This document shows positions 1-64,000 of a stretch of DNA of 64,000 nt, piece by piece; position 1 is the stretch's first letter; each line of letters begins with the position of its first letter. Under the pieces are notes generated by a model. It was given only the letters and a program-made list of their open reading frames with translations, had not been told where the DNA came from and searched no databases. The DNA is taken from the NCBI GenBank assembly GCA_947259215.1, contig CAMYLJ010000026.1, positions 1 through 64,000 of the forward strand. Reading direction: 5' to 3'. The position numbers and the translations under genes were made by a program. Source of the DNA: an uncultured delta proteobacterium. Lineage in GTDB: Bacteria; Myxococcota_A; UBA9160; JAFDET01.

Positions 1-961
1 TGGCCGCCCACATCCCGAACACGTGAGCGATCGGATCGGGGGAGCCGTCCTTCTCGCCATCGACCGTGGCGTAAGGGCCGAACTCGTGGACGAAGGTCTG
101 CTTCCAGATGGGGTAGAGCCGCTCCGACCACTCCGGCCGGATCGGGCGCAGGAAGGTGATGATCCAGGCGTTGTTGTAGCCGAGGAGCCGCGTGTCCACG
201 ACGTCGTGGCTCGGGTGATACTGCCGGTAGAAGAGTCCGGTCTCCGGATCGACCATGCGCGCCTGGATGAAGTCGAGCGTCCAGGCGACCTCGTTGTCGC
301 CGTAGCTCGTGCCGAAGAGCCGGTCGTAGAGGTGCAGGCTCAGCATGCCGATCGTGTTGCACTCGACGAACCAGTGGTCCGGCTCGCAGGTGGTGCCCTC
401 GTAGACGCCCCGGTGGTGGAGGCGCATCTCCTCGACGATCTGGTTCGTGAGCCACGTGTACTCGCGGGCGTAGCGGGTGTCGCCCGTGGTCAGCTGGTAG
501 AGGCCGAACATCAGGTTCAGGTGGCCCTTGTACATGATGTTCTGGAACGAGATCGGGTCCTCGCCGAAGCCCAGCTCCGTGAAGTCGCCCCACACGAGCC
601 GCGACTTCATCTTCTGGATCATCATGAAGAAGAGGTGCCCCAGGGCCGGCTGCTTCTCCGGAGCGATCAGCATGGCCGAGGGGAGCCCGTACGACGAGAA
701 GGCGATCGTGTACTTCCAGAAGAGCCGCTGCTCCCGGTTCCAGCCGTCGAAGAGATCCCCGCTGGTGCTGAGGCTCCGGTACTCGTTCAGCACGTCCGTG
801 AGCTGGCCGAGCTCGTCGGGCTGGAGCCGGCGCTCACCCGGCGGGTCGAAGTAGCGCTGCGCGTCGGTGAGGCCCAGCGGCAGGTAGCGCGTACCGGCCC
901 AGACCAGACCGCCGAGGGCGAGCAGGGCGATCAGCGCGAGGAGGCGCCGGCGGCTTCGCAT
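1..961 (-). CDS. Linalool dehydratase/isomerase-family protein (C-terminus cut by window edge)
   Basis: About 320 residues are visible; the 3' end runs off the window. ATG at 959-961. Residues 7-22 form a hydrophobic signal or anchor, so the domain should be periplasmic. The body closely follows Castellaniella LDI as I remember it: a KYTIAF-SYGL segment, NIMYKGHLNLMFGLYQL with His147, and CEPDHWFVEC with Cys192 and Cys201 at the same nine-residue spacing as the catalytic cysteines of LDI; later FYRQYHP and SERLYPIWKQTFV. LDI hydrates myrcene and interconverts linalool and geraniol. The N-terminal stretch that holds further Asp/Tyr/Cys active-site residues in LDI is not obviously conserved, so the substrate may differ. 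The gene lies 53 bp downstream of a membrane glycosyltransferase on the same strand and has a possible promoter of its own. Confidence 0.8.
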   Translation of the reverse strand, partial: MRSRRRLLALIALLALGGLVWAGTRYLPLGLTDAQRYFDPPGERRLQPDELGQLTDVLNEYRSLSTSGDLFDGWNREQRLFWKYTIAFSSYGLPSAMLIAPEKQPALGHLFFMMIQKMKSRLVWGDFTELGFGEDPISFQNIMYKGHLNLMFGLYQLTTGDTRYAREYTWLTNQIVEEMRLHHRGVYEGTTCEPDHWFVECNTIGMLSLHLYDRLFGTSYGDNEVAWTLDFIQARMVDPETGLFYRQYHPSHDVVDTRLLGYNNAWIITFLRPIRPEWSERLYPIWKQTFVHEFGPYATVDGEKDGSPDPIAHVFGMWAA

Positions 962-968
962 GGCGTCC

Positions 969-998
969 AATCTACACTGCCTGGCCGACCCACGTCAG
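969..998 (-). promoter_or_regulatory. Putative promoter of the LDI-like gene
   Basis: On the minus strand CTGACG (993-998) and TAGATT (969-974) are separated by 18 bp. The -10 hexamer ends 7 nt before the ATG, which would give an essentially leaderless transcript. It lies between the stop of the glycosyltransferase gene and the LDI-like start. Sequence match only. Confidence 0.4.
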
Positions 999-1014
999 TC
1001 CGGGGGCGTGGGTG

Positions 1015-2970
1015 TCACGGCGACTCGCCCGCCAAGTCCGCGGGTGGCGCGGACCCCCCGCGGTAGCGCAGCACCCGGCGGTTTCCCCGCAGCGGCAGGC
1101 CGTACAGCGTGGCCACCTCCTCGAAGAGGTCCTCCCGGTTCACGAACTTCACCAGCTCCGGCCGGCGCTGGCGGGCGAGCCTCGGGCGTCCGTAGTTCAC
1201 GAAGAGGGGCCGGCCGCTGGCGTCGGCCTCGGCCAGCAGGGCCCGCAGCTCGTCCACCGTGCTGAACCGCCGCAGCGCCGGGTCGTAGTACGTGGCCGGC
1301 ATGTAGAACGAGGTGGTGAGCACGCGCTCATTCTCGGGCGCCAGGGGATCGAGGGTCGGCCGCGTCAGCTCCACGCTGTCGCGCCAGGGCTGGAGCGGGA
1401 TGGCCTGTAGCTGGAAGCGGGGCGCCTGGGTGGCCACGGCGAAGCCCGCCAGCGCGACGCATGCTACCGCCGCCGCCGCGCCCCGCCCCAGCCGGGCGAC
1501 TCCGCCCTCGAGACCGAGCGCCAGCAGCAGGGCCCAGGTGGGCAGCGCGAGGACCAGGTAGTGCGGATGCACCTTCGCGCTGGTGGACGCTGCGAGCGCC
1601 ACGGTCAGCAGCGGGGGCAGGACCAGGACCGGGAGCAGCAGCCCCCGCGGCATCCCGCCACGCGCCAGACGCCAGGCGCCCGTGATCGCGAGCGCGACTG
1701 CGACGCTGGCTCCGGCGCGAAGCAGGAAGGGCCGGCGCGACGCGGCGTCCGAGAGCTCCCAGAAGTGCGGGTTGGGGTGGAGGCCGCCCCAGGGCAGGCC
1801 CACCAGGAAGTAGGCCCCGAGGTCCCGGTACCAGCGCCCCTTCACGTTGCCGATCTCGTTCTCCAGGTAGAGGGCGAACTGGGCCACGTTGGGAGCCATG
1901 AGGATGATCCACGCCAGCCCGGCGAGGAGGCACACCGCCGCCCAGCGACGGAGCTGGGGCCGCAAGGAGGGCCGGCCCGCGTGCAGTCGCACGAGCGCGA
2001 CGAAGGTGGCCAGCCCCAGCAGCGCGACCAGGTAGACGGCGCCCATATAGTTCCAGAGCAGGAGCAGCTGGAGCGCCCCCACCCACGCCCAGCGGCGCCA
2101 GCTGCCGTGCTCCAGCGCCCGCAGCCAGCCCCACAGCAGCAGGCCGATGAAGAGAAGCGCCAGGGTGTAGCCCCGCGCCTCGCTCGCGTACCGCAGATGC
2201 CACGGATGCAACGCCAGGATCCAGGCGGCGACGACACCGGCCCAGGGGTGGCCGAGGCGCCAGGCCAGGCCGGCGAGCACGGCGATCCCGGCGAGACCCG
2301 CGAGGAGCGCGGGCAGGCGCACGACGCGTTCGTCCACGAGCCGCGACTGCGGGCTCGCCAGCGTGCGCCAGACGGCGAGGGAGGCCCGGGCCAGCCAGGT
2401 GTGGGGAACGTGGTTGTTGGGCCAGTCGTAGTACCAGAGCGCCGCGCGCCAGTCGGCCTCCAGGAAGCGGAGCTCGCCCGCGTCGTCCTGGTAGTAGAAG
2501 CCGTCGATCGACCATTGGACGTTGTAGCGCTCGTCCTCGAAGAGACTCTGGGACATGCGCGGCCACGCCAGGACGGCGGCCGCCAGGACCGCGGCCGCCA
2601 CGAGGCCCGCCCACGCGACACCCGGCCGGGGCGGCGCGGCCAGGGCGGGAAGCTCCGGCGCGGGCTCGAAGCGGAGCCAGCGCCGCAGCGTGACCAGCAG
2701 CACGGCCACCACGGGCGCCGTCGCCGCCGCGGCCCACCAGCCCCAGGTGGAGACGTAGTCGATGAAGCGGAGCGACTGGCCCTCGCGCAGGCGCTCGGCG
2801 ATGCCGTCCTGCCACGGGTTGTGACCGAAGATCACGCGCACCAGCAGCAGCACCAGCACCAGCGCCAGCAGCGCCCGCACCCAGCTCAGCGCGGCGGGCG
2901 GATCCGCCCCTGCGGCATCCGGGTGGTCCCCTCCCGATGCGTCCTCGACCGGTGCCATCCGGCGCGGCAT
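1015..2970 (-). CDS. GT-C (family 39/ArnT-like) integral membrane glycosyltransferase
   Basis: 651 aa with about ten or more hydrophobic segments (for example residues 30-48, 75-96 and 117-136). It shows the GT-C pattern: an acidic FEDE at residues 144-147 just after a membrane helix, in the first periplasmic loop, and HPWHLRYASEARGYTL, typical of dolichyl- or undecaprenyl-phosphate-sugar-dependent mannosyltransferase-like enzymes. Such enzymes move a sugar from a polyprenyl-phosphate donor to a lipid or protein outside the membrane. Donor and acceptor cannot be told from sequence. TAGCCT lies 6 nt upstream of the ATG, with no Shine-Dalgarno sequence. The LDI-like gene follows on the same strand after 53 bp, so a polyprenyl-related pairing is possible but unproven. 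Confidence 0.75.
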   Translation of the reverse strand: MPRRMAPVEDASGGDHPDAAGADPPAALSWVRALLALVLVLLLVRVIFGHNPWQDGIAERLREGQSLRFIDYVSTWGWWAAAATAPVVAVLLVTLRRWLRFEPAPELPALAAPPRPGVAWAGLVAAAVLAAAVLAWPRMSQSLFEDERYNVQWSIDGFYYQDDAGELRFLEADWRAALWYYDWPNNHVPHTWLARASLAVWRTLASPQSRLVDERVVRLPALLAGLAGIAVLAGLAWRLGHPWAGVVAAWILALHPWHLRYASEARGYTLALLFIGLLLWGWLRALEHGSWRRWAWVGALQLLLLWNYMGAVYLVALLGLATFVALVRLHAGRPSLRPQLRRWAAVCLLAGLAWIILMAPNVAQFALYLENEIGNVKGRWYRDLGAYFLVGLPWGGLHPNPHFWELSDAASRRPFLLRAGASVAVALAITGAWRLARGGMPRGLLLPVLVLPPLLTVALAASTSAKVHPHYLVLALPTWALLLALGLEGGVARLGRGAAAAVACVALAGFAVATQAPRFQLQAIPLQPWRDSVELTRPTLDPLAPENERVLTTSFYMPATYYDPALRRFSTVDELRALLAEADASGRPLFVNYGRPRLARQRRPELVKFVNREDLFEEVATLYGLPLRGNRRVLRYRGGSAPPADLAGESP

Positions 2971-3032
2971 GCCCGGAGGCTACCAGCCCGGCGAGCTAGC
3001 GGAAGTTCGAAGCGAAGCCGGAGCCCGGAAGC

Positions 3033-3065
3033 GAGAAACCCCGCCGATGCACGGCATCGACGGGG
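3033..3065 (-). terminator. Intrinsic terminator of the tRNA-Arg transcript
   Basis: Immediately 3' of tRNA-Arg on the minus strand. A 12-bp stem with one mismatch (3039-3050 with 3054-3065) and a 3-nt loop is followed on the minus strand by TTTCTC. Good rho-independent geometry. Confidence 0.75.
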
Positions 3066-3075
3066 CTCGAAATCC

Positions 3076-3152
3076 TGGCGCGCCCGGCACGACTCGAACG
3101 TGCGGCCTCCAGGTCCGCAACCTGGCGCTCTATCCAACTGAGCTACGGGCGC
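3076..3152 (-). tRNA. tRNA-Arg (anticodon GCG)
   Basis: 77 nt with encoded CCA. The acceptor stem GCGCCCG/CGGGCGC is perfect, with discriminator G. The anticodon arm is CCAGG-TTGCGGA-CCTGG, so the anticodon is GCG, reading CGC. The T arm is GCACG-TTCGAGT-CGTGC. Most bacteria read CGC with an inosine-modified ACG tRNA, so G34 is less usual. Confidence 0.95.
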
Positions 3153-3197
3153 GTGCAAACGGTCGCCGAAGCTAGCGAATCCCCGCGGCTTGCGAAG

Positions 3198-3288
<91 letters not shown>

Positions 3289-3351
3289 GCGCATGCTTCC
3301 GAGTGCGCCGGCCCGGCCGCCCGGGCGGGCTCGCGGCGCGCATCATTCTTC

Positions 3352-3441
3352 TGGCGGAGAGGGAGGGATTCGAACCCTCGATACCCGTTAAGGTATGCAG
3401 GTTTAGCAAACCTGTGCCTTCAGCCACTCGGCCACCTCTCC
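3352..3441 (-). tRNA. tRNA-Ser (anticodon GCT)
   Basis: 90 nt with encoded CCA. The anticodon arm CAGGT-TTGCTAA-ACCTG gives GCU (reads AGC). It has a long variable arm and the same GGAGAGG acceptor start as the neighbouring serine tRNAs. Confidence 0.95.
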
Positions 3442-3584
3442 GCGAGGGCCCCGAACATAACCCGCGTTCGCGCCGTCCGGGAGGCGTTCCCCGGGACCCG
3501 GATTCCTTTTCAGGCCCGGAGGGTTGCGCCGCCGATGCCGGCTGGCATCCTCGCTCCCGGCGACGACGGTGGGAGGGACGCGGC

Positions 3585-4052
3585 ATGCGGATCGGACGCA
3601 GAAGCGGATGGCGGGTCGGGGCCGGTGTGGGCCTCGCAATCTCGGCGGCGTGCGCCGACGCGCCGGCCGAGGAGGCGCAGGTCGAGGGCGAGCTCGTGTC
3701 GATCCAGGAGCTGCTGGACAGCGCCTGGCTGGTCGAGGAGATCGAGGACCGCGGCTCCGCGGAGGGGGTGCGCTCGACCCTCGGCTTCCGCGTCCAGACG
3801 ATCTACGGCAGCGGCGGCTGCAACCGCTTCACCGGCAAGGCCGGTGAGCGCGAGGGCGTGCTCGAGGTCGGGCCCCTGGCCAGCACCCGGCGCATGTGCG
3901 AGCCGCCCGCGATGGACCAGGAGCAGAGCTACCTCTCGGCCCTGGGTCGCGTGGCGCGCTTCCGGCTCGACCGCGGCCGGGGCCTGCTCTTCGGGCTGGA
4001 TGCCGCGGGCGCCCCGCTGCTGCGGCTCGCGCGGCTCGAGGGCCAGGCCTAG
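3585..4052 (+). CDS. META/HslJ-like domain envelope protein
   Basis: 155 aa from the ATG at 3585, preceded by GGGAGG at 10 nt. Residues 1-25 form a signal peptide ending near a cysteine (ISAAC-A), so it may be a lipoprotein, although the lipobox is weak. The rest resembles the META (DUF306) fold: a DSAWLVEEI opening, the [11 protein letters not shown] segment typical of HslJ, and a STRRMC motif. HslJ-like proteins are small outer-membrane or periplasmic proteins linked to stress and novobiocin resistance in E. coli; the exact role is unknown. It sits on the strand opposite the tRNA genes, between two tRNA-Ser genes, so a long tRNA precursor would run antisense through it. Confidence 0.75.
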
Positions 4053-4073
4053 CGGTTCGCCTTCGCGCGCGGC

Positions 4074-4161
4074 TGGCGGAGAGGGAGGGATTCGAACCCC
4101 CGGACCCTTTCGGGTCTGCGGTTTTCAAGACCGCCGCCTTCGACCGCTCGGCCACCTCTCC
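4074..4161 (-). tRNA. tRNA-Ser (anticodon TGA)
   Basis: 88 nt with encoded CCA. The anticodon arm is GCGGT-CTTGAAA-ACCGC (anticodon UGA, reads UCA), with a long variable arm. This is the most upstream tRNA of the minus-strand cluster, separated from tRNA-Ser(GCT) by the oppositely oriented META gene. Confidence 0.95.
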
Positions 4162-4218
4162 AGCGACCGAGGATGCGTCAACTGGGCGCCGGCGCAAACG
4201 CCTGCCCGGGGACGCGGC

Positions 4219-4680
4219 CTAGAGGAAGCGGCCGCAGTCTTCGATGGTGTGGACCCCGCCCTCGGCGCCGCGGGCGAGCTGCTGGAGGCCGAGGGTGTCC
4301 TTGCGCACGCGGATGCGGTCGATCCGCAGGCGGCAGGTGAGACCGTCGAGGGTGCCGTAGGCGATCACCTCGATGGTGTGGCCCACGATCATGGGGCTCC
4401 CGATCGGGGGCACCACCCGGTGGTGGTTCTCGAGATGGGCCTCGGCCACCACCCGGTAGCGCCCTGCGCCGATGGGCTCCACTTCGACGCGGTCGAGGAC
4501 GCCCTTGCGGCGGTTGCCCTGGCAGTACTGGCGGCAGGCCTCGTCGATCCGCTCGTCCAGCTCGGTCTGCTCGATCACGCGCTGGGTGACGTCGTTGGGG
4601 GCGTCCGCGCCCGACGGTCCGGTCAGGGCGAGCAGGGCGGCTGCGAGGAGAAGAACGAGCCCTCGGTGTGTCCTACACAT
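4219..4680 (-). CDS. Secreted hypothetical protein
   Basis: 153 aa from the ATG at 4678-4680, which overlaps the 3' end of the SDR gene by 8 bp and so is probably translationally coupled to it. Residues 7-25 are a clear signal peptide ([13 protein letters not shown], then an SGADA cleavage region). The mature part has a CRQYCQG pair and single cysteines near the end (LTCRLR, EDCGRFL), which could form disulfides in the periplasm. I do not recognise the family. The longer upstream reading would lie inside the SDR gene and is not preferred. Confidence 0.6.
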
Positions 4681-5497
4681 ATCGCTTTCCCTTCCGCCAG
4701 CGCCACGCCACGAGCTCGTGCAGCGCGCTCGGGAACAGGCGCTTCGCCACGTCGCCGAGGACCGCGTCCGCACCGACCCGCACGCGCCGCTTCTTGCGCT
4801 CGACGGCGCGCAGGATGATCTCCGCTGCGCGCTCCGGGGGCATGCCCCGGCGCTCGAAGGTCTCGATCACCTGCCGGTGCGAGTCGGCGTCGGAGCGCGG
4901 GCCCATGCGGGCCTGACGCACGATGTCCGTGGCAATCATGCCGGGATGCACGCTCGTGACGCCGACGTTCGTGTGGGAGAGCTCCACGGAGAGCGCCTCG
5001 CTGATGGCCTTCACGCCCGCCTTGGAGGCGCAGTAGGCGCTCTGCGACGGCAGGCCCAGGAAGCCGAAGACGCTGGAGATGTTGACGATGTGGGCCTCGT
5101 CCTGCTCCAGCAGATGCGGCAGGAAGAACTTGCAGCCGTAGACGACGCCCCAGAGGTTGACGCCCAGCAGCCACTCGAAGTCCTCGAGGCGGTGCTCCTC
5201 CAGCGTGGAGCTCACGGCCACGCCGGCGTTGTTCACCAGCAGGTGCACGCCGCCGTGCTCCGCCACCACCGCGTCCGGAAGGGCCGCCATGGCGTCGCGG
5301 TCGGCCACGTCGATCGCGTGGCTGGAGACCGCCGGGCCGAGCTCGCGGGCCGCCTTGGCGCTGGCCGCGAGGCCCTCGGCGTTCACGTCGGCCAGCGCCA
5401 GCCGGGTCCCGCGGCGCGCGAGGTTCAGGGCCAGGCCCCGCCCGATGCCGCCGGCGGCCCCGGTGATCACGGCCACCCGGCCTTCGAAGCGCTTCAA
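4673..5497 (-). CDS. Short-chain dehydrogenase/reductase
   Basis: 274 aa, usual length for a classical SDR. It shows the nucleotide-binding TGAAGGIGRG at residues 12-21, the NNAG motif, and the catalytic YCASK with an upstream serine (NISSVFG). The enzyme should be an NAD(P)-dependent alcohol or carbonyl oxidoreductase acting in the cytoplasm. The substrate cannot be read from sequence. A secreted hypothetical protein overlaps its 3' end, and a TauD-like dioxygenase is divergently transcribed 84 bp away. Confidence 0.85.
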   Translation of the reverse strand: MKRFEGRVAVITGAAGGIGRGLALNLARRGTRLALADVNAEGLAASAKAARELGPAVSSHAIDVADRDAMAALPDAVVAEHGGVHLLVNNAGVAVSSTLEEHRLEDFEWLLGVNLWGVVYGCKFFLPHLLEQDEAHIVNISSVFGFLGLPSQSAYCASKAGVKAISEALSVELSHTNVGVTSVHPGMIATDIVRQARMGPRSDADSHRQVIETFERRGMPPERAAEIILRAVERKKRRVRVGADAVLGDVAKRLFPSALHELVAWRWRKGKRYV

Positions 5498-5535
5498 GGC
5501 TGCCCCCTCTCACTCCCCGTGCGTCAGGATGGCAG

Positions 5536-5555
5536 CCTGGCGCGACGGCGCCAGG
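5536..5555. other. Hairpin in the divergent SDR/dioxygenase intergenic region
   Basis: An 8-bp perfect stem, CCTGGCGC/GCGCCAGG, with a GACG loop, placed between the divergent starts at 5497 and 5582. It may be an operator or the upstream end of a transcript. Structure only; no partner is known. Confidence 0.35.
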
Positions 5556-5581
5556 CCCGGGGCTGGCGTAGGATCGCGCCC

Positions 5582-6598
5582 GTGGAGACCACCCGGAGCT
5601 ACGCCGCCCAGGCCGGGCACTACTTCGACCGGCCCCACACGGCCCCGGCGCGCGCTCCCCTGGACGGACCGGCGGCGTGGCGCGGCCCGGAGGTCGCCGG
5701 CCGCGACGACTGGCGGGCCGTGCTCGGGCCCGCGGAGGCCGACGAGCTGCGGCAGGCGCTGGCGGCGGCGCGTGCGACCGGCCAGCCGACGGAGGCGCTC
5801 CGGGCCGGGGACTTTCCGCTCCCGACCCTCGCTGCGGAGGTCGCGCGCTGGCGCGAGGCCATCGTCGCGGGGCGGGGCTTTCAGGTGGTCTCCGGCGTGC
5901 CGGTGGCGGACTGGTCCCAGGAGGAGGCGGAGGTGGCCTTCTGGTGCATCGGCCAGCACATGGGACAGCCGGGTGCCCAGAATCCCCAGGGCGATCTGCT
6001 GGGTCACGTGGTCGACACCGGCGACGACGTGGAAGACCCGTACGTGCGGCTCTACCGGACCGCGTCGAACATCGCCTACCACTGCGACGCCGCGGACGGG
6101 GTGGGGCTCCTGTGCCTGCGCGCCGCGAAGAAGGGCGGCGCCAGCCGCATCGTGAGCTCGGTCAGCGTCTACAACGAGGTCCTGCGCCGCCGGCCCGAGC
6201 TGGTGGAGCGGCTCTACGAGCCCTTCGCTCTCGACGTGCGCAACGAGGACGAGAGCGGCGTGCTCCAGCACCTGCCGATCCCGCCCTGCCGCTTCGCCGA
6301 CGGGCGCCTGCGCACCTTCTACCACAGCGACTACTTCCGCTCGGCCCAGCGCCACGCCGACGTGGCGCCCTTCACGCCGGACGAGCAGGAGCTGCTGGAC
6401 CTGTACGAGGAGATCGCCGCGAGCCCGGATCTCTACCTGGACATGGATCTCGCGCCGGGCGACATCCAGTGGCTCTCGAACCACACGATCCTGCACGCGC
6501 GCACGGCCTACGAGGACCACGAGGATCCGGCGCGCAAGCGCCACCTCCTGCGGCTCTGGCTGTCGCTCGGCGAGGAGGGCGACTCGAGAGTCGCCTGA
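5582..6598 (+). CDS. TauD/TfdA-family Fe(II)/2-oxoglutarate dioxygenase
   Basis: 338 aa from a GTG at 5582. Iron ligands are visible as HCD in YHCDAADGVGLL and a distal His in SNHTILHARTAYEDH, followed by the Arg of KRHLLRLWL that would bind 2-oxoglutarate. GFQVVSGVPV near the N-terminus is typical of the family. These cytoplasmic enzymes hydroxylate small substrates using O2 and 2-oxoglutarate; the substrate is unknown here. There is no Shine-Dalgarno sequence, but TAGGAT lies 7 nt before the start, which suggests leaderless transcription. The last codons contain a hairpin and run into a dispersed repeat. Confidence 0.8.
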   Translation: METTRSYAAQAGHYFDRPHTAPARAPLDGPAAWRGPEVAGRDDWRAVLGPAEADELRQALAAARATGQPTEALRAGDFPLPTLAAEVARWREAIVAGRGFQVVSGVPVADWSQEEAEVAFWCIGQHMGQPGAQNPQGDLLGHVVDTGDDVEDPYVRLYRTASNIAYHCDAADGVGLLCLRAAKKGGASRIVSSVSVYNEVLRRRPELVERLYEPFALDVRNEDESGVLQHLPIPPCRFADGRLRTFYHSDYFRSAQRHADVAPFTPDEQELLDLYEEIAASPDLYLDMDLAPGDIQWLSNHTILHARTAYEDHEDPARKRHLLRLWLSLGEEGDSRVA

Positions 6599-6625
6599 CG
6601 CGCAGCGAGCCGCAGGCGAGCGAAG
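6578..6625 (+). repeat. Dispersed hairpin-plus-tail repeat, copy 1
   Basis: A hairpin (GGCGACT-CGAG-AGTCGCC, 6578-6595) at the end of the dioxygenase gene is followed by a 27-nt tail at 6599-6625. The tail matches the tails at 39188-39214 and 42575-42601 with only one or two differences. Confidence 0.6.
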
Positions 6626-6691
6626 CTCAGCAGTCGGGCGCGGTCAGGCCCGTTTCCGCCGCTGGCCAGGCTGCGTTCGGGCGCCTAGCTG

Positions 6692-6715
6692 ACGGAGCCC
6701 AAAGGGCTCCGTTTG
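6692..6715 (+). terminator. Intrinsic terminator after the TauD-like gene
   Basis: A 9-bp stem ACGGAGCCC/GGGCTCCGT with an AAA loop, followed by TTT. It sits between the dioxygenase stop and serS on the plus strand. The short T-run makes it a moderate candidate. Confidence 0.55.
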
Positions 6716-6721
6716 CGGCGC

Positions 6722-6762
6722 AGGCCGACCCAAGACAGAGTCTTGGGCCGGCCTGCTAGCAT
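6722..6762 (+). promoter_or_regulatory. Long hairpin and -10 element upstream of serS
   Basis: A 15-bp stem with one mismatch (6722-6736 with 6740-6754, loop AGA) ends 2 nt before TAGCAT (6757-6762). That hexamer lies 6 nt before the serS ATG. If TAGCAT is the -10, the palindrome covers the -35 region and could be an operator rather than an RNA hairpin. No T-box sequence is present. Confidence 0.45.
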
Positions 6763-6768
6763 CGGCCC

Positions 6769-8052
6769 ATGCTGGATCCCCGCATCCTGTCCGAGCGCCG
6801 CGCCGAGGTGGTGGAGAGCTGTCGCAAGCGGGGGGTCGAGGGGAACGTGGACGAGGCGATCGCGCACCAGGAGCGCGCGACCGCCCTCCAGACCGAGCTG
6901 AACGAGGCCAACCGCGTTCGCAACGAGCACCAGAAGGCGGGCAAGCGCCCACTGTCCCAGGAGGAGCGGGAGACCCACGTCGAGGAGGGGCGGCGCCTGA
7001 AGGCGCGCGTCGCCGAGATCGAGGGCCAGTACGCCGAGGCGCGCGAGGCGCTGTTCTCCCTGCTGGCGGAGCTCCCCAACCTGATCCACCCCGACGTGCC
7101 CGTGGGCGGAGAGAATGACTTCCGCGAGATCCGCCGCTGGGGCGAGCCGCGCCGCTTCGACTTCGCGCCGCGCGATCACCTGCAGATCGGCGAGGACCTG
7201 GACCTGCTCGACTTCGAGGCCGGCGCCCGGGTGGCGGGGCAGAAGTGGTACTTCCTGAAGAACGAGGCGGTGCTACTCGAGCTGGGCCTCCAGCGCTTCG
7301 CCCTGGACGTGCTGCTCGACGAGGGCTTCACGCCCTACGTCACGCCCGACGTGGCGCGCCCCGAGATCGTGGACGGCCTCGGCTACAACCCGCGCGGGCC
7401 GGAGACGCAGATCTACTCGATCGCGAACCACGACCTCTGCCTGGTCGGGACGGCGGAGATCACGCTCGGCGGAATGCTGGCGGACACGATCGTCGAGGAG
7501 GAGGCCCTGCCGCTCAAGCTGGCCGGCATCTCCCACTGCTTCCGCACCGAGGCTGGCGCCCACGGGCGCGAGAGCAAGGGGCTCTACCGCGTGCACCAGT
7601 TCACGAAGGTCGAGATGTTCGTCTTCAGCCGCCCCGAGGATTCCGAGGCCATGCACGAAGAGCTGCTCCGGATCGAGGAGCGGATCTTCCAGGCGCTGGA
7701 GATCCCGTACCGGGTGATCGACATCGCGTCGGGTGACCTGGGCGCGCCGGCGTGGCGCAAGTACGACATCGAGGCCTGGATGCCCGGGCGCGGCGAGGGC
7801 GGGGAGTGGGGCGAGGTGACGAGCACCTCCAACTGCACCGACTACCAGACCCGCCGCCTGCGCGCGCGCTTCCGGCGCGCGGCCACGCGCAAGAACGAGC
7901 TGCTGCACTCCGTGAACGGGACCGCGGTGGCCAACTCGCGCGCACCGGTGGCGCTGCTCGAGAACCACCAGCAGGCCGACGGCTCGGTGCGCGTGCCGAA
8001 GGCGCTCCAGCCGTACGTCGGGCGCGACGCGATCGGGCCGCGCGCGGGCTGA
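6769..8052 (+). CDS. serS: Seryl-tRNA synthetase
   Basis: 427 aa, the usual length. The N-terminal tRNA-binding coiled coil spans roughly residues 25-100. The class II core has motif 2 ([18 protein letters not shown]), the [14 protein letters not shown] segment and motif 3 ([19 protein letters not shown]). It charges tRNA-Ser and also tRNA-Sec with serine in the cytoplasm, the first step of selenocysteine synthesis. It is followed after 3 bp by selB, and three tRNA-Ser genes lie 2.6-3.6 kb upstream, so serine decoding genes are clustered here. The start has no Shine-Dalgarno sequence; TAGCAT is 6 nt upstream. Confidence 0.97.
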
Positions 8053-8055
8053 GCC

Positions 8056-10005
8056 TTGGTCTCGCGCGAGCAGCGTGGCGGCGGGGAGGGGCATCGCCTC
8101 GCCCTCGGCACGGCGGGCCACATCGACCACGGCAAGACGGCGCTCGTGCGCGCGCTGACCGGCGTGGACACGGACCGCCTGCCCGAGGAGCAGGCGCGCG
8201 GCATCACCATCGAGCTGGGCTTCGCGCCCCTCGATCTGGGCGACGGGCTCTCGCTCTCGCTGGTGGACGTGCCCGGGCACGAGGGCCTGGTGCGCACCAT
8301 GGTGGCGGGCGCCAGCGGGATCGACCTGCTGCTGCTGGTGGTGGCGGCAGACGAAGGCGTGATGCCCCAGACCCGCGAGCACGTCGCCATCTGCGGGCTC
8401 CTCGGTGTGGATCGCGGCGTGGTAGCGCTCAGCAAGAGCGATCTGGTGGATGACGAGATGCGCGCGCTGGCGGAGGCGGACGTGACCGAGCTGCTGGCGC
8501 CGACGCCGCTGGCGGACGCGCCGGTGGTCGCGGTGTCGTCGCTGTCCGGCGAGGGGATCGAGGCCCTGCGGGCCGCCCTGCGCGAGGTGGCCGCGTCGGC
8601 GCCGCCGCGCACGGGACGCGGCGGCGCGCCGCGCCTGTGGATCGATCGCGTCTTCGCGATGCGCGGGTTCGGCACCGTCGTGACCGGCACGCTCGTGGGC
8701 GGCGCACTCGCCGTCGGCGAGGAGGTGGAGCTGCGTCCGTCGGGGCGGCGTGCGCGGGTGCGCGGGCTCCAGAGCTTCGGTGCTCCGGTGGAGCGCGCGC
8801 AGCCCGGAATCCGCTGCGCGCTGAATCTCCAGGGGATCGAGGTCGCCGACGCGCCGCGGGGCCAGGTGGTCGCGCGCCCGGGCGCGCTGCTCGCGACGGG
8901 GGCCGCCGACGTGGCGCTCGGCTGGCTGGCGGAGTCGCCGCGTCTCGACGCTCCCGCCTCGGTGGAACTGCTGGTCGGCACCACGGAGCGGCGCGCGCGC
9001 CTGGCGCCGATCGGCGCCAGCGTGGAGCCCGGGGCCGAGGGCTTTGCCCGCCTGCACGTGGAGGGGGAGCCGCTGCCGCTCCTGCCCGGGGATCGCTTCG
9101 TGGTGCGCGGCTTCGCGCGCACGGCCCTCGGCGGCGCCACCCTGGGTGGCGGCACGGTCCTCGACGCCGCTCCGCCGCGCCGGCGCCTCTCGGACCCCGC
9201 CCTGATGCGGGACCTCGCGCGCCTCGCGCGGCGCGAGCCGGAGACCGACGTGCGCGTCCGGATCGAGCGCGCCGGGCTCGCCGGCGCGTCTCGGGACGCC
9301 CTCGTGCGCGAGACCGGGCTCGGCGCCGCGGCGGTGGATGCGGCCCTGGCCTCGCTCGAGGCGGCCGCTGCGGTAGTGACCGCGGACAGCGGACTCCGAC
9401 TGGGCGGGCCGGCGGTCGAACGGCTCGAAGTGGCGCTGCTGGCGGCGCTCGACGCCTTCCACCGCGAGGAGCCGCTGCGGCCCGGCATGTCCGCCAGCGC
9501 GCTACGCGGTCGGCTGCCGGAGAACGTGCCCGTCCCCGCGGCCGAGCTGGCGCTGGCGCGGCTCGCCGAGCGCGGCGCCCTGGTGCGCGAGGCCGATCTC
9601 GTGCGCCGCGCCGACCACCGGGCCGAGCTCTCCGGCGAGGACCGCACGCTGGCCGATCGCATCCGCAGTGACGCCCGTGCGGCCGGGCTCGAGCCGCCGC
9701 TGCTGCGGGAGTGGAGCGAGCGCCTCGGCGTTCCGGCGGAGCAGCTGCGCGACGTGCTGGCATTCCTCGAGCGCGCCGGCGACCTGGTGCGCGCGCCCGG
9801 CGACGTCTGGTTCGACCGCGCCGCGGTGGACGCGCTGCGGGCCCAGGTGACCGCACACCTCGAGGCCCACGGCTCCCTCGGGACGCCGACCTACAAGAAG
9901 CTCATCGGCACCACGCGCAAGTGGGCCGTCCCGCTGATGGAGCTCTTCGACGAAGAGAAGCTCACCCTCCGCAAGGGCGAAGCCCGAATCCTCCGCCGCC
10001 GCTAG
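8056..10005 (+). CDS. selB: Selenocysteine-specific translation elongation factor SelB
   Basis: 649 aa. GTPase motifs are GHIDHGKT (residues 21-28), [10 protein letters not shown] (SelB-type G2), DVPGHE and SKSD in place of NKxD. Beta-barrel domains follow, then winged helices ending in [20 protein letters not shown], the SelB C-terminal signature that binds the SECIS hairpin. It delivers Sec-tRNA to UGA codons at the ribosome. A TTG at 8056 is the only start before the G1 motif; it lies 3 bp after the serS stop, so expression is probably coupled to serS. selA, selD and tRNA-Sec are not in this window. Confidence 0.95.
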
Positions 10006-10020
10006 CGGGAACGTCCCCGC
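10005..10020. terminator. Short palindrome between convergent selB and nuoN
   Basis: GCGGG-AACGTC-CCCGC overlaps the selB stop and lies 3 bp before the nuoN stop. It has no T-run, so terminator strength is uncertain. The core resembles the ends of the RAYT palindromes (GGGGACGTT). Confidence 0.35.
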
Positions 10021-10023
10021 AGG

Positions 10024-11541
10024 TCAGCGGAGGAGGGCGACGGAGTCGCGGGCCCAGGAGAGGGCGGAGAGGGGCAAGCGGTCGATGCCGTCGGGGAAGA
10101 AGCCGAAGAAGAGCACGCCGAAAACGCAGGTCAGCAGCACCAAGCCCTCGGTGGTGTCCATTCCCGTGCGCGGCGACACCTCGCCCGGCTCGCGCATGTA
10201 CATATGGACGGGGACGCGCAGGTAGTAGTAGATCGAGATCACGCTGCCGAGGACGGCGATCACCGTCAGCCAGACGTGGCCGGCCTTCACGGCCGCGGCG
10301 AAGATCTGGAACTTCGCCACGAAGCCCACGGTTCCCGGGATGCCCGCCAGCGAGATCATGAAGAGCGTCATCACGGCGGCCAGGCCCGGGCGCGTGCGGG
10401 CCAGGCCGGAGTAGTCCTCGATGCGGTCCCAGTCGCGGCCCCGGTCCGCCAGGGCCACGATCACGCCGAAGGCACCCACGTTCATGAACAGGTAGGCGAA
10501 GAGGTAGAAGAGCACGGCGGAGTAGCCCTCGGGGCTGGCTGCCACGAAGCCGATCAGGATGAAGCCGGCGTGGCCGATGCTCGAGTAGGCGAGCATGCGC
10601 TTCACGTTGTCCTGCACCACCGCGGTGATGTTCCCGACCGCGATGGTGGCGACCGCCAGCACCCACAGCACCTGGGTCAGGTTCTCGGGAACCGTGGCGA
10701 AGCCCGCCGCGGCGAAGCGCAGCAGGGTCACGAAGGCCGCGGCCTTCACGGTGACGGACATGTAGGCCGTGACCGAGGTCGGCGCGCCCTCGTAGACGTC
10801 CGGCGTCCACTGGTGGAAGGGCACCGAGGACACTTTGAAGGCGAAGCCCACGATCACGAGGCCCAGACCGCCCACCGTGAGCGGGTTCCCCGCATCGAAG
10901 GCGGCGCGGATGCCCGCCAGGTCCGTGTGGCCCGTGGTGCCGTAGAGGAGCGCCATCCCGTAGAGCAGCAGCCCGCTCGCGAACGAGCCCGTCAGGAAGT
11001 ACTTCATGGCCGACTCGTTGCTGTCGAGCTTGCGCCGGTCGAAGCCCGCCAGCACGTAGATTGGGATCGACAGGATCTCCAGGCCCAGGAAGACGCTGAT
11101 CAGGTCCACGGCCGAGACCATCAGCATCATGCCCGAGGTCGAGAGCAGCAGCAGCGCGTAGTACTCGCCGTAGTTGATGCGCAGCTCCACCAGGTAGTGG
11201 ATGGAGAGCCAGACGGCGAGGAGCGCGCCCACGCCGACCACGCCGATCCCGAAGGCCGCGAAGCGGTCGAGCTGGACCATCGGGTGCTCGGGATTGAAGA
11301 CCGCGGTGCCACCGGAGAGGAACGCCTGGGCGGCGGTGGTGATGGCGGCCACCAGGGTGAAGGTCGCCGCCAGTCCCAGCACGCCGCTCACGTAGCTGGG
11401 GCCGATCGGCTTGAACAGGAACGTCTTGCGCCGGGCCAGGAAGACCTCGAGCAGCAGCACGGCCATGGCGCCGATGCCGGAGATGGCGATCGGCGCCACG
11501 GCGCGAAAGTCGAGGGCGATCTCCACGGGGGGCGGGTTCAC
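10024..11541 (-). CDS. nuoN: NADH-quinone oxidoreductase subunit N
   Basis: 505 aa from a GTG at 11541 that overlaps the nuoM stop (GTGA). It is an antiporter-like membrane subunit with about 14 predicted helices and the conserved MKYFLTGSFASGLLLYGMALLYG and KRMLAYSSIGHAGFILIG segments, including the lysine used in proton translocation. It is the last gene of the nuo operon, on the minus strand, ending against the convergent selB gene. Confidence 0.96.
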   Translation of the reverse strand: MNPPPVEIALDFRAVAPIAISGIGAMAVLLLEVFLARRKTFLFKPIGPSYVSGVLGLAATFTLVAAITTAAQAFLSGGTAVFNPEHPMVQLDRFAAFGIGVVGVGALLAVWLSIHYLVELRINYGEYYALLLLSTSGMMLMVSAVDLISVFLGLEILSIPIYVLAGFDRRKLDSNESAMKYFLTGSFASGLLLYGMALLYGTTGHTDLAGIRAAFDAGNPLTVGGLGLVIVGFAFKVSSVPFHQWTPDVYEGAPTSVTAYMSVTVKAAAFVTLLRFAAAGFATVPENLTQVLWVLAVATIAVGNITAVVQDNVKRMLAYSSIGHAGFILIGFVAASPEGYSAVLFYLFAYLFMNVGAFGVIVALADRGRDWDRIEDYSGLARTRPGLAAVMTLFMISLAGIPGTVGFVAKFQIFAAAVKAGHVWLTVIAVLGSVISIYYYLRVPVHMYMREPGEVSPRTGMDTTEGLVLLTCVFGVLFFGFFPDGIDRLPLSALSWARDSVALLR

Positions 11542-13124
11542 GGCGCGTCCTCCGCCGCGGGCGCCGCCGCCACCTGGGGCGCCGAGCCCTCCTTGACCAC
11601 CTGCACCAGCTCGGAGACCGAGGCGTGGAGGCGGCTCAGGAAGGGCTTGGGGTACACGCCGATCCAGACGATGGGCACGAGCAGCGCCACCAGGATCGCC
11701 TTCTCGCGCAGGTTCAGGTCGATCAGGCCGCGGTTCTCCGCGTGCTCCACGGGGCCGAAGAAGATGCGCCGGTAGGCCCACAGCAGGTAGGCGGCGGCCA
11801 GGATCACGCCCAGGGTGGCGAACACCGCCACCGCGGGATTCGCGTCGTAGGCGCCGACCAGGATCAGGAACTCGCCCACGAAACCGTTCAAGGCCGGCAG
11901 CCCGATGCTCGACATCACGACGATCCCGAAGAGCGCGGCGAAGACGGGCATGGGCTTGGCGATGCCGCCGAACTGGGCGATCTCACGGGTGTGGCGGCGC
12001 TCGTACAGCATGCCCACCAGCAGGAAGAGTGCCCCGGTCGAGAGCCCGTGGTTCACCATCTGCAGCACGCCGCCCGAGAGCCCCTCGGAGTTCAGGGCGA
12101 AGACGCCGAGCATCACGAAGCCGAGGTGCGCGACCGACGAGTACGCCACCAGCTTCTTGATGTCCGACTGCACCATCGCCACCAGCGAGCCGTAGAGGAT
12201 GCCGACGAGCGAGAGCCCGAAGAAGAGGGGCACGAAGCTGACGGTCCCGTCCGGAAAGAGGGGCAGGGCGAAGCGCACGAAGCCGTAGGTGCCCATCTTC
12301 AGCAGCACGCCGGCCAGGATCACCGAGCCGGCGGTGGGCGCCTCCACATGGGCGTCCGGCAGCCAGGTGTGGAAGGGCACCATCGGCACCTTGATGGCGA
12401 AGGCCAGGGCGAAGGCCGCGAAGAGCCAGGTCTGGGTCTGCCACCAGACGGCCTCGCCGCCGCGCGGAATGGTCGTGTCCAGCAGCCCCGGCCCGGCGGC
12501 ACCCGCCACCTGCACGAAGTCCAGGTTCAGGACGCCGAACTCCTGGAAATGCAGGTAGTAGACCGCCAGCATCGCCACCAGCATCAGGAGCGAGCCGAAC
12601 ATGGTGTAGAGGAAGAACTTCACCGCCGCGTAGATGCGCCGCGGGCCGCCCCAGATCCCGATGATGAAGTACATCGGGATCAGCATCACCTCCCAGAACA
12701 CGTAGAACTGGAACAGGTTGAGCGACACGAAGGCGCCGAGCATGCCCGTTTCGAGCAGGAGCATGTGGAAGAGGAAGCTGCGGACCGACTTCTGGATGTC
12801 GTTCCAGGCGCCGAGGATCGTGAGGGGCACCAGGAACGTGGTCATCAGCACCAGCAGCAGACTGATGCCGTCGATGCCGACGAAGTAGTAGATGCCGTAA
12901 TCCGGCAGCCACGGCGCCCGCTCCACCAGCTGGAAGCCGGTTTCGGTGGGGTCGAAGCGCGCCCAGAGCCGCAGCGACACCACGAAGGTCAGGCTCGAGC
13001 CCGCGAGTGCGACGACCCGCGCCGCCGCGGCCGGCAGCCGGGTGTTCAGGAGCAGCAGTCCCAGCGCCGTGGCCAGGGGCAGGAAGGTCACGACCGTCAG
13101 CAGGTGTGCGTCGAGTCCCGCCAC
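11538..13124 (-). CDS. nuoM: NADH-quinone oxidoreductase subunit M
   Basis: 528 aa. The GTG at 13124 comes 2 bp after the nuoL stop, and the 3' end overlaps nuoN by 4 bp (GTGA). Signatures of the antiporter-like proton channel are [35 protein letters not shown] and [17 protein letters not shown]. It acts in the inner membrane as one of the three proton-pumping subunits of complex I. The C-terminal tail is alanine/proline rich and carries no known motif. Confidence 0.96.
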
Positions 13125-13126
13125 GC

Positions 13127-15167
<2,041 letters not shown>

Positions 15168-15174
<7 letters not shown>

Positions 15175-15470
15175 TTCAGCAGACTCACGTCCTCGATGTT
15201 CACGGAGTCGCGGTTGCGGAACATCGCGATCACGATCCCCAGGCCCACCGCCACCTCGGCCGCCGCCACGGTGATGACCATCAGCACCATGATCTGGCCG
15301 CCCAGGTCGCCCCAGGCCCGCGCGAAGCCCACGAACGCCAGGTTGACGGCGTTCAGCATCAGCTCGATCGACATCAGGATCACGATCAGGTTGCGGCGGG
15401 TCAGCGCCCCGAGCGTGCCGACGGTGAACAGGATCGCGGAGAGCCCGATGACGTGCTCGATCGGAATCAC
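15168..15470 (-). CDS. nuoK: NADH-quinone oxidoreductase subunit K
   Basis: 100 aa, the usual length, with three membrane helices. It carries the conserved glutamates in [14 protein letters not shown] and [16 protein letters not shown] used in proton transfer. The GTG start at 15470 overlaps the nuoJ stop (GTGA), and nuoL starts 1 bp after its stop. Confidence 0.96.
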
Positions 15471-15973
15471 GTGTCGAGCCTCCGCTTGGCCAGGATCACG
15501 GCCCCGACGATGGCCGCCAGCAGCAGCAGCGAGGTCGCCTCGAAGGCGAGCAGGTAGTCGGTGAAGAGCGCCATGCCCAGGTGCCGGTAGCCGCCGAAGC
15601 CCTCTTCCAGTGCGACGGTCTGGGGCAGGTACTCCGCCTGGGTGGCGAGGAAGCGGGCCAGGAACCAGAGGCCCGCCAGCGAGCCCAGGAACTTGAGGCC
15701 GCGCATGCGCCCGGGCGGGAAGCTGTCCTGGCGCAGGTTGAGCAGCATCACCACGAAGATGAAGAGCACCACGATGGCGCCCGCGTAGACCATGATCTGG
15801 ACCACGGCGATCAGGTGCGCTTCGAGCACCACATAGATGCCCGCCAGCGAGACCATGCAGATCACCAGCGACATGGCGGCCGCCACGGTGTTGCGCACGT
15901 TCACCACCATGGCCACGGCGCTGGCGGTGGCCATGGCCGCGAACAGGTAGAAGAGCGCCACGTCCACGCTCAC
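15467..15973 (-). CDS. nuoJ: NADH-quinone oxidoreductase subunit J
   Basis: 168 aa from the GTG at 15973, which overlaps the nuoH stop (GTGA). It has five membrane segments and the NuoJ signature [21 protein letters not shown]. It belongs to the inner-membrane arm of complex I. In most nuo operons nuoI lies between nuoH and nuoJ; here it is absent and the two genes overlap directly. Confidence 0.95.
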
Positions 15974-17127
15974 GATCCGTAGCTCCGCACCAGCAGGATG
16001 ATCGTGCCCGTCACGAAGGCGTTGGCGATGGAGAGCGGCAGCAGGATCTTCCAGCACAGGTCCATCATCTGGTCGTAGCGGAAGCGCGGCTGGGTCCAGC
16101 GCAGCACCATCTGGAACCAGATCATGAAGACGACCTTCAGCAGGAAGGTCGACACGTGGGCCACCATGCACAGCAGGTTGGCCATGCCGCTGCCGAAGAG
16201 CGGTTCGAGGGCGCCGATGATGCGCTCCTGGGGCAGGTAGGGGATCGACCAACCGCCCAGGAAGATCGCGGTCATGAGCCCCGCGATCACGATCACCTCG
16301 ATGAACTCGGCCATGAAGAACAGGCCGAAGCGCATGCCCGAGTACTCGGTGTGGTAGCCGGCCACGATCTCCGACTCGCCCTCGGGGATGTCGAAGGGCG
16401 GGCGCTTGTTCTCCGCCATGATGGCGGTCAGGAACATGATGAAGCCGAGTGGCTGGAGGAAGACGCCCCACATGGGCAGCTGGATCCAGGCGAGCCAGCG
16501 CGGCAGGTGATCCACCACGCCGAACACCTCGAGGAAGCCCAGCAGCCGGAACGTCGCGTCCTGCGCGAAGGCCATGTCGGTGAGCTTGAGCGTCCCGAAC
16601 ACCATGAAGACGCCCACCACCGACAGCCCCATGGTGACCTCGTAGGAGATCATCTGGGCCGAGGCGCGGATCCCGCCGAGGAGCGACCAGTTGCTGTTGC
16701 TGGCCCAGCCGGCCAGGATCGTGCCGTAGGCGGCCAGCGAGCCCACCGCGAAGATGTAGAGCAGCCCCCAGTCGATGTCGGCAGCCACCAGGTTGACGGT
16801 GCTGTCGCCGAACTGGTACGTGGCGCCGTACGGGATCACCGCGAACGAGATGATCGCCGCTACCGCGGCGATCAGCGGCGCCACCAGGTGCATCACGCGG
16901 TTCGCACCGATGGGAACCACGTCCTCCTTGAAGATCAGCTTGAGGACGTCGGCCGCCGGGTGCAGCAGGCCGAGCAGCCGGATCCCGAACAGGTCGGCGC
17001 GGTTGGCACCGATGCGGTCCTGCATGACCGCGCTCTGCTTGCGCTCCACCCAGGTCACCACCGGCGCCAGCGCGGCCACTGCCACCACCAGGATGAAGAG
17101 CGACTTCGCGACCACGTCCCAGGGCAT
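15970..17127 (-). CDS. nuoH: NADH-quinone oxidoreductase subunit H
   Basis: 385 aa. Conserved quinone-site loops are visible: [29 protein letters not shown] near the N-terminus and [20 protein letters not shown] in the middle. It forms the membrane subunit that contacts the hydrophilic arm. The ATG at 17127 abuts the nuoG stop with no gap, and the 3' end overlaps nuoJ by 4 bp. It is slightly longer than the E. coli protein. Confidence 0.96.
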
Positions 17128-18717
17128 CTAGGCGCCGCCCTGCTTCAGCGGCAGGCCTTCGTCGCCCACCGAATCCCAGTCGACGCCGTCGAAGGCCGGC
17201 GCCCGCTCGCCGAGCGCCCGGGAGACCGCGCGCGGGTCGAACTTGCCGTCGAAGTCGGGCAGCCCGAGCGCCGCGCCCAGCCGGGCCAGCAGCTCGCCCT
17301 CGGACCAGGCGGCCCAGGCCGGCTCCACCGCGGGCCGCACGCGCTGCACGCGGCCGGCGTGGTTCGTGAGCGTTCCGAACTTCTCCGCCGCGTGCCGCGT
17401 GGGCAGCACCACGTGTGCCGCGCGTTCGAGGGGGGAGTGGTGGCTGTCCAGCAGGATCACGCTGCCCACGCCGTCGAGAGCATCGCCTTCGCCCAGCAGC
17501 GCGGGGTCGAGCAGGTCGTGGCCCAGCACCAGCAGGGCCTCGAGCGCGCCGCCGCGCAGGCGCTCGAGCAACGCTGCCGGGTCGCCGAAGCCGAGGGCGC
17601 GGGCGCCGGTGGCGTTGGCCGCCTTCTCGGCCTGCACCAGGATCTCGTCGGAGTCGCCCTGGCGCACGGCCAGCGCGGCGCCCTCGACCGCGAGGGCGTC
17701 CACGAGGCTCCGCAGGACCGCCAGGTCCTCATTGCTGGCATGGGGCGAGGCCACGACGCCCAGCGCGCCCGGCCCCGTGGCGTCCAGCACCCGCCGCAGC
17801 CGCGCCGCGGCCTCCGCCAGCGCGTCGTCCAGCGAGGCCGCGCGCAGGATGCCGTCTTCGCCGCGCAGGGCCGGGTGCGCGATGCGATCCGCGGAGCCGA
17901 TCTGCTGGTAGGTCATGCGCCCGTGGTCGCAGATCCAGGTCTCGTTCACGGCATCGTTCCGCCGCGGCACGTAGCGGTAGACTTTGTTGTTGGCGGTGCC
18001 GAGCCAGACGTTGCAGCCCGCCGCGCAGCCGGTGCAGACGCCCGGCACGTCCTCCAGGAACCAGACCCGGATCTTGAAGCGGAAGTCCTTCGTGGTGAGC
18101 GCGCCCACTGGGCAGATGTCCGCCACGTTCATGGAGTAGGGGTTGTCGAGCTCGCTGCCCGGGAAGGTTTCGATGACGGACTGGTCGCCGCGGTTGAAGA
18201 CGCCGAGCTCGCCGGTCTTCGGCACCTCGCGGCAGAAGCGCACGCAGCGCCGGCACAGGATGCAGCGCTCCTGGTCGAAGACGATCGTGGGCCCCAGGTC
18301 GACACTCTTCTTCAGCGCCCGGCGCGGCTCGCGCGTGCGCGACTGGCCCACGCCGTATTCGAAGGCGTAGTCCTGGAGCTTGCACTCGCCGGCCTGGTCG
18401 CAGATGGGGCAGTCGAGGGGATGGTTGATGAGCAGCAGCTCCATCACCCCTTCGCGCGCCCGGCGCACCGCCTCGGTCTGGGTGCGCACCACCATCCCGT
18501 CCTTCACCGGCGTGTTGCAGGCGATCTGGAGCTTGGGGAAGCCCTCGATCTCCACCTGGCAGAGCCGGCAGGAGCCGTCGATCGCCAGCTTGGGATGCCA
18601 GCAGTAGTGCGGGACGTCGACGCCGTTCATCAGCAGGCCCGCGTCGTCGAGGGCCTGGAGCAGGGTGCGCCCCTCCTCGACCTCGAGTTCGTGGTCGTCC
18701 ACGCGGATGCTGGCCAT
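17128..18717 (-). CDS. nuoG: NADH-quinone oxidoreductase subunit G (short form)
   Basis: 529 aa from the ATG at 18717, overlapping the nuoF stop by 1 nt (TGATG). The N-terminus binds a [2Fe-2S] cluster (YCWHPKLAIDGSCRLCQVE and a later CNTP). Next come NHPLDCPICDQAGEC, CILCRRCVRFC and CTGCAAGCNVWLG for [4Fe-4S] clusters, then a molybdopterin-oxidoreductase-like region. It carries electrons from NuoF towards the quinone. At 529 residues it is clearly shorter than the 700-900 of many NuoG proteins, so the molybdopterin-like part is reduced. Confidence 0.93.
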   Translation of the reverse strand: MASIRVDDHELEVEEGRTLLQALDDAGLLMNGVDVPHYCWHPKLAIDGSCRLCQVEIEGFPKLQIACNTPVKDGMVVRTQTEAVRRAREGVMELLLINHPLDCPICDQAGECKLQDYAFEYGVGQSRTREPRRALKKSVDLGPTIVFDQERCILCRRCVRFCREVPKTGELGVFNRGDQSVIETFPGSELDNPYSMNVADICPVGALTTKDFRFKIRVWFLEDVPGVCTGCAAGCNVWLGTANNKVYRYVPRRNDAVNETWICDHGRMTYQQIGSADRIAHPALRGEDGILRAASLDDALAEAAARLRRVLDATGPGALGVVASPHASNEDLAVLRSLVDALAVEGAALAVRQGDSDEILVQAEKAANATGARALGFGDPAALLERLRGGALEALLVLGHDLLDPALLGEGDALDGVGSVILLDSHHSPLERAAHVVLPTRHAAEKFGTLTNHAGRVQRVRPAVEPAWAAWSEGELLARLGAALGLPDFDGKFDPRAVSRALGERAPAFDGVDWDSVGDEGLPLKQGGA

Positions 18718-20012
18718 CAGAGTTCGAAGCTCTCCGGGAAGGGGCACTTGCGCTGGCGTACGTGCTCCTCGAAGTCCTCGCGGAAGTGGCGCATCAGGCC
18801 CTGCACCGGCCAGGCCGCGGCGTCGGCGAAGGCGCAGATGGTCTGGCCCTCCATCTTGCCCGCCACGTCGAGCAGGATGTCGAGGTCGTCCGGGGTCCCA
18901 GCACCGCGCTCGATCCGCTCCATGATCTTGTGGAGCCAGCCCGTGCCCTCGCGGCACTGGGTGCACTGGCCGCACGACTCGTCGCGGAAGAAGTACGTGA
19001 TCACGCAGCCCGCGCGCACCATGCAGGTGGTCTCGTCCATGACCATCACGCCGCCGGTTCCGAGCATGGTCTTGCGCTCGCGCAGGTGCTCGTTGGCCAT
19101 GGGCACGTCGAGCTGGGACGCCGGCAGGATGGGCATGCTCATGCCGCCGGGGATCACGCCCTTCACCGTTCGCCCGTTCGGGACACCCTGGGCGTGCTCG
19201 AAGACGATCTCTTCCAGTGGCGTTCCCAGGGGCAGCTCGTAGAGGCCGGGCCGCACCACGTGTCCCGAGACGCCGAAGATCGTGGTGCCGGGGCTCTTCT
19301 CCGTGCCGAAGCCGCGGAACCACTCGGAGCCGTTCGCCACGATGTGGGGCACGTGGCAGAAGGTCTCCACGTTGTTCACCGTCGAGGGCATGCCGAAGGC
19401 GCCGTACTGGGCGGGGAAGGGCGGCTTCTTGCGCGGCTGGCCCTTCCTGCCCTCGAGCGACTCCAGCAGGCCCGTCTCCTCGCCGCAGATGTAGGCGCCG
19501 GCCCCGCGCATGATGACGACGTCGTGGGCGAAGTCGCTTCCGAGCACCTTCGCGCCCAGGATCCCGGCCGCGTAGGCCTCGTCGACGGCGCGTTGGAGCT
19601 GGCGCGCGGGGAAGGCGTACTCGCCGCGCACGTAGATGAAGGTCTTCTCCGACCCGGTGGCCCAGGCGCCGATCAGGATGCCTTCGAGCACCTTGTGGGG
19701 CGCGCGCTCCAGCAGGATGCGGTCCTTGAACGACCCGGGCTCCGACTCGTCGGCGTTGCAGACCAGGTACTTGGGCTTGCCGCCGTCCGTGGGCATGAAG
19801 GACCACTTCAGGCCCGTGGAGAAGCCGGCGCCGCCGCGTCCCTGGAGCCCCGACTCCTTCACCAGCTCGATCAGGTCTTCGGGGCTGGTGCGCAGGGCCT
19901 GCTGGGCGGCCTCGTAGCCGCCGCGCGCCCGGTAGCCGTCGAGGGTGGCGTAGGCGTCGTCGGCGAAGTGCTCGCTCAGGTAGCTCGTGACGTAGGGGAC
20001 CGTGAGACCCAC
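18717..20012 (-). CDS. nuoF: NADH-quinone oxidoreductase subunit F
   Basis: 431 aa. The NADH/FMN-binding domain is seen as GRGGAGFSTGLKW and CNADESEPGSFKDR, with GAGAYICGEETGLLESLEG, and the N3 [4Fe-4S] ligands are in ESCGQCTQCREG plus a later TICAF. It oxidises NADH and passes electrons to NuoE and NuoG. The GTG start lies 3 bp after the nuoE stop. Confidence 0.97.
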   Translation of the reverse strand: MGLTVPYVTSYLSEHFADDAYATLDGYRARGGYEAAQQALRTSPEDLIELVKESGLQGRGGAGFSTGLKWSFMPTDGGKPKYLVCNADESEPGSFKDRILLERAPHKVLEGILIGAWATGSEKTFIYVRGEYAFPARQLQRAVDEAYAAGILGAKVLGSDFAHDVVIMRGAGAYICGEETGLLESLEGRKGQPRKKPPFPAQYGAFGMPSTVNNVETFCHVPHIVANGSEWFRGFGTEKSPGTTIFGVSGHVVRPGLYELPLGTPLEEIVFEHAQGVPNGRTVKGVIPGGMSMPILPASQLDVPMANEHLRERKTMLGTGGVMVMDETTCMVRAGCVITYFFRDESCGQCTQCREGTGWLHKIMERIERGAGTPDDLDILLDVAGKMEGQTICAFADAAAWPVQGLMRHFREDFEEHVRQRKCPFPESFEL

Positions 20013-20015
20013 GCG

Positions 20016-20483
20016 CTACTCCAGCCCGTCCAGCAGCCGCTTCGCCTGCTCCGCGTCCAGGTTCTCGTGGTAGGTCTCGCCGATGCGCAGCATCGGCGCG
20101 TAGGCGCAGGCGCCGAGGCACTCCTCGTGGCCCAGGCTGATGCGTCCGTCGGCGGTGGTCTCGCCGGCGTGGATGCCCAGGTGCGACTCGAGCTGGCGCA
20201 TGAGCCCGCGCGCGCCGCGCAGCGAGCAGGGGAGGTTCGTGCACACGTGCACCTGGTGCCGGCCGCGCGGCCGGTCGTGGAACATGTTGTAGAAGTGCAC
20301 GACCTCCATCACCTCGACGGGCAGGAGCTCGAAGATCCCGGCGAGCTCGCGCATGGAGTCGGGCGAGACGAAGCCGTGCTCCTGCTGCACCAGGTGCAGC
20401 GCGGGCAGCAGGGCGCCGCGGCGCTGGGGGTACTTCCCGATCTCGCGCTCGATGGCCGCGCGGGTGTCCTCGGAGATCACCAT
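20016..20483 (-). CDS. nuoE: NADH-quinone oxidoreductase subunit E
   Basis: 155 aa. The thioredoxin-like [2Fe-2S] protein has cluster ligands in CTNLPCSLRG and EECLGACAYAPM. The N-terminal helical bundle has KYPQRRGALLPALHLVQ. The ATG at 20483 overlaps the nuoA stop by 7 bp, so nuoB, nuoC and nuoD, which normally sit between A and E, are missing at this point. Confidence 0.96.
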   Translation of the reverse strand: MVISEDTRAAIEREIGKYPQRRGALLPALHLVQQEHGFVSPDSMRELAGIFELLPVEVMEVVHFYNMFHDRPRGRHQVHVCTNLPCSLRGARGLMRQLESHLGIHAGETTADGRISLGHEECLGACAYAPMLRIGETYHENLDAEQAKRLLDGLE

Positions 20484-20830
20484 TCGAGCGCGCCCTTCAT
20501 CCACTCGTAGAGCAGCCCGACCACCAGCGGGATCGTGAACACCACCATCGCCCAGTAGCCGTGCCAGCCGAGCTCGCCGAAGAGCGCGCCCCACGGATAG
20601 AAGAAGAGCGCCTCGACGTCGAAGACGACGAAGAGGATCGCCACCAGGTAGAACTTCACGGCGAAGCGCTGGCGCGGCGAGACGATCTGGCGCTCGCCGC
20701 ACTCGAAGGGCTCGAGCTTCTCCTGGAAGCGGCGCTTCGGTCCCACGAAGACGTGGATGGTCAGCAGGGCGCCGGCGATGATGAGCGCGACGACGAGGGT
20801 GATCAGGACGCCGCTGTACTCGGCGAGCAT
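20477..20830 (-). CDS. nuoA: NADH-quinone oxidoreductase subunit A
   Basis: 117 aa with three membrane helices, the conserved KLEPFECGERQ loop and the FYLVAILFVVFDVEALFFYPW segment. It is the first gene of the nuo operon; the start ATG (20828-20830) follows a GGAGG-containing leader. An upstream promoter (TTGACG, 17 bp, TACCGT) is visible at 20919-20947. Confidence 0.95.
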   Translation of the reverse strand: MLAEYSGVLITLVVALIIAGALLTIHVFVGPKRRFQEKLEPFECGERQIVSPRQRFAVKFYLVAILFVVFDVEALFFYPWGALFGELGWHGYWAMVVFTIPLVVGLLYEWMKGALEW

Positions 20831-20918
20831 CTCGGATTCGCCCCTCCGGCGCTTCCGGCCGCGATCGAGAGAGCCGGGAAACGCGGAACCCACCGTTCCG
20901 CCTCGAAAAACCGCGCGA

Positions 20919-20947
20919 ACGGTAGCTGCGCCCCTCGGAGGCGTCAA
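20919..20947 (-). promoter_or_regulatory. Putative sigma-70 promoter of the nuo operon
   Basis: On the minus strand TTGACG (20942-20947) and TACCGT (20919-20924) are separated by exactly 17 bp. Transcription would begin about 80 nt before nuoA. It lies in the divergent nuoA/gpsA intergenic region of 166 bp. Confidence 0.6.
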
Positions 20948-20996
20948 GAAATCCGGGCGCCGAGAGCGGCCGAATCCCGGCGCTACACTGCCGCGC

Positions 20997-22001
20997 ATGC
21001 CGGTACCGGTGGCGGTCCTCGGCGCGGGCAGTTTCGGCACCTGCCTGGCCATGCTGTGCGGTCGCGAGAACGACGTCGCCCTGTGGGCGCGCGATCCCGC
21101 GACGGCCGACGCGATCAACCGCGAGCGCCGGAACCCCCGCTACCTGACGCAGGTGGTGCTGCCGGAACGCGTGACCGCCACCGCCGACCTGGCCGAGGCG
21201 CTGCGGGAGCGCGAGCTCGTGATCTGCGCGGTTCCGAGCCAGGGGCTCCGGGAGCTGCTCGAGCGGGCGCGCCTTCACCTGCATCCCGGGGCGATCCTGG
21301 TCTCCACCATCAAGGGCATCGAGCCGGAGACGGGCTTCACCATGCACCGGGTGATGCAGGACGTGCTCGACCCCGGTCACCACCCCCGGATCGTGGTGCT
21401 CTCGGGGCCGTCCTTCGCCAAGGAGGTCGCCGAGCGCAAGCCGACGATGGTGACCCTGGCGAGCGCGGAAGAGGCCTTCGCCATCTCGGTCCAGGCAACC
21501 CTCTCCTGCTCGTGGTTTCGCTGCTACTCCCACACCGACGTCGTCGGGGTCGAGCTGGGCGGCGCCCTGAAGAACGTGATCGCGCTGGCGGTGGGCACCT
21601 GCGACGGGCTCGGTCTGGGGCTGAACGCCCGGGCGGCTCTGATGACCCGGGGCCTGGCCGAGATCACTCGCCTGGGTGTCGCGATGGGGGCGAAAGCCAT
21701 CACTTTTCAAGGGCTGTCCGGCATGGGCGACCTGGTCCTCACCTGCACCGGCGACCTCTCCCGCAATCGACGGGTGGGGATCGAGCTCGGCAGGGGCCGC
21801 GCGCTCTCGGAGATCCTGGACGGGATGAGCGAGGTGGCCGAGGGAGTCCGGACCACCCGGGCCGCGGTGGCGCTGGCCCGGCGCATGGGCGTGGAGATGC
21901 CGATCGCCGAGATCGTGAACGAGGTGCTCGACGAGCGGCTCGAGGTGGCCCGGGTGGCCGAGCGTCTCATGACCCGTCAGCTCCGCGGGGAGCACGACTA
22001 G
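20997..22001 (+). CDS. gpsA: Glycerol-3-phosphate dehydrogenase [NAD(P)+]
   Basis: 334 aa, the usual length. The Rossmann motif GAGSFGTCLA is at residues 8-17, followed by the signatures STIKGIE, LSGPSFAKEVAERKPT, ELGGALKNVIALAVG with the catalytic lysine, and FQGLSGMGDLVLTCTGDLSRNRRVG. It makes sn-glycerol 3-phosphate from dihydroxyacetone phosphate for phospholipid synthesis in the cytoplasm. TACACT lies 7 nt before the ATG and there is no Shine-Dalgarno sequence, so the transcript may be leaderless. It is divergent from nuoA and followed after 6 bp by a lipoprotein gene. Confidence 0.96.
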   Translation: MPVPVAVLGAGSFGTCLAMLCGRENDVALWARDPATADAINRERRNPRYLTQVVLPERVTATADLAEALRERELVICAVPSQGLRELLERARLHLHPGAILVSTIKGIEPETGFTMHRVMQDVLDPGHHPRIVVLSGPSFAKEVAERKPTMVTLASAEEAFAISVQATLSCSWFRCYSHTDVVGVELGGALKNVIALAVGTCDGLGLGLNARAALMTRGLAEITRLGVAMGAKAITFQGLSGMGDLVLTCTGDLSRNRRVGIELGRGRALSEILDGMSEVAEGVRTTRAAVALARRMGVEMPIAEIVNEVLDERLEVARVAERLMTRQLRGEHD

Positions 22002-22007
22002 GCGAAC

Positions 22008-22868
22008 ATGTTCCCCCGGCTCCTCAAGCTACCGATCCACCTCTGCATTCTGGCGACCCTCGCGCTCGGCTGCGGCACCCGGGTGATCCGGACGCCGGTC
22101 TTCGAGAAGGGGGTCATCGAGTCCTACCTGCGGAGCTACCAGAGCGGGGGCCAGACCCTGGAGCGCGGCTTCGAGCACCCCGCCGTGATCGCCCCCGTCC
22201 GCCTGACCCACGTGCTGTCCTTCATCGACGTGGAGCTCCCGAAGAGCAAGAAGAAGACCGATCGGCGCCCGGCCATCCCGCCGGAGCTCCTCTACGGGGT
22301 GGGGGACGCGCTCGGCGCCGCCCTCGAGCAGGCCGGGCCCGACGACGAGGTGGTGGTGCGCCTGCTGCGCCAGGACAAGCGGCTGGGGATCTTCAGCCAG
22401 GATTTCCTGACGGCGTTCGTGGCCTATGTGAAGGACGGCAGCCTCACCCTCTTCTTCAGCCACTCGGACTGGGAGCTCCCGAAATTCGGCGCGGGGCAGG
22501 AGCGGGAGGAGCTGCCCGAGCCGCGGGAGGGCGTCGAGCAGCAGCGCTTCCGGGTCCTTCCGAGCGACGCCTTCATCACCTTGGGGCCCCGGACCCTGGC
22601 GGTGGACTGGCGCAACAAGCGATTCGCCGAGCCCGAGCGGATCGAGGTCTCGCCGCTCGGCCAGGTCCGCCGCCGCGAGATCCTGCTGGAGGAGGTGATC
22701 GAGCCGGTGGAAGAGGCAGCTCCCGAGCCGGTGGCGCCCCCCGAGAGCCTCTCCCCGGCGGCCCTGCGCGACCTGGCGGACCTGGAAGAGGCCCGGCGCT
22801 CGGGCAAGATCACGGAGGGGGAGTACCAGCAGCGCCGCGCCCGGATCCTCGGGGCTGGCAGCGACTAG
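22008..22868 (+). CDS. Lipoprotein with C-terminal SHOCT-like segment, function unknown
   Basis: 286 aa. The signal peptide ends in a good lipobox (LALG-C at residue 22), so the protein should be lipidated in the envelope. The middle is an unrecognised mixed region with SYLRSYQSGGQTLERGF and YGVGDALGAALEQAG. The last 30 residues (DLEEARRSGKITEGEYQQRR) look like a SHOCT motif, a short helical segment found at the ends of oligomerising proteins. It lies 6 bp after gpsA and is probably co-transcribed with it. Confidence 0.65.
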   Translation: MFPRLLKLPIHLCILATLALGCGTRVIRTPVFEKGVIESYLRSYQSGGQTLERGFEHPAVIAPVRLTHVLSFIDVELPKSKKKTDRRPAIPPELLYGVGDALGAALEQAGPDDEVVVRLLRQDKRLGIFSQDFLTAFVAYVKDGSLTLFFSHSDWELPKFGAGQEREELPEPREGVEQQRFRVLPSDAFITLGPRTLAVDWRNKRFAEPERIEVSPLGQVRRREILLEEVIEPVEEAAPEPVAPPESLSPAALRDLADLEEARRSGKITEGEYQQRRARILGAGSD

Positions 22869-22901
22869 CGAGCCGCGGCCCGGGGGCGCCGGACGGTCGG
22901 C

Positions 22902-22931
22902 TTGACGACGTCCCCGCGGGTGCCCTATTTT
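22902..22931 (+). promoter_or_regulatory. Sigma-70 promoter of the cystathionine gamma-synthase gene
   Basis: TTGACG (22902-22907), an 18-bp spacer and TATTTT (22926-22931). Transcription would begin near 22938, just ahead of the riboswitch. Among the best promoter matches in the window. Confidence 0.65.
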
Positions 22932-22952
22932 TTCCCACTTCGGGTTCGACAG

Positions 22953-23021
22953 CCGGGCGATTTCCGGCGCTTGCAGGCCCTGGACCCCGACCTTGGGTTC
23001 CTACCCGAGCTGCTAAGCGCC
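22953..23021 (+). promoter_or_regulatory. SAM-II-type riboswitch
   Basis: The order of elements matches the SAM-II H-type pseudoknot. P1 5' strand CCGGGC is at 22953-22958, the conserved GATTT at 22959-22963, P2 5' strand GGCGC at 22966-22970 and TTGCAG at 22971-22976. P1 3' strand GCCC(T)GG is at 22977-22983, GCTAA at 23012-23016 and P2 3' strand GCGCC at 23017-23021. An extra 7-bp hairpin (22992-22998 with 23003-23009) fills the long L3 loop. The element ends 20 nt before the ATG of a methionine-pathway gene. SAM binding would tighten P2 close to the ribosome site (GAAGG) and lower translation. Confidence 0.78.
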
Positions 23022-23040
23022 CATTGAAGGCGACAGCGGT

Positions 23041-24228
23041 ATGGCGAAGCGCCCCTCGCAGAAGGGCGACTCCACGCGCGCGGTGCACGGCGGCGAGCGC
23101 GAGCGCCGCTACGGCGACGCGGTCACGACGCCCATCTTCCAGACCTCGACCTTCGTCTTCCAGGACACCGAGGAGCTCTGCGCCTACCAGGAGGGGCGTC
23201 TCGAGCGCGACGAGTACGGCCGCTACGGGAATCCGACCTGGCGGGCGGTGGAGGAGAAGATCGCCGAGCTCGAGGGGGCGGAATCGGCGGTGCTCTTCGC
23301 GTCCGGCATGGCGGCCGCGACCACCACCTTCCTGGCCCTGCTGCCGAAGGGCGGGCACCTGGTCACCACCAGCGACTGCTATCGCCGGACGCGCCAGTTC
23401 TGCGAGGAGTACCTGACCAAGCTCGACGTCGAGACCACGGTGATCGAGCCGGCCAACACCGAGAAGCTGGCCGAGGCGCTGCGCGACGACACGACGCTCT
23501 TCTTCACGGAGTCGCCGACGAACCCGTACCTGCGGGTCATCGACGTGGCCGAGGCGGCGCGGGTCGCGCGCGCCCGCGGCGCCCGCGTGATGATCGACTC
23601 CACCTTCGCGACGCCCGTGAACCAGTGCCCCCTGGAGGACGGCGCGGATCTCGTGATCCACAGCGCCACCAAGTACCTGGGCGGGCACAACGATCTGCTG
23701 GCCGGCGTGGTGGCCGGGCCGAAGGCCGTGGTGGACCCGATCCGCGAGGCGGTGGGCGTGCTCGGCGCGATCCTCGACGCCCACCCCGCGTGGCTGCTCC
23801 TGCGCGGTCTGAAGACCCTGGCCCTGCGCATGGAGCGGCACAACGCCACAGCCCAGCGCGTGGCCGAGTGGCTCGAGGCGCATCCCCGGGTGCGCCGGGT
23901 CTGGTACCCGGGCCTCGCGAGCCACCCCGACCACGCGATGGCGGCGCGCCAGATGCGCGGGTTCGGCGGCGTGGTGACCTTCGAGCTCGACGCGGATTTC
24001 GACGCGACGGTGCGCTTCGTCGACGGCTGCCGGCTGCCGCACCTGGCGCCGAGCCTGGGCGGCGTGGAGTCCCTGATCGAGATGCCCGCCACCATGTCCT
24101 ACTGGGACAAGACCCCGCAGCAGCGGGCGGCCTACGGCATCACCGACTCGCTGGTGCGCTTCTCCTGCGGAATCGAAGACGCCGACGACCTCCTCGCCGA
24201 CCTCTCCCAATCCCTCGACGCAGCCTGA
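23041..24228 (+). CDS. metB: Cystathionine gamma-synthase (plant-type PLP enzyme)
   Basis: 395 aa of the Cys/Met-metabolism PLP family. The PLP lysine is in HSATKYLGGHNDLLAGV, phosphate-binding residues are in FASGMAAATT, and YGRYGNPTW marks the family. DCYRRTR, FFTESPTNPYLR and MPATMSYWD resemble plant cystathionine gamma-synthases more than E. coli MetB. It would join an activated homoserine to cysteine (or sulfide) on the way to methionine; the acyl donor cannot be told. The SAM-II-type leader supports a methionine role. It is convergent with ogt. Confidence 0.85.
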   Translation: MAKRPSQKGDSTRAVHGGERERRYGDAVTTPIFQTSTFVFQDTEELCAYQEGRLERDEYGRYGNPTWRAVEEKIAELEGAESAVLFASGMAAATTTFLALLPKGGHLVTTSDCYRRTRQFCEEYLTKLDVETTVIEPANTEKLAEALRDDTTLFFTESPTNPYLRVIDVAEAARVARARGARVMIDSTFATPVNQCPLEDGADLVIHSATKYLGGHNDLLAGVVAGPKAVVDPIREAVGVLGAILDAHPAWLLLRGLKTLALRMERHNATAQRVAEWLEAHPRVRRVWYPGLASHPDHAMAARQMRGFGGVVTFELDADFDATVRFVDGCRLPHLAPSLGGVESLIEMPATMSYWDKTPQQRAAYGITDSLVRFSCGIEDADDLLADLSQSLDAA

Positions 24229-24243
24229 GGGAACGGCCCCTCA
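24226..24243. terminator. Palindrome at the convergent metB/ogt stops
   Basis: TGAGGG-AACGGC-CCCTCA. The two arms contain the stop codons of both genes (TGA of metB, TCA read as TGA for ogt). It could act as a bidirectional terminator. There is no T-run. Confidence 0.4.
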
Positions 24244-24765
24244 GAGGAGGTCGCCGGGGGCGGGGGCGCGGTGCTCCATGGCGAGGAGGCGCTTCTTCAG
24301 CGGCAGGCCGCCGCCGTAGCCGCCGAGCTTGCCGCCGGTCTGGACCACCCGGTGGCAGGGGATCACCAGGGGCAGCGGGTTGGCGCCGTTGGCGGCGCCT
24401 ACCGCGCGCACCGCGCGGGGCTGGCCGATGGCCCGCGCCACCTCGGCGTAGGCCCGGACCTCGCCGTAGGGGATGCTGGCCACCTCGGCGTAGACCGCCT
24501 GCTGGAAGTCGGTGGCGCGCAGGTCCAGGGGCAGGTCGAACGCGCGCCGCTTGCCCTCCAGGAACTCGAGCAGCTGGCGCGCGGCGGCGCGGTTCGGCGC
24601 CCAGGCCTCGCGGCAGCGTGCGTCCGGGGCATGGCGGCGGAGCCAGCCCTGGAAGCCGCGGCCGCTCTCGCGCGGCAGCGCCACGTAGACGAGCCCGTTC
24701 GTCGTGGAAGCCAGCTGAAGCGGCCCCACCGGCGTGTCCAGCGCTGCGGTGTGGACGATTTCCAT
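24241..24765 (-). CDS. ogt: Methylated-DNA-protein cysteine methyltransferase
   Basis: 174 aa from the ATG at 24763-24765. It has the suicide-enzyme active site IPCHRVVQTGGKLGGYGGG with the acceptor cysteine, and the helix-turn-helix region FQQAVYAEVASIPYGEVRAYAEVA. It removes alkyl groups from O6-alkylguanine in DNA by transferring them to its own cysteine. The N-terminal domain is short and lacks Ada-type zinc ligands. It is divergent from galE with 55 bp between the starts. Confidence 0.94.
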   Translation of the reverse strand: MEIVHTAALDTPVGPLQLASTTNGLVYVALPRESGRGFQGWLRRHAPDARCREAWAPNRAAARQLLEFLEGKRRAFDLPLDLRATDFQQAVYAEVASIPYGEVRAYAEVARAIGQPRAVRAVGAANGANPLPLVIPCHRVVQTGGKLGGYGGGLPLKKRLLAMEHRAPAPGDLL

Positions 24766-24820
24766 CCCCCAGACAACAATACCACTGCGATCGGGTGACG
24801 GGGTCGCAAAAGGAGATGCA

Positions 24821-25810
24821 GTGGCCCACCTGCTCGTGACCGGCGGGGCTGGATACATCGGCAGCCATTGCCTGCGCGGACTGCTGCGCGCCGGGCACAC
24901 GGGGGTCGTGATCGACGACCTGCGCGCCGGCGGCAGCGTCCCGGAGCGCGTCCGCGGCGCTCCCCTGGTGAAGCGCGACGTGGGCGATCCCGCCGCGCTC
25001 GAGGAGCTCTTCGGCCGCTACGGCCCCTTCGATGGCGTGCTGCACTTCGCCGCCTACCTGTCGGTGCCGGAGTCGGTGGCGCACCCGCTGCGCTACTACC
25101 GCAACAACGTCGCCGCCACGGCCCTGCTCCTCGACGTGGCCCTGGCCCACGGCGTGCGCGCCTTCGTGCTCTCGTCCACCGCGGCCGTCTACGGCCAGCC
25201 GGAGGTGCAGCCGATCTCCGAGGACACGCCGCTCGCGCCCATCAATCCCTACGGGGCGTCCAAGGCCATGGTCGAGAGGCAGCTGGCGGACGTGGAGGTC
25301 GCCCACGGCCTGCGTTGGGCCGCCCTGCGCTACTTCAACGCGGCGGGGGCCGATCCCGAAGGCGACCTGGGCGAGTGCCACGACCCGGAGACCCACCTCG
25401 TGCCCGCGGCGCTCGAGGCAGTGGCCGGGCTGCGCCCCGCCCTCGATCTCTTCGGCACCGACTACGACACGCCCGACGGCACCTGTATCCGCGACTACGT
25501 TCACGTGACGGATCTGGGCGAAGCCCACGTGCGCGCGATCGAGGACCTGCTGGCCGGCCACGCCAGCGGCTGCTGGAACCTCGGCAGCGGGCGCGGTGCG
25601 TCCAACCGCGAGGTGCTGGCCGCGGTGGAGCGCGTCACGGGGCGGCCGGTTCCGCTGCGCGAGGCCCCGCGGCGTCCCGGCGACCCGCCCGTGCTGGTAG
25701 CCGATCCCGCCCGCTTCTGCGCCGACTTCACCTGGCAGCCCCGGCACTCGGACCTCGACACCGTGGTGGCGACGGCCTGGGACTGGCTCCGCCACTGGAA
25801 GCAGGTCTAG
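24821..25810 (+). CDS. galE: UDP-glucose 4-epimerase
   Basis: 329 aa from a GTG at 24821, preceded by AAGGAG at 5 nt, which decides the start over a nearby out-of-frame ATG. It is an extended SDR with TGGAGYIGSHCLRGLL at the N-terminus, the serine of VLSSTAAVYG, catalytic NPYGASK, LRYFNAAGADPEGDLGE and CIRDYVHVTDL, all standard for GalE. It interconverts UDP-glucose and UDP-galactose for envelope polysaccharides. A 63-bp perfect palindrome starts 2 bp after its stop. Confidence 0.94.
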   Translation: MAHLLVTGGAGYIGSHCLRGLLRAGHTGVVIDDLRAGGSVPERVRGAPLVKRDVGDPAALEELFGRYGPFDGVLHFAAYLSVPESVAHPLRYYRNNVAATALLLDVALAHGVRAFVLSSTAAVYGQPEVQPISEDTPLAPINPYGASKAMVERQLADVEVAHGLRWAALRYFNAAGADPEGDLGECHDPETHLVPAALEAVAGLRPALDLFGTDYDTPDGTCIRDYVHVTDLGEAHVRAIEDLLAGHASGCWNLGSGRGASNREVLAAVERVTGRPVPLREAPRRPGDPPVLVADPARFCADFTWQPRHSDLDTVVATAWDWLRHWKQV

Positions 25811-25811
25811 C

Positions 25812-25874
25812 GGGGACGTTGGTTCAGAAGTTCAGAAACTGCCGCAGTTTCTGAACTTCTGAACCAACGTCCCC
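25812..25874. repeat. 63-bp perfect palindrome (non-autonomous RAYT/REPIN-type element)
   Basis: Two perfectly complementary 30-base arms (25812-25841 and 25845-25874) surround a CCG loop. The arm begins GGGGACGTTGGTTCAGAAGT. The same end sequence flanks the RAYT transposase gene at 33642 and, inverted, at 34742. The palindrome exactly fills the space between the convergent stops of galE and the sigma-54 regulator and may also serve as a bidirectional terminator. Confidence 0.9.
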
Positions 25875-27410
25875 TCACTCGGTCAGGGCGAGGCGTTTCA
25901 TCATCTTCTGGAGGGACTGGCGGGGGATGCCGAGCCGCTGGGCGGCCTGGCTCTTGCTGCCGGTCTCGCGGATGGCCTCGCGGATCAGGTGGCGCTTCAG
26001 GTCGTCGACGGCACGGTTCAGGTCCCAGTCCACCGGCAGCGGCGCGGCCTGGCTGGGCTCCGGAGAGGCGCCGCGGATGTGCTCGGACAGCATGTCGGCC
26101 GCGACGGTGTCCGCCTCGCCCGCCAGGGCCACCACGCGCTCGATCTCGTTCTCCAGCTCGCGCACGTTGCCGCTCCACTCGTGGGACACGAAGCGCTCCA
26201 TGGCGGCCTGGGTGAAGCCCCGCATCCGGCGTCCCATGCGCTCGTTGGCCACGTCGAGGAAGTGCTGGGCCAGCATCGGGATGTCCTCGCGCCGCTCCCG
26301 CAGGGGGGGCAGCCCGATCTCCACCACCCGCAGCCGGTAGAAGAGGTCCTCGCGGAAGAGCCCCTCCTGCACCAGGCTGCGCAGGTCGCGGTTCGTGGCC
26401 GCCATGATGCGCACGTCCACCTTGCGCGTGTCGGCGCCGCCCACGGGGCGGATCTCGTTGTCCTGGAGCACCCGCAGCAGCCGCACCTGCATGCCCGGCG
26501 TCATCTCGCCCACCTCGTCCAGGAAGATGGTGCCGCCGTCGCAGATCTCGAACAGGCCCTTCTTGTCCGCGTGGGCGCCGGTGAAGGCGCCGCGCTTGTG
26601 CCCGAAGAGCTCGCTCTCGAGCAGGGTCTCGGGCAGGGCTCCGCAGTTCTGGGCCAGGAAGCGCCGCTTGGCCCGGGCGCCGGCGTAGTGGATGGCCCGG
26701 GCCACCAGGTCCTTTCCGGTGCCGGTCTCGCCGGTGATGAGCACGGTGGCGTCGGTCTCGGCCACCTTCTCCATCACCTCGAAGACACGGTGCATGGCGG
26801 CGCTCTCGCCCAGCAGCTGGTCGAACGCGTAGCGGCGCTCGACTTCGCGGCGCAGGTAGAGGTTCTCGCTCCGCAGCCGGTCGTTGGCCTCCTTCAAGGC
26901 GGCGGCCAGCTGCGTGTTCTCGTGGCTGAGCTCGTACGCCTCGAGGGCGCGCTTCACGTTGAGGCGCAGCTCGTCGGGCTCCCAGGGCTTCGTCACGTAG
27001 CGATAGATGTGTCCCGTGTTGATGGCGCGCACCAGGGAATGGATGTCCGCGTAGCCCGTCAGCATCATGCGGATGGCGCGCGGGTTCTTCTCGATGGCCT
27101 TCTCGAGGAACTCGACGCCGGTCATGCCGGGCATGACCTGGTCCGCGATGATGAGCGCGATCTCCTCGCGCTCCAGGATCTCGAGGCCCTTCGGGCCCGT
27201 GTTCGCCGCGAACACGCGGTAGTCGCCCTCGAGGGTCAGCTCCAGGGACTCGAGGATCGCCTCCTCGTCGTCGACGAGCAGCACGGCGTAGCGCGGGGAT
27301 CCGGAGTCGGGACTCGGGCGGGCGCCCTCGATCCCCGTCTTCGCTCCGGACTGGCTCTCGCCCGCCGCTGCACCCGCGTCGCGGGCGGACCTCTCGTCGG
27401 CGTCACTCAC
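25875..27410 (-). CDS. Sigma-54-dependent response regulator (NtrC family)
   Basis: 511 aa from a GTG at 27410, with TATCCT 7 nt upstream. A 40-residue Ala/Ser-rich lead precedes a receiver domain (LLVDDEEAILESL; phosphoacceptor in IIADQVMPGM; YVTKPW). Next come a coiled coil and the AAA+ domain with GETGTGKD (Walker A), GAFTGA (sigma-54 contact) and FLDEVGEM (Walker B). It ends in a Fis-type HTH (SKSQAAQRLGIPRQSLQKMMKRL). It activates RNA polymerase-sigma-54 at enhancers once phosphorylated. No kinase is adjacent; an orphan soluble kinase gene lies about 5 kb away at 32469. Confidence 0.93.
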   Translation of the reverse strand: MSDADERSARDAGAAAGESQSGAKTGIEGARPSPDSGSPRYAVLLVDDEEAILESLELTLEGDYRVFAANTGPKGLEILEREEIALIIADQVMPGMTGVEFLEKAIEKNPRAIRMMLTGYADIHSLVRAINTGHIYRYVTKPWEPDELRLNVKRALEAYELSHENTQLAAALKEANDRLRSENLYLRREVERRYAFDQLLGESAAMHRVFEVMEKVAETDATVLITGETGTGKDLVARAIHYAGARAKRRFLAQNCGALPETLLESELFGHKRGAFTGAHADKKGLFEICDGGTIFLDEVGEMTPGMQVRLLRVLQDNEIRPVGGADTRKVDVRIMAATNRDLRSLVQEGLFREDLFYRLRVVEIGLPPLRERREDIPMLAQHFLDVANERMGRRMRGFTQAAMERFVSHEWSGNVRELENEIERVVALAGEADTVAADMLSEHIRGASPEPSQAAPLPVDWDLNRAVDDLKRHLIREAIRETGSKSQAAQRLGIPRQSLQKMMKRLALTE

Positions 27411-27502
27411 CGGCGGCAGGATACCGGGGCGACCCGGGCCGGGCAAAGGCGCGAAGGCGGACGCCGGCGGGTGCGGCTGCACCCGCCGGCGTGCCAAGGC
27501 CT

Positions 27503-28024
27503 CTAGGCCTTCTTGCGCCGCGCGGTCTTGCGCCGCGTCGTCTTGCGACGTGCGGGCTTCTTGCGCGCGGCCTTCTTGCGGGTCGTCTTCTTCCGCGCCG
27601 TCTTGCGCCGTGCGGTCTTCTTGCGACCCGTCTTCTTGCGGGCGGTCTTCTTGCGCGCCGTCTTTCGGCGTGCCGTCTTCTTCCGCATCGTCTTGCGCCG
27701 TGCGGTCTTCTTGCGACCCGTCTTCTTGCGCGTCGTCTTCCGCCGTGCCGTCTTCCGGCGAGCGGTCTTCTTGCGCGCCGGCTTCCTGCGCCGGCTGCCG
27801 GCCCGCGCCATCTTGACGCGGGCGACGTGGCCCTTCTTGTCGATGAAGTAGAGGAACCCGTCCTCCCGCTTCACCCCGGCCTTCGTCACCACCTGGGGCT
27901 TGCCCTTCTGCTTTCGACCTCCGCCGCGCGCCATGCGGGCGCGGCTGACGTTTCCGCGCTTGTCGAGGTAGTAGAGCCACCCCTTCTCGCGGCGAACGCC
28001 CGTCTTTGCGACGACAGTTGCCAT
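27503..28024 (-). CDS. Histone H1-like protein with two N-terminal repeat modules and a K/R-T tail
   Basis: 173 aa with a strong Shine-Dalgarno sequence (GAAGGAG, 6 nt before the ATG). Residues 1-75 hold two copies of a module: GVRREKGWLYYLDKRGNVSR and GVKREDGFLYFIDKKGHVAR, each followed by a basic MARxG stretch. Residues about 80-173 are a low-complexity tail of five-residue steps such as ARKKT and ARRKT. The tail resembles bacterial H1-like nucleoid proteins (Hc1/Hc2) and should bind DNA without sequence preference. The N-terminal module is not one I can name; it may mediate dimerisation or target recognition. It has its own promoter with a consensus -35. Confidence 0.8.
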   Translation of the reverse strand: MATVVAKTGVRREKGWLYYLDKRGNVSRARMARGGGRKQKGKPQVVTKAGVKREDGFLYFIDKKGHVARVKMARAGSRRRKPARKKTARRKTARRKTTRKKTGRKKTARRKTMRKKTARRKTARKKTARKKTGRKKTARRKTARKKTTRKKAARKKPARRKTTRRKTARRKKA

Positions 28025-28101
28025 GGTCGTCTCCTTCGGTTGTTGAACATACGCGGAGGAGATCCCGTCGGTGGGTGGGTGCCTCGACGGGGGACAGCCA
28101 G

Positions 28102-28130
28102 AGAATCCCGCCCTTCTCCGACGGTGTCAA
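28102..28130 (-). promoter_or_regulatory. Sigma-70 promoter of the histone-like gene
   Basis: On the minus strand a consensus TTGACA (28125-28130), 17 bp, then GATTCT (28102-28107). The leader would be about 70 nt. It lies in the 176-bp gap after gshB. That gap also holds a small TTTTCC-GTC-GGAAAA hairpin. Confidence 0.6.
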
Positions 28131-28200
28131 CGCTTTTTCCGACGGAAAATCGCCCCGAAAGGGCCTCGGGCCGGGAGCGGCTCCGTCGGAGGAGGCCCGA

Positions 28201-29163
28201 TCAGGCGCCCGCCAGGGCCTCCACCCGCTCGATCACCGGGGTGCAGAGGTTCTCGCCGGCGAGCCGGCCGGCCTCCTGGATCCCCGTCGGGGAGGTGACG
28301 TTGATCTCGGTCAGGCGCCCCCCGATCACGTCGATCCCGACGAAGAAGAAGCCCTCCGCGCGCAGGCGCGGGGCGATGCGCTCGACGATCCGACGGTCGT
28401 CGGCGTCCAGGTCCGTCGGGGCCGCGCGGCCCCCCACGTGGAGGTTGGCCCGCACCTCTCCCTCGGCGGGCACCCGCAGCAGGCTCCCCAGGACCTCGCC
28501 CTCGAGCAGCAGGATGCGCTTGTCGCCCTTCCGGACGTCGGGGAGGTAGCGCTGGGCCATGGTCCAGCGGGTCCCGAAGGCCGTGGCCTGCTCCAGGATC
28601 GAGAACAGGTTCCGATCGTCGTTGCGGACGTGGAAGATCCCCTCGCCCCCCTTGCCCTCGAGGGGCTTCACGATCATCTCGCCCCCGCAGCCGGCCATGA
28701 AGTCGATCAGCTCCGGGATGTGACGGGTGACCCGGGTCTCCGCCATGAGATCCGGGAAGTTCAGAGCGTAGAGCTTCTCGTTGGCCGCCAGGATGCTCTC
28801 GGGCTGGTTCAGGACCCGGGCCTTGCGGCAGAGGGACAGGATCTGGGTGGCCCGGGTGTACTCCTCGTCCACGGGCGGGTCCTTGCGCTGGAAGACCACG
28901 TCCGTGTCGTCGTCGAGCACCCTCAGGTGGGTTTCGCCCGGGTCCACGTGGCGGCCTGGCTCCCGGCGCAGGGTCACTGCCCGCAGGCGCCCGAGCGGCC
29001 GGCCCGCGTCGACTCCCAGGTCGCCCTGCTCGGCCGTGAAGATGCGGTGCCCCCGCTCCTGGGCTTCCAGCATCAGGGCGAAGGTGGTGTCGGCCTCGAT
29101 GTCGACGGACTCGATCGGGTCCATGACGAACGCCAGGCGCAGGGAGCGGGAGGGGGTGCTCAA
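28201..29163 (-). CDS. gshB: Glutathione synthetase
   Basis: 320 aa, the usual length. Signatures are VMDPIESVDIEADTTFALMLEAQ at the start, FQRKDPPVDEEY, NQPESILAANEKLYALNFPDL, VKPLEGKGGEGIF (ATP-grasp loop) and FFVGIDVIGGRLTEINVTSPTGIQE at the end. It joins gamma-glutamylcysteine and glycine with ATP in the cytoplasm. The start is a TTG at 29163 preceded by GGAGG at 4 nt; the next ATG would cut into the conserved N-terminus. It is divergent from the PBP gene. gshA is not in the window. Confidence 0.93.
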   Translation of the reverse strand: MSTPSRSLRLAFVMDPIESVDIEADTTFALMLEAQERGHRIFTAEQGDLGVDAGRPLGRLRAVTLRREPGRHVDPGETHLRVLDDDTDVVFQRKDPPVDEEYTRATQILSLCRKARVLNQPESILAANEKLYALNFPDLMAETRVTRHIPELIDFMAGCGGEMIVKPLEGKGGEGIFHVRNDDRNLFSILEQATAFGTRWTMAQRYLPDVRKGDKRILLLEGEVLGSLLRVPAEGEVRANLHVGGRAAPTDLDADDRRIVERIAPRLRAEGFFFVGIDVIGGRLTEINVTSPTGIQEAGRLAGENLCTPVIERVEALAGA

Positions 29164-29249
29164 GGGACCTCCGGACGACGGACTCGGTAGCGCAGTCGGC
29201 GAGCCGTCGGCTAGCTTCCCCGGACCCCCGCTCGGAGCGCCCGGTCCCG

Positions 29250-31781
29250 ATGGCCCTTGCCCGATCTCGCGCCGCCCGGATCCTCCTCGCGCTCGGCGGA
29301 CTCGCCGCCCTGGCCGCGCTGGTGGGCGGATTCCTGTTCTACACCACCTTCTTGCGCGATCTGCCGGACCTGCGCAGCCTGGAGGACTACCGGCCGTGGC
29401 TCACCAGCCGCGTGCTCGACCGCGAGGGCCGCCTGATCGGCGAGTTCTACGACGAGCGGCGCTTCCTGGTCAGCCTGGACGAGATTCCCCGCCACGCCGT
29501 GATGGCCTTCGTGGCCGCCGAGGACGACACCTTCTACGAGCACCAGGGACTCGACTACCAGGCCATCCTGCGCGCGGCCTGGAAGAACCTGGCGGCCGGC
29601 GGCGAGATCCGGCAGGGCGGGAGCACCATCACCCAGCAGGTGGCCAAGAGCCTCTTGCTCTCCCCGGAGCGCCGCTACACGCGCAAGGTGAAGGACATGC
29701 TCCTGGCCCGGCGCATCGAGCAGCAGCTCAGCAAGGACGAGATCCTCTTCCTCTACCTGAACCAGATCTACTTCGGCCGGGGCGCCTACGGGATCGGCGA
29801 GGCGGCCCGGTCCTACTTCGGGGTCGCGCCCGCGGAGCTCACGGTCTCGCAGTCGGCCCTGCTGGCCGGGCTGCCGAAGGCGCCCTCCGCCTACTCCCCC
29901 CACCGCAACCCGGAGGCCGCCGAGCGGCGCCGCCAGTACGTGCTGGGCCGGATGTACGAGGAGGGCTATCTGAACGAGTCCGGTTACGAGGAGGCCCTCG
30001 CTGCCCCGCCGGAGCTGGCCGAGGCCCCCGAGGCCGAGAGCCTGGCGGCGTCCGCCTACTTCGTGGAGGAGGTGCGCCGCACCCTCTTCGACGTCCTCGG
30101 CGGCGAGCGCGTGCGCCGCGACGGGCTGGTGGTCGAGACCACCCTCGATCTGGACACGCAGCTGGCCGCCGTGGGCGCGCTGCGGCGCGGGCTCGAGGCG
30201 CTGGACCATCGCCAGGGCTACCGCGGCCCGGTGCGCCGCGTCCCGCCGAAGGAGGTGGGGCAGGCCCTGGCCGGGCTGGCAGCGGAGAACGGGCTGGTCG
30301 CGCTCGAGGGCGAAGAGGCTGCGCCCCTGACCCTGCCGGCCGACCGCCCGCTGCTCGGCGTCGTGACGGCAGTGGACCCGAAGTCGGACACGGCCGAGGT
30401 GGCCTTCGCGCCCGGGCTCAGCGGCCGCGTCTCGCTGAAGGACGTGAACTGGGCGCGTGAGCCCGACCCGTCGAGATATCCCTACTCGATGCGCAACATC
30501 GAGAGCATCTTCCAGGTGGGTGACGTGGCGCGCTTCGACGCGCCGGCGAGCGGCGTCTCCGACGGCGACGCGGTCCGCGACGCGCCGGCGCGACTGCTGC
30601 TGCACCAGGAGCCGGAGGTCGAGGGTGCGCTCTTCGCCACCGAGCTCGAGACGGGCGACGTGCTGGCGCTGGTCGGCGGCTACGACTTCGAGCGCAGCGA
30701 GTTCGACCGCGTCACCCAGGCGCGCCGGCAGCCCGGCTCGGCCTTCAAGCCCATCATCTACGGCGCCGCCATGGCCCACGGCTGGACGCCGGCCTCGATC
30801 GTGGTGGACCGGCCGCTCGTCTACGAGGACCCCGAGTCGGGCTTCACCTGGCGGCCCGGCAACTACAAGGGGGTCTTCCACGGCAAGCTGACCCTGCGCC
30901 AGGCGCTGGCGCGCTCGGTCAACAACGCCACGATCCACCTGCTGAACGAGCTCGGGGTGGACAACGCGATGGAGTTCGCCCGGCGGGTCGGGATCGAGTC
31001 GCCGCTGGATCGCAACCTGTCGCTCGCCCTCGGCTCGAGCAGCGTGTCCTTGCTGGAGCTGGTGCGCGCCTACACGGTCTTCCCCAACGAGGGTCGCCTG
31101 GTGGAGCCGCGCTTCGTCCTGCGCGTCCTCGACCGCGACGGGAACGTGCTGCTCGAGAACCTGGTGCTCGGCGCCGCGCCCGTGCCCGAGGAGGAAGCCG
31201 AGCCGGGGACCCGGCCGCTCGCGCCCGAGGCGTCGGCCCCGCCGGAGCGTCGCAGGCTCGAGGCCGACGATCTCTTCGAGCCGCCCGAGGGCCACGTGCT
31301 GTCTCCGGTGCAGGCCTACCTGGGCACCGACCTCCTGCGCGCCGTGGTGACCGAGAAGCAGGGCACCGGCAAGACCGCCCGCGTGCTGAAGCGGACCGTC
31401 GCCGGCAAGACCGGCACCACCAACGAGCAGGGCGACGCCTGGTTCGTGGGGTTCTCGCCGGACGTGGCCAGCGGAGTCTGGGTCGGCTTCGACGAGCGCC
31501 GCGTGCTCGGCAGGCGCGAGACCGGCGGGGGCGCGGCGCTCCCGATCTGGATCGACTTCATGCGCTTCGCCCTGGCGGGTCGTCCGGACCGGGACTTCGC
31601 GGTGCCCGAAGGCATCGTCTTCGCGCGGGTCGACCGCCAGACCGGGCTGCCGGCGGGCCCCGCGAGCGGCGACACCTACTTCCAGGCCTTCGCCACGGGC
31701 ACCGAGCCGGGCGAAGACGAGGCCGGGCGTCCGGTCACGGCCCAGGAGTCGGATCGCCTGCTGCGCCGCGACGCGTTCTAG
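29250..31781 (+). CDS. mrcA: Class A penicillin-binding protein (PBP1a type)
   Basis: 843 aa. One N-terminal membrane helix (residues 9-33) is followed by a GT51 glycosyltransferase (AAEDDTFYEHQGLD with the catalytic Glu; QGGSTITQQ). An OB-like insert of the PBP1a type lies near residues 330-440. The transpeptidase has SAFK (QPGSAFKP), SVNNA (SxN) and KTGTTN. It polymerises and cross-links peptidoglycan in the periplasm. A region near residues 640-675, between SxN and KTG, is Glu/Pro-rich and probably disordered. Its stop overlaps the convergent HAD gene (both use one CTAG). Confidence 0.94.
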   Translation: MALARSRAARILLALGGLAALAALVGGFLFYTTFLRDLPDLRSLEDYRPWLTSRVLDREGRLIGEFYDERRFLVSLDEIPRHAVMAFVAAEDDTFYEHQGLDYQAILRAAWKNLAAGGEIRQGGSTITQQVAKSLLLSPERRYTRKVKDMLLARRIEQQLSKDEILFLYLNQIYFGRGAYGIGEAARSYFGVAPAELTVSQSALLAGLPKAPSAYSPHRNPEAAERRRQYVLGRMYEEGYLNESGYEEALAAPPELAEAPEAESLAASAYFVEEVRRTLFDVLGGERVRRDGLVVETTLDLDTQLAAVGALRRGLEALDHRQGYRGPVRRVPPKEVGQALAGLAAENGLVALEGEEAAPLTLPADRPLLGVVTAVDPKSDTAEVAFAPGLSGRVSLKDVNWAREPDPSRYPYSMRNIESIFQVGDVARFDAPASGVSDGDAVRDAPARLLLHQEPEVEGALFATELETGDVLALVGGYDFERSEFDRVTQARRQPGSAFKPIIYGAAMAHGWTPASIVVDRPLVYEDPESGFTWRPGNYKGVFHGKLTLRQALARSVNNATIHLLNELGVDNAMEFARRVGIESPLDRNLSLALGSSSVSLLELVRAYTVFPNEGRLVEPRFVLRVLDRDGNVLLENLVLGAAPVPEEEAEPGTRPLAPEASAPPERRRLEADDLFEPPEGHVLSPVQAYLGTDLLRAVVTEKQGTGKTARVLKRTVAGKTGTTNEQGDAWFVGFSPDVASGVWVGFDERRVLGRRETGGGAALPIWIDFMRFALAGRPDRDFAVPEGIVFARVDRQTGLPAGPASGDTYFQAFATGTEPGEDEAGRPVTAQESDRLLRRDAF

Positions 31782-32425
31782 CGGAGGAGCGCCACCAGCG
31801 CGGCCGGCTGCTCCACCAGGTGGTCCACGCCGGCGCGGCGCAGCTCCTCCACACTCCCGATGCCCCAGGTGACCCCCACCGCCACCAGGCCGTGGGCCCG
31901 GGCGGCGATCGCGTCGTGCTCGCGGTCGCCCACCATGGCGGTGGGCCCCTCGGCCCCGAGCGCCGCGAGGGCGCGGCCCACCGTGACCGTCTTGGGCTCC
32001 GAGCGTGCGTCGAGGGATGGGCCGACGATCGCCCGGAAGTACGCCGCCAGCTCGAGCGCTTCCAGGATCGGCTCGGCGAAGGCGGCGGGCTTGGAGGTGG
32101 CCACGGCCAGGGGCAGCCGCTTCGCCAGCTCGCGCACCGTCTCGCGCATCCCGTCCATGGGGAGCGTCTCCTCGACGCAGGCCGTGCGGTAGCGCTCGCG
32201 GTAGTGGCCGACGCAGGCGTCGACCAGCGCCGGGTCGGCTTCGCGGTCGCCGAGCAGCGTGTCGAAGGCATCGTGCAGCGGAGGGCCGATCAGGGGATGG
32301 AGGCGCGCCTCGGCCTCGGGCGCGAGCTCCACCTGCACCAAGGCGTGGTTCATCGAGCGCGCGATGGCGGCGCGCGAGTCGGCGAGAACGCCGTCCAGGT
32401 CGAAGAGGGCCGAGCGGATGCGCAT
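31778..32425 (-). CDS. HAD-superfamily phosphatase (phosphoglycolate phosphatase-like)
   Basis: 215 aa from the ATG at 32423-32425. HAD motifs are FDLDGVLADS (motif I, nucleophile and acid/base Asp), ATSKP (motif II), a lysine in SEPKTVTVG (motif III) and VGDREHDAIAA (motif IV). The alpha-helical cap between motifs I and II resembles phosphoglycolate phosphatases and pyrophosphatases; the substrate is unknown. It is divergent from the histidine kinase gene and convergent, overlapping by 3 bp, with the PBP gene. Confidence 0.88.
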   Translation of the reverse strand: MRIRSALFDLDGVLADSRAAIARSMNHALVQVELAPEAEARLHPLIGPPLHDAFDTLLGDREADPALVDACVGHYRERYRTACVEETLPMDGMRETVRELAKRLPLAVATSKPAAFAEPILEALELAAYFRAIVGPSLDARSEPKTVTVGRALAALGAEGPTAMVGDREHDAIAARAHGLVAVGVTWGIGSVEELRRAGVDHLVEQPAALVALLR

Positions 32426-32468
32426 GTCGGTTGACGAGGTCGGCGGGGCAGGGTAGCAACGTCGCGAG

Positions 32469-33656
32469 GTGGGGGAGATCCGAACACGACCCGGCGGAGA
32501 GGCCCCGGGGCGGCGCGCCGAGGCCGAGCCGCCCGCCAGCCCCGATCTCGACCTGGTGGTGGCGCGCGCCGCCGAGGGTCTGGGGCAGGCCGTCGGCGCG
32601 CGCGCCGTGGTGGCCCTCGGACGCGCCGCGGCGGGCGGCGCGCGGGTGGTGGCGCAGGTGGCCCGCGGCGTCACGCCGGACGCGCCGCCGCTCGGGCTGC
32701 TGGACGCGCTGGCCGCCGACCTCGGTCCGGTCGATCTGGGGCGTCCGGACGCGTCGGCCGTCGAGCGCGAAGCGGCCGCGGCCGGCTGGGGAGCGGCAGC
32801 GTCGGTCGGGCGCGGCAGCGAGTCGCCGTGGGCGCTGCTGGTGGTGGCCGCCGCGGAAGACCCGCCGGGCCGCGTGCGTCCGCGCAGCCTCGCGGCGGTG
32901 GGCGCCGCGGCCCGTCGTCTGGAGGGACCGGTCTCGGCCGCCGCCGCGGGCGCCCGCCTCGCGCGCCTCGACGCCGACGTGCAGCGGCTCGGTCGCCTGG
33001 CCGCCCTCGGCGACCTGGTCGCCGAGATCGCCCACGAGGTGCGCAACCCGCTGGTGTCGGTGAAGACCTTCCTCCAGCTCCTGCCCGACCGGATCGACGA
33101 TCCCGAGTTCCGCACGCGCTTCCACGAGGTGGTGGCCGACGAGCTGCGACGGATCGAGCGCCTGCTCGACGTGGTGATCGCCCACGCGCGGCCGGGGCCC
33201 GCGGCGCCCGGCAGCCGCACCGCGGCGGGACCGGTCTTCGACGCCGTGGCGCGGCTGCTCGAGCATCGGGCCCTCGAGTCGGGCGTGCGCATCGAGGTGG
33301 ACCCGGCCGGCGCCGAAGTCGAGGCGCCGCTCGGCGAGGACGCCCTGCGCCAGGTGGTGCTGAACCTGACCCTGAACGCCTTCGAAGCGACGCCGGAGGG
33401 CGGCGACGTCCGGCTCTCGGCCCGCCGGCTCGCCGAGGGCGCCGAGCTCCGCGTCGAGGACCGCGGCCCCGGCGTCCCGCCCGAGGCGCGCGAGCGCATC
33501 TTCGAGCCCTTCCACACCACGCGGCCCGATCGCCCCGGCGGCCTCGGCCTGGCCATCTCCCGTCGGCTCGTGGAGCAGGCGGGCGGCGAGCTTGTGGTCG
33601 GCGATCGCGAAGGCGGCGGCGCCTCCTTCCGCATCCGCTTCGGGGACGTTGGTTAA
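32469..33656 (+). CDS. Soluble sensor histidine kinase
   Basis: 395 aa from a GTG at 32469, with no membrane segment. Residues about 25-155 look like a degenerate GAF-type sensor. The HisKA domain has EIAHEVRNPL with His189, and the ATPase has NLTLNAFEATP (N box), VEDRGPGVP (G1), FEPFHTT (F) and GGLGLAIS (G2). It resembles NtrB-type kinases that partner with sigma-54 regulators, such as the one at 25875-27410. The last two codons and the TAA stop are contributed by the left end of the RAYT element, so the original C-terminus may have been altered by its insertion. Confidence 0.88.
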   Translation: MGEIRTRPGGEAPGRRAEAEPPASPDLDLVVARAAEGLGQAVGARAVVALGRAAAGGARVVAQVARGVTPDAPPLGLLDALAADLGPVDLGRPDASAVEREAAAAGWGAAASVGRGSESPWALLVVAAAEDPPGRVRPRSLAAVGAAARRLEGPVSAAAAGARLARLDADVQRLGRLAALGDLVAEIAHEVRNPLVSVKTFLQLLPDRIDDPEFRTRFHEVVADELRRIERLLDVVIAHARPGPAAPGSRTAAGPVFDAVARLLEHRALESGVRIEVDPAGAEVEAPLGEDALRQVVLNLTLNAFEATPEGGDVRLSARRLAEGAELRVEDRGPGVPPEARERIFEPFHTTRPDRPGGLGLAISRRLVEQAGGELVVGDREGGGASFRIRFGDVG

Positions 33657-34742
33657 GAAGTTCACTTCTTTCCCACAGAGTGGAGACGGGCGGGTCGAGC
33701 GACTCTTCGGGCTGAGGTAGGCTGAGGGCACCCCGGTTGGTCCTGCGGGAGATGGCCGATGCCGCGCGGGCCGCGGCTCGATGCGCCGAGCTGCCTTCAC
33801 CACGTGATGCTGCGCGGGATCGAGCGCCGTCGCATCTTCTACGACGACCGCGACCGACGAGACCTGCTGGAGCGCCTGAGTCGGATCCTCCCGGAAGCGG
33901 GGATGCCCTGCTTCGCCTGGACGCTGATGCCGAATCACGTGCATCTCGTCCTGCGCACCGGAGCGATCCCGCTCGCGCGGGTGATGGCGCGCGTGAACAC
34001 GGGTTACGCTCTTGCCTTCAATCTGCGTCACGCACGGGTCGGGCATCTTTTCCAGGGCCGCTACAAGTCGATCCTCGTCGAGCAGGAGGCGCAGCTCCTC
34101 GCGCTGGTGCGTTACGTGCATCTGAACCCGCTGCGCGCGGGACTCGTGGATTCTCTCGAGGCGCTCGGCGGCCATCGCTGGACCGGCCATGCCACGCTGC
34201 TGGGTCGCGGCGAGGCCTCCTTCCAGGACGCGCAGGCGATCCTGGAGCGGTTCGGGAGAACCAGAGCCGAGGCGCGCCGCCGGTTGCTCGAGTGGATGCA
34301 GGCCGAGATCGATCCGGAGGTCGACGCGCCGGAGCGGGCGCTGGCGCCAGAGGCCGAGTGGTGCGGCGCCCCAGGCGCGCGAAGGGAAGGCGCAGCGCCG
34401 ACCGAGCGCTCACCGCAGCCGGGGCGCGCCCGCGCGAGGACCGCGCCCTCGGTGGAGCCGGAGCGGAACCTGCCGGCCCTGATCGCGCGAGTCTGCGCGG
34501 AGCGCGATGTGCCGGAGGGGGAGCTCCTGGGAGGCGCGCGGACCCGGGTGGTGGCCGACGCACGGGCAGAGATCGTATACCGCGCCTGCGTCGAGCTCGG
34601 GCTTCCGGGCGTCGCCGTCGCAAGAGCCCTCGGCCTCTCGAAAGCCGGCGTGAGCCAAGCCCGTGCCCGAGGGCGGGCTCTGCTCGCTTCGGAGCGCGAG
34701 GGGGCCTGCCGAAGACAACTGAACTTCTGAACCAACGTCCCC
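33642..34742 (+). mobile_element. RAYT (IS200-like HUH transposase) element with inverted ends
   Basis: The left end at 33642 begins GGGGACGTTGGTTAAGAAGT, and the right end at 34742 is its reverse complement with one difference over 23 bases. The left end is followed by a small subterminal hairpin (AAGAAG-TTCA-CTTCTT). The element spans about 1.1 kb and carries one gene, a REP-associated tyrosine transposase. The arms of the 63-bp palindrome at 25812-25874 share these ends. It lies between a kinase gene and a TPR lipoprotein gene. Confidence 0.85.
33759..34730 (+). CDS. REP-associated tyrosine transposase (RAYT) with C-terminal DnaA-like HTH
   Basis: 323 aa. HUH motif HVH is at residues 60-62 (MPNHVHLVL). 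The likely catalytic tyrosine is Tyr83 in TGYALAFN, followed by the family signature GHLFQGRYKSI and RYVHLNPLRAGLV. Residues about 225-310 form a second domain with VVADARAEIVYRACVELG and GVAVARALGLSKAGVSQA, which resembles the DnaA C-terminal helix-turn-helix often seen in long RAYTs. RAYTs cleave single-stranded DNA at their cognate palindromes. The last residues (QLNF and stop) are read from the right terminal repeat. Confidence 0.9.
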   Translation: MPRGPRLDAPSCLHHVMLRGIERRRIFYDDRDRRDLLERLSRILPEAGMPCFAWTLMPNHVHLVLRTGAIPLARVMARVNTGYALAFNLRHARVGHLFQGRYKSILVEQEAQLLALVRYVHLNPLRAGLVDSLEALGGHRWTGHATLLGRGEASFQDAQAILERFGRTRAEARRRLLEWMQAEIDPEVDAPERALAPEAEWCGAPGARREGAAPTERSPQPGRARARTAPSVEPERNLPALIARVCAERDVPEGELLGGARTRVVADARAEIVYRACVELGLPGVAVARALGLSKAGVSQARARGRALLASEREGACRRQLNF

Positions 34743-34755
34743 TACTCTCACCGCC

Positions 34756-37131
34756 ATGAGACTTGGCTGGGCTCTCGCGCTGGCGGTGCTGCTCGTCAGC
34801 TGCTCGTCGCCCGAGGAGAAGGCCGAGCGCGCGCGCGAGGCGTTCGTACAGGCCCTCGAGCAGGGCGACCGCGCAGCCGCGCTGGCTGCCGTCGACGACC
34901 TGCGCGCGAGCCTGCCCGAGACGGCGGACGCGTTGATCGAGGTGGCGCAGCTCCGGGTCCGGGCGGGGAATGCGCCCGACGCCGGCTGGCTACTCGAAGA
35001 GGGCGTACGGCGCTACCCGGAGCGCGACGACCTGCGCCTGGCCCTGGGGCGCGTGGCGCTCTTGCTCGGGAACCCGAGCCTCGCCCGCGAGGCGGTGGCG
35101 CCGGTGGCGCCGGGCTCCGAGGAGCACGCGGCGGCGCTGGTCACCCGCGCCCAGGCGGAGCTCAACCTGGGCGACCTGGAGCAGGCGCTCGAGACGCTGG
35201 CGGACGCGGAGCGCCTCTACCCGGATCGCCCCGAGGCCCGGCTGGTGCGCATCTCGACCCTGCTCTCCGAGCGGCGCCAGGAGGAGGCGCGCGCCGCGAT
35301 CGAGGAGACGCGCGCGGCCATCGCCGAGGACGACCAGGAGATGCAGGCGCTGCGCCGGCGTCTCGACGTGGCGCTGGCCCAGATCCAGGCGCAGCAGGGC
35401 GATCCCGAGGCCGCCGCCGCGACGCTGACAGCCATGGTCGAGGCCGACCCCGCCGACCTGCTCGCCTGGCAGGCGCTGGTTCAGGTCCTCGCCCAGCAGG
35501 GGCTCGCTGAGGAGGCGCTCTCCCGGCTCGAGGGCGCGCTCGGGGCGGAGGAGCCGCCCGTCGGTCTCTTCCCCTTGGCCGCGCAGGTGCAGACGGCGCT
35601 CGGGAACGACGCCGAGGCCGAGGCGGCCCTGCGTGGCTACGTAGAGCGCTCGGACTCGGCCGCCGCGTACCTCCCGCTCGTGGATTTCTACTCCGCCCAG
35701 GACGACGCCGAGGCCACCCTGGCCGTGCTGGAGGAGGCCGTCGACCGCTTCCCCGAGGAGCCGACCCTGCTCCTCTTGCAGGTCGAGGCCCTGCTCGCGA
35801 CGAATCGCTCGCAAGAGGCCCGCACCGCCCTCGCGCGCTTCCGCAACGCGACCTTCGACGGCGATCCCCAGGTCGACTACCTGCGCGCGCGCCTCGAGCT
35901 GGCCGAAGGCAATCCCGCCGCCGCGGCCGAGCGGCTCACGAAGCTCGCGCCCCGCCTGGACCGCGCCGCCACCCAGTTCTGGCTGGGCCGCGCGCTGGAG
36001 GAGGCCGGCGACAGCGAGGGGGCCCGCCGTCGCTACGGCCTCGCGCAGCAGCGCGACCGCGCCTGGCTCGCGCCTGCCGCGGCACTCGTGAACCTCGAGG
36101 CGCGCCGCGGCGACTGGCGCGCCGTGGCCGCCAGCGCGCGGCTGCTGATCCAGCGCGCGCCCCGTCAGCTGGACGGCTGGGTCGCGTTGGTGGACGCCCT
36201 GGTCCAGCTCGGCGAGGGCGCCGCCGCCGCCGAGGTGGCGGAGCAGAGCCTCGAGCGCTTCCCGGAACGGGCCGAGCCGCAGCTCCTGCTCGCCAGGGCG
36301 CGCCGTGCCCAGGGACGCTACGAAGAGGCGCTGGCCGCGCTCGATGCGGCGCAGGCCGCGGACCCGGACCTGGATCTTTCCGCCGAGCGCGTCTTCACCC
36401 TGGGCATGGCCGGACGCGTCGACGAGGGGATCGCGCTGGCGCGCGAGGCGCTGGCCCGGGAGCCCGACGCGGCAGAGCTTCACGCGGCGCTGGCGGCCCT
36501 GCTCTTCGCGGCCGGTGCCGCCGACGAGGGCGCGCAGGCGACCGATCGCGCGCTGGAGCTCGCGCCCGACGAGCCTCGGCCGCTGCGCGTGCGCTGCGAG
36601 TTCCGGGCCTCCGCCGGGCTCTGGTCCGGCGCGCGCGACGACTGCACCCGCTACCTCGCTGCCCGGCCCGACGATGCGGGCGCGCACTTCATGCTCGGCC
36701 TGGCGCGGCAGCAGCTCGGCGAGTCCCAGGCGGCGGCCGCGGCCTACCGGCGCGCCGCCGCCCTCGACGAGCGCGACGTGCGGCCCCGCAACAACCTGGC
36801 GGAGCTGCTGGCTGCCGGGGGCGACCTCGACGGTGCCCTGGCCGCCGCCCAGGAGGCGTACCGCCTCGACGAGACGAACCCCTACGTGATGGATACGCTC
36901 GGTGCCCTCTACCTCCGCAAGGGCCTCGCGGACCGCGCCGTCTCGCTGCTGGAGGAGGCCCACGCCGGGCTGCCCGAGATGCAGGCGGTGACGCTCAACC
37001 TGGCACTGGCCTACCGCGACGCGGGTCGCAGCGGCGACGCGCGCGTGCTGCTGGCCGGGCTGCGGGAGAGCGAGGGGCTGGACCCGGCACTGCGGGCGCA
37101 AGCGGAGGAGGCGTTCGATTCGCTGCCGTGA
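34756..37131 (+). CDS. Large TPR-repeat lipoprotein
   Basis: 791 aa. The signal peptide ends in VLLVSC, a clear lipobox with Cys at residue 16. The rest is almost entirely tetratricopeptide-like helical repeats rich in Ala, Glu and Leu, with canonical steps such as AEAALRGYVERSDSAAAY and NPYVMDTLGALYLRKG. The size and layout recall PrsT-type TPR lipoproteins of exopolysaccharide/PEP-CTERM systems, but no such partners are nearby. It is probably an envelope scaffold. It begins 14 bp after the right end of the RAYT element and is followed by a sulfatase-fold gene. Confidence 0.82.
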   Translation: MRLGWALALAVLLVSCSSPEEKAERAREAFVQALEQGDRAAALAAVDDLRASLPETADALIEVAQLRVRAGNAPDAGWLLEEGVRRYPERDDLRLALGRVALLLGNPSLAREAVAPVAPGSEEHAAALVTRAQAELNLGDLEQALETLADAERLYPDRPEARLVRISTLLSERRQEEARAAIEETRAAIAEDDQEMQALRRRLDVALAQIQAQQGDPEAAAATLTAMVEADPADLLAWQALVQVLAQQGLAEEALSRLEGALGAEEPPVGLFPLAAQVQTALGNDAEAEAALRGYVERSDSAAAYLPLVDFYSAQDDAEATLAVLEEAVDRFPEEPTLLLLQVEALLATNRSQEARTALARFRNATFDGDPQVDYLRARLELAEGNPAAAAERLTKLAPRLDRAATQFWLGRALEEAGDSEGARRRYGLAQQRDRAWLAPAAALVNLEARRGDWRAVAASARLLIQRAPRQLDGWVALVDALVQLGEGAAAAEVAEQSLERFPERAEPQLLLARARRAQGRYEEALAALDAAQAADPDLDLSAERVFTLGMAGRVDEGIALAREALAREPDAAELHAALAALLFAAGAADEGAQATDRALELAPDEPRPLRVRCEFRASAGLWSGARDDCTRYLAARPDDAGAHFMLGLARQQLGESQAAAAAYRRAAALDERDVRPRNNLAELLAAGGDLDGALAAAQEAYRLDETNPYVMDTLGALYLRKGLADRAVSLLEEAHAGLPEMQAVTLNLALAYRDAGRSGDARVLLAGLRESEGLDPALRAQAEEAFDSLP

Positions 37132-37162
37132 ACTCGCTTCGCGTCTGACCGCGCTCTCGCTC

Positions 37163-38479
37163 GTGCCGGCGCTGCTCACCTGCGGGCGCGCGGCGCCCCC
37201 GGCCGAGATCCCGGAGCGCCTGGCCGCGCTGGGCCCGCCCAACATCGTCCTCGTCCTCTGCGACACCCTGCGCGCCGACTTCACCTCGCCCTACGGCTTC
37301 GAGCAGGACACCTCGCCCGAGCTGGCCGCCTGGGCCGCACGCGGGGCGCTCTTCGAGCGCGTCCGCTCCCAGTCGTCGTGGACCAAGATGTCCATGGCTT
37401 CGCTCCTGACCTCGCTCTGGCCGCGCAGCCACGGCATCCGCGAGGCGCAGGACGGGCTCGACCAGAGCGCCGTCACCCTGGCCGAGGCGCTCCGCGACGC
37501 CGGCTACGCCACCTACGGCGTGCAGACCAACGGCTGGCTCCACCAGAGCTTCGGCTTCCACCAGGGCTTCGACCGCTACATGTTTCCCAAGGGCGGCGGC
37601 CACCCGGGGCTCGGGCAGCCCTCGCTCTGGCCCCACGCCGACCGCGTCTACGAAGAGGCGGTGCGCCTCCTCGACGCCCACGACCGCGAGCGCCCGTTCT
37701 TCTTGTACCTCCACTTCATGGACGTGCACGAGTACGCGGCGCCGCCCGAGTTCAAGACCTTCGGCACCGACAGCAAGGGCGCCTACCTCGCCGCCATCCG
37801 CTGGGTGGACGACGCCGTGCGCCGCGTGCGCGAGAAGCTCGCCGCCGCCGGCTACGGCGAGCGCACCGTGATGGTCTTCGCCGCCGACCACGGCGAGACC
37901 TTCGGCGAGCACGGCGTGCACGGCCACGCGCGCAACGTGCTGACGCCGGTCGTCTGGGTGCCGCTGATCTTCCGCTTCCCGTTCGCGGTGGAGCCCGTGC
38001 GCATCGCCGCCCAGGTGCCGGGCGTGGACCTGGCGCCGACCCTGCTCGAGCTGGCCGGTGTCCCGATCCCGCCGAGCTTCGAGGGCCGCTCGCTCGTTCC
38101 GCTGCTCGTCGGCGCCGAAGCCGAGGCCGACCGTGCGACCTATGCGGCGCTCGGCGTGCCGCTCTTCCCCGACGCCTCGATCCAGTCGGCCGTCTCCGAC
38201 GGCGCCTGGACCTACGCTCGCAACGCGACCCCGGATGAGGACGACCCGGAGGCCTACGAGGGCAAGGCGGTGGCGCCGGGCGCCGAGTTCCTGTTCGACC
38301 GCAGCGTCGACCCGGTGGAGAACGTGAACCTCGTTGCGCGCGAGACGGCCGAGGCGGAACGCATGCGCGGCCTGCTCGACGCCCACCAGACGGCAGAGGG
38401 CGCCGGTGTGGTGGAGAAGGGCGTGCGCATCGACCCGGGCATCGCCGAACGCCTGCGGGCGATGGGCTACCTGCGCTGA
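37163..38479 (+). CDS. Sulfatase/alkaline-phosphatase-superfamily protein with Thr in place of the formylglycine Cys
   Basis: 438 aa from a GTG at 37163. The fold is shown by NIVLVLCDTLRADFTSPYG, FFLYLHFMDVHEYAAP and FAADHGETFGEHGVHGHARN with metal-binding Asp and His. The expected sulfatase CxPSR is replaced by WTKMSMASLLTS, so a threonine stands at the nucleophile position, as in phosphoglycerol-type transferases. It is therefore probably not a formylglycine sulfatase. The N-terminus has LLTC, a possible lipobox, but only six residues precede it. A CTG at 37145 would give a fuller signal peptide (LTALSLVPALLTC). Confidence 0.75.
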   Translation: MPALLTCGRAAPPAEIPERLAALGPPNIVLVLCDTLRADFTSPYGFEQDTSPELAAWAARGALFERVRSQSSWTKMSMASLLTSLWPRSHGIREAQDGLDQSAVTLAEALRDAGYATYGVQTNGWLHQSFGFHQGFDRYMFPKGGGHPGLGQPSLWPHADRVYEEAVRLLDAHDRERPFFLYLHFMDVHEYAAPPEFKTFGTDSKGAYLAAIRWVDDAVRRVREKLAAAGYGERTVMVFAADHGETFGEHGVHGHARNVLTPVVWVPLIFRFPFAVEPVRIAAQVPGVDLAPTLLELAGVPIPPSFEGRSLVPLLVGAEAEADRATYAALGVPLFPDASIQSAVSDGAWTYARNATPDEDDPEAYEGKAVAPGAEFLFDRSVDPVENVNLVARETAEAERMRGLLDAHQTAEGAGVVEKGVRIDPGIAERLRAMGYLR

Positions 38480-38487
38480 GTCGCGCT

Positions 38488-39147
38488 TCAGTCCGCCAGC
38501 GCGTCGAGAACGCCGCGCCGGATCGCGCCCAGGCCGACCCCGAAGAAGTGGTCGGCGTCGGGGATCACGATCAGCTCCGACTTCGGGACGCCGGCCAGCA
38601 CGTCGCGCACCCCCTCCGGCGGCGCGAGCGTGTCCGCCTCACCCACCAGCGCCAGCACCCGGCCACCGCACGTGGCCAGCGCCTTCGCGTCCAGGAGCGC
38701 GGGGGGCGGCGCGACCAGCACGAGACGGCGCACGCGCGGATCCGCGGCCGCCCGCACGGCTGCCGCCGCGCCGAAGGAGTAGCCACACGCGACCACGGGG
38801 CCTTCGATGCCTGCCGCCAGGTGCTCGAGCGCCGCCCGGTAGTCGGCGTCGGCATCCGCCGTCCGCCCGCTCGGCTCCCCCTCGCTCGCGCCGATCCCTC
38901 GCCAGTTGAAGCGCAACGACGCCAGCCCCGCCGCCGAGCACGCGTACGCCACCTCGGCCACCACCGGATGATCCATGCTCCCGCCATACAACGGATGCGG
39001 CGCCGCCACCACGGCCCCGCCCCCCGCGTCGCCTCCCTCGCCCGCTAGAAAGATCGCATCGAGCGTAGGCTGCCCGGCAGAAGAAACCGCCACGAACTTC
39101 TCAACCGGTCCCGCCAAGGACGGAGCCTCCGCCTCACGAAGAACCAC
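38488..39147 (-). CDS. Alpha/beta-hydrolase (dienelactone hydrolase/OsmC-partner type)
   Basis: 219 aa. The nucleophile elbow is GYSFGA, the acid is probably in GEADTLAPP and the histidine in IPDADHFFGVG. APHPLYGGSMDH and LRFNWRGIGASEGE are typical of small intracellular hydrolases that act on esters or act as acyl carriers. The substrate is unknown. It is convergent with the sulfatase-fold gene (8 bp gap). A copy of the dispersed hairpin-plus-tail repeat lies upstream of its start. Confidence 0.8.
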   Translation of the reverse strand: MVLREAEAPSLAGPVEKFVAVSSAGQPTLDAIFLAGEGGDAGGGAVVAAPHPLYGGSMDHPVVAEVAYACSAAGLASLRFNWRGIGASEGEPSGRTADADADYRAALEHLAAGIEGPVVACGYSFGAAAAVRAAADPRVRRLVLVAPPPALLDAKALATCGGRVLALVGEADTLAPPEGVRDVLAGVPKSELIVIPDADHFFGVGLGAIRRGVLDALAD

Positions 39148-39162
39148 AGGAGGCCGCCGCCC

Positions 39163-39214
39163 GCAAGCGCCGCCGTCTGCGGCGGCGCGCGCAGCGAGCC
39201 GAAGGCGAGCGAAG
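39163..39214 (+). repeat. Dispersed hairpin-plus-tail repeat, copy 2
   Basis: GCAAGCGCCGCC opens an 8-bp hairpin (39167-39174 with 39181-39188). The 27-nt tail at 39188-39214 is shared with copies 1 and 3. It occupies the divergent gap between the hydrolase and the NUDIX gene. Confidence 0.65.
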
Positions 39215-39267
39215 TCATGCTATGAAGAGCCACCCGATTCCGTCGAATCCACCGGAGCCCGCGGCCC

Positions 39268-39807
39268 ATGCCCCACAAACTCCTCCACAAAGGCCCCGCC
39301 TTCAGCCTCTACGCCGAAGACGCCACCATGCCCGACGGCCGCACCGTCACCCTCGACGTGGTGCGCCACCCGGGCGCGGCCGCCGTCGTGCCCTTCCGCT
39401 CCGAAGACGAGGTGCTCCTGCTCCGCCAGTTCCGTCACGCGGCGGGCGGCGTCATCTGGGAGATCCCGGCCGGCAAGCTGGACGGCGAGGCGCCCGAGAT
39501 CTGCGCCGCGCGGGAGCTGGAGGAGGAGGCCGGGGTGCGCGCGGGGCGGCTCGACCCGCTCGGCGCCGTCTGGACGACCCCCGGCTTCACCGATGAGCGC
39601 ATCCACCTCTTCGCGGCCTGGGACCTGACGCCCTGCCCCCAGCAGCTCGAGCACGACGAGTACCTGGAGGTGGTGCCCACCCCCTTCGACGAGGCGCTCG
39701 AGATGGTCTTCCGGGGAGAGATCTCCGACGGCAAGAGCGCCCTGGCGCTGGTGCTGGCCGCGCGGCGTCTCGGCCGGCTCGGGGGATCGCCGGACGAAGC
39801 TGCGTGA
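39268..39807 (+). CDS. NUDIX hydrolase (ADP-ribose pyrophosphatase type)
   Basis: 179 aa. The Nudix box is complete: GKLDGEAPEICAARELEEEAGV (the GX5EX7REUXEEXGU pattern). It is preceded by VVPFRSEDEVLLLRQFRHAAGGVIWEIPAG, the dimer-swapped strand pattern of the ADP-ribose/NDP-sugar subfamily. It probably hydrolyses ADP-ribose to AMP and ribose 5-phosphate in the cytoplasm. That would fit the nearby sirtuin, which produces ADP-ribose derivatives, but the link is an inference. Confidence 0.9.
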   Translation: MPHKLLHKGPAFSLYAEDATMPDGRTVTLDVVRHPGAAAVVPFRSEDEVLLLRQFRHAAGGVIWEIPAGKLDGEAPEICAARELEEEAGVRAGRLDPLGAVWTTPGFTDERIHLFAAWDLTPCPQQLEHDEYLEVVPTPFDEALEMVFRGEISDGKSALALVLAARRLGRLGGSPDEAA

Positions 39808-39859
39808 CGCGCCGCGTCACCCTGAAGCACCGGAGTGCGACGCATTCTTCACGAATTCG

Positions 39860-39888
39860 TTGACCCGAAAACCCAGGATTCGTACGCT
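39860..39888 (+). promoter_or_regulatory. Sigma-70 promoter upstream of the rhomboid gene
   Basis: TTGACC (39860-39865), 17 bp, TACGCT (39883-39888) in the 200-bp gap after the NUDIX gene. The leader to the rhomboid GTG would be about 110 nt. I see no known riboswitch in it. Confidence 0.6.
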
Positions 39889-40007
39889 CTTACGGTCCCT
39901 GTGGGAGTCCGCGCGCCCATCCCACGGGTTCGATGCAAACCGACGATCGAGACCGTCTCCGCCGCAGCGGCGGGGGAGGTGCGTCGTGCTCGTGAACGGG
40001 AGGCGCA

Positions 40008-40787
40008 GTGTACGGACGCGGTGGCTATCAGGGCGGGGGCGGCGGCATTGGCTTCGGGCCGCCTCAGACCCCGCAGATCATCAAGCAGCTGCTGATCGCC
40101 AACGCGGCGATCTTCCTCCTGAGCCTGCCGCCCGCCTTCTACGCGTTCGCGCGCCTGGGCGCCGCGACGCCGATCCTGTTCTGGCAGCAGGGCTTCCTGT
40201 GGCAGCCCTTCACCTACATGTGGTTCCACGGCGGTCTGATGCACATCGCCATGAACATGTTCGTGCTGTGGATGTTCGGCTCGCCGCTGGCCATGGTGTG
40301 GGGCCCGCGGCGCTTCATCCGCTTCTATCTGGCGTGCGGCGTGGGGGCGGGCTTCCTGATCGTGACCTTCCCGTACCTGGCCGTGTACCTGCTGGGCTAT
40401 CCGGCGCTGCAGCTCCAGATCCCCACCGTCGGTGCATCGGGCGCCGTCTACGGGGTGGTGCTGGCCTACTCGCTCACCTGGCCCAACCGCACCATCATGC
40501 TGATCTTCCCGCCGGTCGCCTTCCGGGCCATCTGGATCATCCCGGTGATGTTCTTCATGACCCTGATCGGCGATCGCTCCGGCACCGTCAGCCACATCGG
40601 GCACCTGGGCGGCGTCGCGGTGGCCTGGATCTACCTGCGCCGATCCGGCGAGGGCGGTCGCCTCCTGCCCACCCGCGAGCAGCTTCGCTATCGGCTTCAC
40701 CGTTGGCGCATGCGCCGCCGCCTGCGCGCCGTGCAACGCGATGAGAGGTCGTCCCGCGGCCGCCACGACGATCGGACCCTGCACTAG
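40008..40787 (+). CDS. Rhomboid-family intramembrane serine protease
   Basis: 259 aa from a GTG with GGGAGG at 5 nt. The Gly-rich N-terminus is followed by six membrane helices. The catalytic serine is in VGASGAVYG (Ser144) and the histidine in SHIGHLGG (His199). The HGGLMHIAMNMFVLWMFG segment (HxxxN) stabilises the oxyanion. It cleaves membrane proteins within or near the bilayer. The C-terminal 50 residues are highly basic and cytoplasmic. The sirtuin gene begins 2 bp after its stop. Confidence 0.92.
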   Translation: MYGRGGYQGGGGGIGFGPPQTPQIIKQLLIANAAIFLLSLPPAFYAFARLGAATPILFWQQGFLWQPFTYMWFHGGLMHIAMNMFVLWMFGSPLAMVWGPRRFIRFYLACGVGAGFLIVTFPYLAVYLLGYPALQLQIPTVGASGAVYGVVLAYSLTWPNRTIMLIFPPVAFRAIWIIPVMFFMTLIGDRSGTVSHIGHLGGVAVAWIYLRRSGEGGRLLPTREQLRYRLHRWRMRRRLRAVQRDERSSRGRHDDRTLH

Positions 40788-40789
40788 CC

Positions 40790-41617
40790 ATGAGGGTCGA
40801 GACGCCGGACTTCGAGCTCACCGAGACGCTGGACGCCGACATCCGGCGCGCCGCGGATCGGATCCGGGAGGCGCGTCACCTGCTGGTGCTGACCGGCGCC
40901 GGGCTCTCGGTCGAGAGCGGGATCCCGCCCTTCCGCGGCAAGGGCGGCCTGTGGACGAAGTACGGCGAGCCGCCCCTCGACGGCTACCAGCGCTTCGTGG
41001 CGGATCCGGCCGGCGCCTGGCGCACGCTGCTGAACCCGACCGAGCCCTGGATGACCGCCCTGCGCGAGACCGTGGCGGCCGCCAAGCCGAACGCCGGCCA
41101 CCGGGCCCTGGCTGAGCTCGAAGCGCTCGGCCACCTGCGCTGCCTCATCACCCAGAACATCGACGATCTCCACCGCCAGGCGGGAACCCGCGCGCTGGCC
41201 GAGATCCACGGCAACGCCACCCTCTATCGCTGTCTGGGGTGCTGCCGTCGCTTCGCACGCGACGAGCTGGCCATCGACCCCGAAGACCTCCCGCCGCGCT
41301 GCCCGGACTGCCGCGGCATCGTGAAGGCCGACACGGTGTCCTTCGGCGAGCCGATCCCCGAGGACGTGCTCTCCCGCTGCTTCGCCGAGGTGGCGCGCTG
41401 CGACTGCATGCTGGTCGCGGGGACCTCCGCCACGGTGTACCCGGCGGCGGGCTTTCCGGTGGAGGTGGCCCGCTCCGGCGGCGTGCTGCTGGAGGTGAAT
41501 CCCGAGCCGACGGAGCTGACGCCCCTGGCGACGGTGAGCCTCCAGGGCCCGGCCGGCGCCATCCTCTCACGCCTGCTCCACTGGGTGCGGGACGCGAGCG
41601 GGGAGGGCGGCTCGTGA
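40790..41617 (+). CDS. Sir2-family NAD-dependent protein deacylase
   Basis: 275 aa. NAD-binding GAGLSVESGIPPFRG, LITQNIDDLHRQAG and the catalytic His in EIHGNATLYRC are present. A zinc site is formed by CLGC and CPDC, and the C-terminal GTSATVYPAAGFP is typical. It removes acyl groups from lysines with NAD+ in the cytoplasm. The 25-residue N-terminal lead before the Rossmann motif is longer than in CobB. It is coupled to the rhomboid gene upstream (2 bp) and overlaps the DUF4097 gene downstream (GTGA). Confidence 0.92.
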   Translation: MRVETPDFELTETLDADIRRAADRIREARHLLVLTGAGLSVESGIPPFRGKGGLWTKYGEPPLDGYQRFVADPAGAWRTLLNPTEPWMTALRETVAAAKPNAGHRALAELEALGHLRCLITQNIDDLHRQAGTRALAEIHGNATLYRCLGCCRRFARDELAIDPEDLPPRCPDCRGIVKADTVSFGEPIPEDVLSRCFAEVARCDCMLVAGTSATVYPAAGFPVEVARSGGVLLEVNPEPTELTPLATVSLQGPAGAILSRLLHWVRDASGEGGS

Positions 41618-42498
41618 CGCCGCCGCGCCGGCGCGGCCTGGACGAGGAGAACGGCGGTCGCTTCGGCGGCTTCCTGCGCAGCCTGCTCTCGGGCATCCCC
41701 TGGAGCGAGCTGGCCGAGCGCGTCGACAGCATGCGCTACAAGGCGCCGCGGGGGGGCTTGCTGCGCGTGCGCAACGCCAACGGGCGCATCGAGGTGGTGG
41801 GCGAGGACCGCGACGACATCCTGGTGGAGTCGTCCAAGCGGGCCCGCGCCGAGTCCGAGGAAGAGGCGGAGCGCCTGCTGGGCTCGATCCGCGTGAACGA
41901 GCAGGAGACCGCCGAGAGCCTCGACTTCGAGGTCGAGATGCCGCGGCGCTGGAACCGCCACGGCCACGTGAATCTCGAGGTGCGGGTGCCCCGGCACCTG
42001 CGCGTCATGTGCGAATCGGTGAACGGCAAGGTCTCGGTCAGCGGCACCCGGGCATCCGTAGCGGCGCGCTCCAGCAACGGCGCGGTGCTGGTGGAGGACG
42101 TGATCGGCGACGTGGACGTCTACACGGCCAACAACAAGGTCTCGTGCAGCTGCATCTCGGGCGCCCTGGTGGCGCGCTCGAGCAACGGCAAGATCGAGGT
42201 GTCCGAGCAGCGCGGCTCGGTGGACGCTTCCACCTCCAACGGCCTGATCCGCTGTCAGGTGGAGGAGCTCGGCTCCGAGGGCGTGCGCCTCGCCACCAGC
42301 AACGGCCGCATCGTGCTCGACTTGCCGCGGGACGTGGACGCCGACGTGGACGTGCGGGTGGACAACGGCGTGATCCGCAACGAGCGCCAGCTCCAGCCGG
42401 ACACCCGATCCAGCGACGGCCGCCTGCGCGGCAGCCTCGGCGCCGGCGGCGTGCCCATCAAGCTGCGCACGTCCAACGGCTCGATCAGCCTGCGCTAG
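41614..42498 (+). CDS. DUF4097-type beta-helix protein
   Basis: 294 aa from a GTG at 41614 that overlaps the sirtuin stop. After a 45-residue lead it consists of short repeating strands with the theme xSSNGxIxV: RNANGRIEVVG, SVNGKVSVSG, RSSNGAVLVED, RSSNGKIEVSE, TSNGLIRC, ATSNGRIVLD and TSNGSISL. This is the right-handed beta-helix of DUF4097/DUF4098 proteins. No signal peptide is visible. Function is unknown; related proteins are linked to adhesion or to envelope stress sensing. Confidence 0.78.
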   Translation: MTPPRRRGLDEENGGRFGGFLRSLLSGIPWSELAERVDSMRYKAPRGGLLRVRNANGRIEVVGEDRDDILVESSKRARAESEEEAERLLGSIRVNEQETAESLDFEVEMPRRWNRHGHVNLEVRVPRHLRVMCESVNGKVSVSGTRASVAARSSNGAVLVEDVIGDVDVYTANNKVSCSCISGALVARSSNGKIEVSEQRGSVDASTSNGLIRCQVEELGSEGVRLATSNGRIVLDLPRDVDADVDVRVDNGVIRNERQLQPDTRSSDGRLRGSLGAGGVPIKLRTSNGSISLR

Positions 42499-42557
42499 GA
42501 GTCAGGAAAGAGGCCGAGCCGCCGCGGCCCGCGAACGACACCGGATCCAGACGCCGG

Positions 42558-42601
42558 CAAGCGCCGCTGCGGCGCGCGCAGCAAGCCGCAGGCGAGCGAA
42601 G
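42558..42601 (+). repeat. Dispersed hairpin-plus-tail repeat, copy 3
   Basis: GCAAGCGCCGC leads into a GCGCCGC/GCGGCGC hairpin (42561-42575), followed by the 27-nt tail (42575-42601). It lies between convergent genes, just before the gspB stop. Confidence 0.65.
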
Positions 42602-42610
42602 CTCATCAGA

Positions 42611-43645
42611 CTAGGGCTGCTCGCCGACCCGCCGTCGCAGCTCCACGTCCCCCAACAGGAAGACCACGCCCGAGGGCTGGATCTCGCGCACCACGAGCGA
42701 GCCGACTGCGTCTCCCTCGCGCAGCTCGAGGGCGTCGGCGCGTCCCTCCAGCTCGACGGTCGCCGTGCGGCGGTCGGCGCGCGGATGCCAGCTGGTGCCC
42801 GCGACCACGAGCTTCGGGAGCGAGGCGCGCACGGCCGGCTCCGCCGGCGCCACGGCCGCGGGCGGCGCCGGCTCCGGCGCTGCCGCGGGGGCCGCCGGCT
42901 GCGGCTTCACGGTGGGCTTCGGAATCGGGTCGGGGAGAGCGGGCTCGGCGACGGGCTCCGGCGTTGGCGCCGCAGCGGGCACGGCCACGGCGACGGCGAC
43001 GGGTTCGGGCTCCGGGACCGGTGCCGGCGGAGCGGCGGGCTCGGGGGCCGGGCGGGCGGCGACGCGCGGGGGCTGCGAGTCGGCGGGCACGGGTGCCGGC
43101 GCCGGTTCGCTGCGGACGGGTTGCGCCGGGACCGGCTGCGGGGGGACCGGCTCGCGTCGCGAGTCGAACGGCACCGGCTCCGCCGTGGGCGGCGGCACGG
43201 GCTCCGACGCGGGCGCCGGCGCGGTCTCCGCGGCGGCGACCCTGGGCTCGGCCACGGCGGCCGGGGCCGCGCGCGGAGGCGGCGCCGCCGGCGCCGGTTC
43301 GGGTGCCGGCGCGGGCTGCGCGGTTCGGCGCATCGCTTCGGCGCGCGCTCGTGCGCGCGCCGCGCGTTCACTCGGGCTCGGGCGCAGCTCCTCCACGCTC
43401 CGCACCGCCGGGCGGGCGGTTGCCACTTCGGGCTCGCTCGAGTCGGGCCACAGGCGCCAGCCCACGACCGCGAGCCCGCCGACGATTCCCACCAGCAGCG
43501 CGCCGAGCCACAGGCCGCGGCGGGAGCGGCGGGGCAGCGGCTCGCCGGGCGTCGCGGCCGTCGTCACCTCGTCGCGCAGCGGCCGGTCCGAGGCCGGACG
43601 CTTCTCGTCCTCGATCCGCCGCAACGCCTTCAGGATGGTGCTCAT
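42611..43645 (-). CDS. gspB: General secretion pathway protein B (GspB/ExeB-like)
   Basis: 344 aa from the ATG at 43643-43645, overlapping the exeA stop (ATGA). The N-terminus MSTILKALRRIEDEKR is the GspB/ExeB signature. One membrane helix (RGLWLGALLVGIVGGLAVVGW) is followed by a long Ala/Pro/Glu-rich spacer of about 170 residues that should span the periplasm. The GspB domain closes the protein (LVVAGTSWHPRADRRTATVE and VVREIQPSGVVFLLGDVE). With ExeA it helps insert the type II secretin in the outer membrane. Confidence 0.9.
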   Translation of the reverse strand: MSTILKALRRIEDEKRPASDRPLRDEVTTAATPGEPLPRRSRRGLWLGALLVGIVGGLAVVGWRLWPDSSEPEVATARPAVRSVEELRPSPSERAARARARAEAMRRTAQPAPAPEPAPAAPPPRAAPAAVAEPRVAAAETAPAPASEPVPPPTAEPVPFDSRREPVPPQPVPAQPVRSEPAPAPVPADSQPPRVAARPAPEPAAPPAPVPEPEPVAVAVAVPAAAPTPEPVAEPALPDPIPKPTVKPQPAAPAAAPEPAPPAAVAPAEPAVRASLPKLVVAGTSWHPRADRRTATVELEGRADALELREGDAVGSLVVREIQPSGVVFLLGDVELRRRVGEQP

Positions 43646-45297
43646 CCCCGCGGCTCCGGCGTCAGGTGCGCCACGGGGTAACCGCCGAGTGCGTCGTAGA
43701 GGGCCATCTTCGTCACGGGGCCGAGCACGCCGTCGGGCGTGAGGTGCCGCGTGCGCTGGAACGCCACGACCGCGGCCTGGGTCGTGGCGTCGAAGCGTCC
43801 CGTCGTCGGGCCCGCGTAGAGGCCGAGGCGCGTGAGCGCTCCCTGGAGCCAGGCCACCTTGGGGCCGCTCGCGCCGAGGGCGACGCGGCCCGTCAGCGCC
43901 TCGAAGTCGCGCCAGACCACGCGCAGCGCGCCGGTCCAGTGCGCGCCGAGCTCGTCCAGCCCGGCCTCGTAGCCCTCGCCGTCGCCCTCGCCGGGGGCGA
44001 AGCGCGCCCGGTCGCCCGCCAGCTCGCGCAGCACCACGTGCCGCACGGACCCGTCGGGTGCGGCCATGGCCAGGACCGCGGGTCGGTTCAGCACGCGCAG
44101 CACCACCAGGTTGGAGCCGTCGCTTCCGAACACGTGGGCGCGCGGCTCGTCGGCCCCGAGTCCGGCAAGCGCCGCCTCGAAGGAGCCCCCGGGCTGGGCG
44201 TCGAGCCAGGCGCCGAGGTCGGGGGGCGGCAGCGCCTCGGGCCGCTCCGCCGGCTCGGACTCCGCGGGCAGCGGCACCGGTGTGGCGATGGCGCTCGGCG
44301 CCGGCTCCGGCGCCGAGGAGACCGACGGGGCGCTGGCGTCGGGCGGGGCTGCCGCCGGACGCGCGAACGGCAGGTCGACGCCCGGTCCGAGCTGCTGCCA
44401 GGCGACGCCCACCGCCGCGCCGGCCACCAGCACCAGCAGCGCTGCGGCCCAGGGCCGCCAGCGCGCGCGCGTCGCGCGTCCGGCGCTGGGCGGCGCGGGA
44501 TTCACCTCGCGGTCCGCCTGCTTCACCAGCCGCGCGCCGATCTCTCGCGCGCGGTCCGCGTAGCCGGCCAGCAGGGCCCGGTCGCACAGCACGTTCACCA
44601 CCCGCGGCACGCCCCGCGCCCGGCGGTGAAGCTCGCGCAGCGCGGCCTGGCTGAAGATCTCCCGCTCCGCGCCGGCGGCGATGCGCAGGCGGTGGAGCAC
44701 GTAGTCGCGGGTCTCGCCGGGCGAGAGCGGATCCAGCCGCCAGTGGACGCTGATCCGCTGCCGCAGCTGCCGCAGGTCCGGCGACGCCAGCTTCGCCTCC
44801 AGCTCCGGCTGCCCGATCAGCACGATCTGGAGCAGCTTCTGGGTCTCGGTCTCCAGGTTCGAGAGCAGGCGCACCTGCTCCAGGGTCTCGGGCGCCAGGT
44901 TCTGCGCCTCGTCGATGATGAGCAGCACGCGCCGGCCCTCGCGCTTGCGGGCCAGCAGGAACTCGTTCAGCTGCGCGTGCAGGTCGCGCAGGGAGCGGCC
45001 CGCCAGGGGCAGGCCGAACTCGGCATTCACGGCCTGCATCAGCTCCAGGCTCGAGAGCGTCGGGTTGAAGAGGAACGCCACTTCGGTGGCGTGGCCCAGG
45101 CGCTGGAGCAGCGTCCGGCACAGGGTGGTCTTCCCCGTGCCCACCTCGCCGGTGATGGCGATGAACCCCTCGCCCTCGTCGATCCCGTAGAGCAGGTGGG
45201 CGAGGGCCTCGCGATGGGCCTCGGCCAGGAACAGGTACCGGGGATCCGGGCTGAGCGCGAAGGGCTTCTCCCGGAGCCCGTAGAACGCGGTATACAT
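43642..45297 (-). CDS. exeA: ExeA/GspA-type AAA ATPase with peptidoglycan-binding domain
   Basis: 551 aa. The N-terminus MYTAFYGLREKPFALSPDP is the ExeA hallmark. Walker A is GEVGTGKTTL and Walker B is LLIIDEAQN. A membrane helix near residue 285 is followed by a Pro-rich linker, a papain-like region and a PG_binding_1 domain at the end (LGASGPKVAWLQGALTRLG; VVAFQRTRHLTPDGVLG). It uses ATP to drive assembly of the type II secretin through peptidoglycan, with GspB. No other gsp genes are in the window. Confidence 0.93.
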   Translation of the reverse strand: MYTAFYGLREKPFALSPDPRYLFLAEAHREALAHLLYGIDEGEGFIAITGEVGTGKTTLCRTLLQRLGHATEVAFLFNPTLSSLELMQAVNAEFGLPLAGRSLRDLHAQLNEFLLARKREGRRVLLIIDEAQNLAPETLEQVRLLSNLETETQKLLQIVLIGQPELEAKLASPDLRQLRQRISVHWRLDPLSPGETRDYVLHRLRIAAGAEREIFSQAALRELHRRARGVPRVVNVLCDRALLAGYADRAREIGARLVKQADREVNPAPPSAGRATRARWRPWAAALLVLVAGAAVGVAWQQLGPGVDLPFARPAAAPPDASAPSVSSAPEPAPSAIATPVPLPAESEPAERPEALPPPDLGAWLDAQPGGSFEAALAGLGADEPRAHVFGSDGSNLVVLRVLNRPAVLAMAAPDGSVRHVVLRELAGDRARFAPGEGDGEGYEAGLDELGAHWTGALRVVWRDFEALTGRVALGASGPKVAWLQGALTRLGLYAGPTTGRFDATTQAAVVAFQRTRHLTPDGVLGPVTKMALYDALGGYPVAHLTPEPRG

Positions 45298-45329
45298 CGG
45301 CCCTAATCCATCGCCATCGCTGGGATGCT

Positions 45330-46184
45330 TTGCGCAGCGTACACGATCGCTCCAGCCGGGGGGAGGGAACCGCAGTCGGCGTCGACGTCGGCGCCACCCT
45401 CACCAAGTGCGCCCTCCGCGAGGGCGACGCGTCTCCCCGCTTCACGCTCCTCGCTTCGGACTCCCTGGACCAAGCGGCCCGCTGGGTGGCCGAGGCCGCA
45501 CCCGACAGTGTGGGGCTCACCGGCTGTGGCGCGCCCACCCTGGCCCGTCTCCTGTCTTTGGACACCGCCCCCGTGTCCGAGTTCGACGCCTGGCGCTCGG
45601 GGGCCGCGGAGCTACTCGGCCCGGAGGTCAGCGACCGCTACCTGCTCGTATCGGTCGGAACCGGCACCTCCATGATGCTCGTTGACGGCGCGGCCTCGAA
45701 CCGGCTCGGGGGGACCGCCCTCGGCGGCGGCACGCTCCTGGGCCTGGGCCGCGCGCTGCTGGGGATCGACGACTTCGAGGCGCTCTGCGAGCAGGCCGCC
45801 CGCGGCGACCGCTGGCGGGTGGACCTCTCGCTGGCCGACATCTACCCGCGCCCGAACGAGTCGCCCTTGCCCGCCGACCTGAGCGCCTCGCTCTTCGCGC
45901 GCCTGGGACGACCCGGGTCCGGGCCGTTCGCGCCCGAGGACGTGGCGGCGGCGCTGATGGCCCTGGTGGGCGAGAACGTGGCCATCATCGCGCGCACCCT
46001 GGCGGCGGCGGCGCGGGTCGAGCGCCTCGTCTTCTGCGGCTCCACCCTGCGCGGCAACCCCGCGCTGCGGGCGGTGCTCGGGAAGATCATCGGCCTCACG
46101 GGGAGGCCGCCCGAGTTCCTCGAGAACGGCGAGTACGCTGGTGCCCTGGGTGCCCTGCTCGTCGCTGCGTCAGCGCGGCCCTAG
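45330..46184 (+). CDS. coaW: Type II pantothenate kinase (CoaW-like)
   Basis: 284 aa from a TTG at 45330, the only in-frame start before the core. The ASKHA fold is shown by GVDVGATLTKCALREGD, a second phosphate motif in VSVGTGTSMMLVDG and GTALGGGTLLGLGRALLG, with FEALCEQAARGDRWRVDLSLADIY as in staphylococcal CoaW and eukaryotic pantothenate kinases. It phosphorylates pantothenate, the first step of CoA synthesis. Type II enzymes are unusual outside Firmicutes and are typically not feedback-inhibited by CoA. It is divergent from exeA by 32 bp. Confidence 0.85.
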   Translation: MRSVHDRSSRGEGTAVGVDVGATLTKCALREGDASPRFTLLASDSLDQAARWVAEAAPDSVGLTGCGAPTLARLLSLDTAPVSEFDAWRSGAAELLGPEVSDRYLLVSVGTGTSMMLVDGAASNRLGGTALGGGTLLGLGRALLGIDDFEALCEQAARGDRWRVDLSLADIYPRPNESPLPADLSASLFARLGRPGSGPFAPEDVAAALMALVGENVAIIARTLAAAARVERLVFCGSTLRGNPALRAVLGKIIGLTGRPPEFLENGEYAGALGALLVAASARP

Positions 46185-46232
46185 CCCGCGCGGGGCTCCG
46201 ACCGATCGGCGCTGCTCTGCTGGGCTCTGCCC

Positions 46233-46877
46233 TTAGGGCGCCACCAAACCCGCGCGAATCGCAAACCGGACGAGGCCCGACACCTTGTGGATGTCGAGCT
46301 TGTCCATCAGGTTGGCCCGGTGGCTCTCGATGGTCTTGAGCGAGACGCCGAGCTTCTCGGCGATCTGCTTGCTCGACAGACCGTCGGCGATCAGGGTCAG
46401 GACCTCGCGCTCGCGGCCGGTGAGCTGCGAGGCGGCGACGGCGGGGCGGTCTTCGGGACGGGCCAGAGCCTCCACCACGTGGTGGGTCACGCTCGGCGAC
46501 AGGAAGGAGTCGCCGCTGCGCACCGCCTCGATGGCCTGCATCAGGTCCGCGGCCGCGGCGTCCTTCAGCACGTAGCCCAACGCGCCGGCCCGCAGGACCT
46601 CTTCGACGTAGCTCTGGTTGGCGTGCATCGAGAGGATCAGGACCTTGGTGTCCGAGCCGATCTTGGAGATCTTGCGGGTGGCGTCGATCCCCGAGAGCCG
46701 AGGCATCGAGATGTCCAGGATCGCCACATCCGGGCGCAGCGTCTTCACCAACTCCACGGCTTCCTCGCCGTTCGTGGCTTCGCCGATGACCCGGAAGTCC
46801 TCGCGCTCCTCGATCAGGCGGCGCAGACCCTCGCGCACCAGGCGGTGGTCGTCGGCCAGCAGAATCGTCGTTTTCAT
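46233..46877 (-). CDS. NarL/FixJ-family response regulator
   Basis: 214 aa from the ATG at 46875-46877; an ATG eight codons upstream is an alternative start. The receiver has LLADDHRLVREGL, a phosphoacceptor Asp in DVAILDISMPRLSG and a lysine in YVLKDAAAADL. The C-terminal LuxR-type HTH is LTGREREVLTLIADGLSSKQ followed by VSLKTIESHRANLMDKL. It binds DNA as a dimer after phosphorylation. No partner kinase is adjacent. The 146 bp upstream hold a TACAGT hexamer but no convincing promoter. Confidence 0.92.
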   Translation of the reverse strand: MKTTILLADDHRLVREGLRRLIEEREDFRVIGEATNGEEAVELVKTLRPDVAILDISMPRLSGIDATRKISKIGSDTKVLILSMHANQSYVEEVLRAGALGYVLKDAAAADLMQAIEAVRSGDSFLSPSVTHHVVEALARPEDRPAVAASQLTGREREVLTLIADGLSSKQIAEKLGVSLKTIESHRANLMDKLDIHKVSGLVRFAIRAGLVAP

Positions 46878-47022
46878 CGTCTCCCCGTCTGGAGTCCTCA
46901 TTGCCGCAGGGAAAACACCCCCGAAGCGGGACTCACTGTACGGCTCAGGCCGCAGCTGGGAAAGGCCCGGGAATTGGGGAAAACCCTGATTTAGCGGAAG
47001 AATTTGCTCTGTGGCCAGGTGA

Positions 47023-48489
47023 CTAGCGGCCCGGGCCTCTCCCCGGGTCGCGCGGAACCGGCTCGCTGGGCTCGTCGGGCCGGGCCAGCGTGCGCAGCAC
47101 GCGCTGGGCGCGGGCGATGGCCGAGCGCTGGACCCGGAGCTCCTCGGTATGGGCGGCGAGCTGGCGCTCCGCCCGCTCGCGGGCGTCGGCCATCTCCTCC
47201 AGCCGGGTCTCCAGGTGGCGCAGCCGCCGCTCCATCTCTCCCGTGTCGCGGGGGCCCGGTGCGGGCTCCTCGTCCGTAGCCGCCGCTGCAGCCGCCGCGG
47301 CGGCTCCTGCGCCCAGCGCGGCGGCACCCAGGGGCATCTGCTGCGGACTGCCGGCTCCCGCGGGCTCCGGCTCCGGGGCCGGTACCGCAAATCCGGTGTC
47401 CGGCTCCGGCTCGGCGATCGGCGGGGGCTGGACGTCGTGGGCGCCGACGTTCGGCTCGGCAGGCAGGTCCGAGTCCGGCCCTGCCGGTTCCGCCACCACC
47501 TCGGGCTCGTCGCCGATGCCGTCGACGGGCGGCAGCGGCGGGTAGGCGTCGGCATCGAGGCCGGCGTCCTCGCGGGATCTTCGGCGGAGGAGGCGCCAGG
47601 CCACGAAGAGCACGGCGATCAGTGCCGCGATCAGGTAGCCGCTCCAGCCACCCGAGTCGCCCGGCTCCTCGACGTCCGCCTCGGCGATGACTTCCTCTCC
47701 GATCGGGGGACGCTTTGGCGCACGCGCCGGCGGCGCCGCCGGGGGCGGCCGGCGGCCGCCGGTCTCGGCGCCCAGCGGGTCGCGGGCTCCCGGTCGCTCG
47801 CCCGCGGCGCCCGGCCGCGGCTCCTCGGCCCCGGGGGGCGAAAGTCCGGCACCCCGCAACGCCCCGGGCCGCGGCGGCGGAGGCTCGGCGTCGGCCAGGC
47901 CTCGCGGCGGGGCGGGGGGTGTCACGTCGGTCGGCGGGCGCGGTGCCGCCCCGGGGCTCGAGTCCAGGATGGGCGGGGGCTCGGCCCCGGGCGCCGGCTC
48001 GGCCCTCGGTGCCGGCACGGGGGGCGGCGGGGCAACGGGCTTCGGCGCCGGCCTGGCCTCGGCCTTCTTGGGCGGCGGCTTCGCGGCGGCCGCCCCGGCG
48101 GGGCTCACGTCGATCACGATCCGCGGCGGGTTCGTCAGCACCATGTCCGCGATGCGGGGCCGGGCGATCGTGAGCCGCACCCGCGCCACACCGCCGGCAC
48201 CCTCCGGCTTCACCCGCACCGACTCGACCAGCCCCTTGCGCCGCCCGAAGGCGAAGGCGCCCGTCGCCTCGAGCTTCACCACCAGCTCGGTGACGGAGCC
48301 GCTGCTCGTCGGTAGCTCGGCTTGCCCGATCGCGTAGCCGGCGGGCTCGGTGAGCTCGAAGACGATGCGGGTGTAGTCGGGGTGGACGCCGAGCCGGACA
48401 TCGACGACCCGGGCGGCCGGGTCGTCGGCGGCGGCTCCGGCGGCGGTGAAGGCGAGCGAGAGAAGCGCGGCGATCCCGGCGCGATGCAT
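47023..48489 (-). CDS. AMIN-domain envelope protein with membrane helix and coiled coil
   Basis: 488 aa. A signal peptide (residues 5-22) precedes an AMIN domain at about 27-130 (VVDVRLGVHPDYTRIVFELT and PPRIVIDVSP). A Pro/Ala-rich region to about residue 265 is followed by a membrane helix (GYLIAALIAVLFVAW), an acidic cytoplasmic spacer and a coiled coil near the C-terminus (MERRLRHLETRLEEMADARE). AMIN domains place proteins at the septum or at secretins. The layout suggests a bitopic scaffold linking periplasm and cytoplasm. GGGAG lies 10 nt before the start. Confidence 0.8.
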   Translation of the reverse strand: MHRAGIAALLSLAFTAAGAAADDPAARVVDVRLGVHPDYTRIVFELTEPAGYAIGQAELPTSSGSVTELVVKLEATGAFAFGRRKGLVESVRVKPEGAGGVARVRLTIARPRIADMVLTNPPRIVIDVSPAGAAAAKPPPKKAEARPAPKPVAPPPPVPAPRAEPAPGAEPPPILDSSPGAAPRPPTDVTPPAPPRGLADAEPPPPRPGALRGAGLSPPGAEEPRPGAAGERPGARDPLGAETGGRRPPPAAPPARAPKRPPIGEEVIAEADVEEPGDSGGWSGYLIAALIAVLFVAWRLLRRRSREDAGLDADAYPPLPPVDGIGDEPEVVAEPAGPDSDLPAEPNVGAHDVQPPPIAEPEPDTGFAVPAPEPEPAGAGSPQQMPLGAAALGAGAAAAAAAAATDEEPAPGPRDTGEMERRLRHLETRLEEMADARERAERQLAAHTEELRVQRSAIARAQRVLRTLARPDEPSEPVPRDPGRGPGR

Positions 48490-48545
48490 GAGCTGGGTCA
48501 CTCCCGAGGGTGGTCGGATCCTGCGTCGCGACGATCGACGGCGGG

Positions 48546-49310
48546 TCACGCAGCGAGCAGGGAGCACAAACGTTCGATCGCGGGGAGGATGCGCGGACCG
48601 TACCACGACACCAGGGTGCCGTCGACGAGATGGATGCGGCCGCTGCGGGCCGCCGGGAGCTCCAGTCGGGCCAGCTCGGCGGCGTCCCCGGGGCCGAAGC
48701 GGTAGGGCTCGTCGGGCAGGAGGATCACCTCCGGGGCCGCGGCGACCACCTCCTCGAGGACGACCCGCGGATAGCGGCGGTCGCCGTGCTCGGCGAAGAC
48801 GTTCTCGCCCCCGCAGAGCTGGAGGAGATCGTGGATGTAGGTGTCGGCTCCCACGGCGAGCCACGGGTCGCGCCAGACCGGGCAGAAGACCCGGACGCTC
48901 CGGGCCGGGCGTCGCGCCTCGGCCTCCGCCACGGCCGCCTCCACGGGCTCCACCACCCGGGACCGCGTCTCCCGGTCGGCGCCCAGGTCCGCCAGCTCGC
49001 CCAGCAGTCGGGCGCCCTCGCGCACGCTGCGGGGGTAGGTCACCCAGACGCGCAGGCCGGCCGCGCGCAGGCGCTCGACCGTGCGGCGGGTGTTCTCCTC
49101 GTGGTTCGCGAGCACCAGGTCGGGCGCCAGGGCGACGACCGCCTCGGCATCCGTGTCCTTGGTGCCGCCCACCTTCGGCAGCGCGGCCACCGCGTCGGCC
49201 GGGTGGACGCACCACTCGGTCACGCCGACCACCCGCTCGCCGAGCCCCAGGGCGAAGAGCGACTCGGTCAGGCTGGGAACGAGCGAGACGATGCGGCGCG
49301 CCTCGCTCAC
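48546..49310 (-). CDS. Helical-backbone metal/cobalamin-binding protein (BtuF-like, no signal peptide)
   Basis: 254 aa from a GTG at 49310 that overlaps the stop of the Get3-like gene (GTGA). The class III periplasmic-binding fold is shown by RIVSLVPSLTESLFALGLGERVVGVTEWC, APDLVLANHEENTRRTVERL, WLAVGADTYIHDLLQLCGG and VILLPDEPYRFG. Such proteins bind cobalamin or metal chelates for ABC uptake. Here no signal peptide or transporter is visible, so it may be a cytoplasmic variant or one secreted in another way. It appears co-transcribed with two Get3/ArsA ATPases. Confidence 0.78.
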   Translation of the reverse strand: MSEARRIVSLVPSLTESLFALGLGERVVGVTEWCVHPADAVAALPKVGGTKDTDAEAVVALAPDLVLANHEENTRRTVERLRAAGLRVWVTYPRSVREGARLLGELADLGADRETRSRVVEPVEAAVAEAEARRPARSVRVFCPVWRDPWLAVGADTYIHDLLQLCGGENVFAEHGDRRYPRVVLEEVVAAAPEVILLPDEPYRFGPGDAAELARLELPAARSGRIHLVDGTLVSWYGPRILPAIERLCSLLAA

Positions 49311-50467
49311 CCCCCGAAGACCAGCTCGAGCACGCCCCCCTCGAGCCGCGCCTCTTCGATCGGCCGTCCCGCCACCGAGCCCGGCAGCGACAGGATCCGC
49401 TCGGCGTCGCGCACCCGCACGCACAGCCGGTCGCCGTGCAGCGCCACGTCGAGCTCCTCCTTGCTGGCGCCGGGCAGCTCGATCTCGAGCACGGTACGAC
49501 CCGCGCGCTTGCGCAGGCGGATCGGGCGGGCGCGCGTGAAGATCCCGGCCGGGTCGCGCTCGCCGTAGATCGCCGTGCCGAGGCGGCGCAGGGCGTCCGC
49601 GCCCACGACCTCGTGGGGGTAGAGGGGCGCCTGCAGGATCGGAACCGGAAAGGAGGCCTCGATCTCGCCCAGCTCGTGGGCCTCGCGCTCCGCCCAGCGC
49701 GCGAAGTAGCCGTGGGCGGCGTCCGGCGGCAGCACCCGGTTCACCAGCACCGCGTCGGTGGCCACCCCGTAGAGCGACAGGTACGCGAACGAGCGGCGGG
49801 TCTCCTCCACCACGACGCGCGCCGGGTTCACCACCAGGCGCGCGCTGGTGCGGTCGGCGTCGAGCAGGATCTGGCGGACGTCGTCGACCTCTCGGTAGAG
49901 ACGCTCGAAGGCGTCGAAGAACTGCTCCTCGGGGATCAGCTTCCCCGGTACCAGGCGGTTCACGATCGGTCGTGCCACGCGCGCGCTCTTCCGCTTGAGT
50001 TCCCAGAAGTTCTCCATGAAGAGATGCAGGGCGTCGGGGAAGCGCAGCATGCGCAGGGTGTCGCCGGTGGGCGCGCAGTCGACGATGCAGAGGTCGTAGT
50101 CGCCGGTGGCCTCCACCTGGCGCACGCTGCGGAGCGACACCAGCTCCTCCATGCCCGGGAATACGAGCAGCTCCTCGGCCACGACCTCCGCCGTCTCCTC
50201 GCGCAGGAGCTCGCGCAGCCACTCCTGGATCTCGGACCAGGCCCGGTCGAGCTCGTCGAGAACGCCCACCTCCTGGGCGGTCACCCGGGGCGCCACCTCG
50301 ACGGCACGGCCGCCGATGGTGTGTCCGAAGGAGTCGCCCAGGCTGTGGGCCGCGTCGGTGGAGAGCAGGAACACGCGATGCCCGTGCTCCGCGGCGGCCA
50401 GCGCCGAGGCTGCGGCCAGGCTGGTCTTGCCGACGCCGCCCTTGCCGGTCAGCAGCAGCACCCTCAT
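49307..50467 (-). CDS. Get3/ArsA-family ATPase, second copy
   Basis: 386 aa from the ATG at 50465-50467, overlapping the upstream paralogue (ATGA). The P-loop is GKGGVGKTSL, the switch is STDAAHSLGD, and DCAPTGDTLRMLRFP is the A-loop region. The last 75 residues form an ArsA_HSP20-like beta-domain (VLEIELPGASKEELDVALHG). The family includes arsenite pump ATPases and tail-anchored-protein targeting factors. No arsB, arsR or arsenite-binding Cys cluster is present, so a chaperone or targeting role is more likely than arsenic export. Confidence 0.85.
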   Translation of the reverse strand: MRVLLLTGKGGVGKTSLAAASALAAAEHGHRVFLLSTDAAHSLGDSFGHTIGGRAVEVAPRVTAQEVGVLDELDRAWSEIQEWLRELLREETAEVVAEELLVFPGMEELVSLRSVRQVEATGDYDLCIVDCAPTGDTLRMLRFPDALHLFMENFWELKRKSARVARPIVNRLVPGKLIPEEQFFDAFERLYREVDDVRQILLDADRTSARLVVNPARVVVEETRRSFAYLSLYGVATDAVLVNRVLPPDAAHGYFARWAEREAHELGEIEASFPVPILQAPLYPHEVVGADALRRLGTAIYGERDPAGIFTRARPIRLRKRAGRTVLEIELPGASKEELDVALHGDRLCVRVRDAERILSLPGSVAGRPIEEARLEGGVLELVFGG

Positions 50468-51645
50468 GCGTCCGCCTCCGGGCGGGCGAAGCGCACCACG
50501 AGGCGCTCGTCGCGCACGCGCGCGCTCGCCAGCTCGAGCGGCGCGATCCGGCGCGGCAGGCGCAGGCTCCGGCGCAGCGGCCCGGCCCGCACCACCAGCT
50601 CGTCGTCCACCTTGACCACGTCCAGGGTGGCCGGGTCTGCGTGGGGGAGCGGGAGCGCGACCGTGTAGCCGTCGGCGTCGCGGCTGTACTCGATGCGCGG
50701 CGCGCTCGAGAGCACCGCGCCGGGCTCGGCTTCGGCGAAGAGCTCCTCGCCGTGGGCCGCCAGCCGTCGCAGTCCGGTGACCTCGTCGTCCTGGAGCGCG
50801 GCCGGCAGCACGCGCAGCGGCGCGAAGAGCTTCTCCACCTCGCGACGGCGCTCTTCCTGGAGCCGGCCCCAGTCTCGGAAGAAGTTCTCGGACACCGCGG
50901 CCTCGGGCAGGAGCCGGTTCATCACCACCGCGTCGCATGGCACCTCGAACAGGCAGAGGTCGGTCCAGGCCCGGCGCGCCTCGTCGATTACCATGCGTTC
51001 GGGGGTCACCACCAGCCGCACGCTGGTTGCGGGGTCGAGCAGCCGCTGGCGAAGCTGGCGCAGGCGCCGGTAGATCAGCCGGTCGGCGTCGCGGAAGACG
51101 TGGCGATCCGGCAGCGGCACGGGCACGATCTCCCGTGCGATCGGCACCACGACCGACGCCAGCATGCCCTGGATCCGGAGCACCACGCGTAGCGCACTGT
51201 GGACCACGTCGGGAAGCGTCACGAGCCGCAGGCTCGAGCCCGTGGGCGCGCAGTCGAGCACCACCAGGTCGTAGTCTCCCGAGCGCGCGAGGTCCTCGAC
51301 GCCCAGCAGGGTGGTCAGCTCCTCGGCCCCGGGCAGGAGCGCGAGCTCCTCCGCGACCATGTCCTCGATCCCCTGGTAGCGGAAGAGCGACACCAGGTAG
51401 TCGCGGATGCGGCCCCAGTGGCGGGTCATCTCCACCCGGGCGTCGATCTCGACGGCGTCGAGGTTCGGCGCCACGCGCACGGGCTCGGGCCCGAGCGCGA
51501 TCTCGAGGACGTCGCCCAGACTGTGGGCGGCGTCGGTGGACGCCACCAGGGTGCGCTGCCCGCGGCCGGCGGCGCACACCGCCGTGGCGGCGGCGCTGGT
51601 GGTCTTTCCGACGCCCCCCTTGCCCGTATACAGCACGAGGCGCAC
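50464..51645 (-). CDS. Get3/ArsA-family ATPase, first copy
   Basis: 393 aa from a GTG at 51645, with TACCGT 6 nt upstream. It has the same architecture as its downstream neighbour: GKGGVGKTTSAA, STDAAHSLGD, DCAPTGSSLRLVTLP and a C-terminal HSP20-like domain (GYTVALPLPHADPATLDVVKVDDE). The two probably form a heterodimer, since Get3-type ATPases work as dimers. The gene starts 12 bp after the stop of a small zinc-ribbon gene. Confidence 0.85.
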   Translation of the reverse strand: MRLVLYTGKGGVGKTTSAAATAVCAAGRGQRTLVASTDAAHSLGDVLEIALGPEPVRVAPNLDAVEIDARVEMTRHWGRIRDYLVSLFRYQGIEDMVAEELALLPGAEELTTLLGVEDLARSGDYDLVVLDCAPTGSSLRLVTLPDVVHSALRVVLRIQGMLASVVVPIAREIVPVPLPDRHVFRDADRLIYRRLRQLRQRLLDPATSVRLVVTPERMVIDEARRAWTDLCLFEVPCDAVVMNRLLPEAAVSENFFRDWGRLQEERRREVEKLFAPLRVLPAALQDDEVTGLRRLAAHGEELFAEAEPGAVLSSAPRIEYSRDADGYTVALPLPHADPATLDVVKVDDELVVRAGPLRRSLRLPRRIAPLELASARVRDERLVVRFARPEADA

Positions 51646-51657
51646 GCCGCGACGGTA

Positions 51658-51873
51658 TCACGCCGCGTGGGGGCGGCCCTCCATGAGGCGGATGCGGGCG
51701 GGTCGCCGGCTCGCAGCCGACGCCCCGCCGAGGGGGCTGGTCCAGCGATGCTGGCAGCGCGGACACTCGGCGAGCAGAACGAGTCCGCGCTGGGCGGCGT
51801 CTACCTCGTCCGTGCGGATCTCGGTGAAGCCGCACACCAGGCAGCGGGTCGCCGTTCGGGGGGACGGGAGCAT
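51658..51873 (-). CDS. Small zinc-ribbon protein
   Basis: 71 aa with a strong Shine-Dalgarno sequence (GGAGG, 9 nt before the ATG). Two CxxC pairs, CLVC and CPRC, about 25 residues apart fit a zinc ribbon. The tail is basic (ASRRPARIRLMEG). It is the first gene of the Get3 pair and lies 12 bp before it. It could be a partner or adaptor for the ATPases. I do not recognise a family, and a short GC-rich ORF can be spurious, but the ribosome site and spacing support it. Confidence 0.55.
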   Translation of the reverse strand: MLPSPRTATRCLVCGFTEIRTDEVDAAQRGLVLLAECPRCQHRWTSPLGGASAASRRPARIRLMEGRPHAA

Positions 51874-51934
51874 GGCTTGCCTCCTCCGTGGGGGACCGGG
51901 TGGGGTCCGGATGCAGCCTCAGGAAAGCGCGGCT

Positions 51935-51955
51935 CCGTGACGGATCCGGTCACGG
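51935..51955. promoter_or_regulatory. Inverted repeat in a divergent promoter region
   Basis: CCGTGAC and GTCACGG arms separated by 7 bp (GGATCCG), in the 176-bp gap between the zinc-ribbon/Get3 operon and the LLM oxidoreductase gene. This is typical operator geometry for a dimeric regulator; no regulator is assigned. Confidence 0.4.
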
Positions 51956-52049
51956 GAGGTGCCGCCTGCTCATCGCGGCTCGGAGCCCCTGCATCGTCAG
52001 CTAGCATGGCGGTCCGGCGAGGCGGGCCGGTGACGAGACGGAGACTTTC

Positions 52050-53060
52050 GTGGAGCGTGGACTGATCCTGACCGGCGGCTCGGCCGCCGGCGACGTGGCG
52101 CTGGCCCGGCGCGCCGAAGCCGCCGGCTTCGACGCCGTCCTGACCGTCGAGTTCTTCAACCGCCACGGCTACGTCCCCCTGGGCGCCATCTCCCAGGTGA
52201 CGAGCCGGGTGCGGCTCGGGACCGGCATCGCCAACGCCTTCACCCGCACGCCGCTCCTGCACGCGAGCGCGGCGCTCGACCTGGACGAGCTGTCGGGGGG
52301 CCGCGTCATCCTCGGGCTGGGAAGTGCGACCCGGCGCATGAACGAGGACTGGTACGACGTGCGCTTCTCGAAGCCCGCGCCCTGGATGGTGGAGCTCGTG
52401 AAGCTCCTGCGGACGGCCATCGAGCACGAGGGCATGGGCTTCCGCTGGGAAGGCGAGCACTGGAACCTGAACGTGCCGATGTACTCGCACCCGAAGCCCG
52501 TGGGCGAGATCCCGATCTGGGTGGCCGCGGTGAACCGCGGCATGATCGCCGCCGCGGGCCGTGCTGCCGGCGGCCTGGTGGGTCACCCGATCGCGACGCG
52601 GCGCTGGCACCGGGAGGTGACGTTGCCGGGGCTGCGCGAGGCGGAAGCGAAGGAGGGCAGGTCCGAGGGCGCATGCCGGCTCTACCCCTACCTGCTCGTC
52701 AGCATCGCCGACGACCGGGAGACGGCGCTGCGCGACTGCAAGGGCCAGATCGGTTTCTACTACACCACCGCGCTCTATCACTCGATCCTCGAGCTCCACG
52801 GCTGGCGCGACGTGGGGGACGCCTGCCGCGCCGCCTTCCGCAAGGGCGACTTCGCCTCGCTCGGCGAGGCGGTGCCCGACGCGCTCGTCGACGAGATCGC
52901 CATCGCCTGCACGCCCGACGAGGCGGCGGACCGTCTCGCCCAGTGGAAGGACCTGACGACCCTGCCGTTCTTCTACGCGCCGAGCGTGGGCGTGTCCGAG
53001 GGCCGCCGGCGCGAGATCGCCGACGCGATCCTCGACGTCTTCGGTCGGGCGAGCGCGTGA
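52050..53060 (+). CDS. LLM-class (luciferase-like) flavin- or F420-dependent oxidoreductase
   Basis: 336 aa from a GTG at 52050. The bacterial-luciferase-type TIM barrel is shown by ARRAEAAGFDAVLTVEFFNRHGYVPLGAISQ, VRLGTGIANAFTRTPLLHASAALDLDELSGGRVILGLG and IPIWVAAVNRGM. Sequence alone does not separate FMN from F420; this subgroup is often F420-dependent. It probably oxidises or hydroxylates a substrate in the catabolic operon that follows. The stop overlaps the thioesterase gene (GTGA). Confidence 0.85.
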   Translation: MERGLILTGGSAAGDVALARRAEAAGFDAVLTVEFFNRHGYVPLGAISQVTSRVRLGTGIANAFTRTPLLHASAALDLDELSGGRVILGLGSATRRMNEDWYDVRFSKPAPWMVELVKLLRTAIEHEGMGFRWEGEHWNLNVPMYSHPKPVGEIPIWVAAVNRGMIAAAGRAAGGLVGHPIATRRWHREVTLPGLREAEAKEGRSEGACRLYPYLLVSIADDRETALRDCKGQIGFYYTTALYHSILELHGWRDVGDACRAAFRKGDFASLGEAVPDALVDEIAIACTPDEAADRLAQWKDLTTLPFFYAPSVGVSEGRRREIADAILDVFGRASA

Positions 53061-53767
53061 GCGACGGCTCCGAGCAGCGTCGGCGGGTCACGAGCCACTG
53101 GGACGCCTCCGCGATGGAGGCGAAGGGGGGGAAGTGGGCGGAGCGCCGGCGGCTGGCGGAGGCCATGCGCGAGGTGATCCGGCTGCTGGTGCGCAGTGAC
53201 GCGCCCGAAGAGGAGCTGCGCGTCGCGGCCGACCGACTGGAGCAGTACGCCGCCCACCTGCGCACCCACCCCAAGAACCCGCGCTACGAGGGCTTCGCCG
53301 AGGCCTCGCCCTCCGGCGACGTGGCCGCCTTCTTCGACCAGAGCCCGATCATCGGCCGCGCCAACCCGCTGGCGCCGCCGCTCAGCCTGCGGGCGACCGA
53401 CGACGGCACGCGCGTGGTCGGCGAGGTGCACTTCGGCTCGCCCTACGAGGGTGCGCCGGGCTGCGTGCACGGCGGCTGGGTGGCCGCGGCCTTCGACGAG
53501 GCGCTGGGCTTCGCCCAGTCGCTCTCGGCCTCGCCGGGCATGACCGGCACGCTCGTCGTCCGCTACCGCAACCCCACGCCGCTGAACACGGACCTGCGGC
53601 TCGAGGCCTGGGTGGATCGGGTCGAGGGCCGCAAGGTCTTCGCCGCGGGAACGCTCCACGCCGGCGACACCCTCGCCGCGGAGGCCGAGGGCATCTTCGT
53701 CTCCATCGACCCGAGCCGCTTCCAGCGGCTCCTCGAGGCGCGCGCCGAGCGCGAGCGGGAGGGCTGA
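53057..53767 (+). CDS. Hotdog-fold (PaaI-type) acyl-CoA thioesterase
   Basis: 236 aa from a GTG overlapping the LLM gene stop. An N-terminal helical extension of about 100 residues precedes the hotdog domain. The domain has GAPGCVHGGWVAAAFDEALGF, the active-site helix region of PaaI-like thioesterases, then GTLVVRYRNPTPLNTDLRLEAW. It should release CoA from acyl-CoA intermediates and may prevent CoA trapping in the neighbouring pathway. The long N-terminal extension is similar to that of actinobacterial homologues near steroid genes. Confidence 0.85.
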   Translation: MSDGSEQRRRVTSHWDASAMEAKGGKWAERRRLAEAMREVIRLLVRSDAPEEELRVAADRLEQYAAHLRTHPKNPRYEGFAEASPSGDVAAFFDQSPIIGRANPLAPPLSLRATDDGTRVVGEVHFGSPYEGAPGCVHGGWVAAAFDEALGFAQSLSASPGMTGTLVVRYRNPTPLNTDLRLEAWVDRVEGRKVFAAGTLHAGDTLAAEAEGIFVSIDPSRFQRLLEARAEREREG

Positions 53768-53794
53768 GCCCCCACGGGGCAAGTCGTCCAGCCC

Positions 53795-53810
53795 GGGGGA
53801 TTCCCCCTTG
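53795..53810 (+). terminator. Hairpin after the thioesterase gene
   Basis: GGGGG-ATT-CCCCC followed by TTG. The CCCCC arm can alternatively pair with GGGGG at 53816-53820. It lies between the thioesterase stop and the TetR promoter. A moderate terminator candidate. Confidence 0.4.
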
Positions 53811-53832
53811 TCTCAGGGGGCTTGGACGTGGT

Positions 53833-53848
53833 AAACGAACGTTCGTTT
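53833..53848. promoter_or_regulatory. 16-bp perfect palindrome, putative TetR operator
   Basis: AAACGAACGTTCGTTT lies 7 nt before the ATG of the TetR gene. A perfect palindrome at this spot would let the regulator repress itself and the downstream catabolic genes. It may overlap the -10 region. Confidence 0.7.
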
Positions 53849-53855
53849 GCCCCCC

Positions 53856-54512
53856 ATGAATGCCTCCACGCCCCATCCCACCGGGCCCGCCCGCAGCGAG
53901 CCGCGCACCGCCGACCGCATCCTCGACGTGGCGGAGGAGCTGTTCGCCGAGCGCGGCTTCGCCGGCACCGCGGTGCGCGACATCGCGACCCGCGCCGGTC
54001 TGAACCCCGCGAGCCTCTACAACCACTTCGAGAACAAGCAGGCGCTCTACGACGCCGTGGTGGAGCGCGGCGTGCGGCCCATCTACGCGATCCTCGACCG
54101 CATCCTGCTGGACGACGGCGGTCCCGACCGCGACGCCATCGCCGAGCTGATGGCGCACCTCTCGGCGGCGCCCGGCCTGGCGCGGCTGATCCAGCACGAG
54201 GCGCTGGCCGGCGGCGAGCACGCGCTGCGCCTGGCGGGGCGCTGGCTCGAGCCCATGTACGCGCGCGCCAGCGCGGCGCTCGCGAAGAGCCCGGCCCTCG
54301 GGCAGTGGGAGCCGCACGAGCTTCCGCTGCTGCTGATGACCTACCACCACCTGATCTTCGGCCACTTCGCCATGGCCGGCGCGCTGGGCGAGCTGCTCGG
54401 CGTGGACCTGCTGTCCCCGGACGCCGTGGAGCGCCAGACGCGCTTTGTGGAGAAGCTCTCCGAGCGCCTGCTCGGCGCCGACGCAGACGCACGACGAGGA
54501 GATTCCGCATGA
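53856..54512 (+). CDS. TetR-family transcriptional regulator
   Basis: 218 aa from the ATG at 53856 (a TTG 9 nt earlier lies in the operator and is not preferred). The HTH is ILDVAEELFAERGFAGTAVRDIATRAGLNPASLYNHFENKQALYDAVVE, standard for TetR. The C-terminal half is helical with an unassigned ligand pocket. The palindrome directly upstream is the likely operator. The stop overlaps the first DUF35 gene (ATGA), so it belongs to the catabolic operon and probably responds to an acyl-CoA or steroid-like inducer. Confidence 0.9.
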   Translation: MNASTPHPTGPARSEPRTADRILDVAEELFAERGFAGTAVRDIATRAGLNPASLYNHFENKQALYDAVVERGVRPIYAILDRILLDDGGPDRDAIAELMAHLSAAPGLARLIQHEALAGGEHALRLAGRWLEPMYARASAALAKSPALGQWEPHELPLLLMTYHHLIFGHFAMAGALGELLGVDLLSPDAVERQTRFVEKLSERLLGADADARRGDSA

Positions 54513-54961
54513 GCGAACCGCAGCCCCTCTCCGCGGGGCACGTGCTCGAGTACACCTACAAGCGCAGCGTGGGCCCGGTGCTGGGCCGCTTCTTCACGTC
54601 GCTGCGCGACGGGAAGATCGAGGGCGTGAAGACCCGCGCCGGCCGCGTGCTGGTCCCGCCCATGGAGCACGATCCCGAGACCGGCGAGGCCACGAGCGAC
54701 GACTGGGTCGAGGTCGGACCGGGCGGCACCGTCACCACCTGGGCCTGGGTCGCCGAGCCGCGGGACCAGCACCCGCTGGACCGCCCCTTCGCCTTCGCGC
54801 TGGTGAGGCTCGACGGGGCCGACACGGCCATGCTGCACGCCGTCGACGCAGGCAGCGAGTCCGCGATGCGCACGGGCATGCGCGTGCGGGCGCGCTTCGC
54901 CGACGCGCCGACGGGAGGAATCAAGGACCTCGCCTGCTTCACGCCGGAGGACGCGGAATGA
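54509..54961 (+). CDS. DUF35 OB-fold protein lacking the zinc-ribbon cysteines
   Basis: 150 aa. After an N-terminal helix, the position of the rubredoxin-like zinc ribbon reads GVKTRAGRVLVPPMEHDPETGEA with no cysteine. The OB-fold follows (GGTVTTWAWVAEPRDQHPLDRPFAFALVRLDGADTAMLH). DUF35 proteins partner thiolase-fold aldolases and hydratases and help bind the CoA tail. Loss of the zinc site suggests a specialised subunit. It overlaps both the TetR gene and the next DUF35 gene (ATGA on each side). Confidence 0.85.
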   Translation: MSEPQPLSAGHVLEYTYKRSVGPVLGRFFTSLRDGKIEGVKTRAGRVLVPPMEHDPETGEATSDDWVEVGPGGTVTTWAWVAEPRDQHPLDRPFAFALVRLDGADTAMLHAVDAGSESAMRTGMRVRARFADAPTGGIKDLACFTPEDAE

Positions 54962-55455
54962 GCGAAGAGCAGAAGACGGTGAAGGCGATCGACGGGCCGA
55001 CGCGGCTCGAGTACCGCTACTCGCCGGGGCGCGCCAGCACGCGCTTCCTGCGCGGGATGGAGCAGAAGAAGATCCTGGGCCAGAAGTGCGTCGGCTGCGG
55101 CCGCGTCTACGTGCCGCCCCGCGGCGCCTGCGCCCGCTGCGGCCTCCCCACCGAGGAAGAGGTGGAGGTGCAGGACACGGGAACCATCGTGACCTTCACC
55201 ATCGTGCGCGTGCCGTCGCAGAACATCGAGATCGAGCTCCCGTACTGCGCGGCCTCGATCCTGCTGGACGGGGCCGACATCCCCTTCACCGCCCTCCTGC
55301 GCGACGTCCCCGTCGAGACCGTTCGCCTCGGCATGCGGGTGCAGGGCGTCTGGAAGCCGGACGCGGAGCTGGGCCCCAGCTTCGACAACATCGATCACTT
55401 CACCGCTCTCGACGAGCCGGACGTGCCGTTCGAGAAGTTTCAGGAGCACCTCTGA
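54958..55455 (+). CDS. DUF35 OB-fold protein with intact zinc ribbon
   Basis: 165 aa. The zinc ribbon has CVGC and CARC separated by 12 residues, followed by an OB-fold (TGTIVTFTIVRVPSQNIEIELPYCAASILLDGADIPF). It is the standard partner of Ltp2-type thiolase-fold enzymes. It lies between the zinc-less DUF35 gene and two thiolase-fold genes and shares a TGATG overlap with the first of these. It is likely an essential subunit of a heteromeric retro-aldolase or thiolase complex. Confidence 0.88.
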   Translation: MSEEQKTVKAIDGPTRLEYRYSPGRASTRFLRGMEQKKILGQKCVGCGRVYVPPRGACARCGLPTEEEVEVQDTGTIVTFTIVRVPSQNIEIELPYCAASILLDGADIPFTALLRDVPVETVRLGMRVQGVWKPDAELGPSFDNIDHFTALDEPDVPFEKFQEHL

Positions 55456-56510
55456 TGCGGGACGTGGCCATCGTCTCCTACGCCCAGACGCCCTACGTGG
55501 CGAGCGAGACGAAGCGAAACGAAGTCGAGATGCTGATGCCCGTCCTCTCGGAGGCGGTGGACAAGTCCGGCATCCCGCGCCGCGAGATCGGCTTCACCTG
55601 CTCGGGCAGCACCGACTACCTGGCGGGCCAGTCCTTCTCCTTCGTGGCGGCGGTGGACGCCATCGGGGCCTGGCCGCCGATCTGCGAGTCCCACGTGGAG
55701 ATGGACGGCGCCTGGGCGTTCTACGAGGCCTGGATCAAGATCCAGTGCGGCGAGGCGGACTCGGCGCTGGTCTTCTCCTTCGGACGCGCCTCCATGGGCG
55801 ACCTGCCCTCGGTGCTGACGCTCCAGCTCGACCCCTATGTGCTCCAGCCGCTCCACCCGGACGCCATCAGCCTGGCGGCGCTCCAGGCGCGGGCGCTGCT
55901 CGACGCGGGCCTCGGGAGCGAGCGCGAGTGGGCGGAGGTCGCGGCGCGCTGCCGGCGCGACGCCAAGGACAACCCCGACGCGCTCGTCAAGGGCGACGTG
56001 GACGTGGAGGCGCTGCTGGCCGAGCCGAACGTGGTCTCGCCGCTGCGCGAGCACACGCTCCCGCCCGTCACCGACGGGGCCGCGGCCATGGTGATCGCCG
56101 CGGGCGACGTGGCCCGCAAGGTGTGCGAGAAGCCGGTCTGGGTGCGCGGCCTCGACCACCGCGTCGACCCCCACAGCCCCGGCCTGCGCGACCTCACGCT
56201 CGCCCCCTCGGCGAAGCTCGCCGGCGAGAAGGCGGGCGCGGCGTCGAAGCCCCTGGACCTGGCGGAGCTGCACACGCCCTTCGCGCCCCAGGAGGGAATC
56301 CTGCGGCGCGCGCTCGCTCTGGGCGATGACGTGCGCATCAATCCCTCGGGCGGACCGCTGGCGGCGAACCCGATGATGGTGGCCGGCCTCGCGCGCCTCG
56401 GTGAGGCGGCGCGGCAGCTCTGGACGGGCAAGGGCGAGCGCGCGCTGGCCCACGCCACCCAGGGACCGTGCCTGCAACAGAACCTGGTCTGCATCTTGGA
56501 GGTGGCGTGA
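55455..56510 (+). CDS. Thiolase-fold protein without the nucleophilic cysteine (1)
   Basis: 351 aa. The thiolase fold is shown by MRDVAIVSYAQTPYVASET and by a C-terminal half with NPSGGPLAANPMMVAGLARL and HATQGPCLQQNLVCIL. The position of the usual catalytic Cys (C-S-S-G) reads E-M-D-G in my alignment. It is therefore unlikely to do Claisen chemistry and more likely acts as a retro-aldolase or noncatalytic subunit, like Ltp-type proteins in steroid side-chain degradation. It pairs with the DUF35 gene upstream and overlaps the next thiolase-fold gene by 1 nt (TGATG). Confidence 0.85.
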   Translation: MRDVAIVSYAQTPYVASETKRNEVEMLMPVLSEAVDKSGIPRREIGFTCSGSTDYLAGQSFSFVAAVDAIGAWPPICESHVEMDGAWAFYEAWIKIQCGEADSALVFSFGRASMGDLPSVLTLQLDPYVLQPLHPDAISLAALQARALLDAGLGSEREWAEVAARCRRDAKDNPDALVKGDVDVEALLAEPNVVSPLREHTLPPVTDGAAAMVIAAGDVARKVCEKPVWVRGLDHRVDPHSPGLRDLTLAPSAKLAGEKAGAASKPLDLAELHTPFAPQEGILRRALALGDDVRINPSGGPLAANPMMVAGLARLGEAARQLWTGKGERALAHATQGPCLQQNLVCILEVA

Positions 56511-57667
56511 TGGCGGAGCGCTGTGCGGTGGTCGGCGTGGGGCAGACGAAGCACGACGCCCGGCGCATCGACGTATCCCAGGTGGGTCTCGTGCGCGAGG
56601 CCGCTGAGCGCGCGCTCGAGAACGCCGAGCTCGGCTGGCAGGACATCGACGCCGTGGTGATCGGGAAGGCGCCGGACCTCTTCGAAGGCGTGATGATGCC
56701 GGAGCTCTTCCTGGCGGACGCGCTCGGCGGCGCGGGCAAGCCCATGCTGCGGGTGCACACGGCGGGCTCGGTGGGCGGCTCTACGGCCGTCGTGGCGGCG
56801 AGCCTGGTGCAGGCGGGCGTCCACCAGCGCGTCCTTACGGTGGCCTACGAGAAGCAGTCCGAGAGCAACGCCATGTGGGCGCTCTCGATCAAGATCCCCT
56901 TCAGCCAGACCATCGTCGCTGGCGCGGGCGGCTACTTCGCGCCGCTGATCCGCGGCTACATGCGCCGCTCCGGCGCACCCGAGGACACCGGCATCCGGGT
57001 GGCGGTGAAGGACCGCCTGAATGCGCTCAAGAATCCCTACGCGCATCTGAAGTTCCCGGACGTGGACTTCGACCAGGTGGCGAACTCGCCCATGCTGTGG
57101 GACCCGATCCGATTCCTTGAGACCTGCCCGTCTTCCGACGGCGCCTGCGCGCTGGTGCTGGCGGCCGAGGATGCGGTGGGGGCTTCGCCGGGCAAGCCCG
57201 CCTGGGTGCACGCCACCAGCATGCGCAGCGAGCCCACCATGTTCTCGGGCCGCGACCAGGTGAACCCCCAGGCCGGCAAGGACGCCGCCGCCGACCTCTA
57301 CAAGAAGGCGGGGATCACGAACCCGCGCGAAGAGATCGACTGCGCCGAGATCTACGTGCCCTTCAGCTGGTTCGAGCCCATGTGGATGGAGAACCTGGGC
57401 TTCGCGCCCGAGGGCGAGGGCTGGAAGATGACGTACGAAGGCGCCACGGCCCTGGACGGTGACCTGCCCGTCAACATGTCCGGAGGCGTGCTGTCGTCGA
57501 ACCCGATCGGCGCGTCGGGCATGCTGCGCTTCGCCGAGGCGGCGCTCCAGGTGCGGGGCGAGGCGGGCGAGCACCAGGTGGACGGTGCGCGCCGGGCCCT
57601 GGGCCACGCCTACGGCGGCGGCTCCCAGTACTTCTCCATGTGGATCGTCGGCGAAGCCCGGCCGTAG
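56510..57667 (+). CDS. Thiolase-fold protein without the nucleophilic cysteine (2)
   Basis: 385 aa from the ATG at 56510. The N-terminus MAERCAVVGVGQTKHDARR and the C-terminal GGVLSSNPIGASGMLRFAE and HAYGGGSQYF are typical of lipid-transfer-protein/thiolase homologues (SCP2/Ltp type). The cysteine position appears as G-S-V-G (in HTAGSVGGSTAVV), so again the nucleophile is missing. Ltp2 from actinobacteria lacks it too and cleaves a tertiary alcohol by retro-aldol chemistry with its DUF35 partner. The ligase gene begins 9 bp after its stop. Confidence 0.86.
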   Translation: MAERCAVVGVGQTKHDARRIDVSQVGLVREAAERALENAELGWQDIDAVVIGKAPDLFEGVMMPELFLADALGGAGKPMLRVHTAGSVGGSTAVVAASLVQAGVHQRVLTVAYEKQSESNAMWALSIKIPFSQTIVAGAGGYFAPLIRGYMRRSGAPEDTGIRVAVKDRLNALKNPYAHLKFPDVDFDQVANSPMLWDPIRFLETCPSSDGACALVLAAEDAVGASPGKPAWVHATSMRSEPTMFSGRDQVNPQAGKDAAADLYKKAGITNPREEIDCAEIYVPFSWFEPMWMENLGFAPEGEGWKMTYEGATALDGDLPVNMSGGVLSSNPIGASGMLRFAEAALQVRGEAGEHQVDGARRALGHAYGGGSQYFSMWIVGEARP

Positions 57668-57676
57668 GAGACCTCC

Positions 57677-59275
57677 ATGCATTTCAATATGGCCGACCTC
57701 TTCGAGTCCGTGGCGGATGCGATCCCCGAGCGCGAGGCGGTGGTCTGCGGCGACACCCGCCTCACGTACCGCCAGCTCGACGGGCGTGCCACGCGCGTGG
57801 CCCACGCCCTGGCCGAGCGCGGCGTTGGCGCGGGAGACCACGTCGGCTTCTACCTCCACAACGGGACCGAGTACCTGGAGTCGATGCTCGGCTGCTTCAA
57901 GCTGCGCGCGGTGCCGATCAACGTGAACTTCCGCTACGTGGAGGACGAGCTCCGCTACGTCTTCCGCGACGCGGACCTGGTAGGCGTGATCCACGACCGC
58001 GGCTTCTCCTCGCGGGTGGCGGCGGTGCGCGACGCCATGAAGGCGCAGCGGGCCCTGCTGGCGGTGGACGACGGCAGCGGCGCCGACAGCGACTCGGACG
58101 ACTACGAATCCGCGCTGGCTGCCGCTTCGCCCGAGCGCGACTTCGAGGAGCGCTCGCCCGACGACCTCTACATCATCTACACCGGTGGCACGACGGGCAT
58201 GCCCAAGGGCGTGATGTGGCGCCACGAGGATCTCTTCTTCGCCGGCATGGGCGGGGGCAACCCGACGGGCGAGCCCGCCAAACGGCCCGAGGACGTGGCA
58301 GAGATGGCCCGGGGCGGCCCGGGGATCACCATGATGGCCGCGGCCCCGCTGATCCACGGCGCGGCCCAGCTGGCGAGCTTCATCTCCTTCTGGATGGGCA
58401 ACAAGCTGGTGCTGGCGCCGCGCTTCGACCCCGACGAGATCTGGGAGCTGGTGGAGCGCGAGAAGGTGCTCAGCCTCTCGGTGGTGGGCGACGCCATGGC
58501 GCGCCCGCTGGCCGAGGCCCTGGACGGTCCCTCGGGTGAGCGTGAGATCACGTCGCTGCTCGTGCTCGGCTCCGCCGGCGCCATCCTTTCCGACGCGGTG
58601 CGCGAGAAGCTGAAGGCGCGGCTCCCCAACCTGGGCATCGTGGACGCCTGGGGCGCCTCCGAGACCGGCTACCAGGGCAGCGCCGCCGAGGGCTCGTCGC
58701 CCGACAAGGGCCTGCGCTTCGCGATGAACGAGCGCAACAGCGTGCTGGGCGAGGACGGGAAGCCCCTGGCGCCGGGCTCCGGCGAGACGGGCATGCTGGC
58801 CCAGCGGGGCCACATCCCGCTCGGCTACTACAACGACCCGGAGAAGACCGCGAAGACCTTCGTCGAGGTGGACGGCGAGCGCTGGGTGCTGCCGGGGGAC
58901 ATGGCGACCGTCGACGAGGACGGCACGATCCGGGTCTTCGGCCGCGGCTCGGTCTGCATCAACTCCGGCGGCGAGAAGATCTTCCCGGAAGAGGTGGAGG
59001 CCGCGCTGAAGAGCCACGCCGGGGTCTTCGACGCGGTGGTGGTGGGCGTCCCCGACGAGCGCTGGGGCAGCCGCGTGGCCGCCGTGGTCCAGCTCCGGGA
59101 GGGCGCATCGCTCTCGCTCGAAGAGCTGGGCTCCCACTGCCGCGCGAAGCTGGCGGGCTACAAGGTGCCCCGGGAGCTGCATCTCGTCGATCACATGCGC
59201 CGCTCTCCCAGCGGCAAGGCGGATTACCCCTGGGCCAGGAAGCTCGCCGAATCTGGCGAGCACAAGGCCACCTGA
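57677..59275 (+). CDS. Fatty-acid/steroid-type acyl-CoA synthetase (1)
   Basis: 532 aa. The ANL superfamily AMP-binding motif is YIIYTGGTTGMPKGVMWRHE, and the hinge and C-terminal region has YPWARKLAESG at the end with a lysine from PSGKADYPWARK. The MPKGVMWRHED variant resembles actinobacterial FadD17/FadD19-type ligases for sterol side chains. It activates a carboxylic acid to its CoA ester with ATP in the cytoplasm. GGAG precedes the ATG, which lies 9 bp after the thiolase stop. Confidence 0.92.
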   Translation: MHFNMADLFESVADAIPEREAVVCGDTRLTYRQLDGRATRVAHALAERGVGAGDHVGFYLHNGTEYLESMLGCFKLRAVPINVNFRYVEDELRYVFRDADLVGVIHDRGFSSRVAAVRDAMKAQRALLAVDDGSGADSDSDDYESALAAASPERDFEERSPDDLYIIYTGGTTGMPKGVMWRHEDLFFAGMGGGNPTGEPAKRPEDVAEMARGGPGITMMAAAPLIHGAAQLASFISFWMGNKLVLAPRFDPDEIWELVEREKVLSLSVVGDAMARPLAEALDGPSGEREITSLLVLGSAGAILSDAVREKLKARLPNLGIVDAWGASETGYQGSAAEGSSPDKGLRFAMNERNSVLGEDGKPLAPGSGETGMLAQRGHIPLGYYNDPEKTAKTFVEVDGERWVLPGDMATVDEDGTIRVFGRGSVCINSGGEKIFPEEVEAALKSHAGVFDAVVVGVPDERWGSRVAAVVQLREGASLSLEELGSHCRAKLAGYKVPRELHLVDHMRRSPSGKADYPWARKLAESGEHKAT

Positions 59276-59291
59276 TTCCGCGGAGGAGCTC

Positions 59292-60533
59292 ATGAAGCTG
59301 CACGACGTCGACATTTCCGATCCCGATGCCTTCAACGACGGCTTTCCGCACGAGTACTTCGAGTTCCTGCGCCGCGAGCACCCGCTCGCCTGGCACCCGG
59401 AGACCGAGAAGAGCGTGGGCATGCATCTGGGCGAGCCCGGCCCGGGCTTCTACGCAGTGACCCGACATGCCGACGCGATCCAGGTGTCGAAGCAGCCGAA
59501 GCTCTTCTCGTCCTGGGTCGGGGGGACGAACATCGCGACCCCGCCCGAGGACCAGTTGGCCGGGCTGCGCCTGATCATGCTGAACATGGACCCGCCCCAG
59601 CACGTGAAGTTCCGCCAGATCGTCCGCAGCGGCTTCACGCCGCGCAAGATCAAGCAGCTCCACCACGACGTGCACACCCTGGCGAGTCACATCGTGGACA
59701 AGGTGTCCCACAAGGGTGAGGCCGAGTTCGTGAGCGACCTGGCCTGCGAGCTCCCGCTCCAGGTGATCGCAGAGCTGATGGGCGTGCCCCAGAAGGACCG
59801 CCACAAGGTCTTCGACTGGAGCAACCAGCTGATCGGCTTCGACGACCCGGAATTCCGGACCAGCCCGGCGACAGGCAGGCTCGCGTCGACCCAGATGTGG
59901 GCCTACGCGAACGAGCTGGCCCAGGACCGGATCCGCAATCCGGGCGACGACCTGGTCTCGAAGCTCATGAAGGGCGAGGTGGACGGCACGGGGCTCACCG
60001 AGATGGAGTTCGACTCGTTCTTCCTGCTGCTCACCGTGGCGGGGAACGAGACCACGCGCAACCTCACCAGCCAGGGCATGCTGGCCCTCTTCGAGCACCC
60101 GGATCAGTTCGAGCGCCTGAAGAACGACCTTTCGCTGCTGCGCCCGGCGGTGGAGGAGATGCTGCGCTGGGCGCCGGCGGTGATCTACTTCCGTCGCACC
60201 GTGACCGAGGACACGCTGCTGGGCGACGTCGAGCTCAAGCGCGGCGACAAGGTCTGCGTCTATTACCCGTCGATCAACCGCGACGAGGACGTGTTCGAGA
60301 ACCCGAACACGTTCGACGTCGGTCGGAATCCGAACCCGCACCTGGCCTTCGGGATCGGCGAGCACTTCTGCCTGGGCTCGCACCTGGCGCGGATGGAGCT
60401 CCAGATCATCTTCGAGGAGATCGTCACGCGCTTGAAGGACATCCGGCTGACGGGTGAGGTGCGCCGGCTGCGCTCCAACTTCATCGACGGCATCAAGGAG
60501 ATGCCGGTCAGCTTCACGCCCGAGGCGGCCTGA
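59292..60533 (+). CDS. Cytochrome P450 (CYP124/125/142-like)
   Basis: 413 aa. The haem-binding signature FGIGEHFCLGSHLARME has Cys360. The oxygen-activating I-helix motif is AGNETTRN, the ExxR pair is EMLRWA, and the N-terminal PHEYFEFLRREHPLAWH is the usual lead of soluble bacterial P450s. AGNETTRN is typical of the CYP124/125/142 group, which hydroxylate the terminal carbon of sterol or isoprenoid chains; a related type acts on linalool. It takes electrons from a ferredoxin reductase, perhaps the one at 63235. Confidence 0.92.
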   Translation: MKLHDVDISDPDAFNDGFPHEYFEFLRREHPLAWHPETEKSVGMHLGEPGPGFYAVTRHADAIQVSKQPKLFSSWVGGTNIATPPEDQLAGLRLIMLNMDPPQHVKFRQIVRSGFTPRKIKQLHHDVHTLASHIVDKVSHKGEAEFVSDLACELPLQVIAELMGVPQKDRHKVFDWSNQLIGFDDPEFRTSPATGRLASTQMWAYANELAQDRIRNPGDDLVSKLMKGEVDGTGLTEMEFDSFFLLLTVAGNETTRNLTSQGMLALFEHPDQFERLKNDLSLLRPAVEEMLRWAPAVIYFRRTVTEDTLLGDVELKRGDKVCVYYPSINRDEDVFENPNTFDVGRNPNPHLAFGIGEHFCLGSHLARMELQIIFEEIVTRLKDIRLTGEVRRLRSNFIDGIKEMPVSFTPEAA

Positions 60534-60557
60534 ACGGCCCAGCGGAGGCTTCACGAC

Positions 60558-62108
60558 ATGTCCGAGCTCGGATTCTGGAACTTCGCCCAGCGCGAGCCGG
60601 ACACGCTCGCGCTGGTGGCGCCCGACGGACGCGAGTGGACCCGCGGCGAGCTGCTGGCCGAGGCCAATCGCATCGCCCACGGGCTCCGCGCACTCGGGCT
60701 CGAGAAGGGCGACTGCGTGGCGCTCGTGTTGCCCAACTGCGCCGAGTTCATCGCCATCAACCTGGCGGTGACCCAGATCGGCCTCTACATGACGCCGATC
60801 AACAACCACCTGACGGGCCCGGAGATCGCCTACATCGTGCAGGACTCGGACGCCAAGGTGTTCTTCGGCTCCGAGAAGTTCGCCGACGCCTGCCGCGCGG
60901 CTCGCGAAGAGCTCGACTTTCCGACGGAACGTGCTTTCAGCGTCGGCTCCGTCGAGGGCTTCCGCCCGCTCGCCGAGCTGACCCAGGGCCAGCCGGCCAG
61001 CCTCCCCGAGGATCGCAGCGCCGGCGCCGTCATGAACTACACCTCGGGCACCACGGGCAAGCCCAAGGGCGTGCGGCGGCCGCTGGCGGACTTGTCGCCG
61101 GACCTGGTCTTCAGCCTGATGACGGCCTTCCTGGGCATGTTCGACCTCACCGCCGAGGACGACAACGTCCACATCTGCGGCTCGCCGCTCTACCACACGG
61201 CCGTGCTGGTCTTCGCCAGCTCGGCGCTCCACTTCGGGCACGCCGTCGTCTTGATGGACAGATGGGCCCCGGAGGAGATGCTGCGGCTGATCGACCGGTA
61301 CAAGGTGACCAACAGCCACATGGTGCCGACCCAGTTCCACCGGCTGCTCGGCGTTCCGGAGGACGTGCGCGCGAAGTACGACGTCTCGTCGCTGCGCGCC
61401 ATGGTGCACGCCGCGGCACCCTGCCCGGTGGACACCAAGTGGCAGATGTTCGAGTGGTGGGGCGACAGCATCTACGAGTACTACGCCGCCACCGAGGGCG
61501 GCGGCACGTTGGCCAAGCCCGACGAGTGGAAGCAGAAGCCCGGCACCGTGGGCAAGGCCTGGGCCACTTCCGAGATCAAGATCTACGACGACGAAGGCAA
61601 GGAGCTGGGTCCGAACCAGGTCGGCACCGTCTACATGCTTCTCGGCCAGGCCAAGTTCGAGTACAAGGACGCCCCGGAAAAGACCCGCAAGGACCGGATC
61701 GGGAGCTACTTCACCGTGGGCGACATCGGGCTGCTGGACGAGGACGGCTACCTCTTCCTGCGCGACCGCAAGAACGACATGATCATCTCCGGCGGCGCCA
61801 ACATCTACCCCGCCGAAATCGAGGCCGAGATGATCCAGCACCCGAAGGTCGTGGACGTGGCCGTCTTCGGCATTCCGCACGACGACTGGGGCGAGGAGGT
61901 GAAGGCGGCGGTGGAGCTGGTGGACGGGGCCGCCCCGGACGACGCCACCCGGGACGAGATCTTCGAGTTCCTCGAGCCGAGGCTGGCGAAGATGAAGACG
62001 CCCCGTACCATCGACTTCATCGACGAGATGCCCCGCGACCCGAACGGCAAGCTCTACAAGCGCAAGCTCCGCGACCCCTACTGGGAAGGCCGCGACCGAC
62101 AGATCTGA
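60558..62108 (+). CDS. Acyl-CoA synthetase (2)
   Basis: 516 aa. The ANL AMP-binding motif is NYTSGTTGKPKGVRRPL. The A8 region with hinge is RDRKNDMIISGGANIYPAEIEA and the catalytic lysine is in DPNGKLYKRKLRDP. It is related to actinobacterial FadD4-like ligases. A second ligase in the same operon implies either two acids to be activated or sequential steps of side-chain and ring metabolism. It lies 24 bp after the P450 gene. Confidence 0.92.
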   Translation: MSELGFWNFAQREPDTLALVAPDGREWTRGELLAEANRIAHGLRALGLEKGDCVALVLPNCAEFIAINLAVTQIGLYMTPINNHLTGPEIAYIVQDSDAKVFFGSEKFADACRAAREELDFPTERAFSVGSVEGFRPLAELTQGQPASLPEDRSAGAVMNYTSGTTGKPKGVRRPLADLSPDLVFSLMTAFLGMFDLTAEDDNVHICGSPLYHTAVLVFASSALHFGHAVVLMDRWAPEEMLRLIDRYKVTNSHMVPTQFHRLLGVPEDVRAKYDVSSLRAMVHAAAPCPVDTKWQMFEWWGDSIYEYYAATEGGGTLAKPDEWKQKPGTVGKAWATSEIKIYDDEGKELGPNQVGTVYMLLGQAKFEYKDAPEKTRKDRIGSYFTVGDIGLLDEDGYLFLRDRKNDMIISGGANIYPAEIEAEMIQHPKVVDVAVFGIPHDDWGEEVKAAVELVDGAAPDDATRDEIFEFLEPRLAKMKTPRTIDFIDEMPRDPNGKLYKRKLRDPYWEGRDRQI

Positions 62109-62113
62109 AAACC

Positions 62114-63238
62114 ATGGATTTTGCTTTCAGTGAAGAGCAGGACGAGTACCGGGAGACCCTGAGGCGCTTCCTCGAGGAGAAGTGCCCGACCGCCGAGGTG
62201 TTCCGGCTGCTCGAGACCGACCTGGGCTACGACCCCGGCCTCTGGAAGCAGATGGCCGAGGAGCTGGGCCTCCAGGGCGTGGCGATCCCCGAGGTCTACG
62301 GCGGCCAGGGCTTCTCCTTCCTGGAACTCGGCATCGCGCTGGAGGAGATGGGCCGCGTGCTGCTGCCGTCGCCCTTCTACGCCAGCACCTGCCTGGCGGC
62401 GAGCGCCATCCTGGCCGCCGGCAGCGAGGACCAGAAGGCGGAGCTGCTGTCGGGAATCGCCGGCGGCACGTGCATCGCCAGCCTGGCCGTGGCCGAGCCG
62501 GGCGCCGGCTGGGACGTGGGGGCTCTCGCCGCGGAGGCCCGGCGCGACGGCGACGCCTACCGGCTGGCCGGCAGCAAGGCCTGGGTGCCGGACGGCGCCG
62601 CCGCGGACCTGCTGGTGGTGGCGGCGCGCCTGGACGGCGCCCCCGAGCTCTTCGCGCTGCCCAGCGATGCCGACGGCGTGAGCGTCACGGCCGTTGCCAG
62701 CCTGGACCCGACCCGCCGCCAGGCGCAGGTCGAGCTGGCCGCTGCGCCCGCGCGCCTGCTGGGCGAGCCGGGCGCGGGGGCCGAGGCGCTGGCGGAGACC
62801 CTGGAGCACGCAGCCATCGGGCTCGCCGCCGAGATGGCCGGTGGCGCGGCCCGCTGCCTGGAGATGGCCGTGGCCTACGCCAGCGAGCGGCGCCAGTTCG
62901 GTCGCGTGATCGGCTCGTTCCAGGCCATCAAGCACAAGGCCGCCGAGGTGCTGCTCGAGGTGGAGTCGGCGCGCTCCGCTGCCTGGTGGGCGTGCTGGAC
63001 CGCGGCCGAGCGCAGCCCCGAGCGCCGCGAGGCCGCGCACCTGGCCAAGGCCGTCTGCGCCGACGCCTACCGGCGGGCCGCCGGCGAGAACGTCCAGATC
63101 CACGGGGGCATCGGCTTTACCTGGGAAGCCGCGCCCCATCTCTACTATCGTCGGGCCCAGGTGAGCGAAACCCTCTTCGGCGATTCGGTCCGGCACCGCG
63201 CGCTGCTGGCCCAGGAGCTCGGAATTCCGGCACGGTGA
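62114..63238 (+). CDS. Acyl-CoA dehydrogenase
   Basis: 374 aa from the ATG at 62114, 5 bp after the ligase stop. Flavin and substrate motifs are VAEPGAGWD, ERRQFGRVIGSFQAIKHKAAEV and QIHGGIGFTWEAAPHLYYRRA; the Glu in FTWE is the likely base, as in the FadE group that acts on branched or cyclic acyl-CoAs. Actinobacterial steroid dehydrogenases of this type often work as heterotetramers of two genes, but only one is seen here. The stop overlaps the reductase gene (GTGA). Confidence 0.92.
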   Translation: MDFAFSEEQDEYRETLRRFLEEKCPTAEVFRLLETDLGYDPGLWKQMAEELGLQGVAIPEVYGGQGFSFLELGIALEEMGRVLLPSPFYASTCLAASAILAAGSEDQKAELLSGIAGGTCIASLAVAEPGAGWDVGALAAEARRDGDAYRLAGSKAWVPDGAAADLLVVAARLDGAPELFALPSDADGVSVTAVASLDPTRRQAQVELAAAPARLLGEPGAGAEALAETLEHAAIGLAAEMAGGAARCLEMAVAYASERRQFGRVIGSFQAIKHKAAEVLLEVESARSAAWWACWTAAERSPERREAAHLAKAVCADAYRRAAGENVQIHGGIGFTWEAAPHLYYRRAQVSETLFGDSVRHRALLAQELGIPAR

Positions 63239-64000
63239 GCGGCGAGACCTACGCCCAGCAGCACCATCATTACCATCGCCTCCGCGTCGCGCGCGTCGTG
63301 GAGGAGACGGCCGACGCGCGCTCCTTCGTGATCGAGATCCCGGACGACAAGAAGGAGCTCTTCGCCTACCTCGCGGGGCAGTATCTGACGTTCCGGGTGC
63401 CCTTCGAGGGGCGCGAGCTCGTGCGCTGCTACTCGCTCGCGAGCTCCCCGGTCTGCGACGACGAGCACAAGGTCACCGTCAAGCGGATCGCCGACGGCCG
63501 CATCTCCAACTGGATGAACGACCGCCTCACGGCAGGCTCCGAGGTGGACGTGCTGCCGCCGGCCGGACGCTTCGTGCTGCGCGAGGGCGAGACCGAGCTG
63601 CCCATGCTGCTCTTCGCCGGCGGCAGCGGGATCACGCCGGTGATCTCGCTGATCAAGACGGCGCTCGCCACCACGGGCCGGCGCGTGAAGCTCGTCTACG
63701 CCAACCGCGACGAGGCGTCGATCATCTTCCGGGACGAGCTGGAGGCGTTGCGCCAGGCGAATCCGGAGCGCCTGGAGATCGTCCACAGCCTGGACGACCG
63801 GGACGGCTTCCTCGACAGCGAGCGCGCTGCCCGCTTCGCGGCCGAGACCCGGGAGGCGGAGTTCTATCTGTGCGGCCCCGGCGCCTTCATGGAGGTGGTG
63901 GAGCGCGGTCTGGAGGCGGCCGACGTGCCGCGTCCGCGCGTCTTCAAGGAGGTCTTCGTCTCGCCCGAAGAGGACGAGCCCGACGAGGAGGACCTGGCCC
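63235..64000 (+). CDS. KshB-like ferredoxin reductase (3' end cut by window edge)
   Basis: At least 255 residues from the GTG at 63235; the gene runs off the window before the expected [2Fe-2S] plant-type ferredoxin domain. The FAD domain has RCYSLASSP and HKVTVKRIADGRISNWMNDRL, the NAD domain has AGGSGITPVISLIK, and YLCGPGAFMEVVERGL follows. It resembles the reductase of 3-ketosteroid 9alpha-hydroxylase (KshB) and related phenol/phenylacetate reductases. It could supply electrons to the P450 or to a Rieske oxygenase encoded outside the window. Confidence 0.85.
   Translation, partial: MSGETYAQQHHHYHRLRVARVVEETADARSFVIEIPDDKKELFAYLAGQYLTFRVPFEGRELVRCYSLASSPVCDDEHKVTVKRIADGRISNWMNDRLTAGSEVDVLPPAGRFVLREGETELPMLLFAGGSGITPVISLIKTALATTGRRVKLVYANRDEASIIFRDELEALRQANPERLEIVHSLDDRDGFLDSERAARFAAETREAEFYLCGPGAFMEVVERGLEAADVPRPRVFKEVFVSPEEDEPDEEDLA

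Follow-up and report, generated by a model that had tools for sequence, protein, structure and literature searches.

A tandem pair of small basic modules, predicted to be all-beta and apparently unnamed, shared by uncultured Myxococcota, other bacteria, DPANN archaea, and phages

In the 64,000-nucleotide stretch from an uncultured delta proteobacterium analyzed here (the window), a short gene encodes a small, strongly basic protein of 173 aa in which two copies of a module of about 37 residues precede a long tail rich in lysine and arginine. This module, apparently an unnamed domain judging from Pfam, NCBIfam, PHROGs, PADLOC, and the PDB, is near-core in two phyla, one bacterial (96 of 99 genomes) and one archaeal (149 of 193). 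The proteins that contain it probably bind nucleic acids and may have a structural role.

The gene, its two-module head, and its tail

The gene starts with an ATG, according to the list of open reading frames, and comprises the following features:

27503-28024, minus strand: whole gene, 173 aa (open reading frame; 59 of 97 genomes keep the head, and codon changes point to purifying selection)
28031-28036, minus strand: AAGGAG, a ribosome-binding-site-like hexamer 6 bases 5' of the ATG (from the sequence)
27914-28024, minus strand: module 1, residues 1-37, with predicted strands at residues 3-6, 16-20, and 26-30 (self-alignment; AlphaFold2 with 83 sequences)
27797-27895, minus strand: module 2, residues 44-76, with predicted strands at residues 44-47, 57-61, and 67-71 (self-alignment; AlphaFold2)
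27506-27796, minus strand: K/R/T/A tail, residues 77-173 (97 aa), with a period of five residues (composition, lag analysis, and TRF)

A previous sequence-only reading of this gene had described two copies of a (W/F)LY(Y/F)xDK(R/K)GxV module, too conserved to be random low complexity, followed by a five-residue periodic K/R/T tail, and all three statements hold. The motif copies, WLYYLDKRGNV and FLYFIDKKGHV, correspond to residues 16-26 and 57-67, and the alignment of module 1 with module 2 yields 19 identities over 32 aligned residues, with a BLOSUM62 score of 109 versus a maximum of 45 among 5000 shuffles. Comparison of the head codons with those of three relatives of the same family revealed 18 synonymous changes in each case versus 6, 6, and 9 non-synonymous ones, which indicates that the head is a selected protein, evolving under purifying selection. 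Random low complexity was rejected because of this selection and the conservation of the head across phyla.

Lys and Arg make up 61% of residues 77-173, which contain neither Asp nor Glu. The tail matches itself at 70% of positions with a lag of 5 and at 68% with a lag of 10 (0-25% with lags of 2-4 and 6-9), and TRF also found a 15-base repeat unit in its DNA. This tail, presumably disordered, is the ordinary part of the protein, in the style of Hc2 or AlgP; it is the module that stands out.

Predicted structure and searches for known domains

Structure prediction, suggested earlier as a check on the module, returned a confident six-strand model of the head. Using 83 diverse sequences, AlphaFold2 reached a pLDDT of 89.7 and a pTM of 0.74 (five models, 85.5-89.7); using 19 close sequences, the pLDDT was 80.9, with the five models going down to 45.5. 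In the 83-sequence model each module has three strands and helices of at least four residues are absent, so the head is confidently predicted to be all-beta. Foldseek searches of the PDB and BFVD returned no match to this model at an E-value of 0.001. The best hit of VIA-align had a Z-score of 2.6 (rmsd 6.8, 70 aligned residues), in a noise-level range of 2.0-2.6 that includes small heat-shock, ribosomal-entry, fishelectin, and BamB chains. This absence of fold matches would be no proof of a new fold, as such searches struggle with short beta proteins. A hairpin resembling a propeller blade was also weighed and is not supported. The fishelectin and BamB chains align with the model at noise-level Z-scores of 2.0-2.1, and Foldseek found nothing at the E-value mentioned above.

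The sequence-only reading had also suggested profile searches, and had named a match of the module to a known, unrelated domain as one result that would speak against it; residues 1-76 gave no convincing match to a known domain. Among 41 members, Pfam matches were weak and scattered (the best were HRCT1, E-value 0.0008; DotY and GldM_2nd, 0.0016; and DUF5050, 0.008), and every match shown for the window member falls under the curated cut-offs. The choline-binding repeat (PF01473) was discarded, with a best E-value of 0.2 in one of the 41 members. NCBIfam offered no convincing match to the module, PADLOC none to the window protein, and the best E-value of a PDB sequence search was only 0.26. 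The best PHROGs entry, phrog_9154 (4e-5), is matched by 26 of the 41 members and is itself of unknown function. A search of the open-licence literature, covering titles, abstract starts, and motif words in full texts, found no description of the module, although a COG/arCOG or InterPro number for it may exist.

Distribution of the module

The module was detected, in one copy each, in 59 of 97 related genomes (including that of the window), and in 73 of 377 genomes of the same phylum, in other classes of which it takes a diverged form with a KKAAPAKK-type tail. Two short exact patterns, run against one genome per species (84,980 species), led to 188 confirmed loci, the best 80 of which were examined. 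According to their record titles, these 80 loci belong to Myxococcota/Deltaproteobacteria, Bdellovibrionales, Elusimicrobia, Omnitrophica, and Auribacterota and, unexpectedly, also to Woesearchaeota and other DPANN archaea. Searches of the phyla of four chosen loci found the module in 149 of 193 genomes of the phylum with Woesearchaeota (L060), 96 of 99 of that with Elusimicrobia (L095), 20 of 144 of that with Bdellovibrionales (from a Bdellovibrionaceae locus, L064), and 31 of 78 of that with Omnitrophica (L076). The archaeal set looks genuinely archaeal because 147 of its 193 genomes hold a match to PF00808. The sequence-only reading had named absence of the module from all homologues as another result that would speak against it; this is not the case, the module being conserved there.

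Genomes usually encode a single copy, as in 94 of the 96 carriers of the Elusimicrobia phylum, and over a dozen archaeal carriers show two or three matches. In IMG/VR, 11 confirmed relatives were found on viral contigs; they have one or two modules and lack a K/R tail. A tblastn of PLSDB plasmids and GenBank phages, with one query each (the window head; an Elusimicrobia member), found none.

Tailed, tail-less, and fused forms

Among the best 80 loci, 42 are from outside Myxococcota, as judged by record title or, for L054, L057, L063, L069, L070, L074, and L083, by gene neighborhood or matching place. In 34 of them the protein has 73-92 aa, that is, two modules and little else, and the rest are longer. 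The sequence-only reading had stressed the fusion with a tail, but what is conserved is the pair of modules. Four tail-less examples have a pI of 10.2-11.3 and a net charge of +8.5 to +17.5. In two archaea the protein is a single module, 39-40 aa long (L140 and L141), and another two archaeal proteins consist of a single module and a short basic end (L136 and L139).

Tails were defined as at least 25 residues with at least 35% K+R and were counted in 119 de-duplicated two-module rows, fusions included. They are present in 45 of the 48 rows of Myxococcota, 10 of the 35 of archaea, one of the 12 of Bdellovibrionota, and none of the other 24. The module tree of these rows has poor resolution, with 58 of its 115 inner branches open. 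On it, the tail requires at least 10 changes of state, in which gain and loss appear indistinguishable, and the division between archaea and bacteria at least eight. The tail counts and changes therefore define the head as the conserved part and the tail as an accessory that has come or gone repeatedly. Transfer of the module between the two domains of life is likely, and the variation of the tail across lineages reads as if affinity had been adjusted time and again.

The module is also joined to other domains. Pfam, run on ten module-bearing frames, confirmed fusions to HIT (L125 and L127), nitroreductase (L129 and L131), TIR (L109), and Ig-type domains (L105), and gave no match in L130 and L132. 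Other parts were read from the sequence only: a HIT domain in L128; cysteines of the zinc-ribbon kind in L133-L135, with a match to PF17915 below the cut-off in L133; coiled coils in both L126 and L130; a SAP-like segment in L109, where Pfam gave no SAP; and the location of the four L105 modules on the cytosolic side. In the 431-aa Myxococcota frame at L109:1843-3135 (plus strand), two modules lie between the SAP-like N-terminus and a TIR domain that is ThsB-like by PADLOC (7e-26); this is possibly a nucleic-acid-sensing defense protein. The 1010-aa DPANN membrane-type protein at L105:2939-5968 (minus strand) carries Ig-type domains and four modules at the C-terminus, and is perhaps a membrane tether. 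One or two C-terminal modules are found in archaeal enzymes or zinc-ribbon-like small proteins (L125, L127, L128, L129, L131, and L133-L135). Finally, in the archaeal frames L106:1641-2271 (plus strand) and L132:1575-2108 (minus strand), two modules are followed by a C-terminal part of about 100 residues that is similar in both.

Gene neighborhood and absence from a related family

The window gene lies between two genes encoded on the same strand:

28201-29163, minus strand: upstream neighbor, glutathione synthetase (PF02955, 5e-63; PF02951, 6e-33)
25875-27422 (start approximate), minus strand: downstream neighbor, sigma-54 response regulator (PF00158, 3e-70; PF00072, 2e-18)

A gene for a penicillin-binding protein is found beyond these neighbors, in divergent orientation. 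Clustering of neighboring ORFs was coarse and, in high-GC loci, the clusters include antisense shadow frames, for which reason the synteny in Myxococcota was established by targeted tblastn. Glutathione synthetase, the sigma-54 regulator, and the penicillin-binding protein were thus located at 34, 31, and 30 of the best 80 loci, respectively, some loci being too short. No operon partner conserved across phyla was seen in the coarse clustering; neighbors differ between phyla and therefore offer no operon clue. Elsewhere in the window there are a 32-base unit in two perfect tandem copies (14636-14700), a gene of the IS200-like Y1 transposase family, perhaps REP-associated (33759-34730, plus strand; PF01797, 3e-11), and four clustered tRNA genes, Arg(gcg) and Ser (gga, gct, and tga), at 3076-4161 on the minus strand.

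In a family of the same order (f5), the module is present in only two of 30 genomes. Of 38 module-less genomes, 13 were sampled, 12 had a glutathione synthetase match, and 11 were examined at the syntenic site (10 from f5 and one from f8; L161-L171). The sigma-54 regulator was found in the stretch near glutathione synthetase in nine of these 11. The gap between both genes, measured between aligned ends, is below 120 bases in eight of the nine and about 416 in the other, versus about 860 in the window, so that those eight have no room for the gene. In the module-less stretches, no reading frame was seen to reach nine lysines within 40 residues. The rare presence, the closed-up site, and the lack of a lysine-rich frame indicate that the gene is dispensable in f5; it is therefore not indispensable.

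Regarding phages, the module gene of contig L151 (4968-5234, plus strand) is located directly after a DNA primase gene and before a helicase gene, that of L156 lies among glycosyltransferases, and the tested neighbors of L152 matched nothing. A DNA-replication neighborhood is hence found in one of the three phage contigs examined.

Relationship with HU and histones

HU is encoded whether or not the module is present (96 of 97 related genomes and 97 of 99 of the Elusimicrobia phylum), f5 has the usual one or two copies, and the genome of the window holds two separate HU genes. In the archaea, module and histones are independent (117/32/30/14; Fisher p 0.16). Replacement of either by the module protein is therefore not supported: it coexists with both, with no anticorrelation.

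Possible functions

The earlier proposal of a new type of DNA-compaction or nucleoid protein is plausible on the basis of charge, size, distribution, and tail. We give an even chance to a small, non-enzymatic, nucleoid-type structural protein that would bind nucleic acids nonspecifically, DNA rather than RNA, and condense them. Two basic three-strand beta modules of about 37 residues would form a compact head in contact with the nucleic acid, and one head may pair with another. Where it is present, in Myxococcota and part of the archaea, the pentameric K/R tail would provide extra nonspecific binding to polyanions, so that the protein could bridge or condense DNA, as tails are thought to act in Hc2 or in mycobacterial MDP1. 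This proposal is favored by the basicity of the tail-less head, the very small size, the low copy number, the near-core status in two phyla, the recurrence of basic tails, the acid-free K/R composition and Hc2-like pentameric period of the window tail, the stand-alone common form with no enzyme domain, and the primase/helicase neighborhood in L151. Against it count the clean absence from f5, the presence of HU and histones alongside the module, the fusions to HIT, nitroreductase, and a membrane protein, which do not suggest chromatin, and the fact that only one of three phage neighborhoods concerns replication.

The small size, basicity, mostly single copy, and near-core presence in two phyla are also what would be expected of a protein that binds RNA, most likely a lineage-specific ribosome- or rRNA-associated protein whose tail would bind rRNA in the way that extensions of ribosomal proteins do. 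Several ribosomal entries do appear in VIA-align, at noise-level Z-scores of 2.1-2.4. However, no ribosomal gene context stood out in the coarse ORF clustering, phage copies exist, and a tail repeatedly lost or gained, together with patchy presence within an order, would be unusual for a part of the ribosome; we regard this role as clearly less probable than the nucleoid one. The same probability is assigned to a protein-protein or self-association adaptor, in which the tail alone would bind nucleic acid and the head would assemble tails or tether fused enzymes. The occurrence of modules on unrelated domains (HIT, nitroreductase, TIR, and an Ig-type membrane protein) speaks for such an adaptor, but most members lack a long tail or fused domain and are nevertheless strongly basic, and the stand-alone module of 39 aa (L140) is small for that task. 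A role in organizing polyphosphate or other storage granules, as in AlgP, is very improbable: the window tail is basic and repetitive, similar to the H1-like KPAA tail described in PMC9239181, but the likeness is confined to a tail that most module-keeping lineages lack, and the same text gives AlgP a putatively alpha-helical N-terminal domain, versus the predicted all-beta head here.

Returning to the nucleoid-type binder, a broader proposal is more tentative, and we hold it to be somewhat less probable than its opposite. The module would be an unnamed nucleic-acid-binding domain of about 37 residues common to DPANN archaea, Elusimicrobiota, Omnitrophota, Bdellovibrionota, Myxococcota, and phages. 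It would found a family of small chromatin proteins that spans the two domains of life and is near-core in phyla whose genomes are reduced, and would also serve as the DNA- or RNA-recognizing part of TIR, HIT, zinc-ribbon-like, and membrane proteins. Chromosome packaging is poorly known in DPANN archaea and in deep uncultured bacterial lineages. This short, usually single-copy protein, for which the family libraries searched gave no convincing match, occurs in 96 of 99 genomes of one phylum and 149 of 193 of a DPANN phylum, and its size allows direct synthesis and testing. At 39 aa, the stand-alone form would be unusually small for a domain, and a conserved head whose tail comes and goes amounts to a natural experiment in the contribution of basic tails.

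Comparison with known systems

Sso7d and Cren7 are small basic beta proteins of archaea, neither of them known as a tandem pair. They resemble the head in size, basicity, and the all-beta build predicted for it, an analogy of the "works like" kind; both are absent from the PDB sequence and Foldseek results, which is weak evidence. A histone fold was discarded, as the protein has no PF00808 match and the confident model shows six strands and lacks any helix of at least four residues.

Lysine-rich pentameric repeats, as described for Hc2 in PMC2848022, are present in the window protein (lag-5 self-match of 70%, K+R of 61%). With Hc2 (HctB, PF07382) and the H1-like family NF038053 it shares a basic, repetitive K/R tail of pentameric units and a similar total length. 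In contrast, it misses the cut-offs of both families (15.5 versus 40 bits for PF07382 and 24 versus 80 bits for NF038053), and the matches are confined to the tail (residues 66-171 and 80-171, respectively), leaving the two-module head with no counterpart.

AlgP and PhaF from Pseudomonas, as portrayed in PMC9239181, also combine a small N-terminal domain with long H1-like basic C-terminal repeats. Those of AlgP, a protein required for the even spacing of polyphosphate granules, are described there as disordered. The differences lie in the head, putatively alpha-helical in AlgP and predicted to be all-beta here, and in the repeat, KPAA versus a five-residue unit. Mycobacterial MDP1/HupB is, according to PMC5974015, an HU protein with a disordered C-terminal tail. 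The window protein holds no HU domain (PF00216 is not among its Pfam matches at E-values up to 10), but both share the same architecture, a conserved folded head, predicted in the window protein, followed by a basic tail that is presumably disordered in it as well.
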